56,791 nucleotides of DNA. Origin: Clostridia bacterium (GTDB taxonomy: Bacteria; Bacillota; Clostridia; Oscillospirales; CAG-382). The position numbers were made by a program, and so were the translations under genes. Shown one piece after another: positions 1 to 56,791 of this stretch (position 1 is the first letter of the stretch; each line of letters begins with the position of its first letter). The DNA lies in the NCBI GenBank assembly GCA_017381715.1, contig JAFOBR010000093.1, positions 1-56,791 on the forward strand. Reading direction: 5' to 3'. The notes beneath the pieces are model-generated. The model had not been told where the DNA came from and did not search any database. It worked only from the letters and a program-made list of their open reading frames with translations.

Positions 1-1
1 C

Positions 2-676
2 CCCACGTCCGTGCACAACACAACAACTATAGTTCTCTTTTGTATAGGCGCTTTAGCAATTTTTACTTTTGGTCCGTCCTGCGCAGGGCTTACCGCAGTA
101 TGCCGAAATGCCGCACGTGGTGATTGTAATTTCGTATGGAGCACTTATTTTGACGCAGTAAAGCGCAACTGGAAGCAGGCAATGCTTTTCGGTATTATTG
201 ACGTTGCCCTGGTATTCCTGCTTATATACGATATAATCGCATATAACGCAAACGCCGCAGGCAGTACTTTATACCTGTTTTTGTATGTTTTCTCCATCTT
301 TTTGGCATTTGTTTATTTTGTAATGAGATTTTATATTTATCTCCAGATGATAACCTTCGATCTCAAGCTTAAGCAAATCCTCAAAAATTCTCTTTATTTT
401 GTCACGCTCAACTTCAAACGCAATGTTGTGGGCGTTCTTGCTTCAGCACTTTTGTTGGTTATCGAGTATTATATGTTTGCATCCGGAGTTTTTGTTTCCG
501 TAAGCCTTATCCTGCCGATGATCATTCTCGTTTCTTTGTTAACCTACACCTCTGCATTCTGCGCTTGGCCTGCAGTTAAAAAGCACGTGGCTGACGCATA
601 CTACAACGATCATCCCGATGAAGATCCCGACAGAAGCGTAGGCGATGACGATCCCGTCTTTACCGACCGCGGCTAA
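2..676 (+). CDS. YesL-like (DUF624) membrane protein, 5' end cut off
   Basis: An open frame enters from the window edge, so the true start probably lies upstream; the GTG at 11 is only the first possible start inside the window. About four or five hydrophobic segments are visible, and the GPSCAGLTAVCRNAARGD stretch followed by a YFDAVKRNWKQA helix is typical of the YesL/DUF624 family. These are integral membrane proteins often found near sugar ABC transporter genes in Firmicutes; the biochemical role is unknown. The C-terminal tail (about residues 200-221) is very acidic. A strong terminator follows. Confidence 0.75.
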   Translation, partial: PTSVHNTTTIVLFCIGALAIFTFGPSCAGLTAVCRNAARGDCNFVWSTYFDAVKRNWKQAMLFGIIDVALVFLLIYDIIAYNANAAGSTLYLFLYVFSIFLAFVYFVMRFYIYLQMITFDLKLKQILKNSLYFVTLNFKRNVVGVLASALLLVIEYYMFASGVFVSVSLILPMIILVSLLTYTSAFCAWPAVKKHVADAYYNDHPDEDPDRSVGDDDPVFTDRG

Positions 677-690
677 TCAGTAAAACAATT

Positions 691-728
691 CACCCCAAGA
701 AATCCAACGGTTTCTTGGGGTGATTTAA
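691..728 (+). terminator. Rho-independent terminator after the YesL-like gene
   Basis: A perfect 12-bp stem (691-702 with 711-722, CACCCCAAGAAA and its complement) with an 8-nt loop is followed by a short T-rich stretch. Confidence 0.75.
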
Positions 729-742
729 TCAGTGAGGTTATT

Positions 743-1216
743 ATGTTAGAAATAGAAAGAAAGTTTTTAATACTGCGACCGGAAGACACTTGTCTTTCCT
801 GCTATAAATTCAGCGACATCAAGCAGACGTATCTGTTGCCAAAAGGACGGGTGCGTTTAAGAATGTACGAGGACAAAACTGTTTATACCCATACGATAAA
901 AACATCGGTAACAAATATCACCCGTGTCGAAGAAGAGCGCATTATAACTGAAAATGAATATAGCGAGCTGCTCAAAACGGCTGATCCCGAAAGAGAATCT
1001 GTTTCCAAACGCAGATATATAATCACTCACAACGGATTTGATTTCGAGCTTGATGATTTCGGAGCAGGGTATACCCACGCTTTATTGGAAATAGAACTTC
1101 CCACAGAGGATACGGAGTTTTCCATCCCTGATTTTATAAACGTAGTACGGGAAGTGACCGACGAGCACGAGTACAAAAACAGCATTATCGCATCAAAAGG
1201 ATTTCCGGATAAATAA
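743..1216 (+). CDS. CYTH domain protein (triphosphate tunnel metalloenzyme)
   Basis: 157 residues beginning MLEIERKFL, which contains the ExExK signature of the CYTH superfamily. Charged residues recur on alternating strands (RVRLRMYED, RVEEERIIT, RRYIITHNGFDFELDDF, LLEIELP), as expected for the eight-stranded tunnel that binds triphosphate and metal ions. Relatives hydrolyse inorganic triphosphate or thiamine triphosphate, or make cAMP; which applies here cannot be told from sequence. ATG at 743 has a GAGG ribosome site. It converges with the pseudouridine synthase gene and abuts it with no gap. Confidence 0.8.
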   Translation: MLEIERKFLILRPEDTCLSCYKFSDIKQTYLLPKGRVRLRMYEDKTVYTHTIKTSVTNITRVEEERIITENEYSELLKTADPERESVSKRRYIITHNGFDFELDDFGAGYTHALLEIELPTEDTEFSIPDFINVVREVTDEHEYKNSIIASKGFPDK

Positions 1217-2161
1217 TCATTCGAACAATTTGATAAAATCAGGAGTTTTTGCGGTAATTTTCTTGCCGTTGAGATAATTCAGCACACCTTTATCGGTTTT
1301 GAACTTAAACTCTACCGAATATGAACACAGCTGTTGAAAATTATAGCCTTTTTTCCTGTCTTCTTTGTTAACAGCATACTTTCCGTCACCCAAAAGAGGA
1401 TGTCCGATTGCAGAAAAGGTTGCGCGTATCTGGTGAGTTCTGCCGGTAATAAGACGTATTTCAAGAAGAGACATATCACCGGTCTCGGCAATAACTTTAT
1501 ATCCCGTTACCGCCGTTTTTGTGTCGGCACCGGATTTTTTGTGAACCTTAACGATATTTTCACCCTGTTTTTTTTCAAGGAACATCGTTAAGGTATCTTC
1601 TTTTTTACTTAAAATACCGTGAACGGCGGCAAGATATGTTTTTTCTATTTCCCGTTCTTTTATTATACCGTTCATAAGACGAAGAGCCTCGGCATTTTTG
1701 GCAGATATCACAAGACCGGAGGTGTTTCTGTCAATTCTGTTACACAAGGCAGGGGAGAAGGAGTTTTCGGTTTGCGGATCGTATTCTCCTTTTTTAAACA
1801 AATATGCTTTGATATTGTCAATCAAAGTGTTATTTTCCTGCTTTTCATCCGGCTGCACGGAAACTCCTGCGGGTTTATCGGCAATAAGTATATTTTCGTC
1901 CTCGTACGCTACGATTATATTAGGCTTGAGCGCGGTAAAATCACTTGCTTTTTTAACAAAAAACTCATCCGATATGTAATACGTAATAATATCCCCGGCA
2001 TTCACATAGGTATTTTCCTTGCCGTGAACACCGTTCACCTTCACGCATTTGTTTCGTATGTATTTATAGAGCAGAGATTGAGGCATAGTCTTAAAGCGTT
2101 TGGACATATATTTATCCAAACGTTGATTACCGTCATTTTTGTTTATGGTTTCAGTTCTCAA
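1217..2161 (-). CDS. RluA-family RNA pseudouridine synthase
   Basis: 314 residues. The N-terminal about 60 residues form an S4 RNA-binding domain (GNQRLDKYMSKRF ... VKVNG). The catalytic domain has CNRIDRNTSGLV, the RluA-family motif with the catalytic Asp (usual form HRLDxxTSG; the first residue here is Asn), and the late motif GRTHQIRATFSAIGHPLLGD. It should isomerise specific uridines in 23S rRNA or tRNA; the target is not predictable. The start is TTG at 2161, preceded by GGAGG at 8-nt spacing. Convergent with the CYTH gene. Confidence 0.88.
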   Translation of the reverse strand: MRTETINKNDGNQRLDKYMSKRFKTMPQSLLYKYIRNKCVKVNGVHGKENTYVNAGDIITYYISDEFFVKKASDFTALKPNIIVAYEDENILIADKPAGVSVQPDEKQENNTLIDNIKAYLFKKGEYDPQTENSFSPALCNRIDRNTSGLVISAKNAEALRLMNGIIKEREIEKTYLAAVHGILSKKEDTLTMFLEKKQGENIVKVHKKSGADTKTAVTGYKVIAETGDMSLLEIRLITGRTHQIRATFSAIGHPLLGDGKYAVNKEDRKKGYNFQQLCSYSVEFKFKTDKGVLNYLNGKKITAKTPDFIKLFE

Positions 2162-2221
2162 ATTAAACGCCTCCTTTGGTGAACAGAGGCATTATACATT
2201 ATTATTTTACATTTGTAAATA

Positions 2222-2250
2222 GCAAAAACGGCGCATTTGTTGCGCCGCCT
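2222..2250 (-). terminator. Terminator of the 2256-2681 gene
   Basis: On the minus strand GGCGCA-ACAAA-TGCGCC is followed by a T run (the A run at 2223-2228 on the plus strand). Confidence 0.65.
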
Positions 2251-2255
2251 CTGAT

Positions 2256-2681
2256 TTAAAGAAATCTTTTCAGATTATCTATATTTTCTTCTTCCAGCTT
2301 CAAAAGCCCCAAGGCAAGAGCTTTGGTGTGTTTATCTGCACCCTTGCAGGCAGACAGATGCCTTCTTAAATCGGTAGCACCGGCAACCGTTCCCATTAAA
2401 AGCATTTCTGCAAGATGAGAAACGCTATCGTCTTTAAAAGCGCCCAGTATTATCATAGACGTAGTCCTTAACGCCGCAAAAGGGGACATATCCCAGTTAA
2501 ACGGCTTATTTTCCGGCATAAGACTTTTGGACATTCTGTATATCTTCATATAATTTTTGTATTGTCTGCTCGTTTCAGATATAAACCTTTCGTTTTCCGT
2601 TTCGGCGTTTATACGGGGAATTGTATACATACCTGTCTGAGCGGAACGGTGAACACAAGCAAGAAGCGTATTGTTATTCAA
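2256..2681 (-). CDS. Uncharacterised 141-residue protein
   Basis: No family recognised. It is mostly helical, with no signal peptide and no membrane segment. A central MSPFAALRTTSMIILGAFKDD helix and an LRRHLSACKGADKHT segment are the most distinctive parts; there are two isolated Cys. It is supported by a strong GGAGGTG site 9 nt before a TTG start at 2681 and by a dedicated terminator. It appears monocistronic, between an RNA-modification gene and tRNA-Pro. It is read as real because of the ribosome site and compact, ordinary composition. Confidence 0.65.
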   Translation of the reverse strand: MNNNTLLACVHRSAQTGMYTIPRINAETENERFISETSRQYKNYMKIYRMSKSLMPENKPFNWDMSPFAALRTTSMIILGAFKDDSVSHLAEMLLMGTVAGATDLRRHLSACKGADKHTKALALGLLKLEEENIDNLKRFL

Positions 2682-2776
2682 ATTGATACACCTCCTCTTC
2701 GTATATTTTGTTACTTATGCAAAAAAATATGTAAACAAAGCTATAATATTTTTTAACAATATTTTGTATTTTTGTA

Positions 2777-2805
2777 TTGACATTTGGCTTTTCCGGTGTT
2801 ATAAT
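2777..2805 (+). promoter_or_regulatory. Sigma-A-type promoter of tRNA-Pro
   Basis: TTGACA (2777-2782), 17-bp spacer, TATAAT (2800-2805): a perfect consensus ending 15 bp before the tRNA. Confidence 0.85.
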
Positions 2806-2820
2806 AGCACCGTTGCGTAT

Positions 2821-2897
2821 CTGGGTGTGGCTCAGCTTGGTAGAGCGCCACGTTGGGGACGTGGAGGCCGCTGGTTCAAATCCAGTCACTCAGACCA
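2821..2897 (+). tRNA. tRNA-Pro(GGG)
   Basis: Full cloverleaf: acceptor CTGGGTG/CACTCAG, D arm with GGCTCAGCTTGGTAGAGC, anticodon stem CCACG/CGTGG around loop TTGGGGA (anticodon GGG at 2855-2857), T loop TTCAAAT, discriminator A and encoded CCA. It has its own consensus promoter and a terminator, so it is a single-gene unit. Confidence 0.95.
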
Positions 2898-2902
2898 ACA
2901 AA

Positions 2903-2936
2903 CGCACTTTTGCTTTTTGCAAAAGTGCGTTTTTGT
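2903..2936 (+). terminator. Terminator of tRNA-Pro
   Basis: An 11-bp stem (CGCACTTTTGC with its complement at 2919-2929), T5 loop, then a T run. Confidence 0.88.
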
Positions 2937-3010
2937 TATTATTGACGATATAATGTAAAAATCACTAAAACAAATCTGCATTGACAATAAAATATGTTGC
3001 ATATTTATGC

Positions 3011-3040
3011 TTGACTGTAGTCATTTTTTCGTGTTATAAT
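3011..3040 (+). promoter_or_regulatory. Promoter of the iron-sulfur flavoprotein gene
   Basis: TTGACT (3011-3016), 18-bp spacer, TATAAT (3035-3040), about 50 bp before the start codon. Confidence 0.7.
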
Positions 3041-3091
3041 ATGCCAATTTATATAATATAATGATATTTTATTCAATAGGCGGTATTGAAC

Positions 3092-3643
3092 ATGAAAAAA
3101 ACACTTATCCTTAACGGTTCTCCCAGAGTAAAAGGGGATACCGTAAGCCTTATTGACGTTATTACCAAAAATCTAGACGGCGAATACAAAATAGTTAACG
3201 CTTATCGTTGTTCAATAGCACCCTGTATAGATTGCCGTTATTGCTATGATAAGGAAGGCTGTGCCATTATTGACGGTATGCAGGAAATTTATGATTATAT
3301 TCAGGATTGTGATAACGTTATTATCGCTTCTCCCATATATTTTTCCGAACTTACCGGCAAACTTTTGGACGTTGCCAGTCGCCTGCAGACATATTTCTGT
3401 GCCCGTCATTTCAGAAAGGAAAATCCGGTTCCCAAACCCAAAAAGGGCGCTGTTTTACTGGTAGGCGGCGGTGACGGAAATATGGATAAAGCCTATGATA
3501 CGGCTTGCTGTGTTCTCAAGCACATAAACTGTAACGACGTACACAAGCTTATCTACAGTAATCATACAAACACAAGACCTGCCGCAGAGGATGCAGAAGT
3601 TTACAACAACATTCTGTCCGTAGCGGAATTTCTTAATAATTAA
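3092..3643 (+). CDS. Flavodoxin-fold NAD(P)H:FMN reductase-like iron-sulfur flavoprotein
   Basis: 183 residues. ILNGSPRVKGDTVSL is the FMN-phosphate-binding loop of NADPH-dependent FMN reductases, and IIASPIYFSEL is the second flavin loop. CIDCRYCYDKEGC fits the compact CX2CX2CX5C pattern of iron-sulfur flavoproteins, so a [4Fe-4S] cluster next to FMN is possible. It probably moves electrons in the cytoplasm; the partner is unknown, but nfnAB begins 37 bp downstream. ATG at 3092 is preferred over the upstream TTG because AGGCGG lies 9 nt before it. Confidence 0.8.
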   Translation: MKKTLILNGSPRVKGDTVSLIDVITKNLDGEYKIVNAYRCSIAPCIDCRYCYDKEGCAIIDGMQEIYDYIQDCDNVIIASPIYFSELTGKLLDVASRLQTYFCARHFRKENPVPKPKKGAVLLVGGGDGNMDKAYDTACCVLKHINCNDVHKLIYSNHTNTRPAAEDAEVYNNILSVAEFLNN

Positions 3644-3680
3644 GCTTTACCTTTCTTTTTATTTTAAAGGAGAATATATA

Positions 3681-4520
3681 ATGTATAAAATAGTCTCTAA
3701 CGATGCGCTTAATCCTACCGTGTTCAAAATGGCGGTTTATGCGCCCGCAGTAGCAAAAAAAGCACTTGCAGGACAGTTCATTATGCTTCGTACCGATGAA
3801 AACGGCGAGCGTATCCCTCTCACAGTAGCGGATTACGACAGAGAAAACGGCACCGTTACCGTTATTTATCAGGCAGTTGGTGCAACTACCATAGCTCTTT
3901 CTCACAAAAAAGCAGGGGAGTATATCGCAGACTTCGCAGGCCCTCTCGGTAACCATACCGAAATCGAAGGTATTAAGAAGGTGTGCGTTATCGGCGGCGG
4001 CGTAGGCAGTGCTATCGCATATCCCGTTGCAAAAGCATTTTCTCAAAACGGTGCGGAAGTTCACACCATCGTTGGCTTCAGAAGCACAGATCTGGTTATT
4101 CTCGAAGAAGATTTCAGAGCCATTTCCGATAAGTTCATTCTTATGACCGACGACGGCTCCGCAGGTGAAAAAGGTCTTGTTACCGATGCGTTGCGTAAGC
4201 TTTTGGAAGCAGGAGAATATGACGAGGTTGTTTGTATCGGTCCCCTTATAATGATGAAATTCGTTTGTATGGTAACAAAGGAATTCGGAGTTAAAACCAT
4301 TGTAAGCATGAACCCCATTATGATAGACGGTACCGGAATGTGCGGCGGATGCAGACTTTCCGTTGGCGGAAAGACCGTGTTTGCTTGCGTAGACGGACCC
4401 GAATTCGACGGACATCTCGTTGATTTCGATTCCGCTATCGCACGCAGCAGAATGTACGGCGAATTTGAACGCCACGCACGTGAAGAAACATGTAATTTGT
4501 TTTCCAAGGAGGTAGAATAA
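3681..4520 (+). CDS. nfnA: NADH-dependent reduced ferredoxin:NADP+ oxidoreductase, alpha subunit
   Basis: 279 residues of the ferredoxin-NADP reductase/PyrK type: an FAD-binding barrel (about 1-95, with GQFIMLRTDENGERIPLTVAD), an NAD-binding domain starting VCVIGGGVGSAIAYPVAK, and a C-terminal Cys motif (MCGGCRLSV ... FACVDGPEFDG) that holds a [2Fe-2S] cluster. Alone it could be a dihydroorotate dehydrogenase electron-transfer subunit or SudB, but it sits 2 bp from the GltA-like subunit, which is the NfnAB arrangement. NfnAB bifurcates electrons between NADH, ferredoxin and NADPH in anaerobes. An AAAGGAG site precedes the ATG. Confidence 0.88.
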   Translation: MYKIVSNDALNPTVFKMAVYAPAVAKKALAGQFIMLRTDENGERIPLTVADYDRENGTVTVIYQAVGATTIALSHKKAGEYIADFAGPLGNHTEIEGIKKVCVIGGGVGSAIAYPVAKAFSQNGAEVHTIVGFRSTDLVILEEDFRAISDKFILMTDDGSAGEKGLVTDALRKLLEAGEYDEVVCIGPLIMMKFVCMVTKEFGVKTIVSMNPIMIDGTGMCGGCRLSVGGKTVFACVDGPEFDGHLVDFDSAIARSRMYGEFERHAREETCNLFSKEVE

Positions 4521-4522
4521 AT

Positions 4523-5884
4523 ATGGCTAATATGTCGCAAAGCAAAACTCCTATGCCCGTGCTTGATCCTATTGAGCGTGGCAAGTGCTTTGAGGAAGTA
4601 GCACTCGGTTATACCGAAGAAGATGCTTTTAACGAAGCTCAGCGTTGTCTCAATTGTCCTACCCATCCTTGTGTATCCGGTTGTCCCGTTGGTATTGATA
4701 TCCCCGGCTTTATATCCAAAATCAAAGAAAATGACCTCGAAGGCGCAAAGGCAATAATTAACGCTTCCAGCTCTCTTCCCGCAGTTTGCGGAAGAGTTTG
4801 CCCTCAGGAAAACCAGTGTGAAAAATACTGCGTACGCGGTAAGAAGGGCGATCCCGTCGGTATCGGCCGTCTTGAAAGATTTGTAGCCGATAATGCAAAA
4901 GCTTCCAATAGTGCAAAAGCAGAGCCTAACGGTAAGCGTGTGGCTATAGTAGGAAGCGGTCCCGCAGGACTTGCTTGTGCAGGCGCACTTGCATCCAAGG
5001 GATACGGCGTAACGGTTTTTGAAGCGCTCCATACTGCTGGCGGCGTTCTTGTATACGGTATTCCTCAATTCCGTCTTCCTAAGGAAATAGTTGCCAAGGA
5101 AGTTGAACAGCTTACTGCAATGGGTGTGGAAATCGTTACCGACTGTATCGTTGGTAAGACCGTAACCATATCCGAGTTGCGTGAGGATTTCGATGCAGTA
5201 TTCATAGGAAGCGGCGCAGGACTTCCCAGATTTATGAATATCGAGGGTGAGAACCTTTGCGGTGTTTATTCAGCAAACGAATTTTTGACCCGCGTTAATC
5301 TTATGAAAGCATATAAGAGCGATAGTACCACACCTATAATGCGTCCCAAAAAGGCAGTAGTTGTAGGCGGCGGTAACGTGGCAATGGATGCTGCACGCTG
5401 TGCTTTACGCTTGGGTGCTGACGAGGTAAGTATTGTTTACCGCCGCAGTGAAGAAGAGCTGCCCGCACGTAAGGAAGAAGTTGAGCACGCTAAAGAAGAG
5501 GGCATCATCTTCCGTCTTCTCACCAATCCCGTAGCTATTCTCGGTGAAAACGGCTACGTTTCCGGCGTTGAGTGCGCTGTTATGACTTTGGGCGAGCCCG
5601 ACGAAAGAGGCAGAAGAAAGCCTGTCGACAGCGGCGAACGCTTTAACCTTGAATGCGACTGCGTCATTATGGCTATCGGTACCTCTCCCAATCCCCTTAT
5701 CGTGCGTTCTGAGCCCGGTCTTGAAACCACAAAACACGGCGGCATAGTTGTTGACGAAAACGAAAAAACCTCTTTAGACGCTGTTTACGCAGGCGGTGAT
5801 GCAGTTACCGGTTCTGCTACTGTTATTCTCGCAATGGGCGCAGGCAAAAAAGCCGCAGAAGAAATAGATAAATTGCTTTCTTAA
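4523..5884 (+). CDS. nfnB: NADH-dependent reduced ferredoxin:NADP+ oxidoreductase, beta subunit (GltA-like)
   Basis: 453 residues. The N-terminus has two Cys clusters for [4Fe-4S] centres (CLNCPTHPCVSGCPVGIDIP and CGRVCPQENQCEKYC). Then comes the FAD-binding GSGPAGLACAGALASKG, an NADPH-binding Rossmann motif VVGGGNVAMDAARCALRLGA, and the terminal FAD motif VYAGGDAVTG. This is the layout of the glutamate synthase small subunit, but no large subunit is present and nfnA is translationally next to it. It is the subunit where FAD bifurcates electrons between NADPH, NAD+ and ferredoxin. Confidence 0.9.
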   Translation: MANMSQSKTPMPVLDPIERGKCFEEVALGYTEEDAFNEAQRCLNCPTHPCVSGCPVGIDIPGFISKIKENDLEGAKAIINASSSLPAVCGRVCPQENQCEKYCVRGKKGDPVGIGRLERFVADNAKASNSAKAEPNGKRVAIVGSGPAGLACAGALASKGYGVTVFEALHTAGGVLVYGIPQFRLPKEIVAKEVEQLTAMGVEIVTDCIVGKTVTISELREDFDAVFIGSGAGLPRFMNIEGENLCGVYSANEFLTRVNLMKAYKSDSTTPIMRPKKAVVVGGGNVAMDAARCALRLGADEVSIVYRRSEEELPARKEEVEHAKEEGIIFRLLTNPVAILGENGYVSGVECAVMTLGEPDERGRRKPVDSGERFNLECDCVIMAIGTSPNPLIVRSEPGLETTKHGGIVVDENEKTSLDAVYAGGDAVTGSATVILAMGAGKKAAEEIDKLLS

Positions 5885-5894
5885 ACAAAAATAT

Positions 5895-5926
5895 TAATCC
5901 GGCAGTAAATCTGCCGGATTATTTAC
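5895..5926 (+). terminator. Terminator after nfnAB
   Basis: An 11-bp perfect stem (5895-5905 with 5911-5921, TAATCCGGCAG), 5-nt loop, then a short T-rich tail. Confidence 0.7.
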
Positions 5927-5941
5927 TTAAAGGAGTATGTA

Positions 5942-6077
5942 ATGATTATCAGACAAGCGGCCCCCAACGATGCCGAACAGTTAAAATACTTAATCAAACA
6001 AAGAAAGCACGCTTAATTTTTACAAAAACAACGGTTTTGCCATAGATGCAAAACATTCCTGTTTAAAAAGACTTTAA
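5942..6077 (+). pseudogene. Remnant of a GNAT-family acetyltransferase (interior deleted)
   Basis: An AAAGGAG site precedes ATG 5942, which opens a 24-codon frame (MIIRQAAPNDAEQLKYLIKQ...) that looks like the first strand and helix of a GNAT N-acetyltransferase and stops at TAA 6014. In another frame, 6018-6074 encodes FYKNNGFAIDAKHSCLKRL, the typical last strand and tail of such enzymes, ending in TAA. The roughly 100 central residues with the acetyl-CoA motif are missing, so one large internal deletion plus a frame change has left the two ends. It lies between the nfnAB terminator and ylmC. Confidence 0.7.
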
Positions 6078-6083
6078 TAATTT

Positions 6084-6332
6084 CTAATGCCGTGCGGTCT
6101 GCACCTCGGTATATTTTACCAGAATTATATCTTCGCCTATGCGCTCTATATTTTCCCATCGGATATATATTCTGCTTTTCCCGGGAAATATTCCGCCCTT
6201 TGCAGGAATAGCCAAGCGGATAATTTTTCCGCATTCTGTATCTATATCCGCATCGCAGACATATCCCAATCTTTTTCCGTCACATAGATTTATTACTTCT
6301 TTATCGCTAAGATCTGAAAAGCTTATCACCAT
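6084..6332 (-). CDS. YlmC/YmxH-family PRC-barrel sporulation protein
   Basis: 82 residues starting MVISFSDLSDKEVINLCDG, with a GKRLGYVCDADID strand pattern and the ending IERIGEDIILV; this is the small PRC-barrel family called YlmC/YmxH in spore formers. The precise function is unknown. It lies 9 bp downstream of spoIVA on the same strand, so the two are probably co-transcribed in the mother cell. It is in the same reading frame as spoIVA, separated by TAG and three codons, and it ends in TAG itself, followed by six codons and TAA. Confidence 0.82.
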   Translation of the reverse strand: MVISFSDLSDKEVINLCDGKRLGYVCDADIDTECGKIIRLAIPAKGGIFPGKSRIYIRWENIERIGEDIILVKYTEVQTARH

Positions 6333-6341
6333 AATAAAATC

Positions 6342-7814
6342 CTATAAGAGAATACAAATAAGTCCGCCGCTGCCTTCGTTTATAATTCTTTCCAGGGTTT
6401 CGGAAAGCTTTCCTCTGGCATCCTCCGGCATATGCGCAAGCTTTGCGTTTATACCTTCACCAATGAGTTCGTACAGAGATTTTCCAAACATATTGGAACC
6501 CCAGATTTTTTTGGGATCCTCTTCAAATTCACGAAGCAGGTATTCAACCAGCTCCTCCGATTGCCTTTCCGTACCAACGGTAGGGGATAACTCTGTCTGG
6601 ATATTTGCTTTTATCATATGTATTGAAGGAGCAGAGGCTTTAAGCTTAACTCCGTATCCGCCCGGTTGTCTTACAATTTCCGGCTCGTCGAGTGTAAGAT
6701 CGTCTACGTCGGGTGTAACTATTCCGTATCCCGTACGGTTTACCTGCGCAAGAGCTTCCGATACCTTTGAATACTTATCGTTTACGGTTTTTAAATGCGC
6801 CAATGTTGAAAACAGAGATTTTTCGTCTGTAATTTCAAAGCCCGAATGCTCGCCCAAGGCGCTGAAAAATAGTTTTTCCGGCACCACTACCGAAATTCGT
6901 GTAGTACCATCGCCCAGATCAACCTTTTCTATTTTTGCTTTTCCGCCGTTTTCGGTGGTAAAATCACTAAAGGTCTGCTTAACATCGCCGATCCTTTTAA
7001 TTTTATTAACTGTTTCCGAAATTTCATCGTATAATTCTTTTTTTACTTTTCCGCTTTGCTGAACGTCGATCCACGCCGGCAAAGCGAATTTTATTTCTTT
7101 TACGGGGAATTCATACAATACAGCACTCAATATTTCCTTTATATCCCGTTCATCCATTTCGGAGCAGTTTACGGGAATTACGGGAATATCATAGCTGTTT
7201 TCCAGTTCTTTTGCCAGTGAAAGCGTTCTTTTTTCATTTGGATAAGCAGAGTTAAGCACGATAACGAATGGCTTGCCCGTATTCTTCATTTCGCACACTA
7301 TTCTGCTTTCCGCTTCAAGATACGAGCTTCTTTCAATCTCTCCGATGCTTCCGTCGGTGGTTACAAGTATTCCGATGGTTGAATGCTCGCTTATGACCTT
7401 TTGTGTACCCAATTCCGCCGCAGCTTCAAAGGGCATAGGGGAATTTGACCAAGGCGTCATTACCATTCTGGTCTCTCCATCTTCAACATGGCCTATGGCA
7501 CCCGGAACAATATATCCCACACAGTCAATCATCCTCATACGGAAAACAACATTTTCATCAAGCTTTATTACGGCCGCTTCCTCCGGAACAAATTTAGGTT
7601 CCGTTGTCATTACAGTGCGTCCTGAAGCAGATTGCGGCATCTCGTCCCGCGCTCTCTCTTTCTTTGCAGGAGAATCCATGTACGGTAAAACCATCGTTTG
7701 CATAAATTTGTTGATAAGCGTGGATTTTCCCGTTCTCACAGGTCCAACTACTCCAATATAAATGTCGCCTTCGGTGCGTCTTGAAATCTCCTCATATATG
7801 CTCAAATCAGCCAT
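6342..7814 (-). CDS. spoIVA: Stage IV sporulation protein A, spore-coat basement ATPase
   Basis: 490 residues. The N-terminal TRAFAC-type domain has Walker A GPVRTGKSTLINKF near residue 20. The protein ends in GSGGLICILL, the conserved C-terminal tail that SpoIVA uses to reach the forespore surface. In known spore formers it polymerises with ATP hydrolysis around the forespore and anchors the coat. ATG 7814 is chosen because GGAGG lies about 7 nt upstream and MADLSIYEEISRRTEGDIY matches the family start; the frame extends 20 codons further up without support. It ends in TAG, one of only three genes in the window that do. Confidence 0.95.
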   Translation of the reverse strand: MADLSIYEEISRRTEGDIYIGVVGPVRTGKSTLINKFMQTMVLPYMDSPAKKERARDEMPQSASGRTVMTTEPKFVPEEAAVIKLDENVVFRMRMIDCVGYIVPGAIGHVEDGETRMVMTPWSNSPMPFEAAAELGTQKVISEHSTIGILVTTDGSIGEIERSSYLEAESRIVCEMKNTGKPFVIVLNSAYPNEKRTLSLAKELENSYDIPVIPVNCSEMDERDIKEILSAVLYEFPVKEIKFALPAWIDVQQSGKVKKELYDEISETVNKIKRIGDVKQTFSDFTTENGGKAKIEKVDLGDGTTRISVVVPEKLFFSALGEHSGFEITDEKSLFSTLAHLKTVNDKYSKVSEALAQVNRTGYGIVTPDVDDLTLDEPEIVRQPGGYGVKLKASAPSIHMIKANIQTELSPTVGTERQSEELVEYLLREFEEDPKKIWGSNMFGKSLYELIGEGINAKLAHMPEDARGKLSETLERIINEGSGGLICILL

Positions 7815-7856
7815 TTTAATTCCTCCAGAAGAAGTTTTTCTTTTAATTGTGTTTAA

Positions 7857-7884
7857 AGATATTCGTAAAAACATAAGTATATGA
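7857..7884 (-). promoter_or_regulatory. Possible sigma-E promoter of spoIVA
   Basis: On the minus strand TCATATA (7878-7884), a 13-bp gap and GAATATCT (7857-7864) partly match the sigma-E pattern (ATATT / CATACANT). The position suits spoIVA, a known sigma-E gene, but the match is weak. Confidence 0.3.
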
Positions 7885-7902
7885 CATATCGTTAAAAAAT
7901 GT

Positions 7903-7931
7903 TTGACAAAATCTGTGTGAGGTGCTAAAAT
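7903..7931 (+). promoter_or_regulatory. Promoter of pfkA
   Basis: TTGACA (7903-7908), 17-bp spacer, TAAAAT (7926-7931). Confidence 0.82.
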
Positions 7932-7967
7932 TACAGTATAAATTTTAGTTTTTTCGGAGGTTTACCC

Positions 7968-9032
7968 ATGGCAGAATTTAAAAGAATAGGCGTACTTACT
8001 TCCGGTGGCGATGCACCCGGTATGAATGCCGCAGTTCGTGCAGTTACAAGACTTGCTTTGTATAAAGGCGTAGAAGTATACGGAATATATAACGGTTATC
8101 AGGGACTTATTGACGGCCAGATCAAACAGCTCGGCGCCCGCGATGTTTCATATATCATCAACCGTGGCGGTACCATGCTTTATACCGCGCGCTGCCCTGA
8201 ATTCAAAACTAAAGAAGGTGTAGAGAAAGCGGCAGCAAAAGCGAGAGAGTTTGGTCTCGACGGTATTGTTACCATCGGAGGTGACGGCACCTTCCGCGGC
8301 GCTGTTGACCTTACCGACGCAGGCATTCCCTGTATCGGTATTCCCGGCACCATAGACAACGATATTGCATCCACAGAAATGACCATTGGATTCGACACGG
8401 CTATGAACACCGTTGTAGATCTTGTTGATAAGCTTCGCGATACAAGCGAAAGCCATTCACGCTGTACCATCGTTGAGGTTATGGGCAGAGACGCAGGGGA
8501 TATAGCTTTGAATACCGCTATCGCTGTCGGTGCGGTAACCACTGTTATTAAAGAGATTCCCACAGATTTTGACCACGTATTTGAAAAAATGATAGAAGCC
8601 CGCAAAGCGGGAAAGCGTAATTTCATTATCATAACCGCTGAAGGAATGGGCAGAGAATACGGCGAAGAGCTTACCCAGCTTATTGAAAAGCGCACCGGTA
8701 TTGAAGCAAGATTTGCTCGTCTTGCTCACATCCAGCGCGGAGGAAGTCCCACACTTCAGGACAGAGTACTCGCTACCAAGATGGGCTGCGCCGCTGTAGA
8801 AAGCCTCGTTTCCGGTCAGATGAAAAAGGTTGTATGCCAGCGACACAATAGTATTATTACCATGGATATCCACGATGCACTTCAGGTAGATAAGCTTATG
8901 AAGGGCAAACTTTCCAAGGAAGAACAAAACAAGATACCTCCCAATATTCTGTACGATATGAAAAAGATAGTTGCAGAAAAAGAGGCATACAAGCAGTATC
9001 TGAACTATATTATCGACCATATTACACTTTAA
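7968..9032 (+). CDS. pfkA: ATP-dependent 6-phosphofructokinase
   Basis: 354 residues. GVLTSGGDAPGMNAAVRA is the nucleotide-binding start, GGDGTFRGA and PGTIDNDI hold catalytic residues, and the Gly in both motifs (rather than GGDD and PKTIDND) points to ATP rather than pyrophosphate as phosphate donor. IQRGGSPTLQDR is the fructose-6-phosphate site. It phosphorylates fructose 6-phosphate in glycolysis. It is about 30 residues longer than the classic 320-residue bacterial enzyme, all at the C-terminus. GGAGG precedes the ATG; single gene with its own promoter and terminator. Confidence 0.94.
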   Translation: MAEFKRIGVLTSGGDAPGMNAAVRAVTRLALYKGVEVYGIYNGYQGLIDGQIKQLGARDVSYIINRGGTMLYTARCPEFKTKEGVEKAAAKAREFGLDGIVTIGGDGTFRGAVDLTDAGIPCIGIPGTIDNDIASTEMTIGFDTAMNTVVDLVDKLRDTSESHSRCTIVEVMGRDAGDIALNTAIAVGAVTTVIKEIPTDFDHVFEKMIEARKAGKRNFIIITAEGMGREYGEELTQLIEKRTGIEARFARLAHIQRGGSPTLQDRVLATKMGCAAVESLVSGQMKKVVCQRHNSIITMDIHDALQVDKLMKGKLSKEEQNKIPPNILYDMKKIVAEKEAYKQYLNYIIDHITL

Positions 9033-9039
9033 TTCAAAA

Positions 9040-9069
9040 AGCCCTTGTGAAAACAAGGGCTTTATCTTT
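9040..9069. terminator. Bidirectional terminator between pfkA and alr
   Basis: AGCCCTTG (9040-9047), 6-nt loop, CAAGGGCT (9054-9061), with T-rich flank on the plus side and A-rich flank before it; it serves the convergent pfkA and alr. Confidence 0.75.
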
Positions 9070-10169
9070 TAGATATATCTTCTCGGAACACGGTTTTTGA
9101 CCGAGCACACGATTTCATAATTTATTGTGGAAGAGAGGGAAGCGAGCCGTAAAATGTCGCTGTTGTTTTCAAAAATAACAACCTCATCTCCAACGGCACA
9201 TTTGACACCGGTTACATCAACAACACACAAATCCATACAAATATTTCCGATAACGGGACAATCACATCCGTTTACACGAAGCGTCGCCTTGCCTGAAAGA
9301 ATTCGGGATAATCCGTCTGCATATCCGATAGAAACGACTGCTTTTTTTATGGTTGATTCAGGTCTGTAATTTCTTCCATAGCTTACCGTATCATTTTCGT
9401 TTATTTCGGAAACGGAAGATATTCTTGAAACCAATCGCATTGCAGGCTTGAGCATTTTATCGTATGTAGTTTCGGAAGGGGAGAGACCGTAAAGAATAAT
9501 ACCGGCTCTAACCATATCAAGCTGCATCTCGGGATAATTCAATATCGCAGCACTGTTACAGCAATGGCGGATTCCTACAGAAACATTACGATTTTCCAAT
9601 TCGGAAAGCAGCTTTGAGAAACACTCAAACTGAGATTTTGTAAATTCGCTGGAAGTATCGTCACTTTCTGCAAAATGAGTAAAAATACCTATGATACTTA
9701 TATTATCGAGAAGAGAGATCTTCTCGATCTCTTTTGCGGCATTTTCCACATCCGAAATGCGGTGGCAATACAAGCCGAGTCGGCTCATACCGGTATCGAT
9801 TTTGATATGAACGTTTATATTGCCATGCCTAGAGAGGGAGTGGGCATAATCATAGCTATCTACGGTCTGTGTAAGACTGTGCTCGATCAATGCGCTTGCG
9901 TAGCTTTCGTCGGTAATACCCAATATCAAAATATTGCCCTTAATTCCGCCTTCGCGCAAAGCGATGGCTTCCTCAATACAAGCAACGGCGAATTCGGTAG
10001 CACCGTTTTCTTCAAGCATACGGCACACCTCAACAGAGCCGTGACCATAAGCATCTGCTTTTACAACAGAAAGAAGCTTTGTGTCGGAATTAAGCTTTGA
10101 TTTTATATAATTGTAGTTATTCAGGACAGCGTTCAGGTCGATAACCGCCTCAACTCTTCTTTTGATCAA
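9069..10169 (-). CDS. alr: Alanine racemase
   Basis: 366 residues. VVKADAYGHG carries the Lys that binds pyridoxal phosphate; VSYGRNYRP and IGYADGLSR are the C-terminal-domain motifs with the second catalytic Tyr; it ends VKNRVPRRYI as usual. It converts L-alanine to D-alanine for peptidoglycan. The start overlaps the end of the upstream lipoprotein gene by 4 bp, and nnrD lies before that, so nnrD-lipoprotein-alr reads as one operon. Confidence 0.93.
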   Translation of the reverse strand: MIKRRVEAVIDLNAVLNNYNYIKSKLNSDTKLLSVVKADAYGHGSVEVCRMLEENGATEFAVACIEEAIALREGGIKGNILILGITDESYASALIEHSLTQTVDSYDYAHSLSRHGNINVHIKIDTGMSRLGLYCHRISDVENAAKEIEKISLLDNISIIGIFTHFAESDDTSSEFTKSQFECFSKLLSELENRNVSVGIRHCCNSAAILNYPEMQLDMVRAGIILYGLSPSETTYDKMLKPAMRLVSRISSVSEINENDTVSYGRNYRPESTIKKAVVSIGYADGLSRILSGKATLRVNGCDCPVIGNICMDLCVVDVTGVKCAVGDEVVIFENNSDILRLASLSSTINYEIVCSVKNRVPRRYI

Positions 10170-10645
10170 TTTAATTCCTCCGTGGTAATTACCGTGTATT
10201 CAAAACTTCCGTTTTCTGTTTCCGCAACAAGTTTATCCACTTTTTCGGTCACCGGATTATAATACACCAAAAAACGAAAACTGTCAATAAGCAAAGCGTA
10301 TGCACCATCATCGTTTTTAACAGCTGTATCAAAATTTTCTCTGTATCCGCGAAACAATAAATAAAATAAATTAAGCTGAGGAAAAGAACGTGGATCTGTG
10401 ATGATCGAAAACTCTTTAAAGTTCACATTACAGTCATTATCCGAAAAGTACAATACCATCCCGAGAAAATCACCGCTTAATACCGTAAATCTGTTGTTTT
10501 CCGAATCATATTCATATTTAATATTCATTGTTTCGAAAACAACGGTATCAACAAAAAAGCCTTTAATACTATCTTCCGTGCTTACGTTGCAAGAAGAAAT
10601 CAACATAACGGTTAAACACAGATATATACAAAATATTCTTTTCAT
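10166..10645 (-). CDS. Lipoprotein between nnrD and alr, position of Bacillus YdcC
   Basis: 159 residues. MKRIFCIYLCLTVMLISSC is a lipoprotein signal peptide with lipobox ISSC. The rest is alternating beta strands (NNRFTVLSGDFLGMVLYFS ... FRFLVYYNPVTEKVDKLVAE), compatible with the LolA/YdcC-like fold, but that is inference from gene order (acpS-ydcC-alr in Bacillus) and strand pattern. The start at 10645 follows GGCG at 6 nt; a second ATG two codons earlier is possible. The longer open frame up to 10828 overlaps nnrD and is not credible. Confidence 0.65.
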   Translation of the reverse strand: MKRIFCIYLCLTVMLISSCNVSTEDSIKGFFVDTVVFETMNIKYEYDSENNRFTVLSGDFLGMVLYFSDNDCNVNFKEFSIITDPRSFPQLNLFYLLFRGYRENFDTAVKNDDGAYALLIDSFRFLVYYNPVTEKVDKLVAETENGSFEYTVITTEELN

Positions 10646-10682
10646 CAGCATCGCCTTATCAAAATAAATTGAAAGACAAATA

Positions 10683-11477
10683 TCACCCCAGTAATTTTCC
10701 GATAACCTTCGGCAGATCGGAAGGTAAAACTCCGGAACAGCCGTATTCCTGCGATAATAAATCTCCCGCTTTGCCATGAGCATATACACCGATAACAGCC
10801 GCAGCATGGGTGTCATAACCTTGTGCAAGCAATGAACCTATCACTCCGGCGAGTACATCTCCGCTTCCGCCCTTTGCCAATGCGGAATTACCGGTGGTAT
10901 TCACAACGGTTTCACTGTTGGGCGTTGCGATAACAGTATTATGACCTTTTAAAACCAGTGTACAGCCGTACTCGTTGGAGAACTCCTCCGCATATTTTAC
11001 TCTGTTCTTTTGAATAGTCGCAACGTCAATTCCCGTCAAACGTGAAAACTCCATAGGATGGGGCGTTAACACCAGCCTTGAATTTGCCTTTCTTAATATA
11101 TTAATATGCTTTGCAATAAAATTTATTCCGTCCGCATCGATTACACAAGGACAATCAATGGATTCGATGATTTGGGCAAGTTCGTTTTCGTATTCATCCG
11201 AAATTCCGCATCCTATTACAGCCGCATCCGCATTTATATTTTTGAAATCTACCGCGGGACCGTTAATTACCTCCGGCAATCTTATTCTTACCGGCAAAAT
11301 AACGTTTTCGTCTGCAAACAGCTTAACGAGCCCACAACCGCTTCTTAAAGCGCCTTCACAGCACAACAATGCGGCACCGGTATACCTTTTGCTTCCGCAC
11401 AAAAGTTTAAGCGAACCGAAAGTACCTTTATGCGAATTAACGGGACGTTCTTTTAAATACCGAGATAAAAAATCCAT
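10683..11477 (-). CDS. nnrD: ADP-dependent NAD(P)H-hydrate dehydratase
   Basis: 264 residues of the ribokinase-like CARKD family. SHKGTFGSLKLLCGSKRYTGAALL at the start binds the substrate; VLTPHPMEFSRLTG, LVLKGHNT and NSALAKGGSGDVLAGVIGSLLAQG are the phosphate-binding and catalytic motifs. It dehydrates damaged hydrated NAD(P)H. There is no fused epimerase (NnrE) half. ATG 11477 follows GGAGG; 17 further upstream codons are unsupported. Head of the nnrD-lipoprotein-alr operon. Confidence 0.9.
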   Translation of the reverse strand: MDFLSRYLKERPVNSHKGTFGSLKLLCGSKRYTGAALLCCEGALRSGCGLVKLFADENVILPVRIRLPEVINGPAVDFKNINADAAVIGCGISDEYENELAQIIESIDCPCVIDADGINFIAKHINILRKANSRLVLTPHPMEFSRLTGIDVATIQKNRVKYAEEFSNEYGCTLVLKGHNTVIATPNSETVVNTTGNSALAKGGSGDVLAGVIGSLLAQGYDTHAAAVIGVYAHGKAGDLLSQEYGCSGVLPSDLPKVIGKLLG

Positions 11478-11499
11478 AGCCTTACCTCCATTACGTATG

Positions 11500-11528
11500 A
11501 TAGTAACACTTTTAACTTTAGTTGTCAA
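11500..11528 (-). promoter_or_regulatory. Promoter of nnrD-lipoprotein-alr
   Basis: Minus-strand TTGACA (11523-11528), 17-bp spacer, TACTAT (11500-11505). Confidence 0.75.
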
Positions 11529-11564
11529 TTATTTGTATTTTTTATTAATTTTCCTCTATCTCTA

Positions 11565-11593
11565 TTGAACTTTTTACATTTTAAGGATATAAT
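11565..11593 (+). promoter_or_regulatory. Promoter of the 11624 membrane protein
   Basis: TTGAAC (11565-11570), 17-bp spacer, TATAAT (11588-11593); divergent from the nnrD promoter. Confidence 0.75.
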
Positions 11594-11623
11594 TAAGGAA
11601 GGAACTCGAAAGGAATACATACT

Positions 11624-12208
11624 ATGAAGAATTTGAACGCTTTTTTCAAGCAAAACAGTAAGCTTATAATTGATTTCTGGGTTAACCAGGTCGTATGGTC
11701 CGTTGTAGGACTTATGGTTTCCTGGCCTATGTCCATGATGCTTAATAAAGATCCCAACTATTCGTTATATATGGGACTTGCCGCTGCGTTTACAGCGGGA
11801 ATTTTCTGGTTCAGAATTTACGATATTTTAAACCAGCACGGTCTAAAATATGCCATAAGAAAAAGCAAAAGCTCAGGCGAAGGCTCACAAATTCCTTCAG
11901 ATTCCTTCGGGCTTAAAATCGGTCTGCTGTCCTATGCGCCTACAATATTGCTTATTCTTATCTTCGTTGTTTTCAGCCTTATAAATCTCGAAAACGGACA
12001 AGCTATAATGGCAGCCGTAATTTATATGGTTCCTATTCATTCAATGTATAACGCCGGATGGCTGGCTTTATCCGGATTTGATGAAATAGTGCTGGTTATA
12101 TATACTTTATTGACAATACTCCCCATACCGTTCTTCGCTTGGCTCGGATACTATCTCGGCGTACGTGACAAAGGCGTAATTGCAAGAGAAAAGGTCAACA
12201 AAGAATAA
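11624..12208 (+). CDS. Uncharacterised polytopic membrane protein
   Basis: 194 residues with about five hydrophobic helices (roughly residues 17-37, 45-65, 98-122, 127-148 and 157-180) and a short charged loop (KYAIRKSKSSGEGSQIP) between the second and third. No family recognised and no catalytic motif seen. AAAGG lies ahead of the ATG and it has its own promoter; cwlD follows after 41 bp, so read-through into cwlD-radA is possible. Confidence 0.7.
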   Translation: MKNLNAFFKQNSKLIIDFWVNQVVWSVVGLMVSWPMSMMLNKDPNYSLYMGLAAAFTAGIFWFRIYDILNQHGLKYAIRKSKSSGEGSQIPSDSFGLKIGLLSYAPTILLILIFVVFSLINLENGQAIMAAVIYMVPIHSMYNAGWLALSGFDEIVLVIYTLLTILPIPFFAWLGYYLGVRDKGVIAREKVNKE

Positions 12209-12249
12209 TTTTCCTTTACTTATCATAATGTTTTTTGGGTGATTTCATT

Positions 12250-12990
12250 ATGAACGAGTATAAAGATAAAAAAATCTCTCTGTTTATCGCAGTTTTTTTG
12301 TTTGTTGGTCTTGTTTCTTTTTTCTGTTTCGCAATGCTGTTCACAGCGGCAGGGTATAATACCTTTTCTTTTTCGGAAGCGGTAAATATGCCTGTTTCGG
12401 AAAATACCGAAAAAACTATAGTTATAGATGCAGGACACGGCGGAGAAGACCCCGGTGCGGTTATCGGAAATATTAAGGAAAAAGATATCAATTTAAACAT
12501 TTCACTGTTTTTGGGTAAGTTGTTCGAAGCAAACGGTTATAATGTAGTTTACACACGCACGGAAGATAAAATGCTGTATAAGCCCGGCGAAGAGCACCGT
12601 AAAAAGCATTTTGACCTATACAACAGAGTAGCGCTTGCTAATGAGCAACAAAACTGTATACTGTTAAGTATTCACGTGAACCGTTTTTCCTCGCCAAAAT
12701 ACAGTGGTGCACAAATTTTTTATTCTTCCAATTCTCCTGAAAGCCAAAAGCTGGCTGATCATATCCAAACAACAATAAAGGCGCTTCAGCCGAATAACAC
12801 CAGACTTTCCAAAAATAGTGGAAGCAGTATATATTTACTCGATAAATTCGAAGGAACTGCAGTTTTGGTTGAATGTGGTTTTATTTCTAACGAAGCAGAA
12901 TGCAAGAACCTGAGTAGCACAGATTACCAACGTAATTTCGCCGTTTCGGTTTACGTTGCTGTTACAGAATATTTAAACGGAGATGTTTAA
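12250..12990 (+). CDS. cwlD: N-acetylmuramoyl-L-alanine amidase, CwlD type
   Basis: 246 residues. An N-terminal membrane helix (about residues 10-35) is followed by an Amidase_3 domain: VIDAGHGGEDPGAV has the first zinc-binding His, a second zinc ligand lies in the SIHVNRF segment, and VECGFISNEAE holds the catalytic Glu. CwlD removes peptide side chains from peptidoglycan so that muramic-delta-lactam can form in the spore cortex. ATG 12250 follows GGGTGAT; the TTG 15 bp upstream overlaps that site and is rejected. It abuts radA with no gap. Confidence 0.87.
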   Translation: MNEYKDKKISLFIAVFLFVGLVSFFCFAMLFTAAGYNTFSFSEAVNMPVSENTEKTIVIDAGHGGEDPGAVIGNIKEKDINLNISLFLGKLFEANGYNVVYTRTEDKMLYKPGEEHRKKHFDLYNRVALANEQQNCILLSIHVNRFSSPKYSGAQIFYSSNSPESQKLADHIQTTIKALQPNNTRLSKNSGSSIYLLDKFEGTAVLVECGFISNEAECKNLSSTDYQRNFAVSVYVAVTEYLNGDV

Positions 12991-14367
12991 ATGAAAACCA
13001 ATTACGTATGTACATCCTGCGGGTACTATTCCTCCAAATGGTACGGAAAATGTCCCGAATGCAATGAATGGAATACTTTTGAAGAACAGGCGGTAGAAAG
13101 TACCGTAGCTTCAAAAACCACGGTAAAACGCCGCAAATCCTACGACACACCTCCGACGGCTTCAAAAGCCAAGAGAATTTCAGAGATCGGAATTTCCGCA
13201 GACCGACGTTTTATTACCGGAATCGGTGAATTTGACAGAGTTCTCGGCGGCGGCCTTGTAAAAGGCAGTGTTGTATTACTTTCCGGTGAACCGGGTATAG
13301 GTAAATCCACTTTATTACTCCAGCTTTGCCAGACTGTTGGCACAAACGGCTCCATTTTATACGTAAGCGGGGAGGAATCTCCTTCGCAGATCAAAATCAG
13401 AGCTGAAAGGGTAGGGGTAGACACCGAAAATTTAAAGGTGCTGTGTGAAACCAATATATCTTCCGTAATACCGGAAATGGTGGGTATACAACCCGATATC
13501 GTGATAATAGATTCAATACAGACGATGTATGACGAAGACGTTGCGTCTTCCCCCGGCAGCGTAACTCAGGTGAAACAAACAGCGCTCGCACTTATCAATA
13601 AAGCAAAAGAAGAAAACATATCTATAATTCTTGTTGGACACGTGAATAAAGACGGCGCTATCGCAGGTCCCAAAGTACTGGAGCATATGGTTGACGCAGT
13701 CTTGTATTTCGAAGGCGACAGACAGCACGCATACAGAATAATAAGAGCTGCCAAAAACCGTTACGGATCCACCAACGAGATTGGTGTATTTGAAATGGTT
13801 GATGACGGACTCGCAGAGGTTGAAAACCCTTCGGAAATGCTTATGTCCCAGCGTCCCGTAAACGTACCGGGCAGCTGCGCCGTTTGCGTTGTGGAAGGAA
13901 CCAGACCTATTATAACCGAAATTCAGGCGCTGGCTACTCAAACCGTGTATCCATCTCCCAGAAGATTATCCGCCGGACTGGATTATAACCGCGTAGCGTT
14001 GGTTTTGGCAGTTTTGGAAAAGCGTATCGGATTACGTTTTTCAACAACCGACGTTTATATGAATGTAGCGGGTGGTTTAAGATTGGACGATCCCTCCTGC
14101 GACGCCGCTATCGCCATGGCACTTATATCCACTCAAAAGGACATTCCCATTCCAGAAGACCTTATTGTATTCGGTGAGATAGGCTTAGCAGGCGAATGCC
14201 GTTCTGTAACCGGCGTAGAACAGCGTATAAACGAGGCAGAAAGATTGGGCTTCAAACGTATCGGTCTGCCTAAAAAATCCATTGACAAGCTTAAAAAACG
14301 CTCAAGAGAGATCGAGCTTTGTCCGATACGAAGCGTTTACGATCTTCTGAAGCTTGCAGAGAACTGA
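12991..14367 (+). CDS. radA: DNA repair protein RadA (Sms)
   Basis: 458 residues. N-terminal zinc finger CTSCGYYSSKWYGKCPEC, RecA-like core with Walker A GEPGIGKSTLLLQL, Walker B DIVIIDSIQTM, the RadA-specific KNRYGST motif, and a C-terminal Lon-protease-like domain (PSCDAAIAMALISTQKD ... GEIGLAGECRSV). It is a helicase-like branch-migration factor in recombination. It begins directly after the cwlD stop. The last 77 bp overlap the oppositely directed Cys-rich mini-gene. Confidence 0.95.
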   Translation: MKTNYVCTSCGYYSSKWYGKCPECNEWNTFEEQAVESTVASKTTVKRRKSYDTPPTASKAKRISEIGISADRRFITGIGEFDRVLGGGLVKGSVVLLSGEPGIGKSTLLLQLCQTVGTNGSILYVSGEESPSQIKIRAERVGVDTENLKVLCETNISSVIPEMVGIQPDIVIIDSIQTMYDEDVASSPGSVTQVKQTALALINKAKEENISIILVGHVNKDGAIAGPKVLEHMVDAVLYFEGDRQHAYRIIRAAKNRYGSTNEIGVFEMVDDGLAEVENPSEMLMSQRPVNVPGSCAVCVVEGTRPIITEIQALATQTVYPSPRRLSAGLDYNRVALVLAVLEKRIGLRFSTTDVYMNVAGGLRLDDPSCDAAIAMALISTQKDIPIPEDLIVFGEIGLAGECRSVTGVEQRINEAERLGFKRIGLPKKSIDKLKKRSREIELCPIRSVYDLLKLAEN

Positions 14368-14488
14368 TGACCTGTAACGGACAATTGCTTGTGCACGATA
14401 TCAGACAGCCGTCTTCCTGCACGCAGTTGTCCTTTTTACATTCACCTTCAAAATTATATTTACAATCTTCAAGACATGGAATAAACAA
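14291..14488 (-). CDS. Cysteine-rich mini-protein overlapping the radA end
   Basis: 65 residues. The first half is a dense Cys array (CLEDCKYNFEGECKKDNC then CLISCTSNC, eight Cys in about 36 residues), resembling small clostridial proteins of the form CxxDCxYxxxGxC that may bind metal. The start is TTG 14488, with a strong GAGGTG 7 nt upstream. The last 26 codons lie antisense to the 3' end of radA, lack Cys and have odd composition, so the functional part is probably the N-terminal 40 residues. Convergent with radA. Function unknown. Confidence 0.6.
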   Translation of the reverse strand: MFIPCLEDCKYNFEGECKKDNCVQEDGCLISCTSNCPLQVISSLQASEDRKRFVSDKARSLLSVF

Positions 14489-14561
14489 ATTTTATCACCT
14501 CAAAACAAATCGTTCCCAATTTGTTAATATTTTATTCATATTCAAGTTTAAAAGGAAAATA

Positions 14562-15272
14562 ATGAAATTCTGCATACCGAATTTACCGCAAAACAGGGTA
14601 AAAAAAGTTTTTGTATCTGCAATATTACCCGATAATATCAAAGAATATTTAAAAGAATTAGGTACAGAAAGCATTACTGCACCCGTTTGTACTGCGTTGA
14701 ACAGTGAACTTAAATATCATCCGGATATAGTACTTAACAATCCCACGCAAGGTGTATGGTACTGTGCAGGCGATACAAATATGAATAAATTGTTAACAAA
14801 AGGGGGAGCAGAATTTGCAGATAAATACCCGAAAGACTGTGCCTACAACTGCTTTATTATAGACGGAGTGCTGTACGGGGGAAAAAACGTAGCAAAAGAA
14901 ATAAAAAAATATGCTGAAAACCACTCGGTAATTGCTCAGGGATATACAAAATGTTCAACTGTTATACTAAGTTCCGAAAGCTTTATAACTTCGGACGTTT
15001 CGGTATATAAAGCTCTGGTAAGCCAAGGAAAAAACGTGTTGAAAGTGACAAACGACGGAATATTACTGAACGGGTATTCCTGTGGATTTATAGGGGGCTG
15101 TACAGGAGTACTGGGTAATAAAATTCTGTCGGTTACGGGAAACGCAAAACTGCTTGCTGATTACGATTTGATACATAATTTCTGTAAAAACATAGGATAC
15201 GAGATAGTTTCTTTGTCAAATTCACAACCGTACGATTACGGAGGGATATTGCCGATCTGCGAGGAAGATTAA
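14562..15272 (+). CDS. DUF6873-type GME-fold protein
   Basis: 236 residues. The MKFCIPNLPQNRV start, the repeated strand-turn pattern (VFVSAILP, CSTVILSSESFITSD, NGYSCGFIGGCTGVLGN) and the ending PYDYGGILPICEE match my recollection of DUF6873, a family assigned to the guanidine-modifying-enzyme fold. No catalytic Cys-His-Asp set can be assigned with confidence. The start is ATG 14562 with AAAGGA 5 nt upstream; the longer frame from 14319 covers the radA end and is rejected. Confidence 0.65.
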   Translation: MKFCIPNLPQNRVKKVFVSAILPDNIKEYLKELGTESITAPVCTALNSELKYHPDIVLNNPTQGVWYCAGDTNMNKLLTKGGAEFADKYPKDCAYNCFIIDGVLYGGKNVAKEIKKYAENHSVIAQGYTKCSTVILSSESFITSDVSVYKALVSQGKNVLKVTNDGILLNGYSCGFIGGCTGVLGNKILSVTGNAKLLADYDLIHNFCKNIGYEIVSLSNSQPYDYGGILPICEED

Positions 15273-15309
15273 GCAAAAGCCCTATATTTTTTGTAATTTC
15301 GCTCCCCTT

Positions 15310-15339
15310 AATTATACAAAATTTTCATTTTGTATAATT
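15310..15339. repeat. Perfect 13-bp inverted repeat between convergent genes
   Basis: AATTATACAAAAT (15310-15322), TTTC, ATTTTGTATAATT (15327-15339). It lies 38 bp after the DUF6873 gene and has no following T run, so it is a weak terminator candidate; an operator-like palindrome is the alternative. Confidence 0.5.
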
Positions 15340-15385
15340 TATAATGTTTTTAAGTATAGGTAAATATATTCCCTGTTTAAGTTAA

Positions 15386-15419
15386 AAACACCGCCGAGAG
15401 TACTTTCGGCGGTGTTTTA
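15386..15419. terminator. Terminator between convergent DUF6873 and permease genes
   Basis: ACACCGCCGA (15388-15397), 8-nt loop, TCGGCGGTGT (15406-15415), flanked by an A run on the left and T run on the right, so it can work in both directions. Confidence 0.85.
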
Positions 15420-15422
15420 CCA

Positions 15423-16265
15423 TTAAAATATAAATCCCGTTATTATACCGGAAACAACTCCGCAGACATACAAAGTGCAAGTGAGCGCAAGATTTTCCTT
15501 TAAATTTTTGTTTGTTCTGAAAAGAACTATAAGCCCAATCCCTGCGTTTACGCTTAAGCCCGACACCAACTGCCCGATTGACAGTGCGTGTTCAACGTAA
15601 AGATCAGTAAGCAAAACTGAAGCTGAGCAATTTGGCACCAGGCCCACCAAACCTGCTATAAGCTCACCCAGAACGGGTTTCGTCACTATCAGTTGAGTTA
15701 ATCGTTCTTCTCCCAAAAGTTCGATACCGACATTTATAACCGCCGTTACCGCAAACACCAGAAGTACAATCTTAAGAGTGTGCTTTATTGCGGAAACAAA
15801 AATACCATGATGTTCGCAATGACAGCTTTCATCCTTGCACATACATTCTATTGTAGCGAATTTCTTCCGTTTGTATATAAGATCTACAACAAAACCGAAC
15901 ACTGCGCCGGATATAAGCTTTATCGCAAGAATGATAAGTATTTCCCTTGCAGGCACCGATGCAGATATTAGCAAAGGCAGCATTTCATCTGAAGTAGCAA
16001 GAAAAACTGCCACAAGTGTACCTGCTGAAACGGTTCCCACTGCAAACAGCGAAGCAGCCGCACCGGAAAATCCACATTGAGGAATTATGCCGACCGCGCT
16101 TCCGAGCAAAGGACCGGCTTTGCCCGATGCTGTCATTATTTTCGTTACTTTTTCACTTGCTTTGTGTTCGATAAATTCAATCATAAGATACGTAACAAAC
16201 AATATAGGAAGTATTATCACCGTATCTTTGAGAGCGTGCACGATTGCGTGTAAAATATGCGGCAT
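15423..16265 (-). CDS. Putative manganese/arsenic-type efflux permease
   Basis: 280 residues, about eight membrane helices in two homologous halves. Each half carries a related signature (PQCGFSGAAASLFAVGTVSAG and PNCSASVLLTDLYVEHALSIG), as in the permease family annotated as arsenic efflux or putative manganese transporter. The loop between halves is rich in metal ligands (CMCKDESCHCEHHG). The direction and ion are inferred from the family only. ATG 16265 has AAGGAG at about 7 nt; the 17-codon upstream extension is rejected. It follows oadA by 68 bp. Confidence 0.72.
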   Translation of the reverse strand: MPHILHAIVHALKDTVIILPILFVTYLMIEFIEHKASEKVTKIMTASGKAGPLLGSAVGIIPQCGFSGAAASLFAVGTVSAGTLVAVFLATSDEMLPLLISASVPAREILIILAIKLISGAVFGFVVDLIYKRKKFATIECMCKDESCHCEHHGIFVSAIKHTLKIVLLVFAVTAVINVGIELLGEERLTQLIVTKPVLGELIAGLVGLVPNCSASVLLTDLYVEHALSIGQLVSGLSVNAGIGLIVLFRTNKNLKENLALTCTLYVCGVVSGIITGFIF

Positions 16266-16286
16266 TTCCTGCTCCTTGAATATAAT

Positions 16287-16326
16287 AACGTACCCCTGCC
16301 CTGCCGAATACGGCAAAGCAGGGGGA
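16287..16326. other. GC-rich hairpin between oadA and the permease gene
   Basis: CCCCTGCC near 16292 pairs with GCAGGGG near 16316-16323, enclosing an inner GCCG-AATA-CGGC stem. There is no T run in the minus direction, so termination after oadA is doubtful; it may be an attenuating or processing hairpin. Confidence 0.4.
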
Positions 16327-16333
16327 AAATGTT

Positions 16334-17743
16334 TTATTTTACTTCGTGAATATTTACGTGATACTTAGCGTCTGCTACGTTAGCAAGAGCTGCTGCTACC
16401 TTGTCGCCTTCATTTCTCTTTTCAAAGAACTTGGTTGCAACCTGATCAAACAGCGCATAAGAAAGAACGTCTTCTTCCTGCTTAGCGTACTGAGCACACT
16501 TTTCACGGAGTGTGTCAAGCTCGGGCTTGAGGTTATCGGCGGGACGGCAAGTGATTGCGGGTTCATCACCGATAATCTTCTTTCTGAATTCGGGATCGAT
16601 CTCAACGGGAGTTCTACCGTAATCACCGCGTACAACGCCCTTGAATTCCTTAGTAACGGTCTTGTAACGTTCGCCCATAAGAACATTAAATACTGCCTGA
16701 GTACCAACGATCTGAGAAGTGGGAGTTACGAGAGGAACCTGACCTGCGTCAGCACGTACTCTGGGAACTTCTTCAAGAACCTCCTGAAGCTTGTCTGCCT
16801 TGCCTGCCTGCTTAAGCTGAGAAAGAAGGTTGGAAAGCATACCGCCGGGTACCTGATAAATAAGACCGTTAACGTTGACCTTCATCATCTTGGGATCAAG
16901 CTGACCGGTAGCAAGATACTTTTCACGAAGAGTGTTGAAGTAATCAGCCGCTTCGTTGATCTTACCGAGATCGAGACCGGTATCAAAAGGAGTTCCCTGG
17001 AAGGTTGCTACGATAGGCTCCGTAGGAGGCTGAGAAGTACCGCCTGCGAGAGGAGAAAGTGCAGTATCAACTACATCTACCCCAGCCTCAACTGCCTTCA
17101 TAATGGTCATAGAAGCGATACCTGCGGTATAGTGGGTATGAAGCTGAACGGGAATGTTACAGATAGACTTGATAGCGGTTACGAGATCATATGCATCGTA
17201 AGGCTTGAGAAGACCTGCCATATCCTTGATACAAATGGAATCTGCACCCATTTCTTCAAGAGTCTTTGCATATTTTGCAAAGTATTCGTTGGTGAATATT
17301 TCACCGGTGGTATAAGAAAGACAAGCCTGAACGTGTCCGCCCTCTTTCTTGGTAGCGTTAATAGCGGTCTTAAGGTTTCTGGGGTCGTTAAGTGCGTCAA
17401 AAATTCTGCTTATATCGATACCGTTTGCGATAGACTTCTGTACGAAGTATTCAACAACGTCATCTGCATAATGTCTGTAACCGAGAATGTTCTGACCGCG
17501 GAAAAGCATCTGGAGTTTGGTGTTCTTAACGTGAGAACGGATGGTGCGGAGTCTTTCCCAAGGATCTTCGTTCAAGAAACGAAGGCAAGAGTCAAATGTA
17601 GCGCCGCCCCAAGCTTCGAGAGAGTGATAACCAACCTGATCAAGAATCTCCAATGCAGGAAGCATTTCTTCGGTGGTCATTCTGGTAGCTATAAGAGACT
17701 AGTGAGAGTCACGAAGAATTGTTTCAGTTATTTTAAGTGCCAT
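16334..17743 (-). CDS. oadA: Oxaloacetate decarboxylase alpha subunit (carboxyltransferase) with in-frame TAG
   Basis: 470 codons from ATG 17743 (GGAGG 8 nt upstream). The frame reads MALKITETILRDSH, then TAG at 17701-17699, then SLIATRMTTEEMLPALE and an intact carboxyltransferase and PYC/OADA domain to TAA. The family motif here is RDxHQSLxATR: TAG replaces the invariant Gln, and the preceding Asp is a metal ligand. Restarting at the ATG of MTTEEM would lose that site. OadA moves CO2 from oxaloacetate to the biotin carrier; biotin sits on a separate protein, so no C-terminal biotin domain is expected. Mutation, base error or TAG decoding are all possible. Confidence 0.88.
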
Positions 17744-17758
17744 ATTAAATACCTCCGA

Positions 17759-18973
17759 TTATCTGAAAATAGTGAGGAAAACGCCGGCTGCAACCGCAGA
17801 ACCGATAACGCCGGATACGTTGGGACCCATTGCGTGCATAAGAAGGAAGTTGGAAGGATTTGCCTTCTGACCAACGGTCTGGGAAACACGCGCTGCCATA
17901 GGTACAGCAGAAACGCCTGCAGAACCGATAAGAGGATTGATCTTTCCGCCGGTAGCAAGATACATAATCTTTCCGAAAACTACGCCTGCAGCGGTAGCAA
18001 AGGCAAATGCACAAAGACCAAGAACGAGAATGCCGAGAGGGCTGGTGAGAATAGTAGCGGGATTATTGAAATCCAAAGAACCGAAGAATGCATCTGCAGT
18101 AGCGGTTGCACCAACGGAAACGCCGAGAAGAATGGTAACTATGTTACAAAGTTCATTCTGCATAGTTTTTGCAATTCTATCTACAACACCGCTAACCTTT
18201 GCAAGGTTACCGAGCATAAGAGAACCGATAAGGGGTGTAGCATCGGGAAGAATCATACAAATAACCAAGCAGGTAACAACAGGGAACAAAACTTCTTCTG
18301 TCTTGGAAACGGGACGAAGCTGCTCCATCTTTACAGAGCGTTCCTTTTTAGTAGTGAGCATCTTCATAATGGGAGGCTGGATAAGAGGAACCAACGCCAT
18401 ATAGGAGTATGCTGCAACCGCGATAGCGCCGAGAAGTTGAGGAGCCAGATCCTTGGTAACAAGAATTGCGGTAGGACCGTCTGCACCGCCGATAATACCG
18501 ATAGCGGCAGCTTCAAGAGAAGAGAAGCCGAGAAGCATTGCGCCTATAAAAGCTGCAAAAACACCGAACTGTGCAGCAGCACCGAGAAGCAAGCTCTTGG
18601 GGTTAGCAATAAGAGGTTTGAAATCGGTCATTGCGCCTACGCCCATAAAGATAAGACAAGGATAAATGCCGAGCTTTACGCCAAGGTAAAGGTAATCAAG
18701 CAAACCGCCGTGTGCGGCAAGTTCTGCCCAATTGATATTGGCGCTGGATTCCTGAACGAAATAATTCATGTGGAAAATTTCGCCAACAGGTATATTTGTA
18801 AGGAACATACCAAAAGCTATAGGGAGCAGAAGCAAAGGCTCAAACTTAAACTTAACAGCAAGAACCAAAAGAACAAAGGAAATAGCAATCATTATAATAT
18901 TGCCCACTTTGAAATTCTCTACTCCGAACGCAGATGAATTCAGTATGCCCAAGATGGTTTCAACTATAAACAT
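17759..18973 (-). CDS. oadB: Na+-pumping decarboxylase beta subunit
   Basis: 404 residues, around ten membrane helices. [21 protein letters not shown] in the middle contains the conserved Asp region for Na+ coupling, and [21 protein letters not shown] the second conserved membrane segment. It decarboxylates carboxybiotin and exports Na+. ATG 18973 follows GGAG. It lies between the biotin carrier and oadA; the oadA start is 16 bp after its stop. Confidence 0.93.
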
Positions 18974-19009
18974 CTGTCAATCTCCTTAAAACAAAACTTA
19001 AGCGGTAAA

Positions 19010-19420
19010 TTAACCGATAACGTAAAGAAGATCGCCGGAATTAACGGTTGCGCCTTCGCTAACGGAAACGGAAGCAACGGTACCGTCTACGGGAGCAACG
19101 ATATCGTTTTCCATCTTCATAGCTTCGATAACACAGAGAACGTCGCCGGACTTAACAGCCTGGCCTGCTTTTGCAACAACCTTAAGAACGGTGCCGGGCA
19201 GAGGAGAAGTAACCTTTTCTCCGCCTGCTGCGGGAGCGGGTGCTGCTGCGGGAGCGGGTGCTGCTGCAGGAGCGGGAGCTGCTGCGGGTGCAGGAGCTGC
19301 TGCGGGAGCGGGAGCTGCTGCGGGAGCTGCCTTGGGAGTGTATACTTCGTTGGGATTAGCGTCCTCAACGACTACTTCATATTTGTTACCGTTTACGGTG
19401 ATAATGTACTTTTTAGCCAT
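19010..19420 (-). CDS. Biotin carrier protein of the decarboxylase
   Basis: 136 residues: a short N-terminal strand domain (MAKKYIITVNGNKYEVVVE), a flexible Ala-Pro linker (about residues 31-65) and a biotinyl domain with EAMKMEND, Lys102 being the biotinylation site. It carries carboxybiotin from OadA to OadB. It is equivalent to the gcdC/mmdC-type subunit, so glutaconyl- or methylmalonyl-CoA decarboxylase is excluded only by the OadA-type carboxyltransferase next to it. Confidence 0.9.
   Translation of the reverse strand: MAKKYIITVNGNKYEVVVEDANPNEVYTPKAAPAAAPAPAAAPAPAAAPAPAAAPAPAAAPAPAAGGEKVTSPLPGTVLKVVAKAGQAVKSGDVLCVIEAMKMENDIVAPVDGTVASVSVSEGATVNSGDLLYVIG
19220..19330 (-). repeat. 18-bp tandem repeat coding the Ala-Pro linker
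   Basis: About six near-identical 18-bp units (plus-strand form GCTGCTGCGGGAGCGGGT) encode AAPAPA repeats. Such arrays change length readily by slippage, so linker length may vary between strains. Confidence 0.8.
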
Positions 19421-19434
19421 TTTAAAAACTCTCC

Positions 19435-19935
19435 TTAATCAATTTGTGTAATGGAAATAACATTAAACGCACATTCGCTTTCGCCTCTTGCAGCTGCGAT
19501 GGCGGCAGTAGCGACAGCAACAACCTCTTCCTCATTGTTGGTTGCGGCCGGAGCGGCAACAACAGAAGGAGAAACGGGTGCGGGTGCGGGTGCGGATTCT
19601 TTAACAGAAGCAGCCTTTTTGGACTTTGCTCCGAATATCCACTGGAAAACGTAAAGAACTATCATAAGCACAATGAGTACTGCGAATACTACGAGCATGC
19701 CTACCAAAGTTACTTTTCCTCCGTGAGCGAGTCTTTCCATGAAAGTACCTTCGCCGTTTTCGATAATTTCGAAAATGGTTTCACCGTTATTTTCTGTTAC
19801 GGCGGAATTTTCTGTCATGGATTCTTCTTGTGAAACATCCTCGGAGCCCTCTGCAAACGCAACAACCGAAGTCATGCAGATTACCATAACGAGAGCGATA
19901 AGAACGCACACAAGTCTTTTGCAATTGAATGACAA
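19435..19935 (-). CDS. oadG: Na+-pumping decarboxylase gamma subunit (OadG family)
   Basis: 166 residues: an N-terminal signal-like segment (CKRLVCVLIALVMVICMTSV), a short acidic region, one membrane helix (VTLVGMLVVFAVLIVLMIVL, about residues 75-95), a charged/Ala-Pro stretch and the terminal AVATAAIAAARGE typical of OadG. It anchors and assembles the complex. The start appears to be TTG 19935 with only a weak GGAAGGGAAG site upstream. First gene of the oadG-carrier-oadB-oadA operon. Confidence 0.8.
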   Translation of the reverse strand: MSFNCKRLVCVLIALVMVICMTSVVAFAEGSEDVSQEESMTENSAVTENNGETIFEIIENGEGTFMERLAHGGKVTLVGMLVVFAVLIVLMIVLYVFQWIFGAKSKKAASVKESAPAPAPVSPSVVAAPAATNNEEEVVAVATAAIAAARGESECAFNVISITQID

Positions 19936-20007
19936 GATACGTACACTTCCCTTCCGGACAGAACGGCATTTCTCTTTCCCATTCTATCCCATTTTATTTA
20001 CGGTTTT

Positions 20008-20036
20008 ATAATACACCAAATAAGATTAAAAATCAA
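20008..20036 (-). promoter_or_regulatory. Promoter of the oad operon
   Basis: Minus-strand TTGATT (20031-20036), 17-bp spacer, TATTAT (20008-20013). Confidence 0.65.
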
Positions 20037-20076
20037 TACAAAATTTACAATATATTGTATTTTTTGTAAAAACCAC

Positions 20077-20105
20077 TTGTCTAAAACCAAAAGATATGGT
20101 AATAT
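20077..20105 (+). promoter_or_regulatory. Promoter of hpt
   Basis: TTGTCT (20077-20082), 17-bp spacer, TAATAT (20100-20105). Confidence 0.6.
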
Positions 20106-20137
20106 ATTGTAAAATATTCACAAGGCGGTAATTTACG

Positions 20138-20683
20138 ATGCACGAGCTTGAGCGAAATATAGACCACGTGCTCCTTTCCGAAGAGCAAATCCAGAAAAGA
20201 GTACGCGAATTGGCAGAACAAATTTCAAAAGATTATGCCGACAAACAGTTGCTTCTTGTCGGTATTCTCAAAGGCTCCATGCCCTTTATGGCAGACCTTA
20301 TGCGTTATCTCACCATAAACGCAAAAATAGACTTTATGAGCGTTTCTTCATACGGTAACGGCACGGTATCCAGCGGTCAAGTACGCATTATTCTCGATCT
20401 TAATAAGCCTATCGAGAATTACGATCTGCTTATCGTTGAAGATATTCTGGATAGCGGCGCAACTCTCGCTTACATAAGAGAGTGGCTTTCCATAAGAAAA
20501 CCACGTTCCTTCAAGATCGCTACCCTTTTGGACAAGCCCGAGCGCAGAAAGGCGGACATTGCCGCCGATTACAGCGGTTTTGAAATACCCGACGGATTTG
20601 TTGTCGGATACGGTCTGGATTACGCAGAGGATTACCGTAATCTCCCCTATATCGGCATATTGAAGAGAGAAGTTTACGAATAA
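20138..20683 (+). CDS. hpt: Hypoxanthine phosphoribosyltransferase
   Basis: 181 residues, normal length. LLVGILKGSMPFMADL is the pyrophosphate loop, MSVSSYGNGT the flexible loop, LLIVEDILDSGATL the PRPP-binding motif, and DGFVVGYGLDYAEDYRNLPYIG the base-binding end. It salvages hypoxanthine and guanine to IMP and GMP. AAGGCGG precedes the ATG. Here it stands alone, not joined to tilS or ftsH as in many Firmicutes, although ftsH lies elsewhere in the window. Confidence 0.93.
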   Translation: MHELERNIDHVLLSEEQIQKRVRELAEQISKDYADKQLLLVGILKGSMPFMADLMRYLTINAKIDFMSVSSYGNGTVSSGQVRIILDLNKPIENYDLLIVEDILDSGATLAYIREWLSIRKPRSFKIATLLDKPERRKADIAADYSGFEIPDGFVVGYGLDYAEDYRNLPYIGILKREVYE

Positions 20684-20701
20684 TAAATAGCGAAAAAAAT
20701 T

Positions 20702-20737
20702 ACAGCACGGTTCTTTATAGTCCCGTGCTGTTTTTAT
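20702..20737. terminator. Terminator shared by hpt and the convergent gene
   Basis: ACAGCACGG (20702-20710) pairs with CCGTGCTGT (20723-20731), followed by a T run; the A run before it suits the opposite strand. Confidence 0.8.
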
Positions 20738-21750
20738 TATTCAATTAGCTCGGTAAGGCTGCCGTCTTTGGAGATGCGGAAAACGCCTTTGGAGTTCACA
20801 CCAACCAAAAAGTCATCGCCGTATAAATACAATTGATAAAAGGTTTCATCACTTATTTTTTCTTTTTGCATTGTTGATAGGTCGATCATCCACAATCCGT
20901 TGGATTCGCATTCGGCTGTTGATATCAGAGAGCCGTTATAATTTAATGCTCTATATGATACGAAGGCAAACTCATTGTTCAAAACGCATACAACATCATC
21001 CACAGCAGTTCGGTCGGACATTCTGATTATGACGGTTTCTTTGGTATCAAGGTCATATAACGCTAAAACGCTTCCGTCTTCATATGTTATGTAAGCCAAG
21101 GTTTCGCCGGCTACCATCAAATAAAACGGATAAGATGATACGTTGAATTCTCTGTTATCAATAATAACGCCATTATCAAAAACAGTAAGAGTTTCATTTG
21201 AAGTTGCACTTTCGGACAAAACATATACTCGATCATCGCTTGCACAAAAACTTATCACGAAGTCTGCTTCTATCAGCTTTGTATAGGAATTTGTTTCAGG
21301 GTCAAACGAGTACAAACAATCGTAATCGTCATTTTCTGATGAATATAAAATACTGTCATCAAGAACCATAAACGCTGTAACGTTTTCTGCAACAGTATGT
21401 GATTCGTTATTTTCATCCGTTACTATTAATTCGCCGAAACGGAGGTAAACGATGCCGTCTTTATATAATTGAAAACTATAATTACCCCACCACCGCTCGG
21501 ATACCGCACCGGAGTCATCTACAACAGTTAAAGTATTTCCGTTGCGCCAAGCAAATTTTCCGTATCTGTAATCAAGCGTGTTATTGCCGACCACGTAGTT
21601 GTTGTAGTTAACACCAATATCGCTTTCGGGCGTGAACGTCAAATCGCCCGTATCGAAAAATATTTTTTTGACGGCAACCGCGCCAACAATCAAGAGCAGA
21701 ACACATATACATACAGCCGAAGTCAATATAATACTTTTGCGTTTTTTCAA
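20737..21750 (-). CDS. Membrane-anchored extracytoplasmic protein, possible beta-propeller
   Basis: 337 residues. MKKRKSIILTSAVCICVLLLIVGAVAV is a signal anchor; there is no lipobox Cys. The rest is a series of short strand repeats of the form V-x-D-x-G-x-I or LYDLDTKETVII, compatible with a beta-propeller of the DUF5050 type, but no specific family is certain. It has its own promoter and shares a terminator with hpt. Function unknown. Confidence 0.7.
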   Translation of the reverse strand: MKKRKSIILTSAVCICVLLLIVGAVAVKKIFFDTGDLTFTPESDIGVNYNNYVVGNNTLDYRYGKFAWRNGNTLTVVDDSGAVSERWWGNYSFQLYKDGIVYLRFGELIVTDENNESHTVAENVTAFMVLDDSILYSSENDDYDCLYSFDPETNSYTKLIEADFVISFCASDDRVYVLSESATSNETLTVFDNGVIIDNREFNVSSYPFYLMVAGETLAYITYEDGSVLALYDLDTKETVIIRMSDRTAVDDVVCVLNNEFAFVSYRALNYNGSLISTAECESNGLWMIDLSTMQKEKISDETFYQLYLYGDDFLVGVNSKGVFRISKDGSLTELIE

Positions 21751-21829
21751 GATAACTCCATCCTTTCCGTATAATCAAAAAATGATTTGCCATAATAACA
21801 TTATTTTGTAATACGATGATCACGCATTT

Positions 21830-21858
21830 ACTCTAACACATTAAACACATTTTGTCAA
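21830..21858 (-). promoter_or_regulatory. Promoter of the 20737-21750 gene
   Basis: Minus-strand TTGACA (21853-21858), 17-bp spacer, TAGAGT (21830-21835). Confidence 0.65.
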
Positions 21859-21932
21859 CAGTTTTCGTTCAATGACAAAATCATCGCTTCACGAAAAAAG
21901 CAGATATCGGGCAAGGCTTCAAAACATTCTTT

Positions 21933-21961
21933 TTGACAAATACGGATAAATATGATATGAT
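21933..21961 (+). promoter_or_regulatory. Promoter of the ABC-F gene
   Basis: TTGACA (21933-21938), 17-bp spacer, TATGAT (21956-21961). Confidence 0.8.
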
Positions 21962-22015
21962 ACTTTCGTTCGGTTTGATTGCGAATAAAAAGTGTGAAAT
22001 TTTCAGGAGATACTC

Positions 22016-23926
22016 ATGGCTGTTCTTGATGTCAGAGATATTAAATTATCATACGGAATTATTGATATATTGACTTCCGTTTCTTTTACGGTCAATAAAG
22101 GAGATAAAATAGGCGTTGCGGGCGTTAACGGAGCAGGAAAAACATCTTTATTTTCCATTATCTGCGGTACCCTCACCCCTACTTCGGGAAACGTATATAT
22201 TTCAAAAGATACCAGTGTCGGAATTTTAAAGCAGCAGAGCGAAAACGATTTTGCAGACGAAACTATTTTTCAGGTTGCATTATCTGCTTTTTCCGATCTT
22301 TCCGAAATGGAAGCGAGACTCGATGTGCTAACATCGGAATTGCATTCCGGAAAAGAACATGTTATAAAAGAGTTCACTGCATTATCAGATGTTTTCTCTT
22401 CCCGCGGCGGATACGATTATAAACAGCGGACAACCGCTATGCTCAACCGTTTCGGTTTCAGCGGAGATGATTTATCCCGACCCGCAAGATTGCTTAGCGG
22501 CGGACAGAAAACAAGATTGAATTTAGTTACCCTGCTCTTGCGTGAGCCGGACCTCATTTTACTGGACGAGCCTACGAACCACCTTGACATTTCCGCTATA
22601 GAATGGCTGGAAGGTTTTGTTAAGCAATCTAAAAAAACCTTTCTCATTGTTTCCCACGACAGATATTTTCTTGACCGTGTAACAAACCGTACTTTGGAGC
22701 TTGAAAACGGTGCTTCCGCTATTTTTGACGGGTCATATTCCCTATTCCGCCAAAAAAAAGACAAACTGCGCGAAGACCAAATGAAGGCCTACCTTTTACA
22801 ACAAAAGGAAATAAAACGTCTTGAGGCGTTCATTGAACAGCAACGGCGCTGGAACAGAGAGAAAAATATAATTGCCGCAGAAAGCAGACAAAAAGCCATT
22901 GACAGAATGGTTAAGGTAGAACGTCCTCAGGATAAACCCAAATCCATAAAATTCTCTTTGTCTTCCACAAACACAAAAAGCTTTGATGTTCTGTCTGTAA
23001 GAGGTCTTTCGAAAAGCTTTCCCGGTCACAAACTGTTTAATGACCTGTCTTTTGAAGTAAAATACGGTGACAGATTGTTCGTGCTGGGTGAAAACGGTAC
23101 CGGAAAATCAACACTTATCAAAATCCTTACCGGCAGAGAATATTCCGATTCCGGCGTATTTGAGCTCGGTTATAATCAAAAGATAGGATATTACGATCAG
23201 GAACAGCAGCTTTTGGACGAATCCTCCACGGTACTCGAAGAATTGTGGAGCGAATATACCAATCTTACCGCAACGCAAGTCAGAACAGAACTTGCAAAAT
23301 TCGGTTTTATCGGAGATGACGTTTTCAAAAGTGTTTCCGTGTTGAGCGGCGGAGAAAAAGCCAGACTTTCTATCTGTAAAATGATAATGACCGGTGTTTC
23401 CCTGCTGATACTTGACGAGCCCACAAACCATCTTGATATGGCTTCAAAGGAAATGCTGGAAAATGCTTTGCGAGAATATGACGGAACAGTTATTGCGGTT
23501 TCGCACGACAGATATTTTATTTCCGCTTTGGCAACAAGAATATTGGAGCTGACCACCTGCAACGGATATTCCTTCCATAAATGCGGTTACGATAAATATA
23601 TCGAAGGAAAGAACTCACTCTCCGATATGGTCGGAAAAGCTTCTTCCGTCGCTTTTGCGACAGAAAGCAAACAAAATTACGAACAAGTTAAAAAGGATAA
23701 GAACAGAAAGCGTGCGATTGAAAGACGTCTTTCCCAGCTTGAAAAACGTTCAGAGGAAATCGAACTAGAGCTTGACGAATTATCAAAAAAAGAACAAGAC
23801 AATTCCACGAACTACGAATTGCTGGCATCACTTTACGAAACCAAAACTTCTCTTGAAGATGAACAACTCTCAATTATGGAAGAGCAATTTTCACTTGAAG
23901 AAGAATATAAGAATTTCGCAGAATAA
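22016..23926 (+). CDS. ABC-F family ATPase (ribosome-associated)
   Basis: 636 residues with two ABC domains and no membrane part: Walker A GVNGAGKTS and GENGTGKST, signatures LSGGQKTRLNL and LSGGEKARLSI, Walker B LILLDEPTNHLD and LLILDEPTNHLD. The arm linker between domains is charged and helical (about residues 240-300), and the C-terminus is a coiled coil (about 560-636), as in the Uup/YdiF-like group. ABC-F proteins act at the ribosomal E site; whether this one gives antibiotic protection or has a housekeeping role cannot be told. CAGGAG precedes the ATG. Confidence 0.9.
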   Translation: MAVLDVRDIKLSYGIIDILTSVSFTVNKGDKIGVAGVNGAGKTSLFSIICGTLTPTSGNVYISKDTSVGILKQQSENDFADETIFQVALSAFSDLSEMEARLDVLTSELHSGKEHVIKEFTALSDVFSSRGGYDYKQRTTAMLNRFGFSGDDLSRPARLLSGGQKTRLNLVTLLLREPDLILLDEPTNHLDISAIEWLEGFVKQSKKTFLIVSHDRYFLDRVTNRTLELENGASAIFDGSYSLFRQKKDKLREDQMKAYLLQQKEIKRLEAFIEQQRRWNREKNIIAAESRQKAIDRMVKVERPQDKPKSIKFSLSSTNTKSFDVLSVRGLSKSFPGHKLFNDLSFEVKYGDRLFVLGENGTGKSTLIKILTGREYSDSGVFELGYNQKIGYYDQEQQLLDESSTVLEELWSEYTNLTATQVRTELAKFGFIGDDVFKSVSVLSGGEKARLSICKMIMTGVSLLILDEPTNHLDMASKEMLENALREYDGTVIAVSHDRYFISALATRILELTTCNGYSFHKCGYDKYIEGKNSLSDMVGKASSVAFATESKQNYEQVKKDKNRKRAIERRLSQLEKRSEEIELELDELSKKEQDNSTNYELLASLYETKTSLEDEQLSIMEEQFSLEEEYKNFAE

Positions 23927-23981
23927 ATAATTATTCTCCTTAATATGATTATAAGGAATAAAAATATTAAGGAGAAAAGTT

Positions 23982-24461
23982 ATGTTTATTTACACTCTTA
24001 AAGCGACGAATATCAAGTTTTTTGCTGCTTTGGTGCTTTCTGCCGCAGTTCTTATTACTGTTGCAACCGTTATTCCCGAATATGATTCCGCAACCTTTGC
24101 CGCGGCCACAAGTGCAAATTATTCGGGAATAAAAACGGAAGAAGACAGAATTGAATTTTTGAAAGGCTTCGGTTACGAAGTCGACCCCACCCCAATTGAA
24201 GTTGAAGACGTGGAGATTCCCACCGAATTCGACAGCGTATATACAAAATACAACGATATTCAGCGTTCTCAAGGGTTGAATTTAAGAAAATACAGAGGAA
24301 AAACAGCCACACGCTACACATACCGCATTACTAATTACGAAAAATATGATGGCACCGTGCTGGCTTCTATTATTATTTATAAGAACAAGATCATAGCCGG
24401 CGATATATGCGGTGTGGATAACAACGGCTTTGTTCACGGATTTTCAAAGGACGGTAATTAA
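23982..24461 (+). CDS. DUF4830 domain protein, secreted or membrane-anchored
   Basis: 159 residues. One N-terminal membrane segment (FFAALVLSAAVLITVATVI) precedes a soluble domain with DRIEFLKGFGYEVDPTPIE, IPTEFDSVYTKYNDIQ, LRKYRGKTATRYTYRITNY and GDICGVDNNGFVHGF, a pattern I recall as DUF4830. Function unknown. AAGGAG precedes the ATG, and the next gene starts 3 bp after the stop, so it is coupled to the pseudouridine synthase. Confidence 0.75.
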   Translation: MFIYTLKATNIKFFAALVLSAAVLITVATVIPEYDSATFAAATSANYSGIKTEEDRIEFLKGFGYEVDPTPIEVEDVEIPTEFDSVYTKYNDIQRSQGLNLRKYRGKTATRYTYRITNYEKYDGTVLASIIIYKNKIIAGDICGVDNNGFVHGFSKDGN

Positions 24462-24464
24462 ATA

Positions 24465-25187
24465 ATGTCTGAAGTTTATAATGAAAGAATTGATAAAATA
24501 ATTTCCGCTATGGGGCTTATGTCCAGAAAAGACTGTTCCCGCGCGGCGCGAAACGGAAGAATTACAGTAAACGGTACCGTTACAAAGTTCGCCGATATAA
24601 AAATAACCAATAACGATGTTCTGTGTCTGGATGGAGAACAAATAATATATTCTAAATATATGTATGTTCTTTTGAACAAGCCGGAAGGATACGTGTGTGC
24701 CGCAGAGGACGGAAGATACCCCACCGTTTTTGAACTGCTTCCCAAAAATTATCTGAATCTTGGTTTGTTTACAGTAGGAAGATTGGATATGAACACCACG
24801 GGTGTGCTTATCATTACGAATGACGGTGAGCTTTCCCACAAGCTGTTGTCACCCAAAAACAAGGTTATAAAAACCTACCGCGCAATTACTAAGTTTCCCG
24901 TTTCGGAAGAAGACATACGTGTTGCCGCCCAGGGAATGCAACTTGATGACGGCGAAACCGCCCGTCCGGCAGAAATCACAGCAGTTGACGACCACACTTA
25001 TGATATAAAGGTATTTGAGGGTAAGTTCCATTTAATAAAGCGCATCTTCCTGGCTTTACACAATCAAGTGAGGGAGCTTGAACGAATTGATTTTGCGGGA
25101 ATAGACTGCCAAGACCTAGAAAAAGGCGAATGGAGATTTCTGGAAGAACAAGAAATTAATGTATTAAAAGAGGCTGTAACACGTTAA
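24465..25187 (+). CDS. RsuA/RluB-family pseudouridine synthase
   Basis: 240 residues. An S4 domain (about 1-60, RIDKIISAMGLMSRKDCSRAARNGRITVNG) is followed by the catalytic domain with LNKPEGYVCA and VGRLDMNTTGVLIITNDG, the latter holding the catalytic Asp. It modifies small- or large-subunit rRNA; the similarity to RsuA is general. It starts 3 bp after the DUF4830 gene without a strong site of its own. Confidence 0.85.
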   Translation: MSEVYNERIDKIISAMGLMSRKDCSRAARNGRITVNGTVTKFADIKITNNDVLCLDGEQIIYSKYMYVLLNKPEGYVCAAEDGRYPTVFELLPKNYLNLGLFTVGRLDMNTTGVLIITNDGELSHKLLSPKNKVIKTYRAITKFPVSEEDIRVAAQGMQLDDGETARPAEITAVDDHTYDIKVFEGKFHLIKRIFLALHNQVRELERIDFAGIDCQDLEKGEWRFLEEQEINVLKEAVTR

Positions 25188-25258
25188 ATGCCTATAATTT
25201 GTGTAACTATTATGCAAAATGTATAAAGCGAGGGCATAAATTTTGGGTATTTAATCAC

Positions 25259-25287
25259 TTACATATTTCATATTTTTTTGGTATTAT
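25259..25287 (+). promoter_or_regulatory. Promoter of the ugpC-type gene
   Basis: TTACAT (25259-25264), 17-bp spacer, TATTAT (25282-25287). Confidence 0.55.
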
Positions 25288-25334
25288 ATCAAAAGAAATT
25301 AAAGAGGCAAAATGCCACCCTCAGGAGGTTCTAA

Positions 25335-26450
25335 ATGGCAAGCGTATTATTTAAACATATTTACAAGAGATATCCCGGCGGAGTTACCGCTGTAAACGAT
25401 TTCTCTCTCGAGATCAAGGATAAGGAATTTATCATCCTTGTTGGCCCTTCCGGTTGCGGTAAGACCACTACCCTTCGTATGATCGCAGGTCTTGAAGAAA
25501 TCACCGAAGGTGAACTCTTCATCGAAAACAGACTGGTTAACGACGTAGCCCCCAAGGACAGAGATATCGCGATGGTTTTCCAGAACTATGCTCTGTACCC
25601 CCACATGTCCGTATTTGAAAATATGGCATTCGGTCTTAAGCTCCGTAAGGTAAGAAAAGAAGAAATCAAAAAGAGAGTTGAAGAAGCTGCTCGTATCCTC
25701 GACATCAGCCACCTTCTCGACAGAAAGCCCAAGGCTTTGTCCGGCGGTCAGAAACAGCGTGTTGCTCTCGGTCGTTGTATAGTTCGTGAGCCTAAGGTAT
25801 TCCTTCTTGACGAACCTCTCTCCAACTTGGACGCAAAGCTCCGTGCAGCAATGAGAACTGAGCTTACCAAGATCCACCAGAGACTTCAGACCACCTTCAT
25901 TTACGTTACCCACGACCAGGTAGAAGCTATGACCATGGCTACCAGAATCGTTGTTATGAAGGACGGCGTAATCCAGCAGGTTGATACTCCTCAGAACCTC
26001 TATGATAAGCCCGTAAACATCTTCGTTGCAGGATTCATCGGAACTCCTCAGATGAACTTCATTAACGGTAAACTCGTTAAGAAGGATGACGGTCTCTACT
26101 TCGACTTCGAAGATTCCGAATTCAAGGTTCCCGAAGACAAGGCAAGCGTTCCCGCACTTCAGGAATATGTTGGCAAGGAAGTTATTGCCGCTCTTCGTCC
26201 CGAACTTATCCACGACGAACCCATCTTCCTTGAAAAGTTCTCTGATTCTATCATCGACGCTTACGTTGAATTCACTGAACTTATGGGCGCTGAAATTTAC
26301 CTCTACCTCAAGATCGGTGAAGAAACCAATGTTATCTCTCGTGTTTCCAGCCGTTCTCAGGCTAAGCCCGGCGATACTATCAAAGTTGCTATTGATACTA
26401 CTCACATCCACTTCTTTGATAAGGACACCGAAAGAGTTATCACTCACTAA
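25335..26450 (+). CDS. ugpC: Carbohydrate ABC transporter ATP-binding protein (UgpC/MsmK type)
   Basis: 371 residues: Walker [14 protein letters not shown], signature LSGGQKQRVALGR, Walker B VFLLDEPLSNLDAKLR, then a C-terminal MalK-type regulatory OB region (about 240-371). There are no permease or binding-protein genes nearby, which fits the shared MsmK-type ATPase that powers several sugar importers. Codon use is strongly biased (long open antisense frame), suggesting high expression. AGGAGG precedes the ATG; a terminator follows. Confidence 0.9.
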   Translation: MASVLFKHIYKRYPGGVTAVNDFSLEIKDKEFIILVGPSGCGKTTTLRMIAGLEEITEGELFIENRLVNDVAPKDRDIAMVFQNYALYPHMSVFENMAFGLKLRKVRKEEIKKRVEEAARILDISHLLDRKPKALSGGQKQRVALGRCIVREPKVFLLDEPLSNLDAKLRAAMRTELTKIHQRLQTTFIYVTHDQVEAMTMATRIVVMKDGVIQQVDTPQNLYDKPVNIFVAGFIGTPQMNFINGKLVKKDDGLYFDFEDSEFKVPEDKASVPALQEYVGKEVIAALRPELIHDEPIFLEKFSDSIIDAYVEFTELMGAEIYLYLKIGEETNVISRVSSRSQAKPGDTIKVAIDTTHIHFFDKDTERVITH

Positions 26451-26460
26451 GCAATACATA

Positions 26461-26491
26461 GCGGCTCCAAAAGGAGCCGCTTACTTTTTAT
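26461..26491 (+). terminator. Terminator after the ugpC-type gene
   Basis: GCGGCTCC-AAAA-GGAGCCGC (26461-26480), followed by a T-rich stretch. Confidence 0.85.
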
Positions 26492-26515
26492 TCTACAAAG
26501 GAATTGCAGATAATT

Positions 26516-27496
26516 ATGGAAATACCGGAAAAGTACGCACCATATTTTACAAATCTCGATACCCCTTCAGTTATCACAGATACTGAGTTGAAAATAGTGT
26601 GGAAGAATAAAGCCACAGACAGTCTGATGTTTCCTATCAGAAAAGGTGCATCGATCAGATATTATTTATCCAAGCAGGAGTTCAGCCGGCTTAAACGCTT
26701 AAAGCCGGGTGAATATATGTATCTCACCTTTTTACTAGATGAGCCTACAAATGGTTTTTGTAAAAGAAAAGACGATTGCTTTATTTTCAGAATAAGCAGA
26801 TTCAACGCTGCGGCACACAAACGTATAAGAGAGCTGTTTGATGTTCGTTACTCCAATTATTCCTCCGTTGCATCTTCCCTGCCGGATTCTGCAGAACCAC
26901 ACCCACTCATCACGAGAAAGCGTATGGACAGACTTGCCGGCATCTTTGAAGGCTTATATATCGAAGGAAACGAGCGAAGAGAAACATCCGCACCTTTGGC
27001 TGTGTTTGCCAAACAAGCAACCTGTGCGTTGGCAGGCATTAATGTGAATTATGTTTCAGATGCAATCACCATATTCGCAGATATTAACGTACACGATTTA
27101 TATATGGCTTTATCTGCTATGGCAGTATGCCTTATTTCCTTTACACCGGAGATTAAAGAGATTTCTTTGGAAAGAGAGATGCTGGAAACCGACACAGTGA
27201 TAAAAATGAGCTGTTCGGGCACGGGATTTGCCGCAAACCTCGCAAACGTATATAAAGACAAAGAAAAACTCGATATGCTGTGTGAATACGGCGCGCAATA
27301 CTTAAATCTTTTGCTGATAAACGTAATTTGCGACAACTACGGTTGGGAGTTCAACGCTGTTGAAGAAGAAGGAAACACCGTGCTTTCCTTAACTATTTCT
27401 GTGATTTGGGATAACAAATCCCACATTGCCCTATACGACGGCGATATTAAAGACGAAATTATAGAAACATTACTTGCGCCTTTCAAGACAAATTAA
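26516..27496 (+). CDS. Uncharacterised protein with PAS-like start
   Basis: 326 residues, soluble. The first 35 residues (FTNLDTPSVITDTELKIVWKNKA) resemble the start of a PAS domain, and the C-terminal part (from about 180) has the size and helix-strand order of a histidine-kinase ATPase region, but no H-box or clear N/G boxes were found. It may be a degenerate sensor. AAAGGA lies 13 nt before ATG 26516, long but the only site; a TTG at 26504 is too close to it. A strong terminator follows. Confidence 0.6.
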   Translation: MEIPEKYAPYFTNLDTPSVITDTELKIVWKNKATDSLMFPIRKGASIRYYLSKQEFSRLKRLKPGEYMYLTFLLDEPTNGFCKRKDDCFIFRISRFNAAAHKRIRELFDVRYSNYSSVASSLPDSAEPHPLITRKRMDRLAGIFEGLYIEGNERRETSAPLAVFAKQATCALAGINVNYVSDAITIFADINVHDLYMALSAMAVCLISFTPEIKEISLEREMLETDTVIKMSCSGTGFAANLANVYKDKEKLDMLCEYGAQYLNLLLINVICDNYGWEFNAVEEEGNTVLSLTISVIWDNKSHIALYDGDIKDEIIETLLAPFKTN

Positions 27497-27518
27497 ATGT
27501 TTATCTATCACCCAAATG

Positions 27519-27553
27519 AAAAAATCTCTTGGCTACAAGCCAAGAGATTTTTT
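27519..27553. terminator. Bidirectional terminator
   Basis: A perfect 16-bp stem (27519-27534 with 27538-27553) with a 3-nt loop and A/T tails on both sides, between convergent genes. Confidence 0.88.
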
Positions 27554-27554
27554 A

Positions 27555-29201
27555 TTACAGCATATTATTAATTTGCTCACGCAGTTCCAAAATAAATTCA
27601 TCATTTTTGGGATATTCACTGAAGGTCATAAGATAACCTGCTTTTGAATCTATTATTTGATTAACTGCATCTCTGCCTATCTTTTCAGCAAGAGCTTCAA
27701 GCGCGCGCATATCACGCAAAGCTTGAGTAAATACGCACAGATGTATAGTTTCATAAGCTTTTCCTCCGGGTGCAGGATAAACGCTGAAGGTATCACCGGA
27801 TGGAGCAAAGAATTCACCGTCTGTAGTGCGATACGGGTCAATTGGTGCGATTGAATATTGGTTGTTGTAAAAGTTAAAACCCCAGTGCAAAAAACCCTTT
27901 ATGTTGTATCTGAACATCTGAAAACCGATAATTCTGTTGCGGGCAGAGGGCATTGACAAAAATCTGTTGGATACTTTTACACATTCACCACAGCAATAAT
28001 ACGCCCAAAGATTATCAACATTATTGTCAATAAACGGCTGAATGTGATCAGTAGCCACTACAGGATTATCCACGATACCGGAAGAATAAAACTCGTAGTT
28101 GGAAAGCGCATCTATTATCTTACACCCGCAAAGCGCTTCGGCAACCACATTTTTTGCGTTTTTATAGCTTTCAAGCTGTGCAGCAGACGGTTCGTCGGAA
28201 ATATGAAAAACGCACTTATCTTCAATATTTCTTGAAGACAGAAAAGCGCGCAACTCTTTGATAAATTGGTTCAAGAAGTCAACATATTCATCGCTGCAGG
28301 CATCAGTTTCCCAACCGAATATCTTTTGGATTTTTCCGTCAACTTCAGCAACGATCTTAGGTGCATGAGCGGCACCCCACTGGGTGAAAAAGTGCGCTAT
28401 TTCAAAATATTCAATTCCTTCGCTCAAGCACATCTCTATCCATTTTTCAAGCAAAGAAAAATCAAAATAATATTTTCCATTTTCTTTTTTAATTTGAACA
28501 AGCTGAACTGTCAAACGCTCGTGTCCTACCGCAGTATCCAAAGCCGGAGTAAATACGGGCGTAAGTATCATATTGATGCCGTTTTCAACAGCCGTGCGAA
28601 TAAAGTTTCTTACAATTTCCCAGTATCTGTCCGAGAATACTTCTACGTTATAATAATTGGCAAGGCAATCACTGTGGAACCATTGAGTAAAGACAAGCTT
28701 TTGCTTGGGCAAAACAGCATTACAAATTTTAACGGTAAACGTACAGGTTCCAACCGCTTCCCCATCAGTCTTTTTGAATATAACGGTGACGTCGTATTCG
28801 CCGCTGACTGCATCGGAGGGAATGTCAACATCCACCCAAAGTGAATTCAACTGTTTGGAAGCAACGTAAATATTAGGATTGTCAGATAAAGGAATAAGCA
28901 GATCGGGATATAAACCGGGTTCCTTGCGGAGATAGTTATCATCGTTCCATTCTCTGAATACAGGCATCAAAGAGGGAACGTGATGAACAGAAGAAAGGCG
29001 CACGTAATCAGATATTTCTGATTTTACTTCTGTGTTACAGACCAATTTTCCGCCCGGAATCTCTTCATCCGAAGCAAAGCATATCTGAAACGACAGTCTA
29101 TCGTTTTTAAGCACACTTGCGTTAAGATATTCTTTCTTTTGGTTTATATCTTCATCCCAAAAACACTTTTCCAACGCGGAGATACATTTAAATTTAATCA
29201 T
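27555..29201 (-). CDS. DUF4091/GH123-like glycosidase-related protein
   Basis: 548 residues. An N-terminal beta domain (1-160) is followed by a TIM-barrel-like region with VFTQWFHSDCLA, ILTPVFTPALD, the paired acids in HISDEPS (about residue 335), and a C-terminal DUF4091 part including RNRIIGFQMFRYNIKGFLHWGFN. DUF4091 proteins are related to GH123 N-acetylgalactosaminidases, whose adjacent acids do catalysis. No signal peptide is visible, so it may work on imported sugars. It precedes a cytidine deaminase gene on the other side of its start. Confidence 0.8.
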   Translation of the reverse strand: MIKFKCISALEKCFWDEDINQKKEYLNASVLKNDRLSFQICFASDEEIPGGKLVCNTEVKSEISDYVRLSSVHHVPSLMPVFREWNDDNYLRKEPGLYPDLLIPLSDNPNIYVASKQLNSLWVDVDIPSDAVSGEYDVTVIFKKTDGEAVGTCTFTVKICNAVLPKQKLVFTQWFHSDCLANYYNVEVFSDRYWEIVRNFIRTAVENGINMILTPVFTPALDTAVGHERLTVQLVQIKKENGKYYFDFSLLEKWIEMCLSEGIEYFEIAHFFTQWGAAHAPKIVAEVDGKIQKIFGWETDACSDEYVDFLNQFIKELRAFLSSRNIEDKCVFHISDEPSAAQLESYKNAKNVVAEALCGCKIIDALSNYEFYSSGIVDNPVVATDHIQPFIDNNVDNLWAYYCCGECVKVSNRFLSMPSARNRIIGFQMFRYNIKGFLHWGFNFYNNQYSIAPIDPYRTTDGEFFAPSGDTFSVYPAPGGKAYETIHLCVFTQALRDMRALEALAEKIGRDAVNQIIDSKAGYLMTFSEYPKNDEFILELREQINNML

Positions 29202-29218
29202 ACTGTTATACCCTCACT

Positions 29219-29614
29219 TTATTTAATCCACCACTCGGGAGTTATTTCGCCAAGCTTTACTATTCGGCAAGCAGAATAATCAAGCATTATTTCTATATCG
29301 TGATACTTCCCTGCCATCAGCTGAACCATAAGCTCACGGCATGCGCCGCAAGGGGCGCCATTGGAACCGTCGGGAAGAATACAAAGCACCTTGTCAATTT
29401 CCTGCTCACCGTTTGTAATCATATTAAAGATAGCATTTCTTTCTGCGCAAATGCCGAGAGTGGAACAGGTATCTACACATACGCCTGTATATATCCTGCC
29501 GGATTTTGAACATATTGCAGCAGCCACTTCCCCACAGGTAACGTATTCGGATATTCTACGTTCATTCAGCACAGCCTTTGCAGCTTCATACATTTCTGTC
29601 CAGATCTTTTCCAT
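29219..29614 (-). CDS. Cytidine deaminase-like zinc enzyme
   Basis: 131 residues. CAERNAIF provides the zinc His/Cys position and proton-shuttle Glu, and PCGACREL the two further zinc Cys; this is the cytidine/blasticidin deaminase pattern. The zinc ligand in the first motif is Cys rather than His, as in Cdd. It likely deaminates cytidine and deoxycytidine. ATG 29614 has GAGGTG 6 nt upstream; the GTG at 29623 overlaps that site and is rejected. Followed 18 bp later by the DUF4091 gene, so probably co-transcribed. Confidence 0.85.
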   Translation of the reverse strand: MEKIWTEMYEAAKAVLNERRISEYVTCGEVAAAICSKSGRIYTGVCVDTCSTLGICAERNAIFNMITNGEQEIDKVLCILPDGSNGAPCGACRELMVQLMAGKYHDIEIMLDYSACRIVKLGEITPEWWIK

Positions 29615-29688
29615 AAATACCACCTCACGCAGATTATAACACGAACTAAAAATAAAAGCAATGCTTTATAAAAAAAGGAACATGATGA

Positions 29689-29720
29689 AAAAAGCCATTT
29701 GCGAAAGCAAATGGCTTTTT
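29689..29720 (-). terminator. Terminator of tRNA-Arg
   Basis: A 14-bp perfect stem (29689-29702 with 29707-29720) with a 4-nt loop, followed on the minus strand by T-rich sequence. Confidence 0.8.
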
Positions 29721-29797
29721 GGCCCGCCCTGGGGGATTCGAACCCTCGACCATCGGAATCGGAATCCGGTACTCTATCCGGGCTGAGCTAAGGGCGG
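29720..29797 (-). tRNA. tRNA-Arg(CCG)
   Basis: Cloverleaf on the minus strand: acceptor CCGCCCT/AGGGCGG, anticodon loop TTCCGAT (anticodon CCG), T arm GAGGG-TTCGAAT-CCCCC, discriminator G and encoded CCA. The first pair of the anticodon stem (C27-A43) is mismatched. It reads the codon CGG. Confidence 0.9.
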
Positions 29798-30183
29798 TTA
29801 TTGAATTTTTTATCTAATAAATATTTTAGCCAAAATATTAATGTAATTATAACGGATGCTATAACAAAGATCAAAGATGCCATTCCGGTCCAGCTCTGTC
29901 CGCCGGAACAGACAGAAACGATTACGTCTGTAAGTATTGAAGAAATAAAAAATGGTAAAAAAACACACAGCAGATCGTGAACAATGCAAGATTTCACAGA
30001 GACATCCGCTCCGCGTCTGAGCTTATAAGAAGTGCAAAAGAAAGGAACACAGTAAAACAATATAAAAAGAGCAAAAAGATACACAACGTTAATATCGAAA
30101 TTAAATGACGAAACCACCGTGAAGCATATAGGCAGTAACGCTTCAAATACCGCTTGTGTAATTTTTGCTTTTTTCGAATACAT
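29788..30183 (-). CDS. Small uncharacterised membrane protein
   Basis: 131 residues with about four hydrophobic helices (ALLPICFTVVSSF, VVYLFALFILFYCVPFF, CVFLPFFISSILTDVIV, MASLIFVIASVIITLIFWL). No family recognised. ATG 30183 has only a weak GGGTG upstream. The last 10 bp overlap the 5' end of tRNA-Arg on the same strand, and tRNA-Lys lies just upstream, so it may be a short passenger between two tRNA genes. Confidence 0.55.
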   Translation of the reverse strand: MYSKKAKITQAVFEALLPICFTVVSSFNFDINVVYLFALFILFYCVPFFCTSYKLRRGADVSVKSCIVHDLLCVFLPFFISSILTDVIVSVCSGGQSWTGMASLIFVIASVIITLIFWLKYLLDKKFNNRP

Positions 30184-30236
30184 TTTTAACACCCAAACAA
30201 ATCAGCCAATATCCCCACGGAACTTCGAGGGACAAG

Positions 30237-30273
30237 ATAAAAAAAGCAGGTGCCGAACACCGTTCGGCACCTG
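30237..30273 (-). terminator. Terminator of tRNA-Lys
   Basis: CAGGTGCCGAA/TTCGGCACCTG stem (30247-30273), followed on the minus strand by CTTTTTTT. Confidence 0.85.
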
Positions 30274-30275
30274 TG

Positions 30276-30351
30276 TGGTGATCCATCGGAGAATCGAACT
30301 CCGGACACCATGATTAAAAGTCATGTGCTCTACCGGCTGAGCTAATGGATC
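30276..30351 (-). tRNA. tRNA-Lys(TTT)
   Basis: Cloverleaf on the minus strand: acceptor GATCCAT/ATGGATC, D arm GCTC-GAGC, anticodon arm CATGA-CTTTTAA-TCATG (anticodon TTT), T arm CGGAG-TTCGATT-CTCCG, discriminator A, encoded CCA. Confidence 0.95.
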
Positions 30352-30405
30352 ATTCAGACCGCCCGATAAGAATACCACATTATCGGGCGTTTGTCAATAA
30401 CAAAA

Positions 30406-31007
30406 TTAATAAAATCTAAAATTTGCAATTACTACGCCCAAAACAACCACATCGGTTGTATATATAGGCTTCATTTTGGGATTCTCCGGTTGGAGTCTTA
30501 CGCTGTTTTTTTCACGGTAGAAGCGCTTCACTGTAGCCTCATCGTCGAGCAACGCCACAACTATTTCACCGTTCTCAGCATAGCGGCGGTTTTCGACGAT
30601 AACTATGTCGCCGTCAAGTATACCGGCATTTATCATACTCTCGCCTTCAACGCGAAGAGCGAATAAATTACCGTTACCTCGCGCCATGCTCGCAGGATAA
30701 TCTACGTATCCTTCACAAGTTTGTATGGCAGTAATAGGTACACCGGCAGCTACTTTTCCCAAAATGGGAACACGGAGCATTTATCCGGTTCTCCCTTGCG
30801 TTCTATTTTGACAGCACGGCTTTTTCCCTGTTCTTTCTGGATATACCCCTTCTCTTCTAAACGTCGCATATAAGCGTGTACAGTGGAAGTGGAGCGAATG
30901 CCTAAAGCCGCAGCAATGTCACGAACGGAAGGAGCATATCCATCGTACATAATCTTTTCCTGTATAAACTCATAGACATTTCTTTCGTTTTCAGTGAGGT
31001 CAAACAT
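30406..31007 (-). pseudogene. lexA: LexA SOS repressor, frameshifted
   Basis: Two overlapping frames make one LexA. The first (from ATG 31007, GGAGG 8 nt upstream) gives the winged-helix DNA-binding domain, with GYAPSVRDIAAALGIRSTSTVHAYMRRLEEKGYI; the second (from about 30782) gives the autocleavage domain, with VPILGKVAAGVPI (Ala-Gly cut site), GESMINAGILDGD (catalytic Ser) and VKRFYRE (catalytic Lys). They are one base out of register at an AAA run (30780-30782); one extra A would restore a normal protein of about 200 residues. This is either an assembly error or a real loss of a single-chain repressor. The second frame has its own ATG at 30780. Confidence 0.85.
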
Positions 31008-31383
31008 TTTCATTTCCTCCTATAACCAGCAATTTGAACAGAGATAATGCACGCTCGGTATCTCCTTTAACATAGAGGTATCCAAACAAGCTCTCAAGTC
31101 CTGTTGCACGTCTGTACTGGACGGCAGCCGCACTTTTGGGTGTATGTGCGGAATGAGCGTTTCTGCCCCTTTTATATGCGGCAAGTTCGGTTTCGCTCAA
31201 GTGAGGAAGCAACGTATCCACCATCCCGCTTTGCTTGACAGCGGTAACGTATTCCTTTGCCCGTTTATTTAATTCGGACGTAGGCATATTCCCTTGCCCC
31301 AGCAAATGCGCACGCACCAAAAGCTCGTAGTACGCATCACCAAGATAAGCAAGTGCAAGTGGGCTGTATTCGTTTACATTCAT
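31000..31383 (-). CDS. mrnC: Mini-ribonuclease III
   Basis: 127 residues, the RNase III catalytic domain without an RNA-binding domain: LALAYLGDAYYELLVR is the signature helix with acidic catalytic residues, followed by KRAKEYVTAVKQ, KRGRNAHSAHTPKSA and LFGYLYVKGDTERA. MrnC trims 23S rRNA precursor ends. Its ATG overlaps the cysS stop (ATGA), the usual cysS-mrnC coupling, and its end overlaps the lexA start. Confidence 0.93.
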   Translation of the reverse strand: MNVNEYSPLALAYLGDAYYELLVRAHLLGQGNMPTSELNKRAKEYVTAVKQSGMVDTLLPHLSETELAAYKRGRNAHSAHTPKSAAAVQYRRATGLESLFGYLYVKGDTERALSLFKLLVIGGNENV

Positions 31384-32813
31384 ATGCGCTTCCACTTAGG
31401 TCCTTGAGGAGTATCCTCAACAACTATTCCCATATCCTTCAACTGATCGCGAATACTGTCTGCAAGAGCAAAGTTCTTTGCCTTTTTAGCTTCGGTACGC
31501 TTGTTTACAAGCTCAACGATAGGCTTATCTTCTTCGCTTACGGAAGCCGCTTCAGCTTCTGCCTGTTTTTTAAGATTTTCCCTGTATTTTTCAACGGCAT
31601 TCATCAAACCGAGAGAAAGAACGGTTTCGTAATCCTTAATAAGCGCAATCTTTGTTGCATCGGAAACCTTTGCTTTTAATGCATCGTAAACGGCAGTTAT
31701 GGCCAAAGATGTATTGAGATCGTTATCCATAGCAGATACAAAACCAGCTTTTACGGCGTTGAAATCATTTTCATCAGCTTCGCCTACGGGATTCAAAGAT
31801 GCAATCTTTGCAACTAACTTGTTATATGCAACAACAGCATTATCAAGACCTTCCCAAGAGAAGACAAGATTTTTGCGGTAATGAGACTGTAGGCAGAAAA
31901 AGCGATATACCAAAGGATTATATCCGTTTTCTTCAAGCAACGAAAGAGTAAGTGCTTTTCCGGAAGATTTGCTCATTTTTCCGTTTGCAGTGTTTAAATG
32001 CAGAACGTGGAACCAGTGCTTGCACCAAGGATGTCCCAAATAAGCTTCGCTTTGAGCAATCTCATTGGTGTGATGAGGGAAAGCATTGTCAATACCGCCG
32101 CAGTGAATATCAAGATATTCACCTAAGGTTTTAACAGATATGGCGGAGCATTCAATATGCCAACCGGGATAACCGTAGCCCCAAGGGCTGTCCCATTTCA
32201 ATTCTTGATCTTCAAACTTGGATTTCGTGAACCACAAAACAAAGTCTGTTTTTGTCTTTTTATTGCTATCAACACCAACTCCCTCTCGAACACCTTCTTC
32301 GAGATCATCGGCATCGTGCTTATTGAACACATAGTAATTTTCAAGCTTGGAGGTATCGAAATAAACGTTTCCGCCTGCTTCGTAGGCGTAACCTTCCTCA
32401 AGCAGTTTTGCAACCATGTTAATAAAATCAGCTATACAATCGGTAGCGGGAACAACATATTCGGGCTTTTTGATATTAAGCTTTTCACAATCGGAAAAGA
32501 ATGCATCTGTATAAAAACGTGCTATCTCCATAACCGATTTATGCTCACGCTGTGCGCTTTTTATCATCTTATCGTCACCTGTATCTCCATCAGAGGTAAG
32601 GTGTCCGACATCGGTAATATTCATAGTTCTGGTAACATCATAGCCCGAATAAGCAAGATACTTTTCAAGCACGTCTTCCATTATATAAGAACGAAGATTT
32701 CCGATATGGGCAAAATGATACACGGTAGGTCCGCAGGTATACATAGATACCTTTCCGGGTACGTGAGTCTGGAATTCATCTTTAGTTCTTGTAAGTGAGT
32801 TATAAAGCTTCAT
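31380..32813 (-). CDS. cysS: Cysteinyl-tRNA synthetase
   Basis: 477 residues, normal length. CGPTVYHFAHIGNLRSYIMED carries the first zinc Cys and HIGH-type motif, HIECSAIS and GIDNAFPHHTNEIAQSE are zinc-site and active-site segments, and KMSKSSGKAL is the KMSKS loop. It charges tRNA-Cys. It precedes mrnC with an ATGA overlap. A GAGG-type site lies before the ATG. Confidence 0.95.
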   Translation of the reverse strand: MKLYNSLTRTKDEFQTHVPGKVSMYTCGPTVYHFAHIGNLRSYIMEDVLEKYLAYSGYDVTRTMNITDVGHLTSDGDTGDDKMIKSAQREHKSVMEIARFYTDAFFSDCEKLNIKKPEYVVPATDCIADFINMVAKLLEEGYAYEAGGNVYFDTSKLENYYVFNKHDADDLEEGVREGVGVDSNKKTKTDFVLWFTKSKFEDQELKWDSPWGYGYPGWHIECSAISVKTLGEYLDIHCGGIDNAFPHHTNEIAQSEAYLGHPWCKHWFHVLHLNTANGKMSKSSGKALTLSLLEENGYNPLVYRFFCLQSHYRKNLVFSWEGLDNAVVAYNKLVAKIASLNPVGEADENDFNAVKAGFVSAMDNDLNTSLAITAVYDALKAKVSDATKIALIKDYETVLSLGLMNAVEKYRENLKKQAEAEAASVSEEDKPIVELVNKRTEAKKAKNFALADSIRDQLKDMGIVVEDTPQGPKWKRI

Positions 32814-32824
32814 AGTGCGCCTCT

Positions 32825-33439
32825 TTAACTGTCAGATTTAATATAAGGCCAATATGCCTTAAGATACGAAAGTCCTGACCAAATCGTGAATACGGTCATA
32901 ACTATACAGGAAATAAGAGAGATCAAATTACCGCAAAACGGTAAAAGAATAGGTTCGAGTATTACACAGCAAACGCAAACAATCTGGGTGTTGGTCTTGA
33001 TCTTGCCAAGCATATTTGCTGAAACAACAATACCGGATGCGTTGTTTACAACAAGACGCATAGAAGTAACGGCAAGTTCTCTGAATATAACTACAATACC
33101 CGACCAAAGAAAGACTTGGCGTAATATCTCTTGTGAAATTATGCTGCCATCGTAGATTGCGAAATCAGATGCAAGTATTGCAACAATGGCACCGAAGATG
33201 AGAAATTTATCTGCTAAAGGATCCATAAATTTTCCGAAATTGGTTATCTGACCGTTTTTGCGGGCAAGGTAACCATCAAGAAAATCGGTAACGGAAGCAA
33301 TTATAAAAATTGCCGCAGAAACAATCCTGCACCATATCTCCTTTTCGCCGCCGAAAATATTATAAAGCAGAAAGACCATAAAGAACGGTATGAGCACAAT
33401 TCTGAAAATGGTCAATTTGTTTGGAGTGTTAAACTTCAT
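32825..33439 (-). CDS. pgsA: CDP-diacylglycerol-glycerol-3-phosphate 3-phosphatidyltransferase
   Basis: 204 residues, with several membrane helices. The motif DFLDGYLARKNGQITNFGKF, followed by MDPLADK, is the CDP-alcohol phosphotransferase signature (DGxxARxxxxxxxxGxxxDxxxD). It makes phosphatidylglycerol phosphate at the membrane. It follows rimO by 12 bp, in the rimO-pgsA order common in Firmicutes; recA lies further upstream in the same direction. Confidence 0.92.
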   Translation of the reverse strand: MKFNTPNKLTIFRIVLIPFFMVFLLYNIFGGEKEIWCRIVSAAIFIIASVTDFLDGYLARKNGQITNFGKFMDPLADKFLIFGAIVAILASDFAIYDGSIISQEILRQVFLWSGIVVIFRELAVTSMRLVVNNASGIVVSANMLGKIKTNTQIVCVCCVILEPILLPFCGNLISLISCIVMTVFTIWSGLSYLKAYWPYIKSDS

Positions 33440-33451
33440 TAATCAAACCTC

Positions 33452-34780
33452 TTACTTTACAACACGGCCGGTAAGATCGTAATCAAGAACTTCGTTTACC
33501 AATACGTCAACGAACTCTCCCTCTCTCAAGCGACGAGGGGAAGAATAATAGATTTTTCCATCTATTTCAGGGGCATCGGCAAAGGAACGTCCGTAATAGC
33601 TTTCCGCAACCTGATCGTAGCCTTCGTTAATTACTCTTATGATCTTGCCTACGCTGTTTTTGTTGATAGAATCGTGAATGCGTTTTTGTTCGCGCATAAT
33701 AGCATCGTGTCTGCGTCTTTTAAGCTTTTCAGGAACCTGATCGGGCATATTGTATGCAGGGGTTCCTTCTTCTCTGGAATAAACAAAAGCGCCGAGACGT
33801 TCAAAACGAGCTTCCTTAATAAAGGAGAGGAGCTTATCAAAATCAGCATCGGTTTCGCCGGGGAATCCGGTAATAACTGTAGTTCTGATATAAATACCGG
33901 GAACGGCATCTCTCAGTTTTTTAACAACGTTACGTATAGATTCCTCTGTATCTCTGCGGTTCATGCGCTTAAGAACGGGAGAGGAAATATGCTGGATAGG
34001 CATATCTATATATTTGACCAGCTTGGGATTGGTGGCAAATTCATTGATGAGACCGTCTGTAATTCTGTCGGGATAGCAATACATAACTCTGATCCACTCA
34101 ATACCTTCTATTTGAGAAAGCTCGTGAATAAGAGAATCCAAAGAATATACCCCGTAAAGATCTTCGCCATATCTGGTGGTATCCTGCGCGATAAGACACA
34201 GTTCTTTCACACCGAGATCTGCAAGATTCTGCGCTTCCTCAAGTATATCGGACATAGGTCTGCTTCTGAAACGTCCTCTTATACTGGGAATTACGCAATA
34301 TGTACAATGGTTATCGCAGCCTTCGGCGATCTGCAGGTATGCAAAATACTCGGGCGTGGTAATAACACGTTCGCCGCCTATATTGGCGGTATTTTTATCC
34401 TCGAAGGAAGAATACTTCTTTCCTTCATAAGCAGCTTTAACAGCTTCACAGATATTTCCGAAAGAGCCGGTACCGAGAATACAATCCACCTCGGGCATTT
34501 CGTTAAGAATTTCTTCTCTGTATCTTTCGGGCAGGCATCCTGTTACAACGATTCCCTTAAGGGTGTGGTTTTCCTTGAGCCAAGCTACGTCAAGAATGTT
34601 ATCTATAGCTTCTTTCTTTGCGCTTTCTATAAAAGCACATGTGTTTATTACAATTACATCCGCTTCAACATCTTCTGCCACTATCTCAAAACCGTTTTGC
34701 GCCAATATGGCAAGCATATTTTCGGTATTAACGAGATTCTTAGGGCATCCGAGAGAAACAAAACCTACTTTGATGGGCAT
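33452..34780 (-). CDS. rimO: Ribosomal protein S12 methylthiotransferase
   Basis: 442 residues. An N-terminal UPF0004 domain starting VGFVSLGCPKNLVNTE with cluster Cys (CAFIESAKKEAID, GCLPER), a radical-SAM domain with CDNHCTYCVIPSIRGRFRSR, and a C-terminal TRAM region (from about 375). SLGCPKN separates RimO from MiaB. It adds a methylthio group to an Asp of ribosomal protein S12. It begins 5 bp after recX and is in the recA-recX-rimO-pgsA run. Confidence 0.94.
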   Translation of the reverse strand: MPIKVGFVSLGCPKNLVNTENMLAILAQNGFEIVAEDVEADVIVINTCAFIESAKKEAIDNILDVAWLKENHTLKGIVVTGCLPERYREEILNEMPEVDCILGTGSFGNICEAVKAAYEGKKYSSFEDKNTANIGGERVITTPEYFAYLQIAEGCDNHCTYCVIPSIRGRFRSRPMSDILEEAQNLADLGVKELCLIAQDTTRYGEDLYGVYSLDSLIHELSQIEGIEWIRVMYCYPDRITDGLINEFATNPKLVKYIDMPIQHISSPVLKRMNRRDTEESIRNVVKKLRDAVPGIYIRTTVITGFPGETDADFDKLLSFIKEARFERLGAFVYSREEGTPAYNMPDQVPEKLKRRRHDAIMREQKRIHDSINKNSVGKIIRVINEGYDQVAESYYGRSFADAPEIDGKIYYSSPRRLREGEFVDVLVNEVLDYDLTGRVVK

Positions 34781-34785
34781 TTGGG

Positions 34786-35397
34786 TTACTCCTGATAAAT
34801 CATATTTATAATTTCGTATATGTCAGAGGATTCATATCCCTGACGGTAAAGATACGCAGCAGCTTTACGTGCTGTATCTCTGTCTGCTAATTGCGCTTTT
34901 GAATATTTGGATTCCAATAACGCTCTGATATTTTCGCTGTGATCGACATTATCAAACTGTTCTACAGCGCTGTTAATATCGGAGGAATTGAATCCGCGGG
35001 CGTACAGCTCATTTCTTATACGGGCGGGCCCCCATTTTTTGGAAGCGTAAAAGCTCTCCGCATATCTGCAAGCCAAGGCTTCGTCGTTTAAGTATCCTCT
35101 TTCCAAAAGCATTTCGATTACCGTTTCGGCAATATCCTTTTCGTGCTTTTGAAAAAGCTTTCTTTTAAGTTTTCCCGATGACATATCGTTATATGAAAGC
35201 ATCGAAAAAGCAGATTTGATACACGAAAGCTTTTTGGCAGCGTATTCCAACGCTTCGATTACTTCTTCGGAGAGAAAATCTCCCTCCGCAATTTCCAAAG
35301 AATTATAATCGGATTGGGTTATAAGATAATTCTCACCCGAGCATTTTACCGTTACTTCACGCTTCTCTTTATTCTCGAGCACGGAGATGACAAGCAT
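34786..35397 (-). CDS. recX: RecX regulator of RecA
   Basis: 203 residues of repeated three-helix units: MLSYNDMSSGKLKRKLFQK, VIEMLLERGYLNDEALACRYAESF, KWGPARIRNELYARGF, then YLYRQGYESSDIYEIINMI. RecX caps or dislodges RecA filaments. Its ATG overlaps the recA stop (TAATG), so the two are translated together. Confidence 0.92.
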   Translation of the reverse strand: MLVISVLENKEKREVTVKCSGENYLITQSDYNSLEIAEGDFLSEEVIEALEYAAKKLSCIKSAFSMLSYNDMSSGKLKRKLFQKHEKDIAETVIEMLLERGYLNDEALACRYAESFYASKKWGPARIRNELYARGFNSSDINSAVEQFDNVDHSENIRALLESKYSKAQLADRDTARKAAAYLYRQGYESSDIYEIINMIYQE

Positions 35398-36455
35398 TAT
35401 TCTTCGCCGTCCTCTTCATCAAATCCGTCTACGGCGGAAGGATCAAATCTTGCACCTACATTCTTTTCGCGGATTTTTTCCTCAATCTCTGCAGCAAGAG
35501 ATTTATCGGCCGTAAGCATATCACGGACATTATCTTTACCTTGCGCAAGCTTGCTGCCCTCGTAAGAGAACCAGCTGCCGCTCTTCTCGATAACTCCGCA
35601 AGCAACACCGAGCTCAATCAACTCGCTCTCTTTAGAGATGCCCTTTCCGTACAGAATATCAAATTCTGCAGTTCTGAAGGGAGGAGCAACTTTATTTTTA
35701 ACAACTTTACACTTTACGTGGTTACCTACGATTTCCGCACCGGATTTAATAGCTTCTGCTTTTCTGATGTCAATACGCACGGAAGCATAGAACTTAAGAG
35801 CGCGTCCGCCGGTGGTGGTTTCGGGATTTCCGTATACCACGCCAACCTTTTCACGAAGCTGGTTAATGAACACAACTATACAGTTGGATTTTGAAATTGC
35901 GCCGGAAAGTTTTCTCAAAGCCTGAGACATAAGACGGGCGTGAAGTCCGACGTGAGCGGCCCCCATATCACCGTCGATTTCGCTCTTGGGAACAAGAGCG
36001 GCAACAGAGTCAACAACCACAACTTCGATAGCACCGCTACGCACCAAAGCTTCGGTTATTTCCAGAGCCTGCTCGCCGTTGTCGGGCTGAGAAACAAGCA
36101 ATGAATTTATATCAACACCGAGTGCTTTTGCATATACGGGGTCAAGTGCGTGCTCCGCATCGATAAAAGCTGCTTCGCCGCCCGCTTTCTGTACTTCGGA
36201 TATTATATGCAAAGCAACCGTGGTCTTACCGGAAGATTCGGGGCCGTAAATTTCTATTATACGTCCCTTGGGAACGCCGCCGATACCGAGCGCCATATCG
36301 AGAGAGAGGGAGCCTGTGGGAACGGCTTTTACTTCCATTCCGATATTATCGCCAAGTCTCATAATAGAGCCCTTGCCGCACTGTTTTTCGATCTGTGCGA
36401 GCGCAGTTGCCAACGCTTGCTGTTTGTTATCAAGTTTTTTATCGTTTGTAGCCAT
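35397..36455 (-). CDS. recA: Recombinase A
   Basis: 352 residues. Walker [14 protein letters not shown], Walker [16 protein letters not shown]-type DNA loop region [16 protein letters not shown], and an acidic tail ([10 protein letters not shown]). It drives strand exchange and LexA cleavage. ATG 36455 has GGAGG 8 nt upstream; the TTG at 36470 overlaps that site. A LexA box and a TTGACA-N17-TATTAT promoter precede it. Confidence 0.96.
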
Positions 36456-36468
36456 ATTCTCGTCCTCC

Positions 36469-36480
36469 AAACAAATGTTC
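36469..36480 (-). promoter_or_regulatory. LexA (SOS) box upstream of recA
   Basis: Minus-strand GAACATTTGTTT fits GAAC-N4-GTTY of Gram-positive SOS boxes. It lies between the promoter -10 element and the recA ribosome site. Confidence 0.65.
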
Positions 36481-36490
36481 TATTCGATTT

Positions 36491-36519
36491 ATAATAACAC
36501 AACATATACCGTTTGTCAA
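36491..36519 (-). promoter_or_regulatory. Promoter of recA-recX-rimO-pgsA
   Basis: Minus-strand TTGACA (36514-36519), 17-bp spacer, TATTAT (36491-36496), just upstream of the LexA box. Confidence 0.8.
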
Positions 36520-36687
36520 CACCAAACGCCGTATTTTCATACCAATTGTTGATAAGTGTTAAATTTTTTTATCAAAAATAAAGATTTTGTTTATAAATAC
36601 TATATACAATTGAAAAAAAATATAGTAAAATAATGCTGTATTATGTTGAAAACCTTTATAAATTGTTTTTTGAAAGGAATTGTAAAT

Positions 36688-37785
36688 ATGTCTGAAAGAA
36701 AACTCGGTTTAATTGTGCTCAGCAACTGCAAAGAACAAGGCAGACTCGTAGACGAAAGAATCAAGCAGCTTCGCGGAGAAGATCCTTCTTCCGAAAGCTA
36801 CATCATTCCTATTGAGGAAGTTCGTTTTAACAACGGCGAAGGTAAGATCCGTATAAACGATTCCGTACGCAGCAAGGATATTTATATTCTCTCTGACGTC
36901 GGCAACTACAGCTGCTGCTACAACATGTTCGGTATGCAGCACAACATGGGTCCCGACGAACATTTCCAAGACATCAAGCGTGTTGTAAGTGCTATCGGCG
37001 GAAAAGCAAACCGCATAACCCTCGTAATGCCCCTTCTCTACTCCTCCCGTCAGCATAAGAGAAAGGGACGTGAATCCCTCGACTGTGCTATGGCACTTGA
37101 AGAACTCGAAAGACTCGGCATTTCCACCATCATCACCTTTGACGCACACGACCCCACAATTTACAATTCCATTCCCAATACATCTTTTGAAAACGTTTAC
37201 GCAAGCTACTCTATGCTAAAAGCGTTTATAACAAACGAAGGCAACAGTATTGACAAAGACAATATGGTTGTTATCTCTCCTGATACCGGCGCTATGGACA
37301 GAGCTATTTACCACGCAGGTATTCTGGGTGTTGACGTTGGTATGTTCTACAAGAGACGTGACCATACCCGTATCGTAAACGGCAAGAACCCCATCGTACA
37401 GCACGAGTACATAGGCGGCGATCTTAACGGTAAAAAGGTACTTATAGTTGACGATATGATCGCTTCCGGCGAATCTATAGTTGACGTTATCCGTCAGACC
37501 TCTACCAAAGACGTTACTGCTACTTACGTTGCGGCTACCTTTGCTTTCTTTACCGAAGGACCCGAAAAGTTCGATAAGCTTTACGAGGAAGGCAAGCTTA
37601 CCAAGATCTACTCCACAAACCTCTCTTACATTCCCGAATCCATAAAGAAGCGTCCTTGGTTTGTTGAAGTTGACCTTTCCAAGTTCATGGCAAAGATCAT
37701 CAACACCCTCAATCATGACGATTCTATCTCTCCCCTTTTGGATTCCACCCAGAGAATTAAGCGTCTTTTGAAGAAAAATATGTAA
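36688..37785 (+). CDS. prs: Ribose-phosphate pyrophosphokinase, divergent clostridial type
   Basis: 365 residues, longer than the usual about 315. KVLIVDDMIASGESIVDV is the PRPP-binding motif, VVISPDTGAMDRA and MPLLYSSRQHKRKGRESL are the Prs subunit and ATP-loop regions. The N-terminus (residues 1-60) differs from classic Prs, and the C-terminus carries an extra stretch after FVEVDLSKFMAKII. It makes PRPP from ribose 5-phosphate. ATG 36688 has GAAAGGA upstream; 15 further codons upstream are unsupported. Strong codon bias. Confidence 0.87.
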   Translation: MSERKLGLIVLSNCKEQGRLVDERIKQLRGEDPSSESYIIPIEEVRFNNGEGKIRINDSVRSKDIYILSDVGNYSCCYNMFGMQHNMGPDEHFQDIKRVVSAIGGKANRITLVMPLLYSSRQHKRKGRESLDCAMALEELERLGISTIITFDAHDPTIYNSIPNTSFENVYASYSMLKAFITNEGNSIDKDNMVVISPDTGAMDRAIYHAGILGVDVGMFYKRRDHTRIVNGKNPIVQHEYIGGDLNGKKVLIVDDMIASGESIVDVIRQTSTKDVTATYVAATFAFFTEGPEKFDKLYEEGKLTKIYSTNLSYIPESIKKRPWFVEVDLSKFMAKIINTLNHDDSISPLLDSTQRIKRLLKKNM

Positions 37786-37792
37786 TTAGCTG

Positions 37793-37821
37793 TTGACAAG
37801 CGGCAAAAAATGTGATAAAAT
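37793..37821 (+). promoter_or_regulatory. Promoter of rpsF-ssb-rpsR
   Basis: TTGACA (37793-37798), 17-bp spacer, TAAAAT (37816-37821). Confidence 0.85.
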
Positions 37822-37827
37822 TACTCG

Positions 37828-37905
37828 GTTTCAGAAAATCGACTATTCGGTTTTCTCCTTGCTCCGATAAAATTTCGGGGCCTTAAAGTCCAAAAGGAGG
37901 TGCTA
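37828..37905 (+). promoter_or_regulatory. Possible S6:S18-type leader of rpsF
   Basis: The leader contains GCTCCGA-TAAAATT-TCGGGGC (about 37861-37881), a 7-bp hairpin with a CCG element just before the AGGAGGTG site. Many rpsF mRNAs bind the S6:S18 dimer at a CCG-bearing hairpin; this match is by position and motif only. Confidence 0.4.
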
Positions 37906-37907
37906 AA

Positions 37908-38204
37908 ATGGAACAGAACAAAACGCTGTACGAAACCGTCTTCATCGTTAACAACACTCTCGGTGAAGAAGCAGTAAAATCTCTCGTAGAAAAGTTCACA
38001 GGTCTTATAGCAGAAAACGGTGCTATCGAATCTGTAAACGAATGGGGCGTAAGAAGATTTGCTTACCCTATCGAGGATCTTACCGAAGGTTATTATGTGC
38101 TTGTTAAGTTTACATCCGCTCACGATTTCCCCGCAGAGCTTGATCGTATCTACAACATCACAGACGGCATTCTTCGTTCGCTCATTATAAAGTGCGAACA
38201 GTAA
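37908..38204 (+). CDS. rpsF: 30S ribosomal protein S6 (bS6)
   Basis: 98 residues, beginning MEQNKTLYETVFIVNN and containing VNEWGVRRFAYPIEDLTEGYY, the bS6 core that contacts S18. The AAAAGGAGG site lies 8 nt before the ATG. First of the standard rpsF-ssb-rpsR operon; the next gene starts 13 bp later. Confidence 0.95.
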   Translation: MEQNKTLYETVFIVNNTLGEEAVKSLVEKFTGLIAENGAIESVNEWGVRRFAYPIEDLTEGYYVLVKFTSAHDFPAELDRIYNITDGILRSLIIKCEQ

Positions 38205-38217
38205 TCGGAGGTCAGTT

Positions 38218-38649
38218 ATGTCTTTTAACAAAGTAATTCTCGTCGGCAACATTACTGCCGACCCCGAATTGAAGCAGACCCCTAACGGAGTCATGGTCTC
38301 TACCTTCTCCCTTGCAGTGGCCAGAAAGTTCACTCGTACCGGAGAACAGCCTCAGACCGACTTTATAAACGTTGTCTGCTGGCGCCAGACCGCCGAATTT
38401 GTTTCCCGTTATTTTACCAAAGGCATGCCTATGCTTGTTTGCGGTTCTCTTCAGACAAGAACCTGGACCGATAAGGACAATAACAAGCGCTATGCCACCG
38501 AAGTCGTCGCTGATGAAGTATCCTTTGTAGAACGCAAGTCTGCTACAGACGGTTCCAGAGATTTTTCAAGAAGCGTACCTTCTTACAGCTCTCACCGTGC
38601 GGACTCTTCCTTTGAAGAGCTTTCTGCCGACGATGAGCTGCCGTTCTGA
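38218..38649 (+). CDS. ssb: Single-stranded DNA-binding protein
   Basis: 143 residues: OB fold with NKVILVGNITADPELKQTP, FINVVCWRQTAEFV and MLVCGSLQTRTW, a Ser-rich linker, and the acidic tail ADDELPF that binds partner proteins. Middle gene of the rpsF operon. A CGGAGG site precedes the ATG. Confidence 0.96.
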   Translation: MSFNKVILVGNITADPELKQTPNGVMVSTFSLAVARKFTRTGEQPQTDFINVVCWRQTAEFVSRYFTKGMPMLVCGSLQTRTWTDKDNNKRYATEVVADEVSFVERKSATDGSRDFSRSVPSYSSHRADSSFEELSADDELPF

Positions 38650-38674
38650 AATCTGAAAAAGGAGGAATTTTTCC

Positions 38675-38965
38675 ATGGATAACGTAAATGTTAACGCTCC
38701 TGCAAACACTGCCGCTCCTGCAGAGGCAAGAGAGAGCCAGAAGGCTTTCCGTCCCCGCAGAAAGAAGAAGGTTTGTGTTTTCTGTGCAGAGAAGATAGAA
38801 AACATTGATTACAAGGATGTTAGCAAGTTCAGAAAGAACCTTTCCGAAAGAAGCAAGATCCTTCCCAGAAGAGTTACCGGTACTTGTGCAAAGCACCAGA
38901 GACAGCTTACTGTTGCTGTTAAGCGCGCAAGAACTCTCGCTCTCATTCCCTACGTATCTGACTAA
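38675..38965 (+). CDS. rpsR: 30S ribosomal protein S18 (bS18)
   Basis: 96 residues. [19 protein letters not shown] and [11 protein letters not shown] hold three Cys plus His, the zinc-binding (C+) form. An N-terminal Ala-rich extension of about 22 residues precedes the FRPRRKKK start of the core. Last gene of the operon, with GGAGG before the ATG and a terminator after. Confidence 0.95.
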
Positions 38966-38977
38966 TAGATATTTCAA

Positions 38978-39009
38978 GCCGCCGTTAAAAAACGGCGGCA
39001 TATTTTTTA
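38978..39009 (+). terminator. Terminator of the rpsF operon
   Basis: GCCGCCGTT-AAAA-AACGGCGGC (38978-38999), then T6. Confidence 0.9.
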
Positions 39010-39025
39010 ACACAGCAGGTGTATA

Positions 39026-39829
39026 GTGAAAAAATTATTTGAAAGCAAAAACATAACCGAATACGCTATTATTCCTTTTGACGAAAAGCTTATTATAAAT
39101 CCCCGTCTTATGCCCAAAGTAGAAATCAACAGCATTGTGGTTTTTTTGGTTCCGTATAAATGCGCAAACACGCCAAAAGATAAATACGGCATCTCCGCTT
39201 ATGCACGTGTAAAGGATTATCACGGGTATATGAAAACGCTGTTTGCTACGCTGATTCCCGAATTAACTCATAAATTCGGCACGGATTTTTTTGGTTTTGC
39301 AGACCATTCTCCCGTAAACGAAAAATTGTGCGCTGCTTACGGCGGTTTAGGCGTCATTGGTAAAAACTCTCTTTTAATCAACAAAAAATACGGCAGTTAT
39401 GTATTTGTAGGCGTATGCTTGACAGCATTGAAAACCGAAAACATACCGATGTCCATAAAAAGTTGTATAAACTGCGGAAAGTGCGCGGTACACTGCCCCG
39501 GATGTGCGATTACCGAGCACGGAATTAAAGCCGATAAATGCCTTTCCGGAATATCACAGAAAAAGAAAATCACAGAAGACGAGCAAAATGCCATTACCGA
39601 AGCTGGTATATGCTGGGGCTGCGATATATGCCAGAACGTGTGTCCGATGAACGAAAAAGCGCTATATTCTCCTATAGATTATTTCACAGACACATACCTT
39701 GATAACGTTTCTCCGGAGCTGATAGAAAGCATGGACGACGAAGAATATTCAAAATATGCTTTCTCTTGGAGAAAAAAAGAAGTATTATTACGCAACATGC
39801 ACTCTGCAGACCGAAAAAACAGAAAATAA
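39026..39829 (+). CDS. QueG-like iron-sulfur reductase, short form
   Basis: 267 residues. Two [4Fe-4S] motifs, CINCGKCAVHCPGC and CWGCDICQNVCP, lie in the order seen in epoxyqueuosine reductase, after a corrinoid-fold region with YGGLGVIGKNSLLINKKYGSYVFVG. It lacks the C-terminal HEAT-like repeats and part of the N-terminus of full QueG (about 380 residues), so true queuosine activity is uncertain. GTG start with AGGTG upstream. Confidence 0.75.
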   Translation: MKKLFESKNITEYAIIPFDEKLIINPRLMPKVEINSIVVFLVPYKCANTPKDKYGISAYARVKDYHGYMKTLFATLIPELTHKFGTDFFGFADHSPVNEKLCAAYGGLGVIGKNSLLINKKYGSYVFVGVCLTALKTENIPMSIKSCINCGKCAVHCPGCAITEHGIKADKCLSGISQKKKITEDEQNAITEAGICWGCDICQNVCPMNEKALYSPIDYFTDTYLDNVSPELIESMDDEEYSKYAFSWRKKEVLLRNMHSADRKNRK

Positions 39830-39866
39830 TTCGTCATATAAAACAATACAATATTTTGTATTTTTC

Positions 39867-39895
39867 TTGACAAATTCACATATATCTGCTATTAT
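39867..39895 (+). promoter_or_regulatory. Promoter of rsmA
   Basis: TTGACA (39867-39872), 17-bp spacer, TATTAT (39890-39895). Confidence 0.82.
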
Positions 39896-39937
39896 TAACT
39901 TGCAGATATCTGGAATGTATGTGCGGAGGAAAAACCT

Positions 39938-40789
39938 ATGTCCGATTTTGTTAAAAAGAAAAAATACGGGCAGAATTTTCTTACCTCCGACCGTTTCCCC
40001 GCTCGCATAGCAGCGGAAAGCGGTATTACATCCGAATGCGGTGTTATTGAAATAGGTCCCGGCTTAGGTGTGCTTACAAAACAACTCCTTTCCGTTGCGA
40101 AAAAAGTTGTAGCCATCGAAATTGACGAAGAGCTTATCCCTATTCTTAACGAAAAATTTGCACAGCACGATAACTTTCTTTTAATAAACAAGGATATACT
40201 TGAGATAGACTTGGGTAAACTTATTGAAGAACAGTTTGCCGGTATGCCGGTTTGCGTTTGTGCCAACCTTCCATATTACATTACTACCCCCATCCTTATG
40301 AAGCTTCTGGAAGGTAAGCACGGTTTCCGTACAATTACCGTAATGGTGCAAAAAGAGGTTGCGCAAAGATTGTGCAGCAAATGCGGAGACAGCGAATACG
40401 GTGCAATCACCGCTTCTGTAAACTATTATTCATCTGTAAAAAGGCTGTTTCCTGTAAAAGCAGGCAGTTTTTCTCCCCCGCCAAAGGTTGATTCGGCTGT
40501 TATAAGATTCGATCTTTATGATACTCCCCCTATCACACCTGCAGATGAAAATACATTTTTTGCAGTAATACGCGCCGCCTTTGCTCAACGAAGAAAAACC
40601 CTTTTAAACGCTCTGTGTACTGCGTTCGGTGACAGACTCTCCAGAGAACAGCTTGCGGATTTTATTAGCGAAGCAGGGCTTAAACCGGACGTGCGCGGTG
40701 AAAAGACAGATAATAAAACGCTGTGTTTTATTTCAGATAAAATATTTTTTAACATAAACGGAGGCAAACAAAATGAGCACTTACACTAA
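39938..40789 (+). CDS. rsmA: 16S rRNA dimethyladenosine transferase
   Basis: 283 residues. KKKYGQNFL at the start, SAM motif EIGPGLGVLTKQLL, catalytic NLPYYITTPI and the C-terminal AFAQRRKTLLNAL are diagnostic of RsmA/KsgA. It dimethylates two adenines near the 16S 3' end. GGAGG precedes the ATG. The last 17 bp overlap the start of pckG, and the terminal residues in the overlap are not family-conserved. Confidence 0.94.
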   Translation: MSDFVKKKKYGQNFLTSDRFPARIAAESGITSECGVIEIGPGLGVLTKQLLSVAKKVVAIEIDEELIPILNEKFAQHDNFLLINKDILEIDLGKLIEEQFAGMPVCVCANLPYYITTPILMKLLEGKHGFRTITVMVQKEVAQRLCSKCGDSEYGAITASVNYYSSVKRLFPVKAGSFSPPPKVDSAVIRFDLYDTPPITPADENTFFAVIRAAFAQRRKTLLNALCTAFGDRLSREQLADFISEAGLKPDVRGEKTDNKTLCFISDKIFFNINGGKQNEHLH

Positions 40790-42572
40790 AAATGCAAAAC
40801 TCAACGCATGGCTCGACGAAATGATCGAACTGTGCAACCCCGACAATGTTGTTATGATCGACGGTTCCGACGAACAGATCGAAGCACTTCGCGCAGAAGC
40901 TTGCGCAAACGGCGAAATGTTCAAGCTTAATCAGGAAAAGCTTCCCGGTTGCTATCTCCACAGAACTGCAGTTAACGACGTTGCACGTGTAGAAGGCCGT
41001 ACCTTCATCTGCACTCCCACCAAGGAAGAAGCAGGTCCCACCAACAACTGGATGGATCCCAACGAAATGTACGCAAAGCTTCTCGCTCTTTACAAGAATT
41101 CTTACAAGGGCAGAACCATGTACGTTATCCCCTACTCCATGAGCGTTGTAGGCAGTGATTTCGCAAAGAACGGTATCGAACTTACCGATTCTATTTACGT
41201 TGTTCTCAACATGATCATCATGACCAGAGTTGGCACCGCTGTTCTTGAAGCTATGGGCGAAAACGGCGACTTTATCAAGGGTCTCCACGCAAGAGCAGAT
41301 ATGGACGAAAACAACAAGTATATCGTTCACTTCCCTCAGGACAACACCATCATGTCCATCAACTCCGGCTACGGCGGAAACGTTCTTCTCGGCAAAAAGT
41401 GCTTCGCACTCAGAATTGCTTCCTACCTCGGCAGAAACGAAGGCTGGATGGCTGAACACATGCTTATCCTCGGTATCGAAACTCCCGAAGGAGAAACCAA
41501 GTACGTTGCAGCTGCATTCCCCTCTGCTTGCGGTAAGACCAACTTGGCAATGCTTATTCCTCCCAAGTCCTACACCGATAAGGGCTACAAAGTTACCTGC
41601 GTAGGCGACGATATCGCTTGGATCAGAGTAGGCAAAGACGGCAGGCTCTGGGCTTGCAACCCTGAAAACGGCTTCTTCGGCGTTGCACCCGGTACCAACG
41701 TTAAGTCCAACCCCAACGCACTCGCTTCTACTATGAGCGGCACCATCTTCACCAACGTTGTTCTTAACAATGCTGACAACACCGTTTGGTGGGAAGGTCT
41801 TGATAAGAATCCTCCCGTTGACGCTATCGACTGGAAGGGTCGTCCTTGGAACGGTAAGGAATCCACCGAAAAGGGTGCTCATCCCAACTCCCGTTTCACT
41901 GCTCCCGCAAAGAACTGCCCCTGCATCTCTTCTGAATTTGATAATCCCGAAGGCGTTCCCCTTTCCGCTATCATCTTCGGCGGCCGTCGCGCAAAGACCG
42001 CTCCTCTGGTATACCAGTCCTTCGATTGGAAGCACGGTACCTTCGTTGGTTCTATCATGGCTTCCGAAACTACCGCTGCAGCTTCCGGCGCAGTTGGCGT
42101 AGTAAGAAGAGATCCTATGGCTATGCTTCCCTTCTGCGGCTACAATATGGGCGATTACTGGGCACACTGGCTCAAGATGGGCGAAGTTACCCCCAATCTT
42201 CCTAAGATCTTCCACGTTAACTGGTTCAGACTTACCGATGAAGGCAAGTTTATGTGGCCCGGCTTCGGCGACAACTTCCGCGTTCTCGAGTGGATCCTCA
42301 AGAGATGCGAAGGCAAGGTTGACGCTGTTGAAACCGCTATCGGTTACGTTCCCAACGCTGAAGACATCAACCTCGAAGGTCTTGATTACGAGATCGAAGC
42401 AGGCAGAAAGTTTGATATCAACGAGCTCAAGAACATCCTTACCGTTGAAAAGGATTACTGGCTCGCTGACTTCGAAAACATCAAGGAATTCTATGCAAAA
42501 ATCGGTGATACCGTTCCCGCAGAACTTCGTAAGCAGTAGGAAGATCAGCTTGCAAGACTTTCCGCAATGTAA
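40773..42572 (+). CDS. pckG: GTP-type phosphoenolpyruvate carboxykinase, C-terminus interrupted by TAG
   Basis: The first stop is TAG at 42537-42539 (588 residues); ten codons follow in frame to TAA 42570. FPSACGKTNLAML is the PEPCK kinase loop with the reactive Cys, and NWFRLTDEGKFMWPGFGDN the GTP-enzyme guanine-site region. It interconverts oxaloacetate and PEP. The codons after TAG (EDQLARLSAM) are in this gene's strong bias and align without gaps with the usual C-terminus (vertebrate PCK1, from memory, ends in QRISQM), so TAG appears to sit inside the natural gene. GGAGG precedes the ATG, and the start overlaps rsmA. Confidence 0.9.
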
Positions 42573-42593
42573 TTTACGAAAAGTAAATATTTT

Positions 42594-42624
42594 AAGGCGT
42601 CCCAAACGGGACGCCTTTTTGTTA
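42594..42624 (+). terminator. Terminator of pckG
   Basis: AAGGCGTCCC-AAAC-GGGACGCCTT (42594-42617) then a T run. It begins 21 bp after the TAA at 42572. Confidence 0.88.
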
Positions 42625-42675
42625 TCGTCGGTTCCCCAAAAAGCAGCTGAATTCTTGGGGTGTTTATCGGGATGA

Positions 42676-43341
42676 TTATGCTTCTTTTAGTTTTTCTTTA
42701 CACCAAGTAAACAGCAAAGAAAACACTTCGTCGAAATTGAATTCGTTACCGTCGGATATCGACATTGCTGTATCAAGAACCGACTTATCGGTACCACAAA
42801 GCACTTTTAAAAGCTCTTGCTTGGTTGCTATGAAATTACCGCTTTCCAAGTAATGTATATTTTGCAAAATAAAAAACACAGATTTATACGTAAAAGGAAG
42901 ACACGAAATATTATTTTCCTTGGAAGTGTGGATATAGCGGTGGCAAAGCTCGTGATACAGATTACCCAGACTCAGTTTAACAAAGGCACGTACATCGAAT
43001 TCAGAGTATTCGGGCACAAGTTCAGAAAGAGTGCCATAATAATCCTTTGTGGTGTGTAAAAGATGGCATATTTCAAGGGGATTCCAGTTTAATAATTCTT
43101 CTTTACCGCAAATAAAACCGCAGGATTTATCGTAATCCGGCAATCTTAAAATTATATTTCTGTACGCTTCAAGATCGGCAACGGTAATATCGCGGATAAC
43201 GACCATTATATCTATATCACTGTTTTCCGTGGCTTCACCTCTTAAATAACTGCCTTGTAAGCCGATATAAACAAGTCGTTCTTTATATTCGTTTTTTAGG
43301 TATTCTGTTAAAGTTTGGATATATGCTTCTGCTTTGAACAT
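42676..43341 (-). CDS. Nucleotidyltransferase-domain protein
   Basis: 221 residues. GLQGSYLRGEATENSDIDIMVV is the polymerase-beta-type nucleotidyltransferase motif (GSxxxGxxxxxSDxDxxV), with two metal-binding Asp. The C-terminal half (about 110-221) is helical, resembling the HEPN/KNTase-C-like partner domain of aminoglycoside adenylyltransferases. The substrate is unknown; it could be an antibiotic-modifying or toxin-antitoxin-type enzyme, but no partner gene is present. Single gene. Confidence 0.8.
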   Translation of the reverse strand: MFKAEAYIQTLTEYLKNEYKERLVYIGLQGSYLRGEATENSDIDIMVVIRDITVADLEAYRNIILRLPDYDKSCGFICGKEELLNWNPLEICHLLHTTKDYYGTLSELVPEYSEFDVRAFVKLSLGNLYHELCHRYIHTSKENNISCLPFTYKSVFFILQNIHYLESGNFIATKQELLKVLCGTDKSVLDTAMSISDGNEFNFDEVFSLLFTWCKEKLKEA

Positions 43342-43362
43342 TGTTTCACCCCATTATTAAGT

Positions 43363-43391
43363 GAACGCCTGAAAAAGCATCAGGCGTTCAA
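43363..43391 (-). terminator. Hairpin after the GHL10 lipoprotein gene
   Basis: GAACGCCTGA and TCAGGCGTTC pair around a 7-nt loop. The T run in the minus direction is weak, so the efficiency is uncertain. Confidence 0.55.
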
Positions 43392-43398
43392 ATTTTTA

Positions 43399-46300
43399 TC
43401 ACTGTGCGGTTTTGGCTTCCATTCTTGTGTAAAGCACGGAAAGATTATAATGCATCTCCCCTACCTCACGGTTTAAAGCGTTTTTAAGGTTGCTGTCGGC
43501 ATTTTCTGCTTCTTCAAGAATTGCTTTGGTTCTTTCGGTAACGTACGCCAGAAGGGCTTTCTGCTCCTCTACGGTGACGTATTCCTGCTTTTCGGCTTCG
43601 TTCTTTATCTCGGTAAGCAGTTTCTTAACGTTTGCTATGACCGCGTCCTGACCTTCGGTGCGCTGGGAGTATACTCCGTCACACTTTTCCAAGAGATCGT
43701 TTGCGTAAGCAAGAACAGCTCCGTCCACATCGAAAAGCGAAACTGCTTTTGTGCGGTAAGCACGATTGATTATAATATTTTCATATTCCTCAAAGCCGAG
43801 AAGAGAGCTGAGAGAGAACAGCGCCTGACCGGTTGCGCCGACTTCACGTGTACCTTTTATCTGGCTGAGCAGTTCTTCGCCGGAGTTACCGGAAAACAGG
43901 GTAAGACCGGTGGAATAAAGCGCCTTGTCCTTGCAAGCCTTGATAAAGCTTTGAGCGTTGCTCTTAACGTACTCGGTGCCGTTAGAATAGGTCATAGAGA
44001 ATACCTGATCGATATAACCAAGCTTAACCCATTCGGTAGTGTACTGATAAATCTGATTGGGCGCATCGGTAAGAGAAGGATAGCAAGCTGCGGTTATCCA
44101 AACCTCGGGTCGCACTTCCTTAACAAGATCGTTTACCTCTTTCACAAAAGTAGTAATTACATTTTGTCTGAAGGCGATCCAATCTTTGTACTCTTTGGAG
44201 CCGGCTTTATAGTTATGAGGATCGGTCTTATAACCGTATTCTTTTTGGAATGCTTTAATGGTATCCTCATTATATCCAAAATCTGCACTACCGTTATGTT
44301 CGGGATAGCGAATATAATCCAGATGCAGACCGTCAAGCTCGTAATTCTCAAGCAGTTCGCGGTAAATGGAAAGAACGAGGTCGCGGCATTCACGGTTCTG
44401 GGGATTAAGGAATATAAAATTACCGTAATCTGCGGAAACGTAATAATGCTTTCCGTCCCTATCCAGAAGCAGCCAATCTTCGTTATAATTGCTCAGATGC
44501 TCGGAATCGTTCTGTTGTTGATTTGTAGTACCGATAAAGAAATTCTCTACCCAAGCGTGGATCTGAATTCCGTGCTCGTGGGCAATGCGGACAAAGCCTT
44601 CCAACGCATCGTAATCGCCGTGCTGTGCGGTATAATGCTGAATAAGAGGATTTTTGGTAGAACCGATAGTCTTTCCGTTATACCAAGTTTCCACGTAAAT
44701 GGCGTTTATATTGTATTCAACGCACTTTTTGATTACAGCTAATACATCTTCATCGCTCTTCACATTGGAACGGTACCATACGGAGCGCTCTTCTACAGCT
44801 TTTTCGGTGATCATTGCTTCCTCAAGGTCTGCAAGCTGAAGAGTGATCTCGTACAAAGCATTAATAGCGTTTACGGGATCTCCGTCTTTTGCAGATGCTT
44901 CAACGGAATCTATAAGATTCTTGCAAGTATCGAGCTTTGCGGAAATGAACTGATAATCGATATCGTAAAGAGCGTTTTCCGCAACAGCAAACTTATCTTT
45001 TACGTTATCAAGCGCCGCCGTAACGTCACTCTTCATAGAGAGCGGTAAGGAATAGAACACAACCTTATTCTCATCTTTTAAGAGCTTAACTGAACCTCCG
45101 TAAATATAGTTAGCGGCGATGGCTTCGTGCATCTTACCGTGACCGGAGATTACGAATCCGCCCTCGGGAACCTTCATATTACCCAAATTGGAAGCAGATA
45201 TCATAACGCCGTTGGCATCTACGCCTATCTCAAAACCGTATTGGTTTGTACCGGTTCTCGTATTGCTCTTGTCATAAATAACAAGGAAATCCGTATATCT
45301 TACTCCGTTAAATGCGCTGATATCCAGATGCTTCAAGGAATACTCACATTTATCCAAAGCTACACGTGCGGTGTCACCAACAGAAACCGTCTTGCAGTTC
45401 GCAAGGTTTTCACCCTTTGCAGTGAAAGAAAGAACATAACCGTTTTCGGGTATCTCTGTATTTCCGCCGGAGGTTGTAACAGAAACAACCTTTCCGTCTT
45501 TAATAGCGATTTCAGCAACGTTGCCGGAGGTACCTGTAGTTTTACCAAAGCCCGAGGTAAACAATACGGGAACATCTTTTTCAAAAACATCAACATTTGC
45601 AAATGAATAACAATAATTATTTATCTTTACAAATTTTTCAGGAGTATTTTCAGGGAAGACAAGCAGCTCTTCAACAGAATCACCCATTGTGTAGCTTTCT
45701 GCCAAAGAAATGCTATCACCGCAGAACACCAAAACATAACCTGCGTTGGTGGGAATAACCAAACGCTCGTTCTTTTCTCCGGTATAAACTACTACACCGT
45801 TCTTAACTGCGACTGCAACAAACTCCTTTTCGCTCTTGGGGGTAGCACCTGCTGAATATGCGGAATCATAGAGATATACTCCGTCTTTTTCAAGAGAAAC
45901 ATTGGTGTACTCTGCACCGATTTTATAAACGGTATCATTTAATTTTATAGCCGATTCGTGGCAAACAGAATTTGCGGAATCAAGATTGGATAGCATAATA
46001 TAAGCGCCTTCTTTCAAAACTGTCTCGGCATATTCACAATTGTATTTTCCGTTAAAAATTATGGCGCACGTGCCGGCACTCAAAGTCCCTTCTTTGCGAA
46101 AGGCGGAAACAGTGTAACTGTTGGAATTCTTTTTTTCCAGCGTTGCCGCAATCACACCGTTGCCGAGCGTAATATCCTTGCCAAATTCTTCGGAAACGAA
46201 ATATATAAGGTCTTCAGTAGGAATTTCTACGGGATTCACGTAATAAATACGACGGGAAAAAGTTGATTCGGAAGGAACAAATGACGCAAGATCCATTCGT

Positions 46301-46758
46301 TCGCATTGTTTTGTATCGTATCCAACAACTGCAACGACTTGCGATTCGCGCACACGCAAACCTTCAAGCAAATTACTGGGTATACTTGCAACAAACCCGT
46401 TTACGGGAATAATAGTGTCTGCTTTGTCGCCCTCCGAATTATCAACTGACATAACGGAAAACTCATTATACGAAGGGTTATAGCGTACCGTTACCAAGGT
46501 TCTTCCGGAATGATCTCCTCCGACAAAAGCGGTGGGTTCCCCATCGATCTTGTAAAATCGATCAAAAATAGCAATATCCTGATTTGTAAGCGGCAGATTA
46601 AGTGTGTTTGCAGAAAACTCTGTTTTATCAAGCGTAAAAATTATACCGCTATCCTCTCCGCTGTAATCTGCAGGAGATTCTTTACAACCGCTCATACCGG
46701 CAACCAAGGAAAGCAACATCAGCGAAGCTAAAAACAGTGAAAATATCTTCTTGCCCAT
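43399..46758 (-). CDS. Large secreted lipoprotein with GHL10 glycosidase-like domain
   Basis: 1119 residues. A lipoprotein signal (MGKKIFSLFLASLMLLSLV then GMSGC) leads into about 600 residues of beta-rich sequence with four copies of an IPxNGFV-like motif (near residues 121, 336, 436 and 533). A helical linker (580-650) precedes the GHL10/family-10-like barrel (about 655-990) with DGLHLDYIRYPE and ACYPSLTDAPNQ. The C-terminus (990-1119) is helical. It probably hydrolyses or binds cell-wall or environmental glycans outside the membrane. GGAGA lies 5 nt before ATG 46758; it follows potD by 19 bp. Confidence 0.85.
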   Translation of the reverse strand: MGKKIFSLFLASLMLLSLVAGMSGCKESPADYSGEDSGIIFTLDKTEFSANTLNLPLTNQDIAIFDRFYKIDGEPTAFVGGDHSGRTLVTVRYNPSYNEFSVMSVDNSEGDKADTIIPVNGFVASIPSNLLEGLRVRESQVVAVVGYDTKQCERMDLASFVPSESTFSRRIYYVNPVEIPTEDLIYFVSEEFGKDITLGNGVIAATLEKKNSNSYTVSAFRKEGTLSAGTCAIIFNGKYNCEYAETVLKEGAYIMLSNLDSANSVCHESAIKLNDTVYKIGAEYTNVSLEKDGVYLYDSAYSAGATPKSEKEFVAVAVKNGVVVYTGEKNERLVIPTNAGYVLVFCGDSISLAESYTMGDSVEELLVFPENTPEKFVKINNYCYSFANVDVFEKDVPVLFTSGFGKTTGTSGNVAEIAIKDGKVVSVTTSGGNTEIPENGYVLSFTAKGENLANCKTVSVGDTARVALDKCEYSLKHLDISAFNGVRYTDFLVIYDKSNTRTGTNQYGFEIGVDANGVMISASNLGNMKVPEGGFVISGHGKMHEAIAANYIYGGSVKLLKDENKVVFYSLPLSMKSDVTAALDNVKDKFAVAENALYDIDYQFISAKLDTCKNLIDSVEASAKDGDPVNAINALYEITLQLADLEEAMITEKAVEERSVWYRSNVKSDEDVLAVIKKCVEYNINAIYVETWYNGKTIGSTKNPLIQHYTAQHGDYDALEGFVRIAHEHGIQIHAWVENFFIGTTNQQQNDSEHLSNYNEDWLLLDRDGKHYYVSADYGNFIFLNPQNRECRDLVLSIYRELLENYELDGLHLDYIRYPEHNGSADFGYNEDTIKAFQKEYGYKTDPHNYKAGSKEYKDWIAFRQNVITTFVKEVNDLVKEVRPEVWITAACYPSLTDAPNQIYQYTTEWVKLGYIDQVFSMTYSNGTEYVKSNAQSFIKACKDKALYSTGLTLFSGNSGEELLSQIKGTREVGATGQALFSLSSLLGFEEYENIIINRAYRTKAVSLFDVDGAVLAYANDLLEKCDGVYSQRTEGQDAVIANVKKLLTEIKNEAEKQEYVTVEEQKALLAYVTERTKAILEEAENADSNLKNALNREVGEMHYNLSVLYTRMEAKTAQ

Positions 46759-46777
46759 ACAAATCTCCTTTTTGTAA

Positions 46778-48061
46778 TTAAACATGTTCACGTTTGTATT
46801 TTTTAATCTTATTGACAATAAACATTACAAGCAAAAACGTAATAACAACTGCGCAAAAATAATACACGAAATCCGTTGAGCTTTCTTCGGTGGACTCGAT
46901 CTTCAAGCTGTTCCAAAGAGAGTTCATTGTATTAAGCGTTTCATCGGGCAGATCGCGGAAGTAATATCCTCTTACGTCTATTCCGCTGTAATACTCGCTC
47001 ATATCCATATAAAGAATATCGTAAGCTTCAGGATGAAGCTCATCCAAATATTCAAGATATTCTTCATTTTCAACAACTGCGGTGTTGGGAGAAGCGTAGC
47101 ATATCATATACGCATTCTGTAAAGCCACGTTGGGGTCCATCAAGTAATTGATGTAAAGCTCGGCAGCTTCTTTGTTTTTAGTGCTTGCGGGAATGCAAAC
47201 AGAGTCCACAAATATGTTGGTGCCCTCTTTAGGATATACGAAAGCGAGGTCAGGGTTATTCTCGTACATACTGAAATAATCGCCTGCATAATAGGGCGCC
47301 AACGCAGCAGCACCGCTTTCCATCTTATTAAATATCTCGTCCATAACGTATGCCTTTACCAAAGGCTTTTGTTCGGAAAGCTTATTTTTCGCATTTATCC
47401 AATCCTGCTCGGACAAGGAATTTATATCGTTTCCTTCTTCTTTCAAAAGAAACTGAGCAATACCGAAAGCATCACGGGGGTTATTGAACATAAGAATCTC
47501 GCCGTCATATTTGGGGTCCCACAAAGCACTCCAGCTGTCCAATTCTTCCGTAACGACGGCAATATTATAAATAAGACCAACCATACCTACGGAATAAGGT
47601 ACGCTATAAGCGTTTTGAGGATCAAAAAACAAATTTTTGTATTCGGGAGCGATATATTTATAGTTGGGAATATTATCGAAATTCAATTCGAGAACAAGCT
47701 CTTCCTTGATAAGCTTTTCGATCATATAATCAGAAGGTATGATAATATCGTAGGAAACGCCGCCGTTAACTATCTTGTTATACATATCTTCGTTGCTGGT
47801 GAAGTTGGTATAGTTAATTTTGATACCGGTCAATTTGGTGAATTCCGCATTGATATCCACAGATCCGTCGCTTCCGTCGGAAATATATTCACCCCAGTTA
47901 TATACGTTAAGGGTAACACCTTCGTATTTGGAGTAATCAATGGAAGCCGTGTCCTCAGTTACGAAAAATTCAATCTCTTCTTCACCTTCGGAACATCCGT
48001 ATATAAACGGACACAAAATTACCGTAAGAACAATAAAAACCGCAAAAAACTTTTTTGACAA
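46778..48061 (-). CDS. potD: Spermidine/putrescine-binding lipoprotein with C-terminal membrane helix
   Basis: 427 residues. A signal peptide with lipobox IYGC, then the PotD fold: VTLNVYNWGEYIS, YDIIIPSDYMIEKL, NNPRDAFGIAQF, FVDSVCIPASTKNKEAA. It delivers polyamines to the PotBC channel. Unusually, it ends with a membrane helix (YYFCAVVITFLLVMFIV) and a Lys-rich tail (KIKKYKREH), about residues 397-427, which ordinary PotD lacks. Last of potA-potB-potC-potD. Confidence 0.9.
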   Translation of the reverse strand: MSKKFFAVFIVLTVILCPFIYGCSEGEEEIEFFVTEDTASIDYSKYEGVTLNVYNWGEYISDGSDGSVDINAEFTKLTGIKINYTNFTSNEDMYNKIVNGGVSYDIIIPSDYMIEKLIKEELVLELNFDNIPNYKYIAPEYKNLFFDPQNAYSVPYSVGMVGLIYNIAVVTEELDSWSALWDPKYDGEILMFNNPRDAFGIAQFLLKEEGNDINSLSEQDWINAKNKLSEQKPLVKAYVMDEIFNKMESGAAALAPYYAGDYFSMYENNPDLAFVYPKEGTNIFVDSVCIPASTKNKEAAELYINYLMDPNVALQNAYMICYASPNTAVVENEEYLEYLDELHPEAYDILYMDMSEYYSGIDVRGYYFRDLPDETLNTMNSLWNSLKIESTEESSTDFVYYFCAVVITFLLVMFIVNKIKKYKREHV

Positions 48062-48082
48062 TTTTGTTACTCCTTTAAAATA

Positions 48083-48895
48083 TCAGTTACGCGCCTTTCT
48101 TCTGCTGTTTTTGCCAAGCTGTCTATCTGTAGCAAAGTTACGTACAAGCAGCAGAACAAGGATCGTGATAAAGATGATAGCACACAACGCATTCATATCT
48201 GGCGTTACGCGCTTTTTGGTTTGAGAATAAATGAATATAGGCAAAGTCTGGAAGGTGTTACCTGCGCAGAAATAACTTATTACAAAGTCATCCAGCGACA
48301 AGGTAAACGCCATGAGTAATCCCGAAAAGATGCCGGGAAGAATTTCGTGAAACTCTACCTTGAAAAACGCCTGAAGAGGTGTACATCCAAGATCCATCGC
48401 CGCCTCGGGCAAACGAGGGTCCATCTGCTTAAGTTTGGGCATTACCGAAAGTATTACGTACGGAATATTAAACGTAATATGTGCGATAAGCAATGTCCAA
48501 AATCCCAGAATACCAAAGCCGATAAGGGTGCCGCAAAGGGCAAACAACAGCATCATAGAAATACCGGTAACTATATCCGGATTCATCATAGGAATGTTGG
48601 TAACGTTTGTAACGACAGACTTAACGTACTTGGAACGCATTTTATGTATTCCCACAGCCGCCACGGTACCTAAAATGGTAGAAATGATCGCGGAAGAAAA
48701 AGCGAGAATAAGAGAATTAAGTAATGCGGATATAGCCGCATCGTTATTAAAAAGCTCTTTATACCACTTAAGTGAAAATCCTTCAAAAACCGCCATACTG
48801 TTTGAAGAGTTAAAGGAAAACACAATCAAAACAACTATGGGAGAATATAACAAAAGGAAAACAAGAGCCATATAAAGCTTGGATCCTATCTTCAT
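48083..48895 (-). CDS. potC: Polyamine ABC transporter permease PotC
   Basis: 270 residues, about six membrane helices. EAAMDLGCTPLQAFFKVEFHEILPGI is the EAA loop that docks on the ATPase. Its ATG overlaps the potB stop (ATGA). Forms the channel with PotB. Confidence 0.93.
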   Translation of the reverse strand: MKIGSKLYMALVFLLLYSPIVVLIVFSFNSSNSMAVFEGFSLKWYKELFNNDAAISALLNSLILAFSSAIISTILGTVAAVGIHKMRSKYVKSVVTNVTNIPMMNPDIVTGISMMLLFALCGTLIGFGILGFWTLLIAHITFNIPYVILSVMPKLKQMDPRLPEAAMDLGCTPLQAFFKVEFHEILPGIFSGLLMAFTLSLDDFVISYFCAGNTFQTLPIFIYSQTKKRVTPDMNALCAIIFITILVLLLVRNFATDRQLGKNSRRKARN

Positions 48896-49734
48896 ACGAT
48901 TATACCTCCTGTGGATTCATCATCGGAGAAGTGGTTCATTACCGCCATACAAATAAATATCAGGACCATAAGAACCAAAGAAATGGCAGATCCCAGATGG
49001 TATGAGGATGCGGCGGAGGATTTGAAATAGGTTTCGATAACGTCGCCTATCAAAACGAAATCCGTAGGTCCCAACTGCTGGGAAATATAGAAGGTGCTGA
49101 CAGAGGGAACAAACACCATTGTTATACCCGAAACGATTCCGGGAAGACTGAGCGGCATTATAACTCTGAAAATAACACGTAAACGGTTACAGCCGAGATC
49201 CTCAGCCGCTTCGATAACGTTTTTATCTATTTTGGAAATAACGGAATGAATAGGCAGGATCATATACGGCAGGAAATTGTAAACCATACCGAATATAACC
49301 GCACCGGGGGTGTTAATAAGCGAAACCCCGTCAATACCGACAGAAGCGAGTATATTATTCAGAAATCCGGTGTCTTCCAACAAAAACGAAAGCGCGTATG
49401 TACGAAGCAAAAAGTTCATCCACATAGGAAGCATTGAAAGCATAACCAGAGTGTTTTGAGTTTTTCTGCTGGTTCTTGAAATAAAATACGCCAAAGGATA
49501 TGCAACTACAAGACAAATGCAGGTAGCACAAAAGGCAAAAGCCAAAGAAAGTGTAAATACCTCTACGGTGCCGTCGTTAAACAGCTTGGAAAAATTGGAA
49601 AAAGAAAAGCCAAAGGAAGAATCCGTAAAAGCATAAAAAACAACAATGGCGAGCGGCGCCACTATAAACAGCACCGACCACAAAATGTGGGGCGCCGCCA
49701 GCAAACGCTGAGCAAGAGTATTGTTCTTTTTCAT
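48892..49734 (-). CDS. potB: Polyamine ABC transporter permease PotB
   Basis: 280 residues, about six membrane helices, with EAAEDLGCNRLRVIFRVIMPLSLPGI as EAA loop. ATG 49734 follows GAGGAGCAGGA and overlaps the potA stop; the open frame runs 15 codons further up inside potA without support. Confidence 0.93.
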   Translation of the reverse strand: MKKNNTLAQRLLAAPHILWSVLFIVAPLAIVVFYAFTDSSFGFSFSNFSKLFNDGTVEVFTLSLAFAFCATCICLVVAYPLAYFISRTSRKTQNTLVMLSMLPMWMNFLLRTYALSFLLEDTGFLNNILASVGIDGVSLINTPGAVIFGMVYNFLPYMILPIHSVISKIDKNVIEAAEDLGCNRLRVIFRVIMPLSLPGIVSGITMVFVPSVSTFYISQQLGPTDFVLIGDVIETYFKSSAASSYHLGSAISLVLMVLIFICMAVMNHFSDDESTGGIIV

Positions 49735-49735
49735 T

Positions 49736-50854
49736 TTATTCCTGCTCCTCGTCATTAATAGACATTTCCTCAATTTCATCGGAGAAAGTACTGTAATCGC
49801 CGAACTTGCCGGAATATTCGCTCTTTTTCATAACGTGGATAGCATCGGGATCTATTTTAAGACCGATATGTGCGCCAACGGGCTGATAATCGGTAGTCTG
49901 GATCATCCACTTGAAATTACCGATATCCACAATTATTTCGTAGTGAACGCCTTTGAAGGTAAGATTGGTCACGGTACCGCAAACCATTCCCTCTTCAACG
50001 GGCACAACATCAACATCCTCGGGACGGACAACTACGTCTACAGGCTCGTTCTTTTCAAAGCCGGTATCAAGACATTTGAACTCCTTACCGGAGAAGAAAC
50101 AACGGTAATCGTCCAGCATCTTTCCATCAAGTATATTACTTTCGCCGATAAAGTCTGCAACGAAAGCGTTTTTGGGTTCATTATAAATATCGAGAGGAGT
50201 GCCGATCTGCTGTATTTCACCGTTATCCATAACCACAACGGTATCGGACATGGAGAGGGCTTCTTCCTGATCGTGGGTAACGTAAATGAAAGTAATTCCC
50301 AATCTTTGCTGAATAGACTTAAGCTCATTCTGCATATCCTTACGAAGCTTAAGGTCTAAAGCACCCAAAGGCTCATCCAACAGCAAAACGCGGGGACGAA
50401 CAGCCAAAGCGCGCGCAATAGCTACTCTCTGCTGCTGACCGCCGGACAGAGAGTTTATGTTTCTTTTGCCAAATCCCTTAAGGTTAACCAGAGAGAGCAT
50501 TTCCTCTACTGTATTCTTTATCTCTTTTTCGGGCATTTTTTTGAGACGAAGACCGAAGGCTATGTTCTCGTAAACATTAAGATGAGGGAACAAAGCATAC
50601 TTCTGGAATATGGTGTTTATCTCTCTTTTGTGAGAAGGAATATTATTGATACGCTTGCCTTCAAACAGTACGTCGCCCGTATCGGGATTAACAAATCCCG
50701 CTATAATACGAAGGGTGGTGGTCTTGCCGCATCCGGAAGGACCCAAAAGGGTAATAAACTCACCGTCACAAATATAAAGGTTTATATTTTTAAGGATAAC
50801 CGCATCGTCAAAACAAACCGAAATATTTCTTAAATCAAGCAATTTATTGCTCAT
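49736..50854 (-). CDS. potA: Polyamine ABC transporter ATP-binding protein PotA
   Basis: 372 residues: Walker [14 protein letters not shown], signature [13 protein letters not shown], Walker [17 protein letters not shown], and a C-terminal TOBE region ([11 protein letters not shown] ... [13 protein letters not shown]). It powers polyamine uptake. ATG 50854 has CGGAGG upstream. First gene of potABCD. Confidence 0.94.
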
Positions 50855-50891
50855 TTCAGACCTCCGAAAATACAAATAATTTAACAAGTAA

Positions 50892-50920
50892 AATATACAG
50901 TTTTTTTAAGGTTTTGTCAA
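50892..50920 (-). promoter_or_regulatory. Promoter of potABCD
   Basis: Minus-strand TTGACA (50915-50920), 17-bp spacer, TATATT (50892-50897). Confidence 0.78.
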
Positions 50921-51083
50921 TAATTACGGCGAAAAATAATAAAAAAAGCAGGCTGTTTTTTGCAGGTTTTGGCAGTTTGTTCAAAACCCTTTTCAAAACT
51001 CGCAAATGTTAACATTTTGTTAACCATTTTTGTGTAAAATATTGATAAAATATACATAACAATAAACTTACGAGAGGTTTAAA

Positions 51084-52079
51084 ATGCTTACAAAATCTAC
51101 CGAGATTCTTGCAAAGGATTTAGGACTTAAAAATATTGCTTTCGGCGGCACGAAGGATGAACGCTCTTTTGGTATTTACAGAGATTATCTGCTTGCAATA
51201 AGCGAAAAGGACGGAAAGAAAACTGCGTTTTTCGGATGTCCTTTTGATACGAACGAGGATTCTGTATTTGCTTTTGAATTTTCACAGGCACTTACCGAAA
51301 CCGTAAACGAATTTGCGGAATGTATATGCACCGTTGAGGCGGATGGAATTACCGTTTCTGCAAGCTGTGAGCTTACCGAATTCAGACAGATTATCGAAGC
51401 AACGGTGGATATGCTGGTTGCCAATGAGATTCCCTGCTCCAACAAATGCATTAAATGCGGAACTTCCTTTGCCCACAAGAAAATAATGGTTTTGAACGAC
51501 GGTGGCGTGCTTTCTCTTATATGCGAAAGCTGTGCGCTTAACGAAAGCCTTAACAACAACAAAAAGAAGGCTGCCGCTAAGGCAACCAAGAGTCAGAATA
51601 TCAAAAGTGTGCTGGGCGCTTTTATCGGCGCTGTTATCGGCACCGGAGTGCTTTCAGGCATTGCTTTGGGTTTAGGAAAACTGCTTTCCTTCGGCACCGC
51701 TTTTACTTACGGTTTTTCTCTGCTTTGCTTTGTTTCCGTGGTAATAACCTTCTTGTTTGCAAAGCTTATCGGCAAAAAGAAGTGCCTCGCTTCCACCGTT
51801 TCCGTATGTGCGTTTTCTCTTTTGTTCAACGCAGTAGCCCGCATACTTATCTCCGCTTATCAGGTGCTTACCCAGTACGGATATTCTCTTTCCGTTGCTT
51901 TACGCGCCCCTGCATCATTTATACGACTCCCCTTCTCTACACCCGTTGATGGTTTGAACATTTATCAGTCGCTGATAATCGATGCGCTGTTCGGTCTTGT
52001 GGCTCTTGCGATCTTCGCATTCGGACTCTTTAATTCCGAAAAGAAATCCGGATTCTCTATCGAACCCTTTGTAAAATAA
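51084..52079 (+). CDS. Uncharacterised zinc-ribbon membrane protein
   Basis: 331 residues. The N-terminal 115 residues are soluble; CSNKCIKCG and ICESC (about residues 117-150) form a probable zinc ribbon; a Lys-rich linker (KKKAAAKATKSQ) follows; then about four membrane helices (from 175) with a glycine-rich first helix (AFIGAVIGTGVLSGIALGLG). No family recognised. Start ATG 51084 with GAGAGG upstream; single gene with a terminator. Resembles tail-anchored regulators of membrane stress by layout only. Confidence 0.75.
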   Translation: MLTKSTEILAKDLGLKNIAFGGTKDERSFGIYRDYLLAISEKDGKKTAFFGCPFDTNEDSVFAFEFSQALTETVNEFAECICTVEADGITVSASCELTEFRQIIEATVDMLVANEIPCSNKCIKCGTSFAHKKIMVLNDGGVLSLICESCALNESLNNNKKKAAAKATKSQNIKSVLGAFIGAVIGTGVLSGIALGLGKLLSFGTAFTYGFSLLCFVSVVITFLFAKLIGKKKCLASTVSVCAFSLLFNAVARILISAYQVLTQYGYSLSVALRAPASFIRLPFSTPVDGLNIYQSLIIDALFGLVALAIFAFGLFNSEKKSGFSIEPFVK

Positions 52080-52098
52080 AATCCCATAAAAACAGTTA

Positions 52099-52129
52099 AG
52101 AGTGGACAATAAGCGTCCACTCTTTTTTG
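52099..52129 (+). terminator. Terminator after the zinc-ribbon gene
   Basis: AGAGTGGAC-AATAAGC... pairs with GTCCACTCT (52115-52123), then T5. Confidence 0.85.
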
Positions 52130-52179
52130 TGGTAATTTTTAAGAGTCCACGAGAAACAGTCGGGTTTCTTGGGATAATT

Positions 52180-52950
52180 TTACAGTTGTTTTCTTATTTT
52201 TTCCAATGCTCCTTTTTCAAGACGGCTTACCTGCGCTTGAGATATCCCTATCTCTGTCGAAACTTCTGTTTGAGTTTTTCCTCTGTAGAAACGTAAAAGA
52301 AGTATTCTTTTTTCCCTCTCATTAAGAGTGGATATGGCTTCTGTAAGGGCTATACCCGTAAGCCAGCTTTCATCGGTATTTTTGGTATCCTTGATCTGGT
52401 CCATGACGTACAAAGAATCACCACCATCCGAATATATAGGCTCGTACAGGGATACCGGTTCTACTATAGCTTCCAGTGCATTAACAATATCCTCTCTTGA
52501 AAAACCGGTCTCCGCAGAAATTTCTTCTATTGTGGGATCGCGGTTAAGCTTATTTGAAAGAGCTTCCTTGGCCTGCAGCGCACGATACGCCATATCACGC
52601 ACGGAACGGGATACGCGAATAGTGTTGTTATCGCGCAGATACCTTCTTATTTCACCAAGTATCATTGGAACGGCATAGGTGGAAAACTTAACGTCCAAAG
52701 TGGTATCGAAATTATCCACCGCTTTTATTAATCCAATACAGCCTACCTGAAACAGATCATCGGGATTCTCTCCCCTGCCTGCAAAGGATTGGATAACACT
52801 TAAAACCAACCTTAAATTCCCGTTTATAAGCTCGTCTCTGGCATACGCATCTCCTTGGTGAGCCCGTTTTAAAAGCTCTGCTTTTTTTGCATCTGAAAGC
52901 ATGGGCAGCTTTGCAGTGTTAACACCGCATATTTCAACTTTATTATACAT
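52180..52950 (-). CDS. sigG: Sporulation sigma factor SigG
   Basis: 256 residues. YNKVEICGVNTAKLPMLSD at the start is specific to sigma-G; region 2 has NLRLVLSVIQSF and DDLFQVGCIGLIKAVDNFD, region 2.4 KFSTYAVPMILGEIRRYLRD, and region 4 ends with SQAQVSRLEKGALEKIRKQL. It directs late forespore transcription. Usually it lies with sigE and spoIIGA; those genes are not in this window, and yunB is divergent. Confidence 0.95.
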   Translation of the reverse strand: MYNKVEICGVNTAKLPMLSDAKKAELLKRAHQGDAYARDELINGNLRLVLSVIQSFAGRGENPDDLFQVGCIGLIKAVDNFDTTLDVKFSTYAVPMILGEIRRYLRDNNTIRVSRSVRDMAYRALQAKEALSNKLNRDPTIEEISAETGFSREDIVNALEAIVEPVSLYEPIYSDGGDSLYVMDQIKDTKNTDESWLTGIALTEAISTLNEREKRILLLRFYRGKTQTEVSTEIGISQAQVSRLEKGALEKIRKQL

Positions 52951-53072
52951 TTTTATTGCCTCCGTTTTTGCTCAAATATATTTTTGCCAGAAAGAGAGCT
53001 TGGAATACCGATAAGGCAAATCATTAATAAAAATGTAATAATGTTAATATTATTTTTGGTGGAGGGATGTTT

Positions 53073-53696
53073 GTGAAAAAGATAAAGCTAAAGATCATTT
53101 TAACGGCAGTCTGCTTATTTACCGCCGCTGGGATAATATTATTTACGTTACGTGTGGAAAAGAACTTCCCTCTCGTCGCTTCCCGGTATTGCGATCAAGT
53201 GATTGTAAGAGAGATAAGCAGGCTGATAAATAACCGAATATTACACACCTATGGAGATTACAACAAGGACGATATACTGATAATAGAAAAAGACGAAAAC
53301 GGTAATATAACCCTTATAGATATAAACACGGGGTACGTTAATCTTATAAAAAGCAGACTTACTCTTGATATTATAGAAAAGCTTACTGAATACAAGGCTC
53401 TTGATTTCGGCATACCATTGGGTAATGTATTAAACAGCTACGCATTCTCAGGCTTGGGTCCCGAAATTCCTATAAGAGCGACACCTGTGGGAAACGTGGT
53501 CTCAAAAACAAAAAGCTCGCTTGTGTCGGGTGGCGTAAACCAGACAAAGTACGAGCTTTATATCGAATTTATTGCGTGTGTGGAAATATCCGGTCCGTTA
53601 TTCACGGAAACGAGAGAAATAAAAACCGAATTATGTATTGCCCAGACAGTCATCATCGGCAAGGTTCCCGAAATCATCTGGGGGAGCGATAATTGA
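53073..53696 (+). CDS. yunB: Sporulation protein YunB
   Basis: 207 residues. An N-terminal membrane helix (LKIILTAVCLFTAAGIILFTL) is followed by the YunB domain: YNKDDILIIEKDENGNITLIDINT, ALDFGIPLGNVLNSYAFSGLG, and the repeated strand YELYIEFIACVEISGPLF. In spore formers it is a sigma-E mother-cell gene of unknown exact role. GTG 53073 is chosen because GGAGG lies 7 nt upstream; the ATG at 53067 is one base from that site. Its end overlaps the trmH-type gene by 66 bp. Confidence 0.87.
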   Translation: MKKIKLKIILTAVCLFTAAGIILFTLRVEKNFPLVASRYCDQVIVREISRLINNRILHTYGDYNKDDILIIEKDENGNITLIDINTGYVNLIKSRLTLDIIEKLTEYKALDFGIPLGNVLNSYAFSGLGPEIPIRATPVGNVVSKTKSSLVSGGVNQTKYELYIEFIACVEISGPLFTETREIKTELCIAQTVIIGKVPEIIWGSDN

Positions 53697-54437
53697 GCCT
53701 ATCTGAAAAGCAATAATATTAGCCGCAGCGGAAGCAGATAAGGAATACTGACAGTTTCTGGGGTACGGTATGCTTAAGGTAATGTCCGCTTTTTCCAAAA
53801 CGTTTTTGGAAATCCCTCGTTTTTCCCCGCCTAAAATAAGGCAAAGCGGTCTGGAAAGCACAGTATCGTAAACGCTTACGGAGCTTTCGCTTTTTGCAGT
53901 AGCGGCAACAGTATATCCTGCGTCGGAAGCCAAGGAAACGGCTGAGCCAAGATCGTCGGTAACCGCTACTTCAAGATATTCGGAAGCACCTGCGGAAGAA
54001 CGTATTACGATATCCGAAGACACAAAGAAATTTCGCTCCGGCAAAATAACACCGTCTGCCCCTGCGGCGTAAACGGTACGTAAAACGTAGCCGAAATTAT
54101 ATGGATCCTCAATTCCGTCGATAACCAGAATATATCCCTTTTTATTGCACAGCAGTTTTTCGGGACGGCAAAACCTGCGTTCCCCCACCTCTGCTGCAAT
54201 TCCCCCCGCCGTATCTCCCGAAGTAAGAACCAAAAACTCATCGGGTGAAACGAAATCAAGATGTATGCCGCTTGCTTTTAAAGCGCCGTATTGCTTCTTT
54301 TCATTATAGTGGTACTTACTGCGCATAACTTTATTATATCGCTCTGTATCAAGTATAATGCGGTCTATACGACGTTTCCCGCCGCGTATTGCCGCAGAAA
54401 CGGAAATGTATCCGCAGATAACAGTGGTATCGTTCAT
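53631..54437 (-). CDS. TrmH-family (SPOUT) RNA ribose methyltransferase
   Basis: 268 residues. An N-terminal substrate-binding part (1-100) precedes the knotted SPOUT domain with VIDGIEDPYNFGYVLRTVYAAGADGVIL, CLILGGEKRGISK and IPYPRNCQYSLSASAAANI, the three TrmH motifs (the last usually MxxxxSLNVSxAxxI). It methylates a ribose in rRNA or tRNA. The last 22 codons overlap yunB antisense. Its ATG overlaps the end of the DHHW gene (ATGA). Confidence 0.87.
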   Translation of the reverse strand: MNDTTVICGYISVSAAIRGGKRRIDRIILDTERYNKVMRSKYHYNEKKQYGALKASGIHLDFVSPDEFLVLTSGDTAGGIAAEVGERRFCRPEKLLCNKKGYILVIDGIEDPYNFGYVLRTVYAAGADGVILPERNFFVSSDIVIRSSAGASEYLEVAVTDDLGSAVSLASDAGYTVAATAKSESSVSVYDTVLSRPLCLILGGEKRGISKNVLEKADITLSIPYPRNCQYSLSASAAANIIAFQIGSIIAPPDDFGNLADDDCLGNT

Positions 54438-55495
54438 TTTTTGTACAGCCTTTCAATGTTTTCGCAAAAGACAGAACTGTTTGCGTTTGTTGCGTAGGAT
54501 AAAAACAAAACCGTATCGGCATTTAAAATTATATCATCGGTACTTTTAAGCATATTGGGATTATACAAGGTGATCTCTTTAAAATGAGGCAGTAAAAACG
54601 GAATAAATGCATGGGCAGAAGTATCCCCTATTATTGCAAGCGTACCGCCTTTGGATCTGGTTTCAAACTTATATACGGGCTTTTCATCGCCGATAAATAC
54701 ACTGTAACCATCCTCTGCCGAAATTTCTGTGCCGATATATTTAAGAGTATGAGTCATATATCCGTCTTCGTATGACGTGATATAACAAGGGTGCTCTTTC
54801 TCTATACGATAATAAACTATAGTATCCGCATTGTCAAGAAGCATTTGGCTTTTTGTTGCCGTATAAAACCATCCGAGATAGTTTTCAAGCTCTACGGTCT
54901 CGTAATTTTCAAGCGGCACCGGCTGTAAATTTGCAGCTTTACAAAATTCGGTGTATGCATAATACGCCCCTAATGCTGTCCAGTTATAATCAGTACGAAA
55001 ATAGATATATTCATCCTTATGGGCGTACAAAACGTCGTAAATATCTATATTTTTAACTTTATCCATAGCAAGCGAAGAGGCAAAAACAGCTTCCTTTTGG
55101 GAATTGCAGTAGAAATTATCCTCCGCCATTACTGCTACAGGGATATCAAGATATTCGGCTTGGGTAGGCACGGTAATACTGAATATTTTTGCGCAATCAA
55201 TTTCCCCTGCAAAACTGTTCAAAACATCTGCGTACCGCTGACCGGTATATACCGTTCCGTTAAACTGTTGTAACGCTCTGTCATAATATAAATACGAATA
55301 CCCCAGTTTATTGATCACCCAGCCTCTTTCCATGGCTTTTTCTGTAAAATCCGAAATATCGCTTGTTTCTTCGTTTTGACCGCTTGGAAGAGTATCCTCC
55401 GGTTGATTTTTGAAAATTGCCACGGCGATAAGTATTATAAGAATTATTGCCAAAGCGGTTATAAGGGATACGGTAAGCAAAGTTTTTTTGTTCAT
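54434..55495 (-). CDS. DHHW-family SGNH-like exported protein
   Basis: 353 residues. A signal anchor (MNKKTLLTVSLITALAIILIILIAVAI) precedes a region with YFRTDYNWTALGAYYAYTEF, the family's RTDHHWT motif, here with YN in place of HH. VFIGDEKPVYKFE and IIGDTSAHAFIPFLLPHF supply the further core strands with Asp and Ser of an SGNH/AlgX-like fold. DHHW proteins are thought to act on acyl groups of surface polymers; loss of the two His makes activity here doubtful. ATG 55495 has GAGGT upstream; coupled to the methyltransferase gene by ATGA. Confidence 0.7.
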   Translation of the reverse strand: MNKKTLLTVSLITALAIILIILIAVAIFKNQPEDTLPSGQNEETSDISDFTEKAMERGWVINKLGYSYLYYDRALQQFNGTVYTGQRYADVLNSFAGEIDCAKIFSITVPTQAEYLDIPVAVMAEDNFYCNSQKEAVFASSLAMDKVKNIDIYDVLYAHKDEYIYFRTDYNWTALGAYYAYTEFCKAANLQPVPLENYETVELENYLGWFYTATKSQMLLDNADTIVYYRIEKEHPCYITSYEDGYMTHTLKYIGTEISAEDGYSVFIGDEKPVYKFETRSKGGTLAIIGDTSAHAFIPFLLPHFKEITLYNPNMLKSTDDIILNADTVLFLSYATNANSSVFCENIERLYKK

Positions 55496-55551
55496 AACAA
55501 TACCTCTTTTCATATATGGTATTGTTTACCGTTTTTGCAAAAATTATCCTT

Positions 55552-55588
55552 AATAAAAGATAGTGCGTATCCTTTAAAGATACGCACT
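55552..55588 (-). terminator. Terminator of ftsH
   Basis: AGTGCGTATC and GATACGCACT (55562-55588) pair; the minus strand then reads ATCTTTTATT. Confidence 0.8.
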
Positions 55589-55601
55589 TTAACTTTGTCA
55601 T

Positions 55602-56791
55602 TTAGTGAGGAACTACGTCTTCCTTTTCGTCGGAATCCTTGGGCTCCTCTTTCTTTTCTTCGTTTACCTTAAGCTCTTCACGGCGTTTTTCGTTTGCAAC
55701 GCGTATACGCTCGGTTTTTTCCTCGCGCATTTTTTCTAAGGTTTCCATATTGCAATTCTCTTCAAAAACAGCGTTGAACTGGTCTTCATCCATAATTTCG
55801 TACGCTACAAGATAATCTACAATAAGGTTAAGCTTATCCATATTTTCACTAATAATCTTCTTTGCCTTATTATATGCATCTGTAATTATACGATGAATTT
55901 CGGAATCGATCTTTGAAGCTATTTCTTCGGAATAATTACGCTGGGTAGAATAATCTTTTCCAAGGAAAACTTCGTCGTGTCCGGTACCGAATACGATAGG
56001 ACCGAGCGTATCGCTCATACCGTAGGTAGTAACCATCTTACGTGCGATTTCGGTAGCGCGCTGAATATCGTTGGAAGCGCCACCGGAAATATCATCACAG
56101 CACAGCTCTTCTGCAACACGTCCGCCCAAAAGTTCGGATATCTTGTTTTGCAGTTCGCCGCGATAAACGCTCCATCTGTCTTCCTTGGGCAAAGAAAGTG
56201 TGTATCCCAAAGCGCTGCCGCTGGGAATAACGGATATCTGACGAACAAATCATCGGGATTAAGAACACGGGAAATAATGGCGTGACCTGCTTCGTGAATA
56301 GCGGTCTTGCGTTTTTCCTCGGGCTTAATGATTCTGGAACGCTTCTGAGTACCGACAATAACCTTAATTGAAGCTTCTTCTATATCCTCCATAGAGATAA
56401 CGGCCTCGCCCTTGCGAGCTGCCAGCAATGCGGCTTCATTAAGAAGGTTGGAAAGATCCGCACCGGTAAAACCGGGTGTGGACTTTGCTATGGTTTCAAG
56501 ATCAACGTCATCGGAAAGGGGCTTGTTTCTTGCGTGTACGGCGAGTATCTCCGTACGTCCCTTAATGTCGGGATAAGAAACGGTTACCTGTCTGTCAAAA
56601 CGACCGGGACGAAGTAATGCGGGATCCAGAATATCGGGTCTGTTGGTAGCGGCAATAACTATAACGCCATCGTTAACGCCAAAGCCATCCATTTCTACAA
56701 GCAACTGGTTAAGTGTCTGCTCACGTTCATCGTGTCCGCCGCCCCAGCCTGCGCCTCTGTGTCTACCCACAGCATCGATTTCATCAATGAA
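55602..56791 (-). pseudogene. ftsH: ATP-dependent membrane protease FtsH, partial and frameshifted
   Basis: The gene enters from the right edge in the AAA+ domain ([15 protein letters not shown], Walker B region; [20 protein letters not shown], second region of homology) and reads to the zinc motif [16 protein letters not shown]. There the frame changes: the continuation [23 protein letters not shown] and the rest of the protease domain, with a charged C-terminal tail, lie in the other frame to TAA 55602. One extra base in the three-A run at 56247-56249 (plus strand) would restore it. Because FtsH is important in most bacteria, a sequencing error is more likely than a real break. Confidence 0.88.

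Follow-up and report, generated by a model that had tools for sequence, protein, structure and literature searches.

An in-frame TAG at the conserved active-site glutamine codon of oadA, probably a recent nonsense mutation, in a Clostridia genome

Results

An oxaloacetate decarboxylase operon with an interrupted alpha subunit gene

The window, a 56,791-nucleotide stretch of DNA, is contig C10 of a 1.80-Mb genome (G000; 1,800,064 bases in 102 contigs, ~95% complete) from a Clostridia bacterium. Its minus strand carries the alpha, beta, and gamma-like subunits of an oxaloacetate decarboxylase and a biotin carrier in one run. The features of this locus were as follows.

16334..17743, minus strand: oadA, carboxyltransferase (alpha) subunit of oxaloacetate decarboxylase, 469 codons plus TAA with the TAG read through
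17699..17701, minus strand: TAG, codon 15 of oadA by direct reading, where RDxHQSLxATR has its conserved Gln
17752..17756, minus strand: GGAGG, Shine-Dalgarno-like, 8 bases ahead of the ATG at 17743
16334..17680, minus strand: open frame left 3' of the TAG, 448 aa from the ATG at codon 22, without the RDxHQ part of the motif
17759..18973, minus strand: oadB, beta subunit of sodium-translocating decarboxylase, intact, 404 aa, stop-free (TIGR01109, 472.7 bits; cut-off, 190.6)
19010..19420, minus strand: separate biotin carrier, intact, 136 aa, stop-free (best NCBIfam model MmDecMmdC, 128 bits; cut-off, 200)
19435..19935, minus strand: gamma-like subunit of sodium pump decarboxylase, intact, 166 aa, stop-free (TIGR01195, 50.5 bits; cut-off, 36.05)

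From the ATG at 17743, the oadA frame reads MALKITETILRDSH-TAG-SLIATRMTTEE and is thereafter open up to the TAA at 16334. Direct reading thus bears out the original prediction of a GGAGG-preceded ATG, the sequence RDSH-TAG-SLIATR, and an open frame beyond it. The read-through protein, and only that form, is assigned as an OadA equivalog by NF008985 (768.5 bits; cut-off, 718). It contains the domains PF00682 (68.7 bits) and PF02436 (190.6 bits), and it scores 691.3 against TIGR01108, a longer model that includes the carrier domain, under the cut-off of 756.5. The RDxHQSLxATR motif does not lie intact in one open frame, as the TAG occupies its Gln codon.

The next in-frame ATG, at codon 22, is not preceded by a Shine-Dalgarno-like stretch within 20 bases. 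The 448-aa frame that begins there still matches PF00682 (56.5 bits), with the match starting at profile position 24, and its product is without Arg11, without Gln15, and without Asp12, the motif residue that we take to be the metal ligand. A downstream restart would therefore miss the motif, as had been predicted. We also rejected a parallel truncation in another 448-aa protein, P0003, which keeps its whole N terminus and owes its shortness to an internal deletion. On the plus strand, an 863-aa antisense frame (16346-18937) lies over oadA and oadB and is open in the same-genus genome G001 too. We rejected it as a gene and regard it as a shadow of codon bias, since its substitutions concentrate at the first position of its codons (124, 6, 14).

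The partner genes and other carboxyltransferases

In the enzyme described in PMC7274780, the alpha subunit carries out carboxyl transfer, and the beta subunit is responsible for decarboxylation and sodium transport. Beta and gamma genes adjoin the alpha gene here, and both exceed their cut-offs (TIGR01109 and TIGR01195), as in a sodium pump of the OadA/OadB/OadG type with a separate carrier. The locus resembles such a pump in having alpha, beta, gamma-like, and carrier genes in one run, and differs from it in that the alpha gene is broken by a TAG at codon 15. The carrier, which falls under the cut-off of every NCBIfam model, has a gene of its own, whereas in the Salmonella enzyme, by the same account, it sits on the alpha C terminus; that source also gives the carriers of methylmalonyl-CoA and glutaconyl-CoA decarboxylases as separate (PMC7274780).

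We saw no sign of operon decay. The partner genes are constrained on the G000 branch, with own-branch nonsynonymous-to-synonymous counts of 2:23 for OadB, 1:8 for the carrier, and 1:4 for the gamma-like subunit, which is ordinary constraint. The prediction that the other subunits are intact and the operon does not look decayed thus holds for all three, each of which is full length and stop-free.

Searching with the read-through protein returned a single oadA match in G000, and none of the three further PF00682 genes matches the OadA query, which argues against rescue by a second copy. We likewise rejected a methylmalonyl-CoA-type partner carboxyltransferase, since no PF01039 carboxyltransferase was found in G000, whereas the search detected this family in 12 of the 14 genomes used as controls. 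Neither an acetyl-CoA carboxylase carboxyltransferase nor a methylmalonyl-CoA decarboxylase alpha subunit of the PF01039 family was thus found in this genome.

Conservation of the interrupted glutamine codon

An OadA match was present in 51 of the 60 genomes searched with the read-through protein, G000 among them, and loci from 29 of the 50 other genomes were kept and read codon by codon. Codon 15 encodes Gln in all 29 relatives (28 CAG, 1 CAA), and it is CAG in all four same-genus genomes (G001 to G004). Apart from G000, an internal stop occurs among the listed matches only in G035, in a fragment of 165 bases at a contig edge (TGA). In a set of 80 named GTDB loci, a few of which come from the same genomes as the 29 relatives, 79 have a Gln codon (71 CAG, 8 CAA); the exception, L123, is a motif missed by the search expression. 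The residue is Gln in 120/120 homologous proteins, these being the 120 best of 7,997, and in the solved structures 2nx9 (OadA of Vibrio) and 5ks8. The motif Gln had been called invariant in the family, and these sets agree, L123 apart. In an exact-pattern scan of 394 genomes of the order, only G000 showed the TAG form of the motif; the scan had no control of its own, though by inspection its pattern shape would fit 28 of the 29 relatives.

A role in substrate binding is suggested by Rhizobium etli pyruvate carboxylase, for which Arg548 and Gln552 are described as permitting pyruvate binding (PMC10653868). Judging from the RDxHQ spacing, these residues would correspond to Arg11 and Gln15 here.

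Decoding machinery

The original prediction left two readings of the TAG side by side, a mutation one base from CAG or a codon decoded as Gln, and it pointed to prfA, a CTA-anticodon tRNA, and the pyl genes as the places to look. Release factor 1 is present and intact, with prfA scoring 506.7 bits (cut-off, 423.25), exceeding the cut-off in two models, and retaining GGQ. The Rfam model found 35 tRNAs, which were typed with ARAGORN, and none of them has a CTA anticodon; a laxer search did not enlarge this set, which also lacks Ala, Ile, Phe, and Cys tRNAs. Both Gln tRNAs (TTG and CTG) are present and normal. PylS is absent by score, its best match reaching 22.5 bits against a cut-off of 178.15, and on this gene we rejected pyrrolysine decoding. 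The prfA and PylS results speak against TAG as a sense codon, and the tRNAs, an incomplete set, give no sign of a suppressor.

Stop codons facing sense codons in sister species

We compared 445,173 of the 1,800,064 bases of G000 with the corresponding stretches of sister species, covering 283 genes and 101,223 codons. oadA entered this census via a third-position test, as the antisense frame overlaps it. As the sister genes were themselves called as open frames, neither the census nor the branch counts can register a stop in G001 or G003. The terminal codons of 255 genes were TAA in 185, TGA in 59, and TAG in 11, and in each of the 11 TAG-ended genes, the TAG is shared at that position with at least one sister. 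G001 and G003 both have Gln at 1,523 codons, and there G000 has CAG in 1,088 cases, CAA in 392, and TAG in one; at 3,059 codons with Tyr in both, it has TAG once. In total, G000 has a stop at a sense codon shared by both sisters in 5 cases among 75,541 codons, 2 of them TAG and 3 TAA. Besides the oadA TAG (Gln), these were as follows.

42537..42539, plus strand: TAG, in-frame and the second such in the window, facing Tyr; codon 589 of 599 in the GTP-dependent PEP carboxykinase gene (40773-42572)
Contig C25, 55520, plus strand: TAA, codon 543 of 655 of metG, methionyl-tRNA synthetase (L085; gene 53894-55858), facing Glu
Contig C22: TAA, codon 6, facing Gln
Contig C85: TAA, codon 191 of 198, facing Gln

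TAG is therefore neither frequent at such places, nor tied to one amino acid, nor unlike TAA. Separately, at 30783 G000 has a TAA opposite a Lys that the two sisters encode with different codons; identity there is ~77%.

The PEP carboxykinase gene, named by NF003253 (843.5 bits), is 98-99% identical to its sister orthologues, and its TAG removes 11 codons. Codon 589 is Tyr TAC in G001, G003, and G004, and G002 is open there. Matches end at query positions 588-591 in six distant relatives (G042, G045, G011, G007, G009, and G038) and reach 596-598 in G010, G008, G039, and G043, and with the distant matches stopping at such differing ends, the tail is not kept throughout. Both window TAGs lie in enzymes of the oxaloacetate node, an observation that rests on two cases. 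The TAA in metG, where both sisters have Glu, would cut 113 codons from the end of an enzyme expected to be essential.

Counting any stop against at least one sister, 25 of the 283 genes have one, mostly in the first 40 codons or the last 8, where the sister frame starts earlier or ends later. We ran a symmetric test restricted to codons beyond codon 40 and more than 8 from the end, a range outside which the oadA stop falls. G000 frames gave 5 stops in 265 matches against G001 and 5 in 226 against G003; in the opposite direction, G001 frames gave 5 in 270 and G003 frames 4 in 227; and between the sisters, there were 5 in 257 (G001 against G003) and 1 in 256 (G003 against G001). Stop totals are thus similar in each direction. 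At an identity of at least 96.6%, two stops remain, those of PEP carboxykinase and metG, and both are in G000.

These counts bear directly on the reading of TAG as Gln, whether throughout the lineage, as in the code 15 of crAss-like and other gut phages treated in PMC9523058, or through an amber suppressor tRNA missing from the assembly. What speaks for it is the pair of in-frame TAGs in conserved window genes (Gln in oadA, Tyr in PEP carboxykinase), the incomplete tRNA list, and the rarity of TAG as a stop (11/255). Under code 15, TAG would be expected at many conserved Gln columns, unused as a terminal codon, and accompanied by a lost or changed release factor 1. In G000 it stands at 1 of 1,523 Gln codons in the sample, terminates genes at conserved places, and coexists with an intact prfA; the other TAG faces Tyr, and TAA gives similar in-frame cases. 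The likeness to the phages is limited to a TAG where relatives have Gln, and the difference is that it concerns one site in a chromosomal, housekeeping-type gene. A screen of over 250,000 genomes, as reported in PMC8629427, gives the known bacterial stop reassignments as UGA and names pseudogenes as a source of false stop inferences. On the codon census, the conserved terminal TAGs, and the intact prfA, we rejected genome-wide decoding of TAG as Gln, and the broader reading that includes a suppressor is already close to refuted. A narrower form of it, weak lineage-specific amber suppression by a tRNA missing from the assembly, would make TAG ambiguous, rare as a stop and tolerated at Gln15 of OadA and Tyr589 of PEP carboxykinase. 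We hold this to be most improbable; if true, reassignment of TAG would be at an early point here, with release factor 1 still present in the bacterium.

Changes on the G000 branch

Ten oadA codons of G000 differ from all four same-genus genomes. Eight of these are synonymous, and the other two are the change of Q15 to a stop and I112S.

17408..17410, minus strand: codon 112 of oadA, AGC (Ser), second protein change on the G000 branch; ATC (Ile) in the four same-genus genomes

The same count gave 1 nonsynonymous change of 10 in G004, 1 of 15 in G001, 1 of 22 in G003, and 14 of 60 in the more distant G002. At position 112, the 120 best of 7,997 homologues have either Ile (105) or Leu (15). Both protein changes at the G000 tip are thus unusual, which is expected either of a freshly inactivated gene or of two base errors.

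The second of these options is the main rival to a nonsense mutation, namely, that a base error or strain mixture in the metagenome-assembled sequence has produced the TAG and the organism's own oadA is intact. The fragmentation of the assembly is in keeping with this, as are the other nonsense differences against both sisters, including those in metG and PEP carboxykinase, and the placement of I112S, the sole other protein change on the oadA branch, at a site where all 120 best-listed homologues have Ile or Leu. On the other side, the single-base changes at the G000 tip have a profile like that of the sisters. There were 721 nonsynonymous and 6,191 synonymous changes (0.116, against 0.134 and 0.107 in the sisters), and radical changes made up 0.064 of the nonsynonymous ones (46/721), compared with 0.062 and 0.061 in the sisters and 0.307 for random changes. 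In the window alone, the radical share was slightly raised (0.116 versus 0.103 and 0.080), and in the larger single-base set it was level. Such a profile speaks against numerous errors but leaves room for a few. We consider an artefact possible though on balance unlikely.

Context of the stop

UAG is known in general to be misread by Gln-tRNA, and both normal Gln tRNAs are present. It is thus conceivable that the stop is real and leaky, being read in part by near-cognate Gln-tRNA(CUG), which would restore the native residue and yield a little working enzyme. We found no sequence sign of programmed read-through, and structured elements are lacking both 3' of the TAG (z-score, 0.20) and around it (0.91), so a programmed read-through structure was rejected. 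The base after the TAG is U, and U after UAG is a poor context for read-through. Leaky decoding appears very unlikely.

Discussion

The codon-15 TAG of oadA is best explained as a recent single-base nonsense mutation under ordinary stop usage, with predicted loss of the carboxyltransferase; we give this reading, for a base known from the assembly alone, a probability of roughly 0.6. Of the two readings originally left side by side, the mutation has stood, with CAG in all four same-genus genomes, the change placed on the G000 branch, and the operon otherwise intact, and decoding of TAG as Gln has not, given prfA, the tRNAs, PylS, and the census. The earlier description of the change as one base from CAG that removes the active-site motif fits the same data. 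Additional support comes from the nonsense differences in G000, which are not confined to TAG. The remaining oadA changes are almost all synonymous, which suggests that the mutation is young.

Against this, the own-branch spectrum of the whole sample shows no general relaxation, and the partner genes are constrained. It is also a slightly odd coincidence that two TAGs fall in conserved genes on one 57-kb contig, both at the oxaloacetate node.

If the mutation is real, the ribosome would halt after 14 residues, and a product restarted at Met22, lacking the metal-ligand Asp and the substrate-binding Gln, would be inactive. This would leave the beta and gamma-like subunits and the biotin carrier without a carboxyltransferase partner. 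As oadA is the last of the four genes, translation of the other three should be unimpaired.

Like ordinary nonsense alleles and young pseudogenes, the oadA stop is a one-base change at a single tip, with intact sister orthologues and other stops elsewhere in the genome; it is unlike them only in its striking place inside an invariant motif. As it stands, a nonsense change in one metabolic gene of one genome matters little. It does serve as a warning against inferring recoding from a single in-frame TAG in an invariant motif, even within an intact operon, when TAG does not recur at conserved columns. For the organism itself, as neither a second oadA nor a PF01039 carboxyltransferase was found, a real mutation predicts a strain without biotin-dependent oxaloacetate decarboxylation and without its contribution to the sodium gradient.
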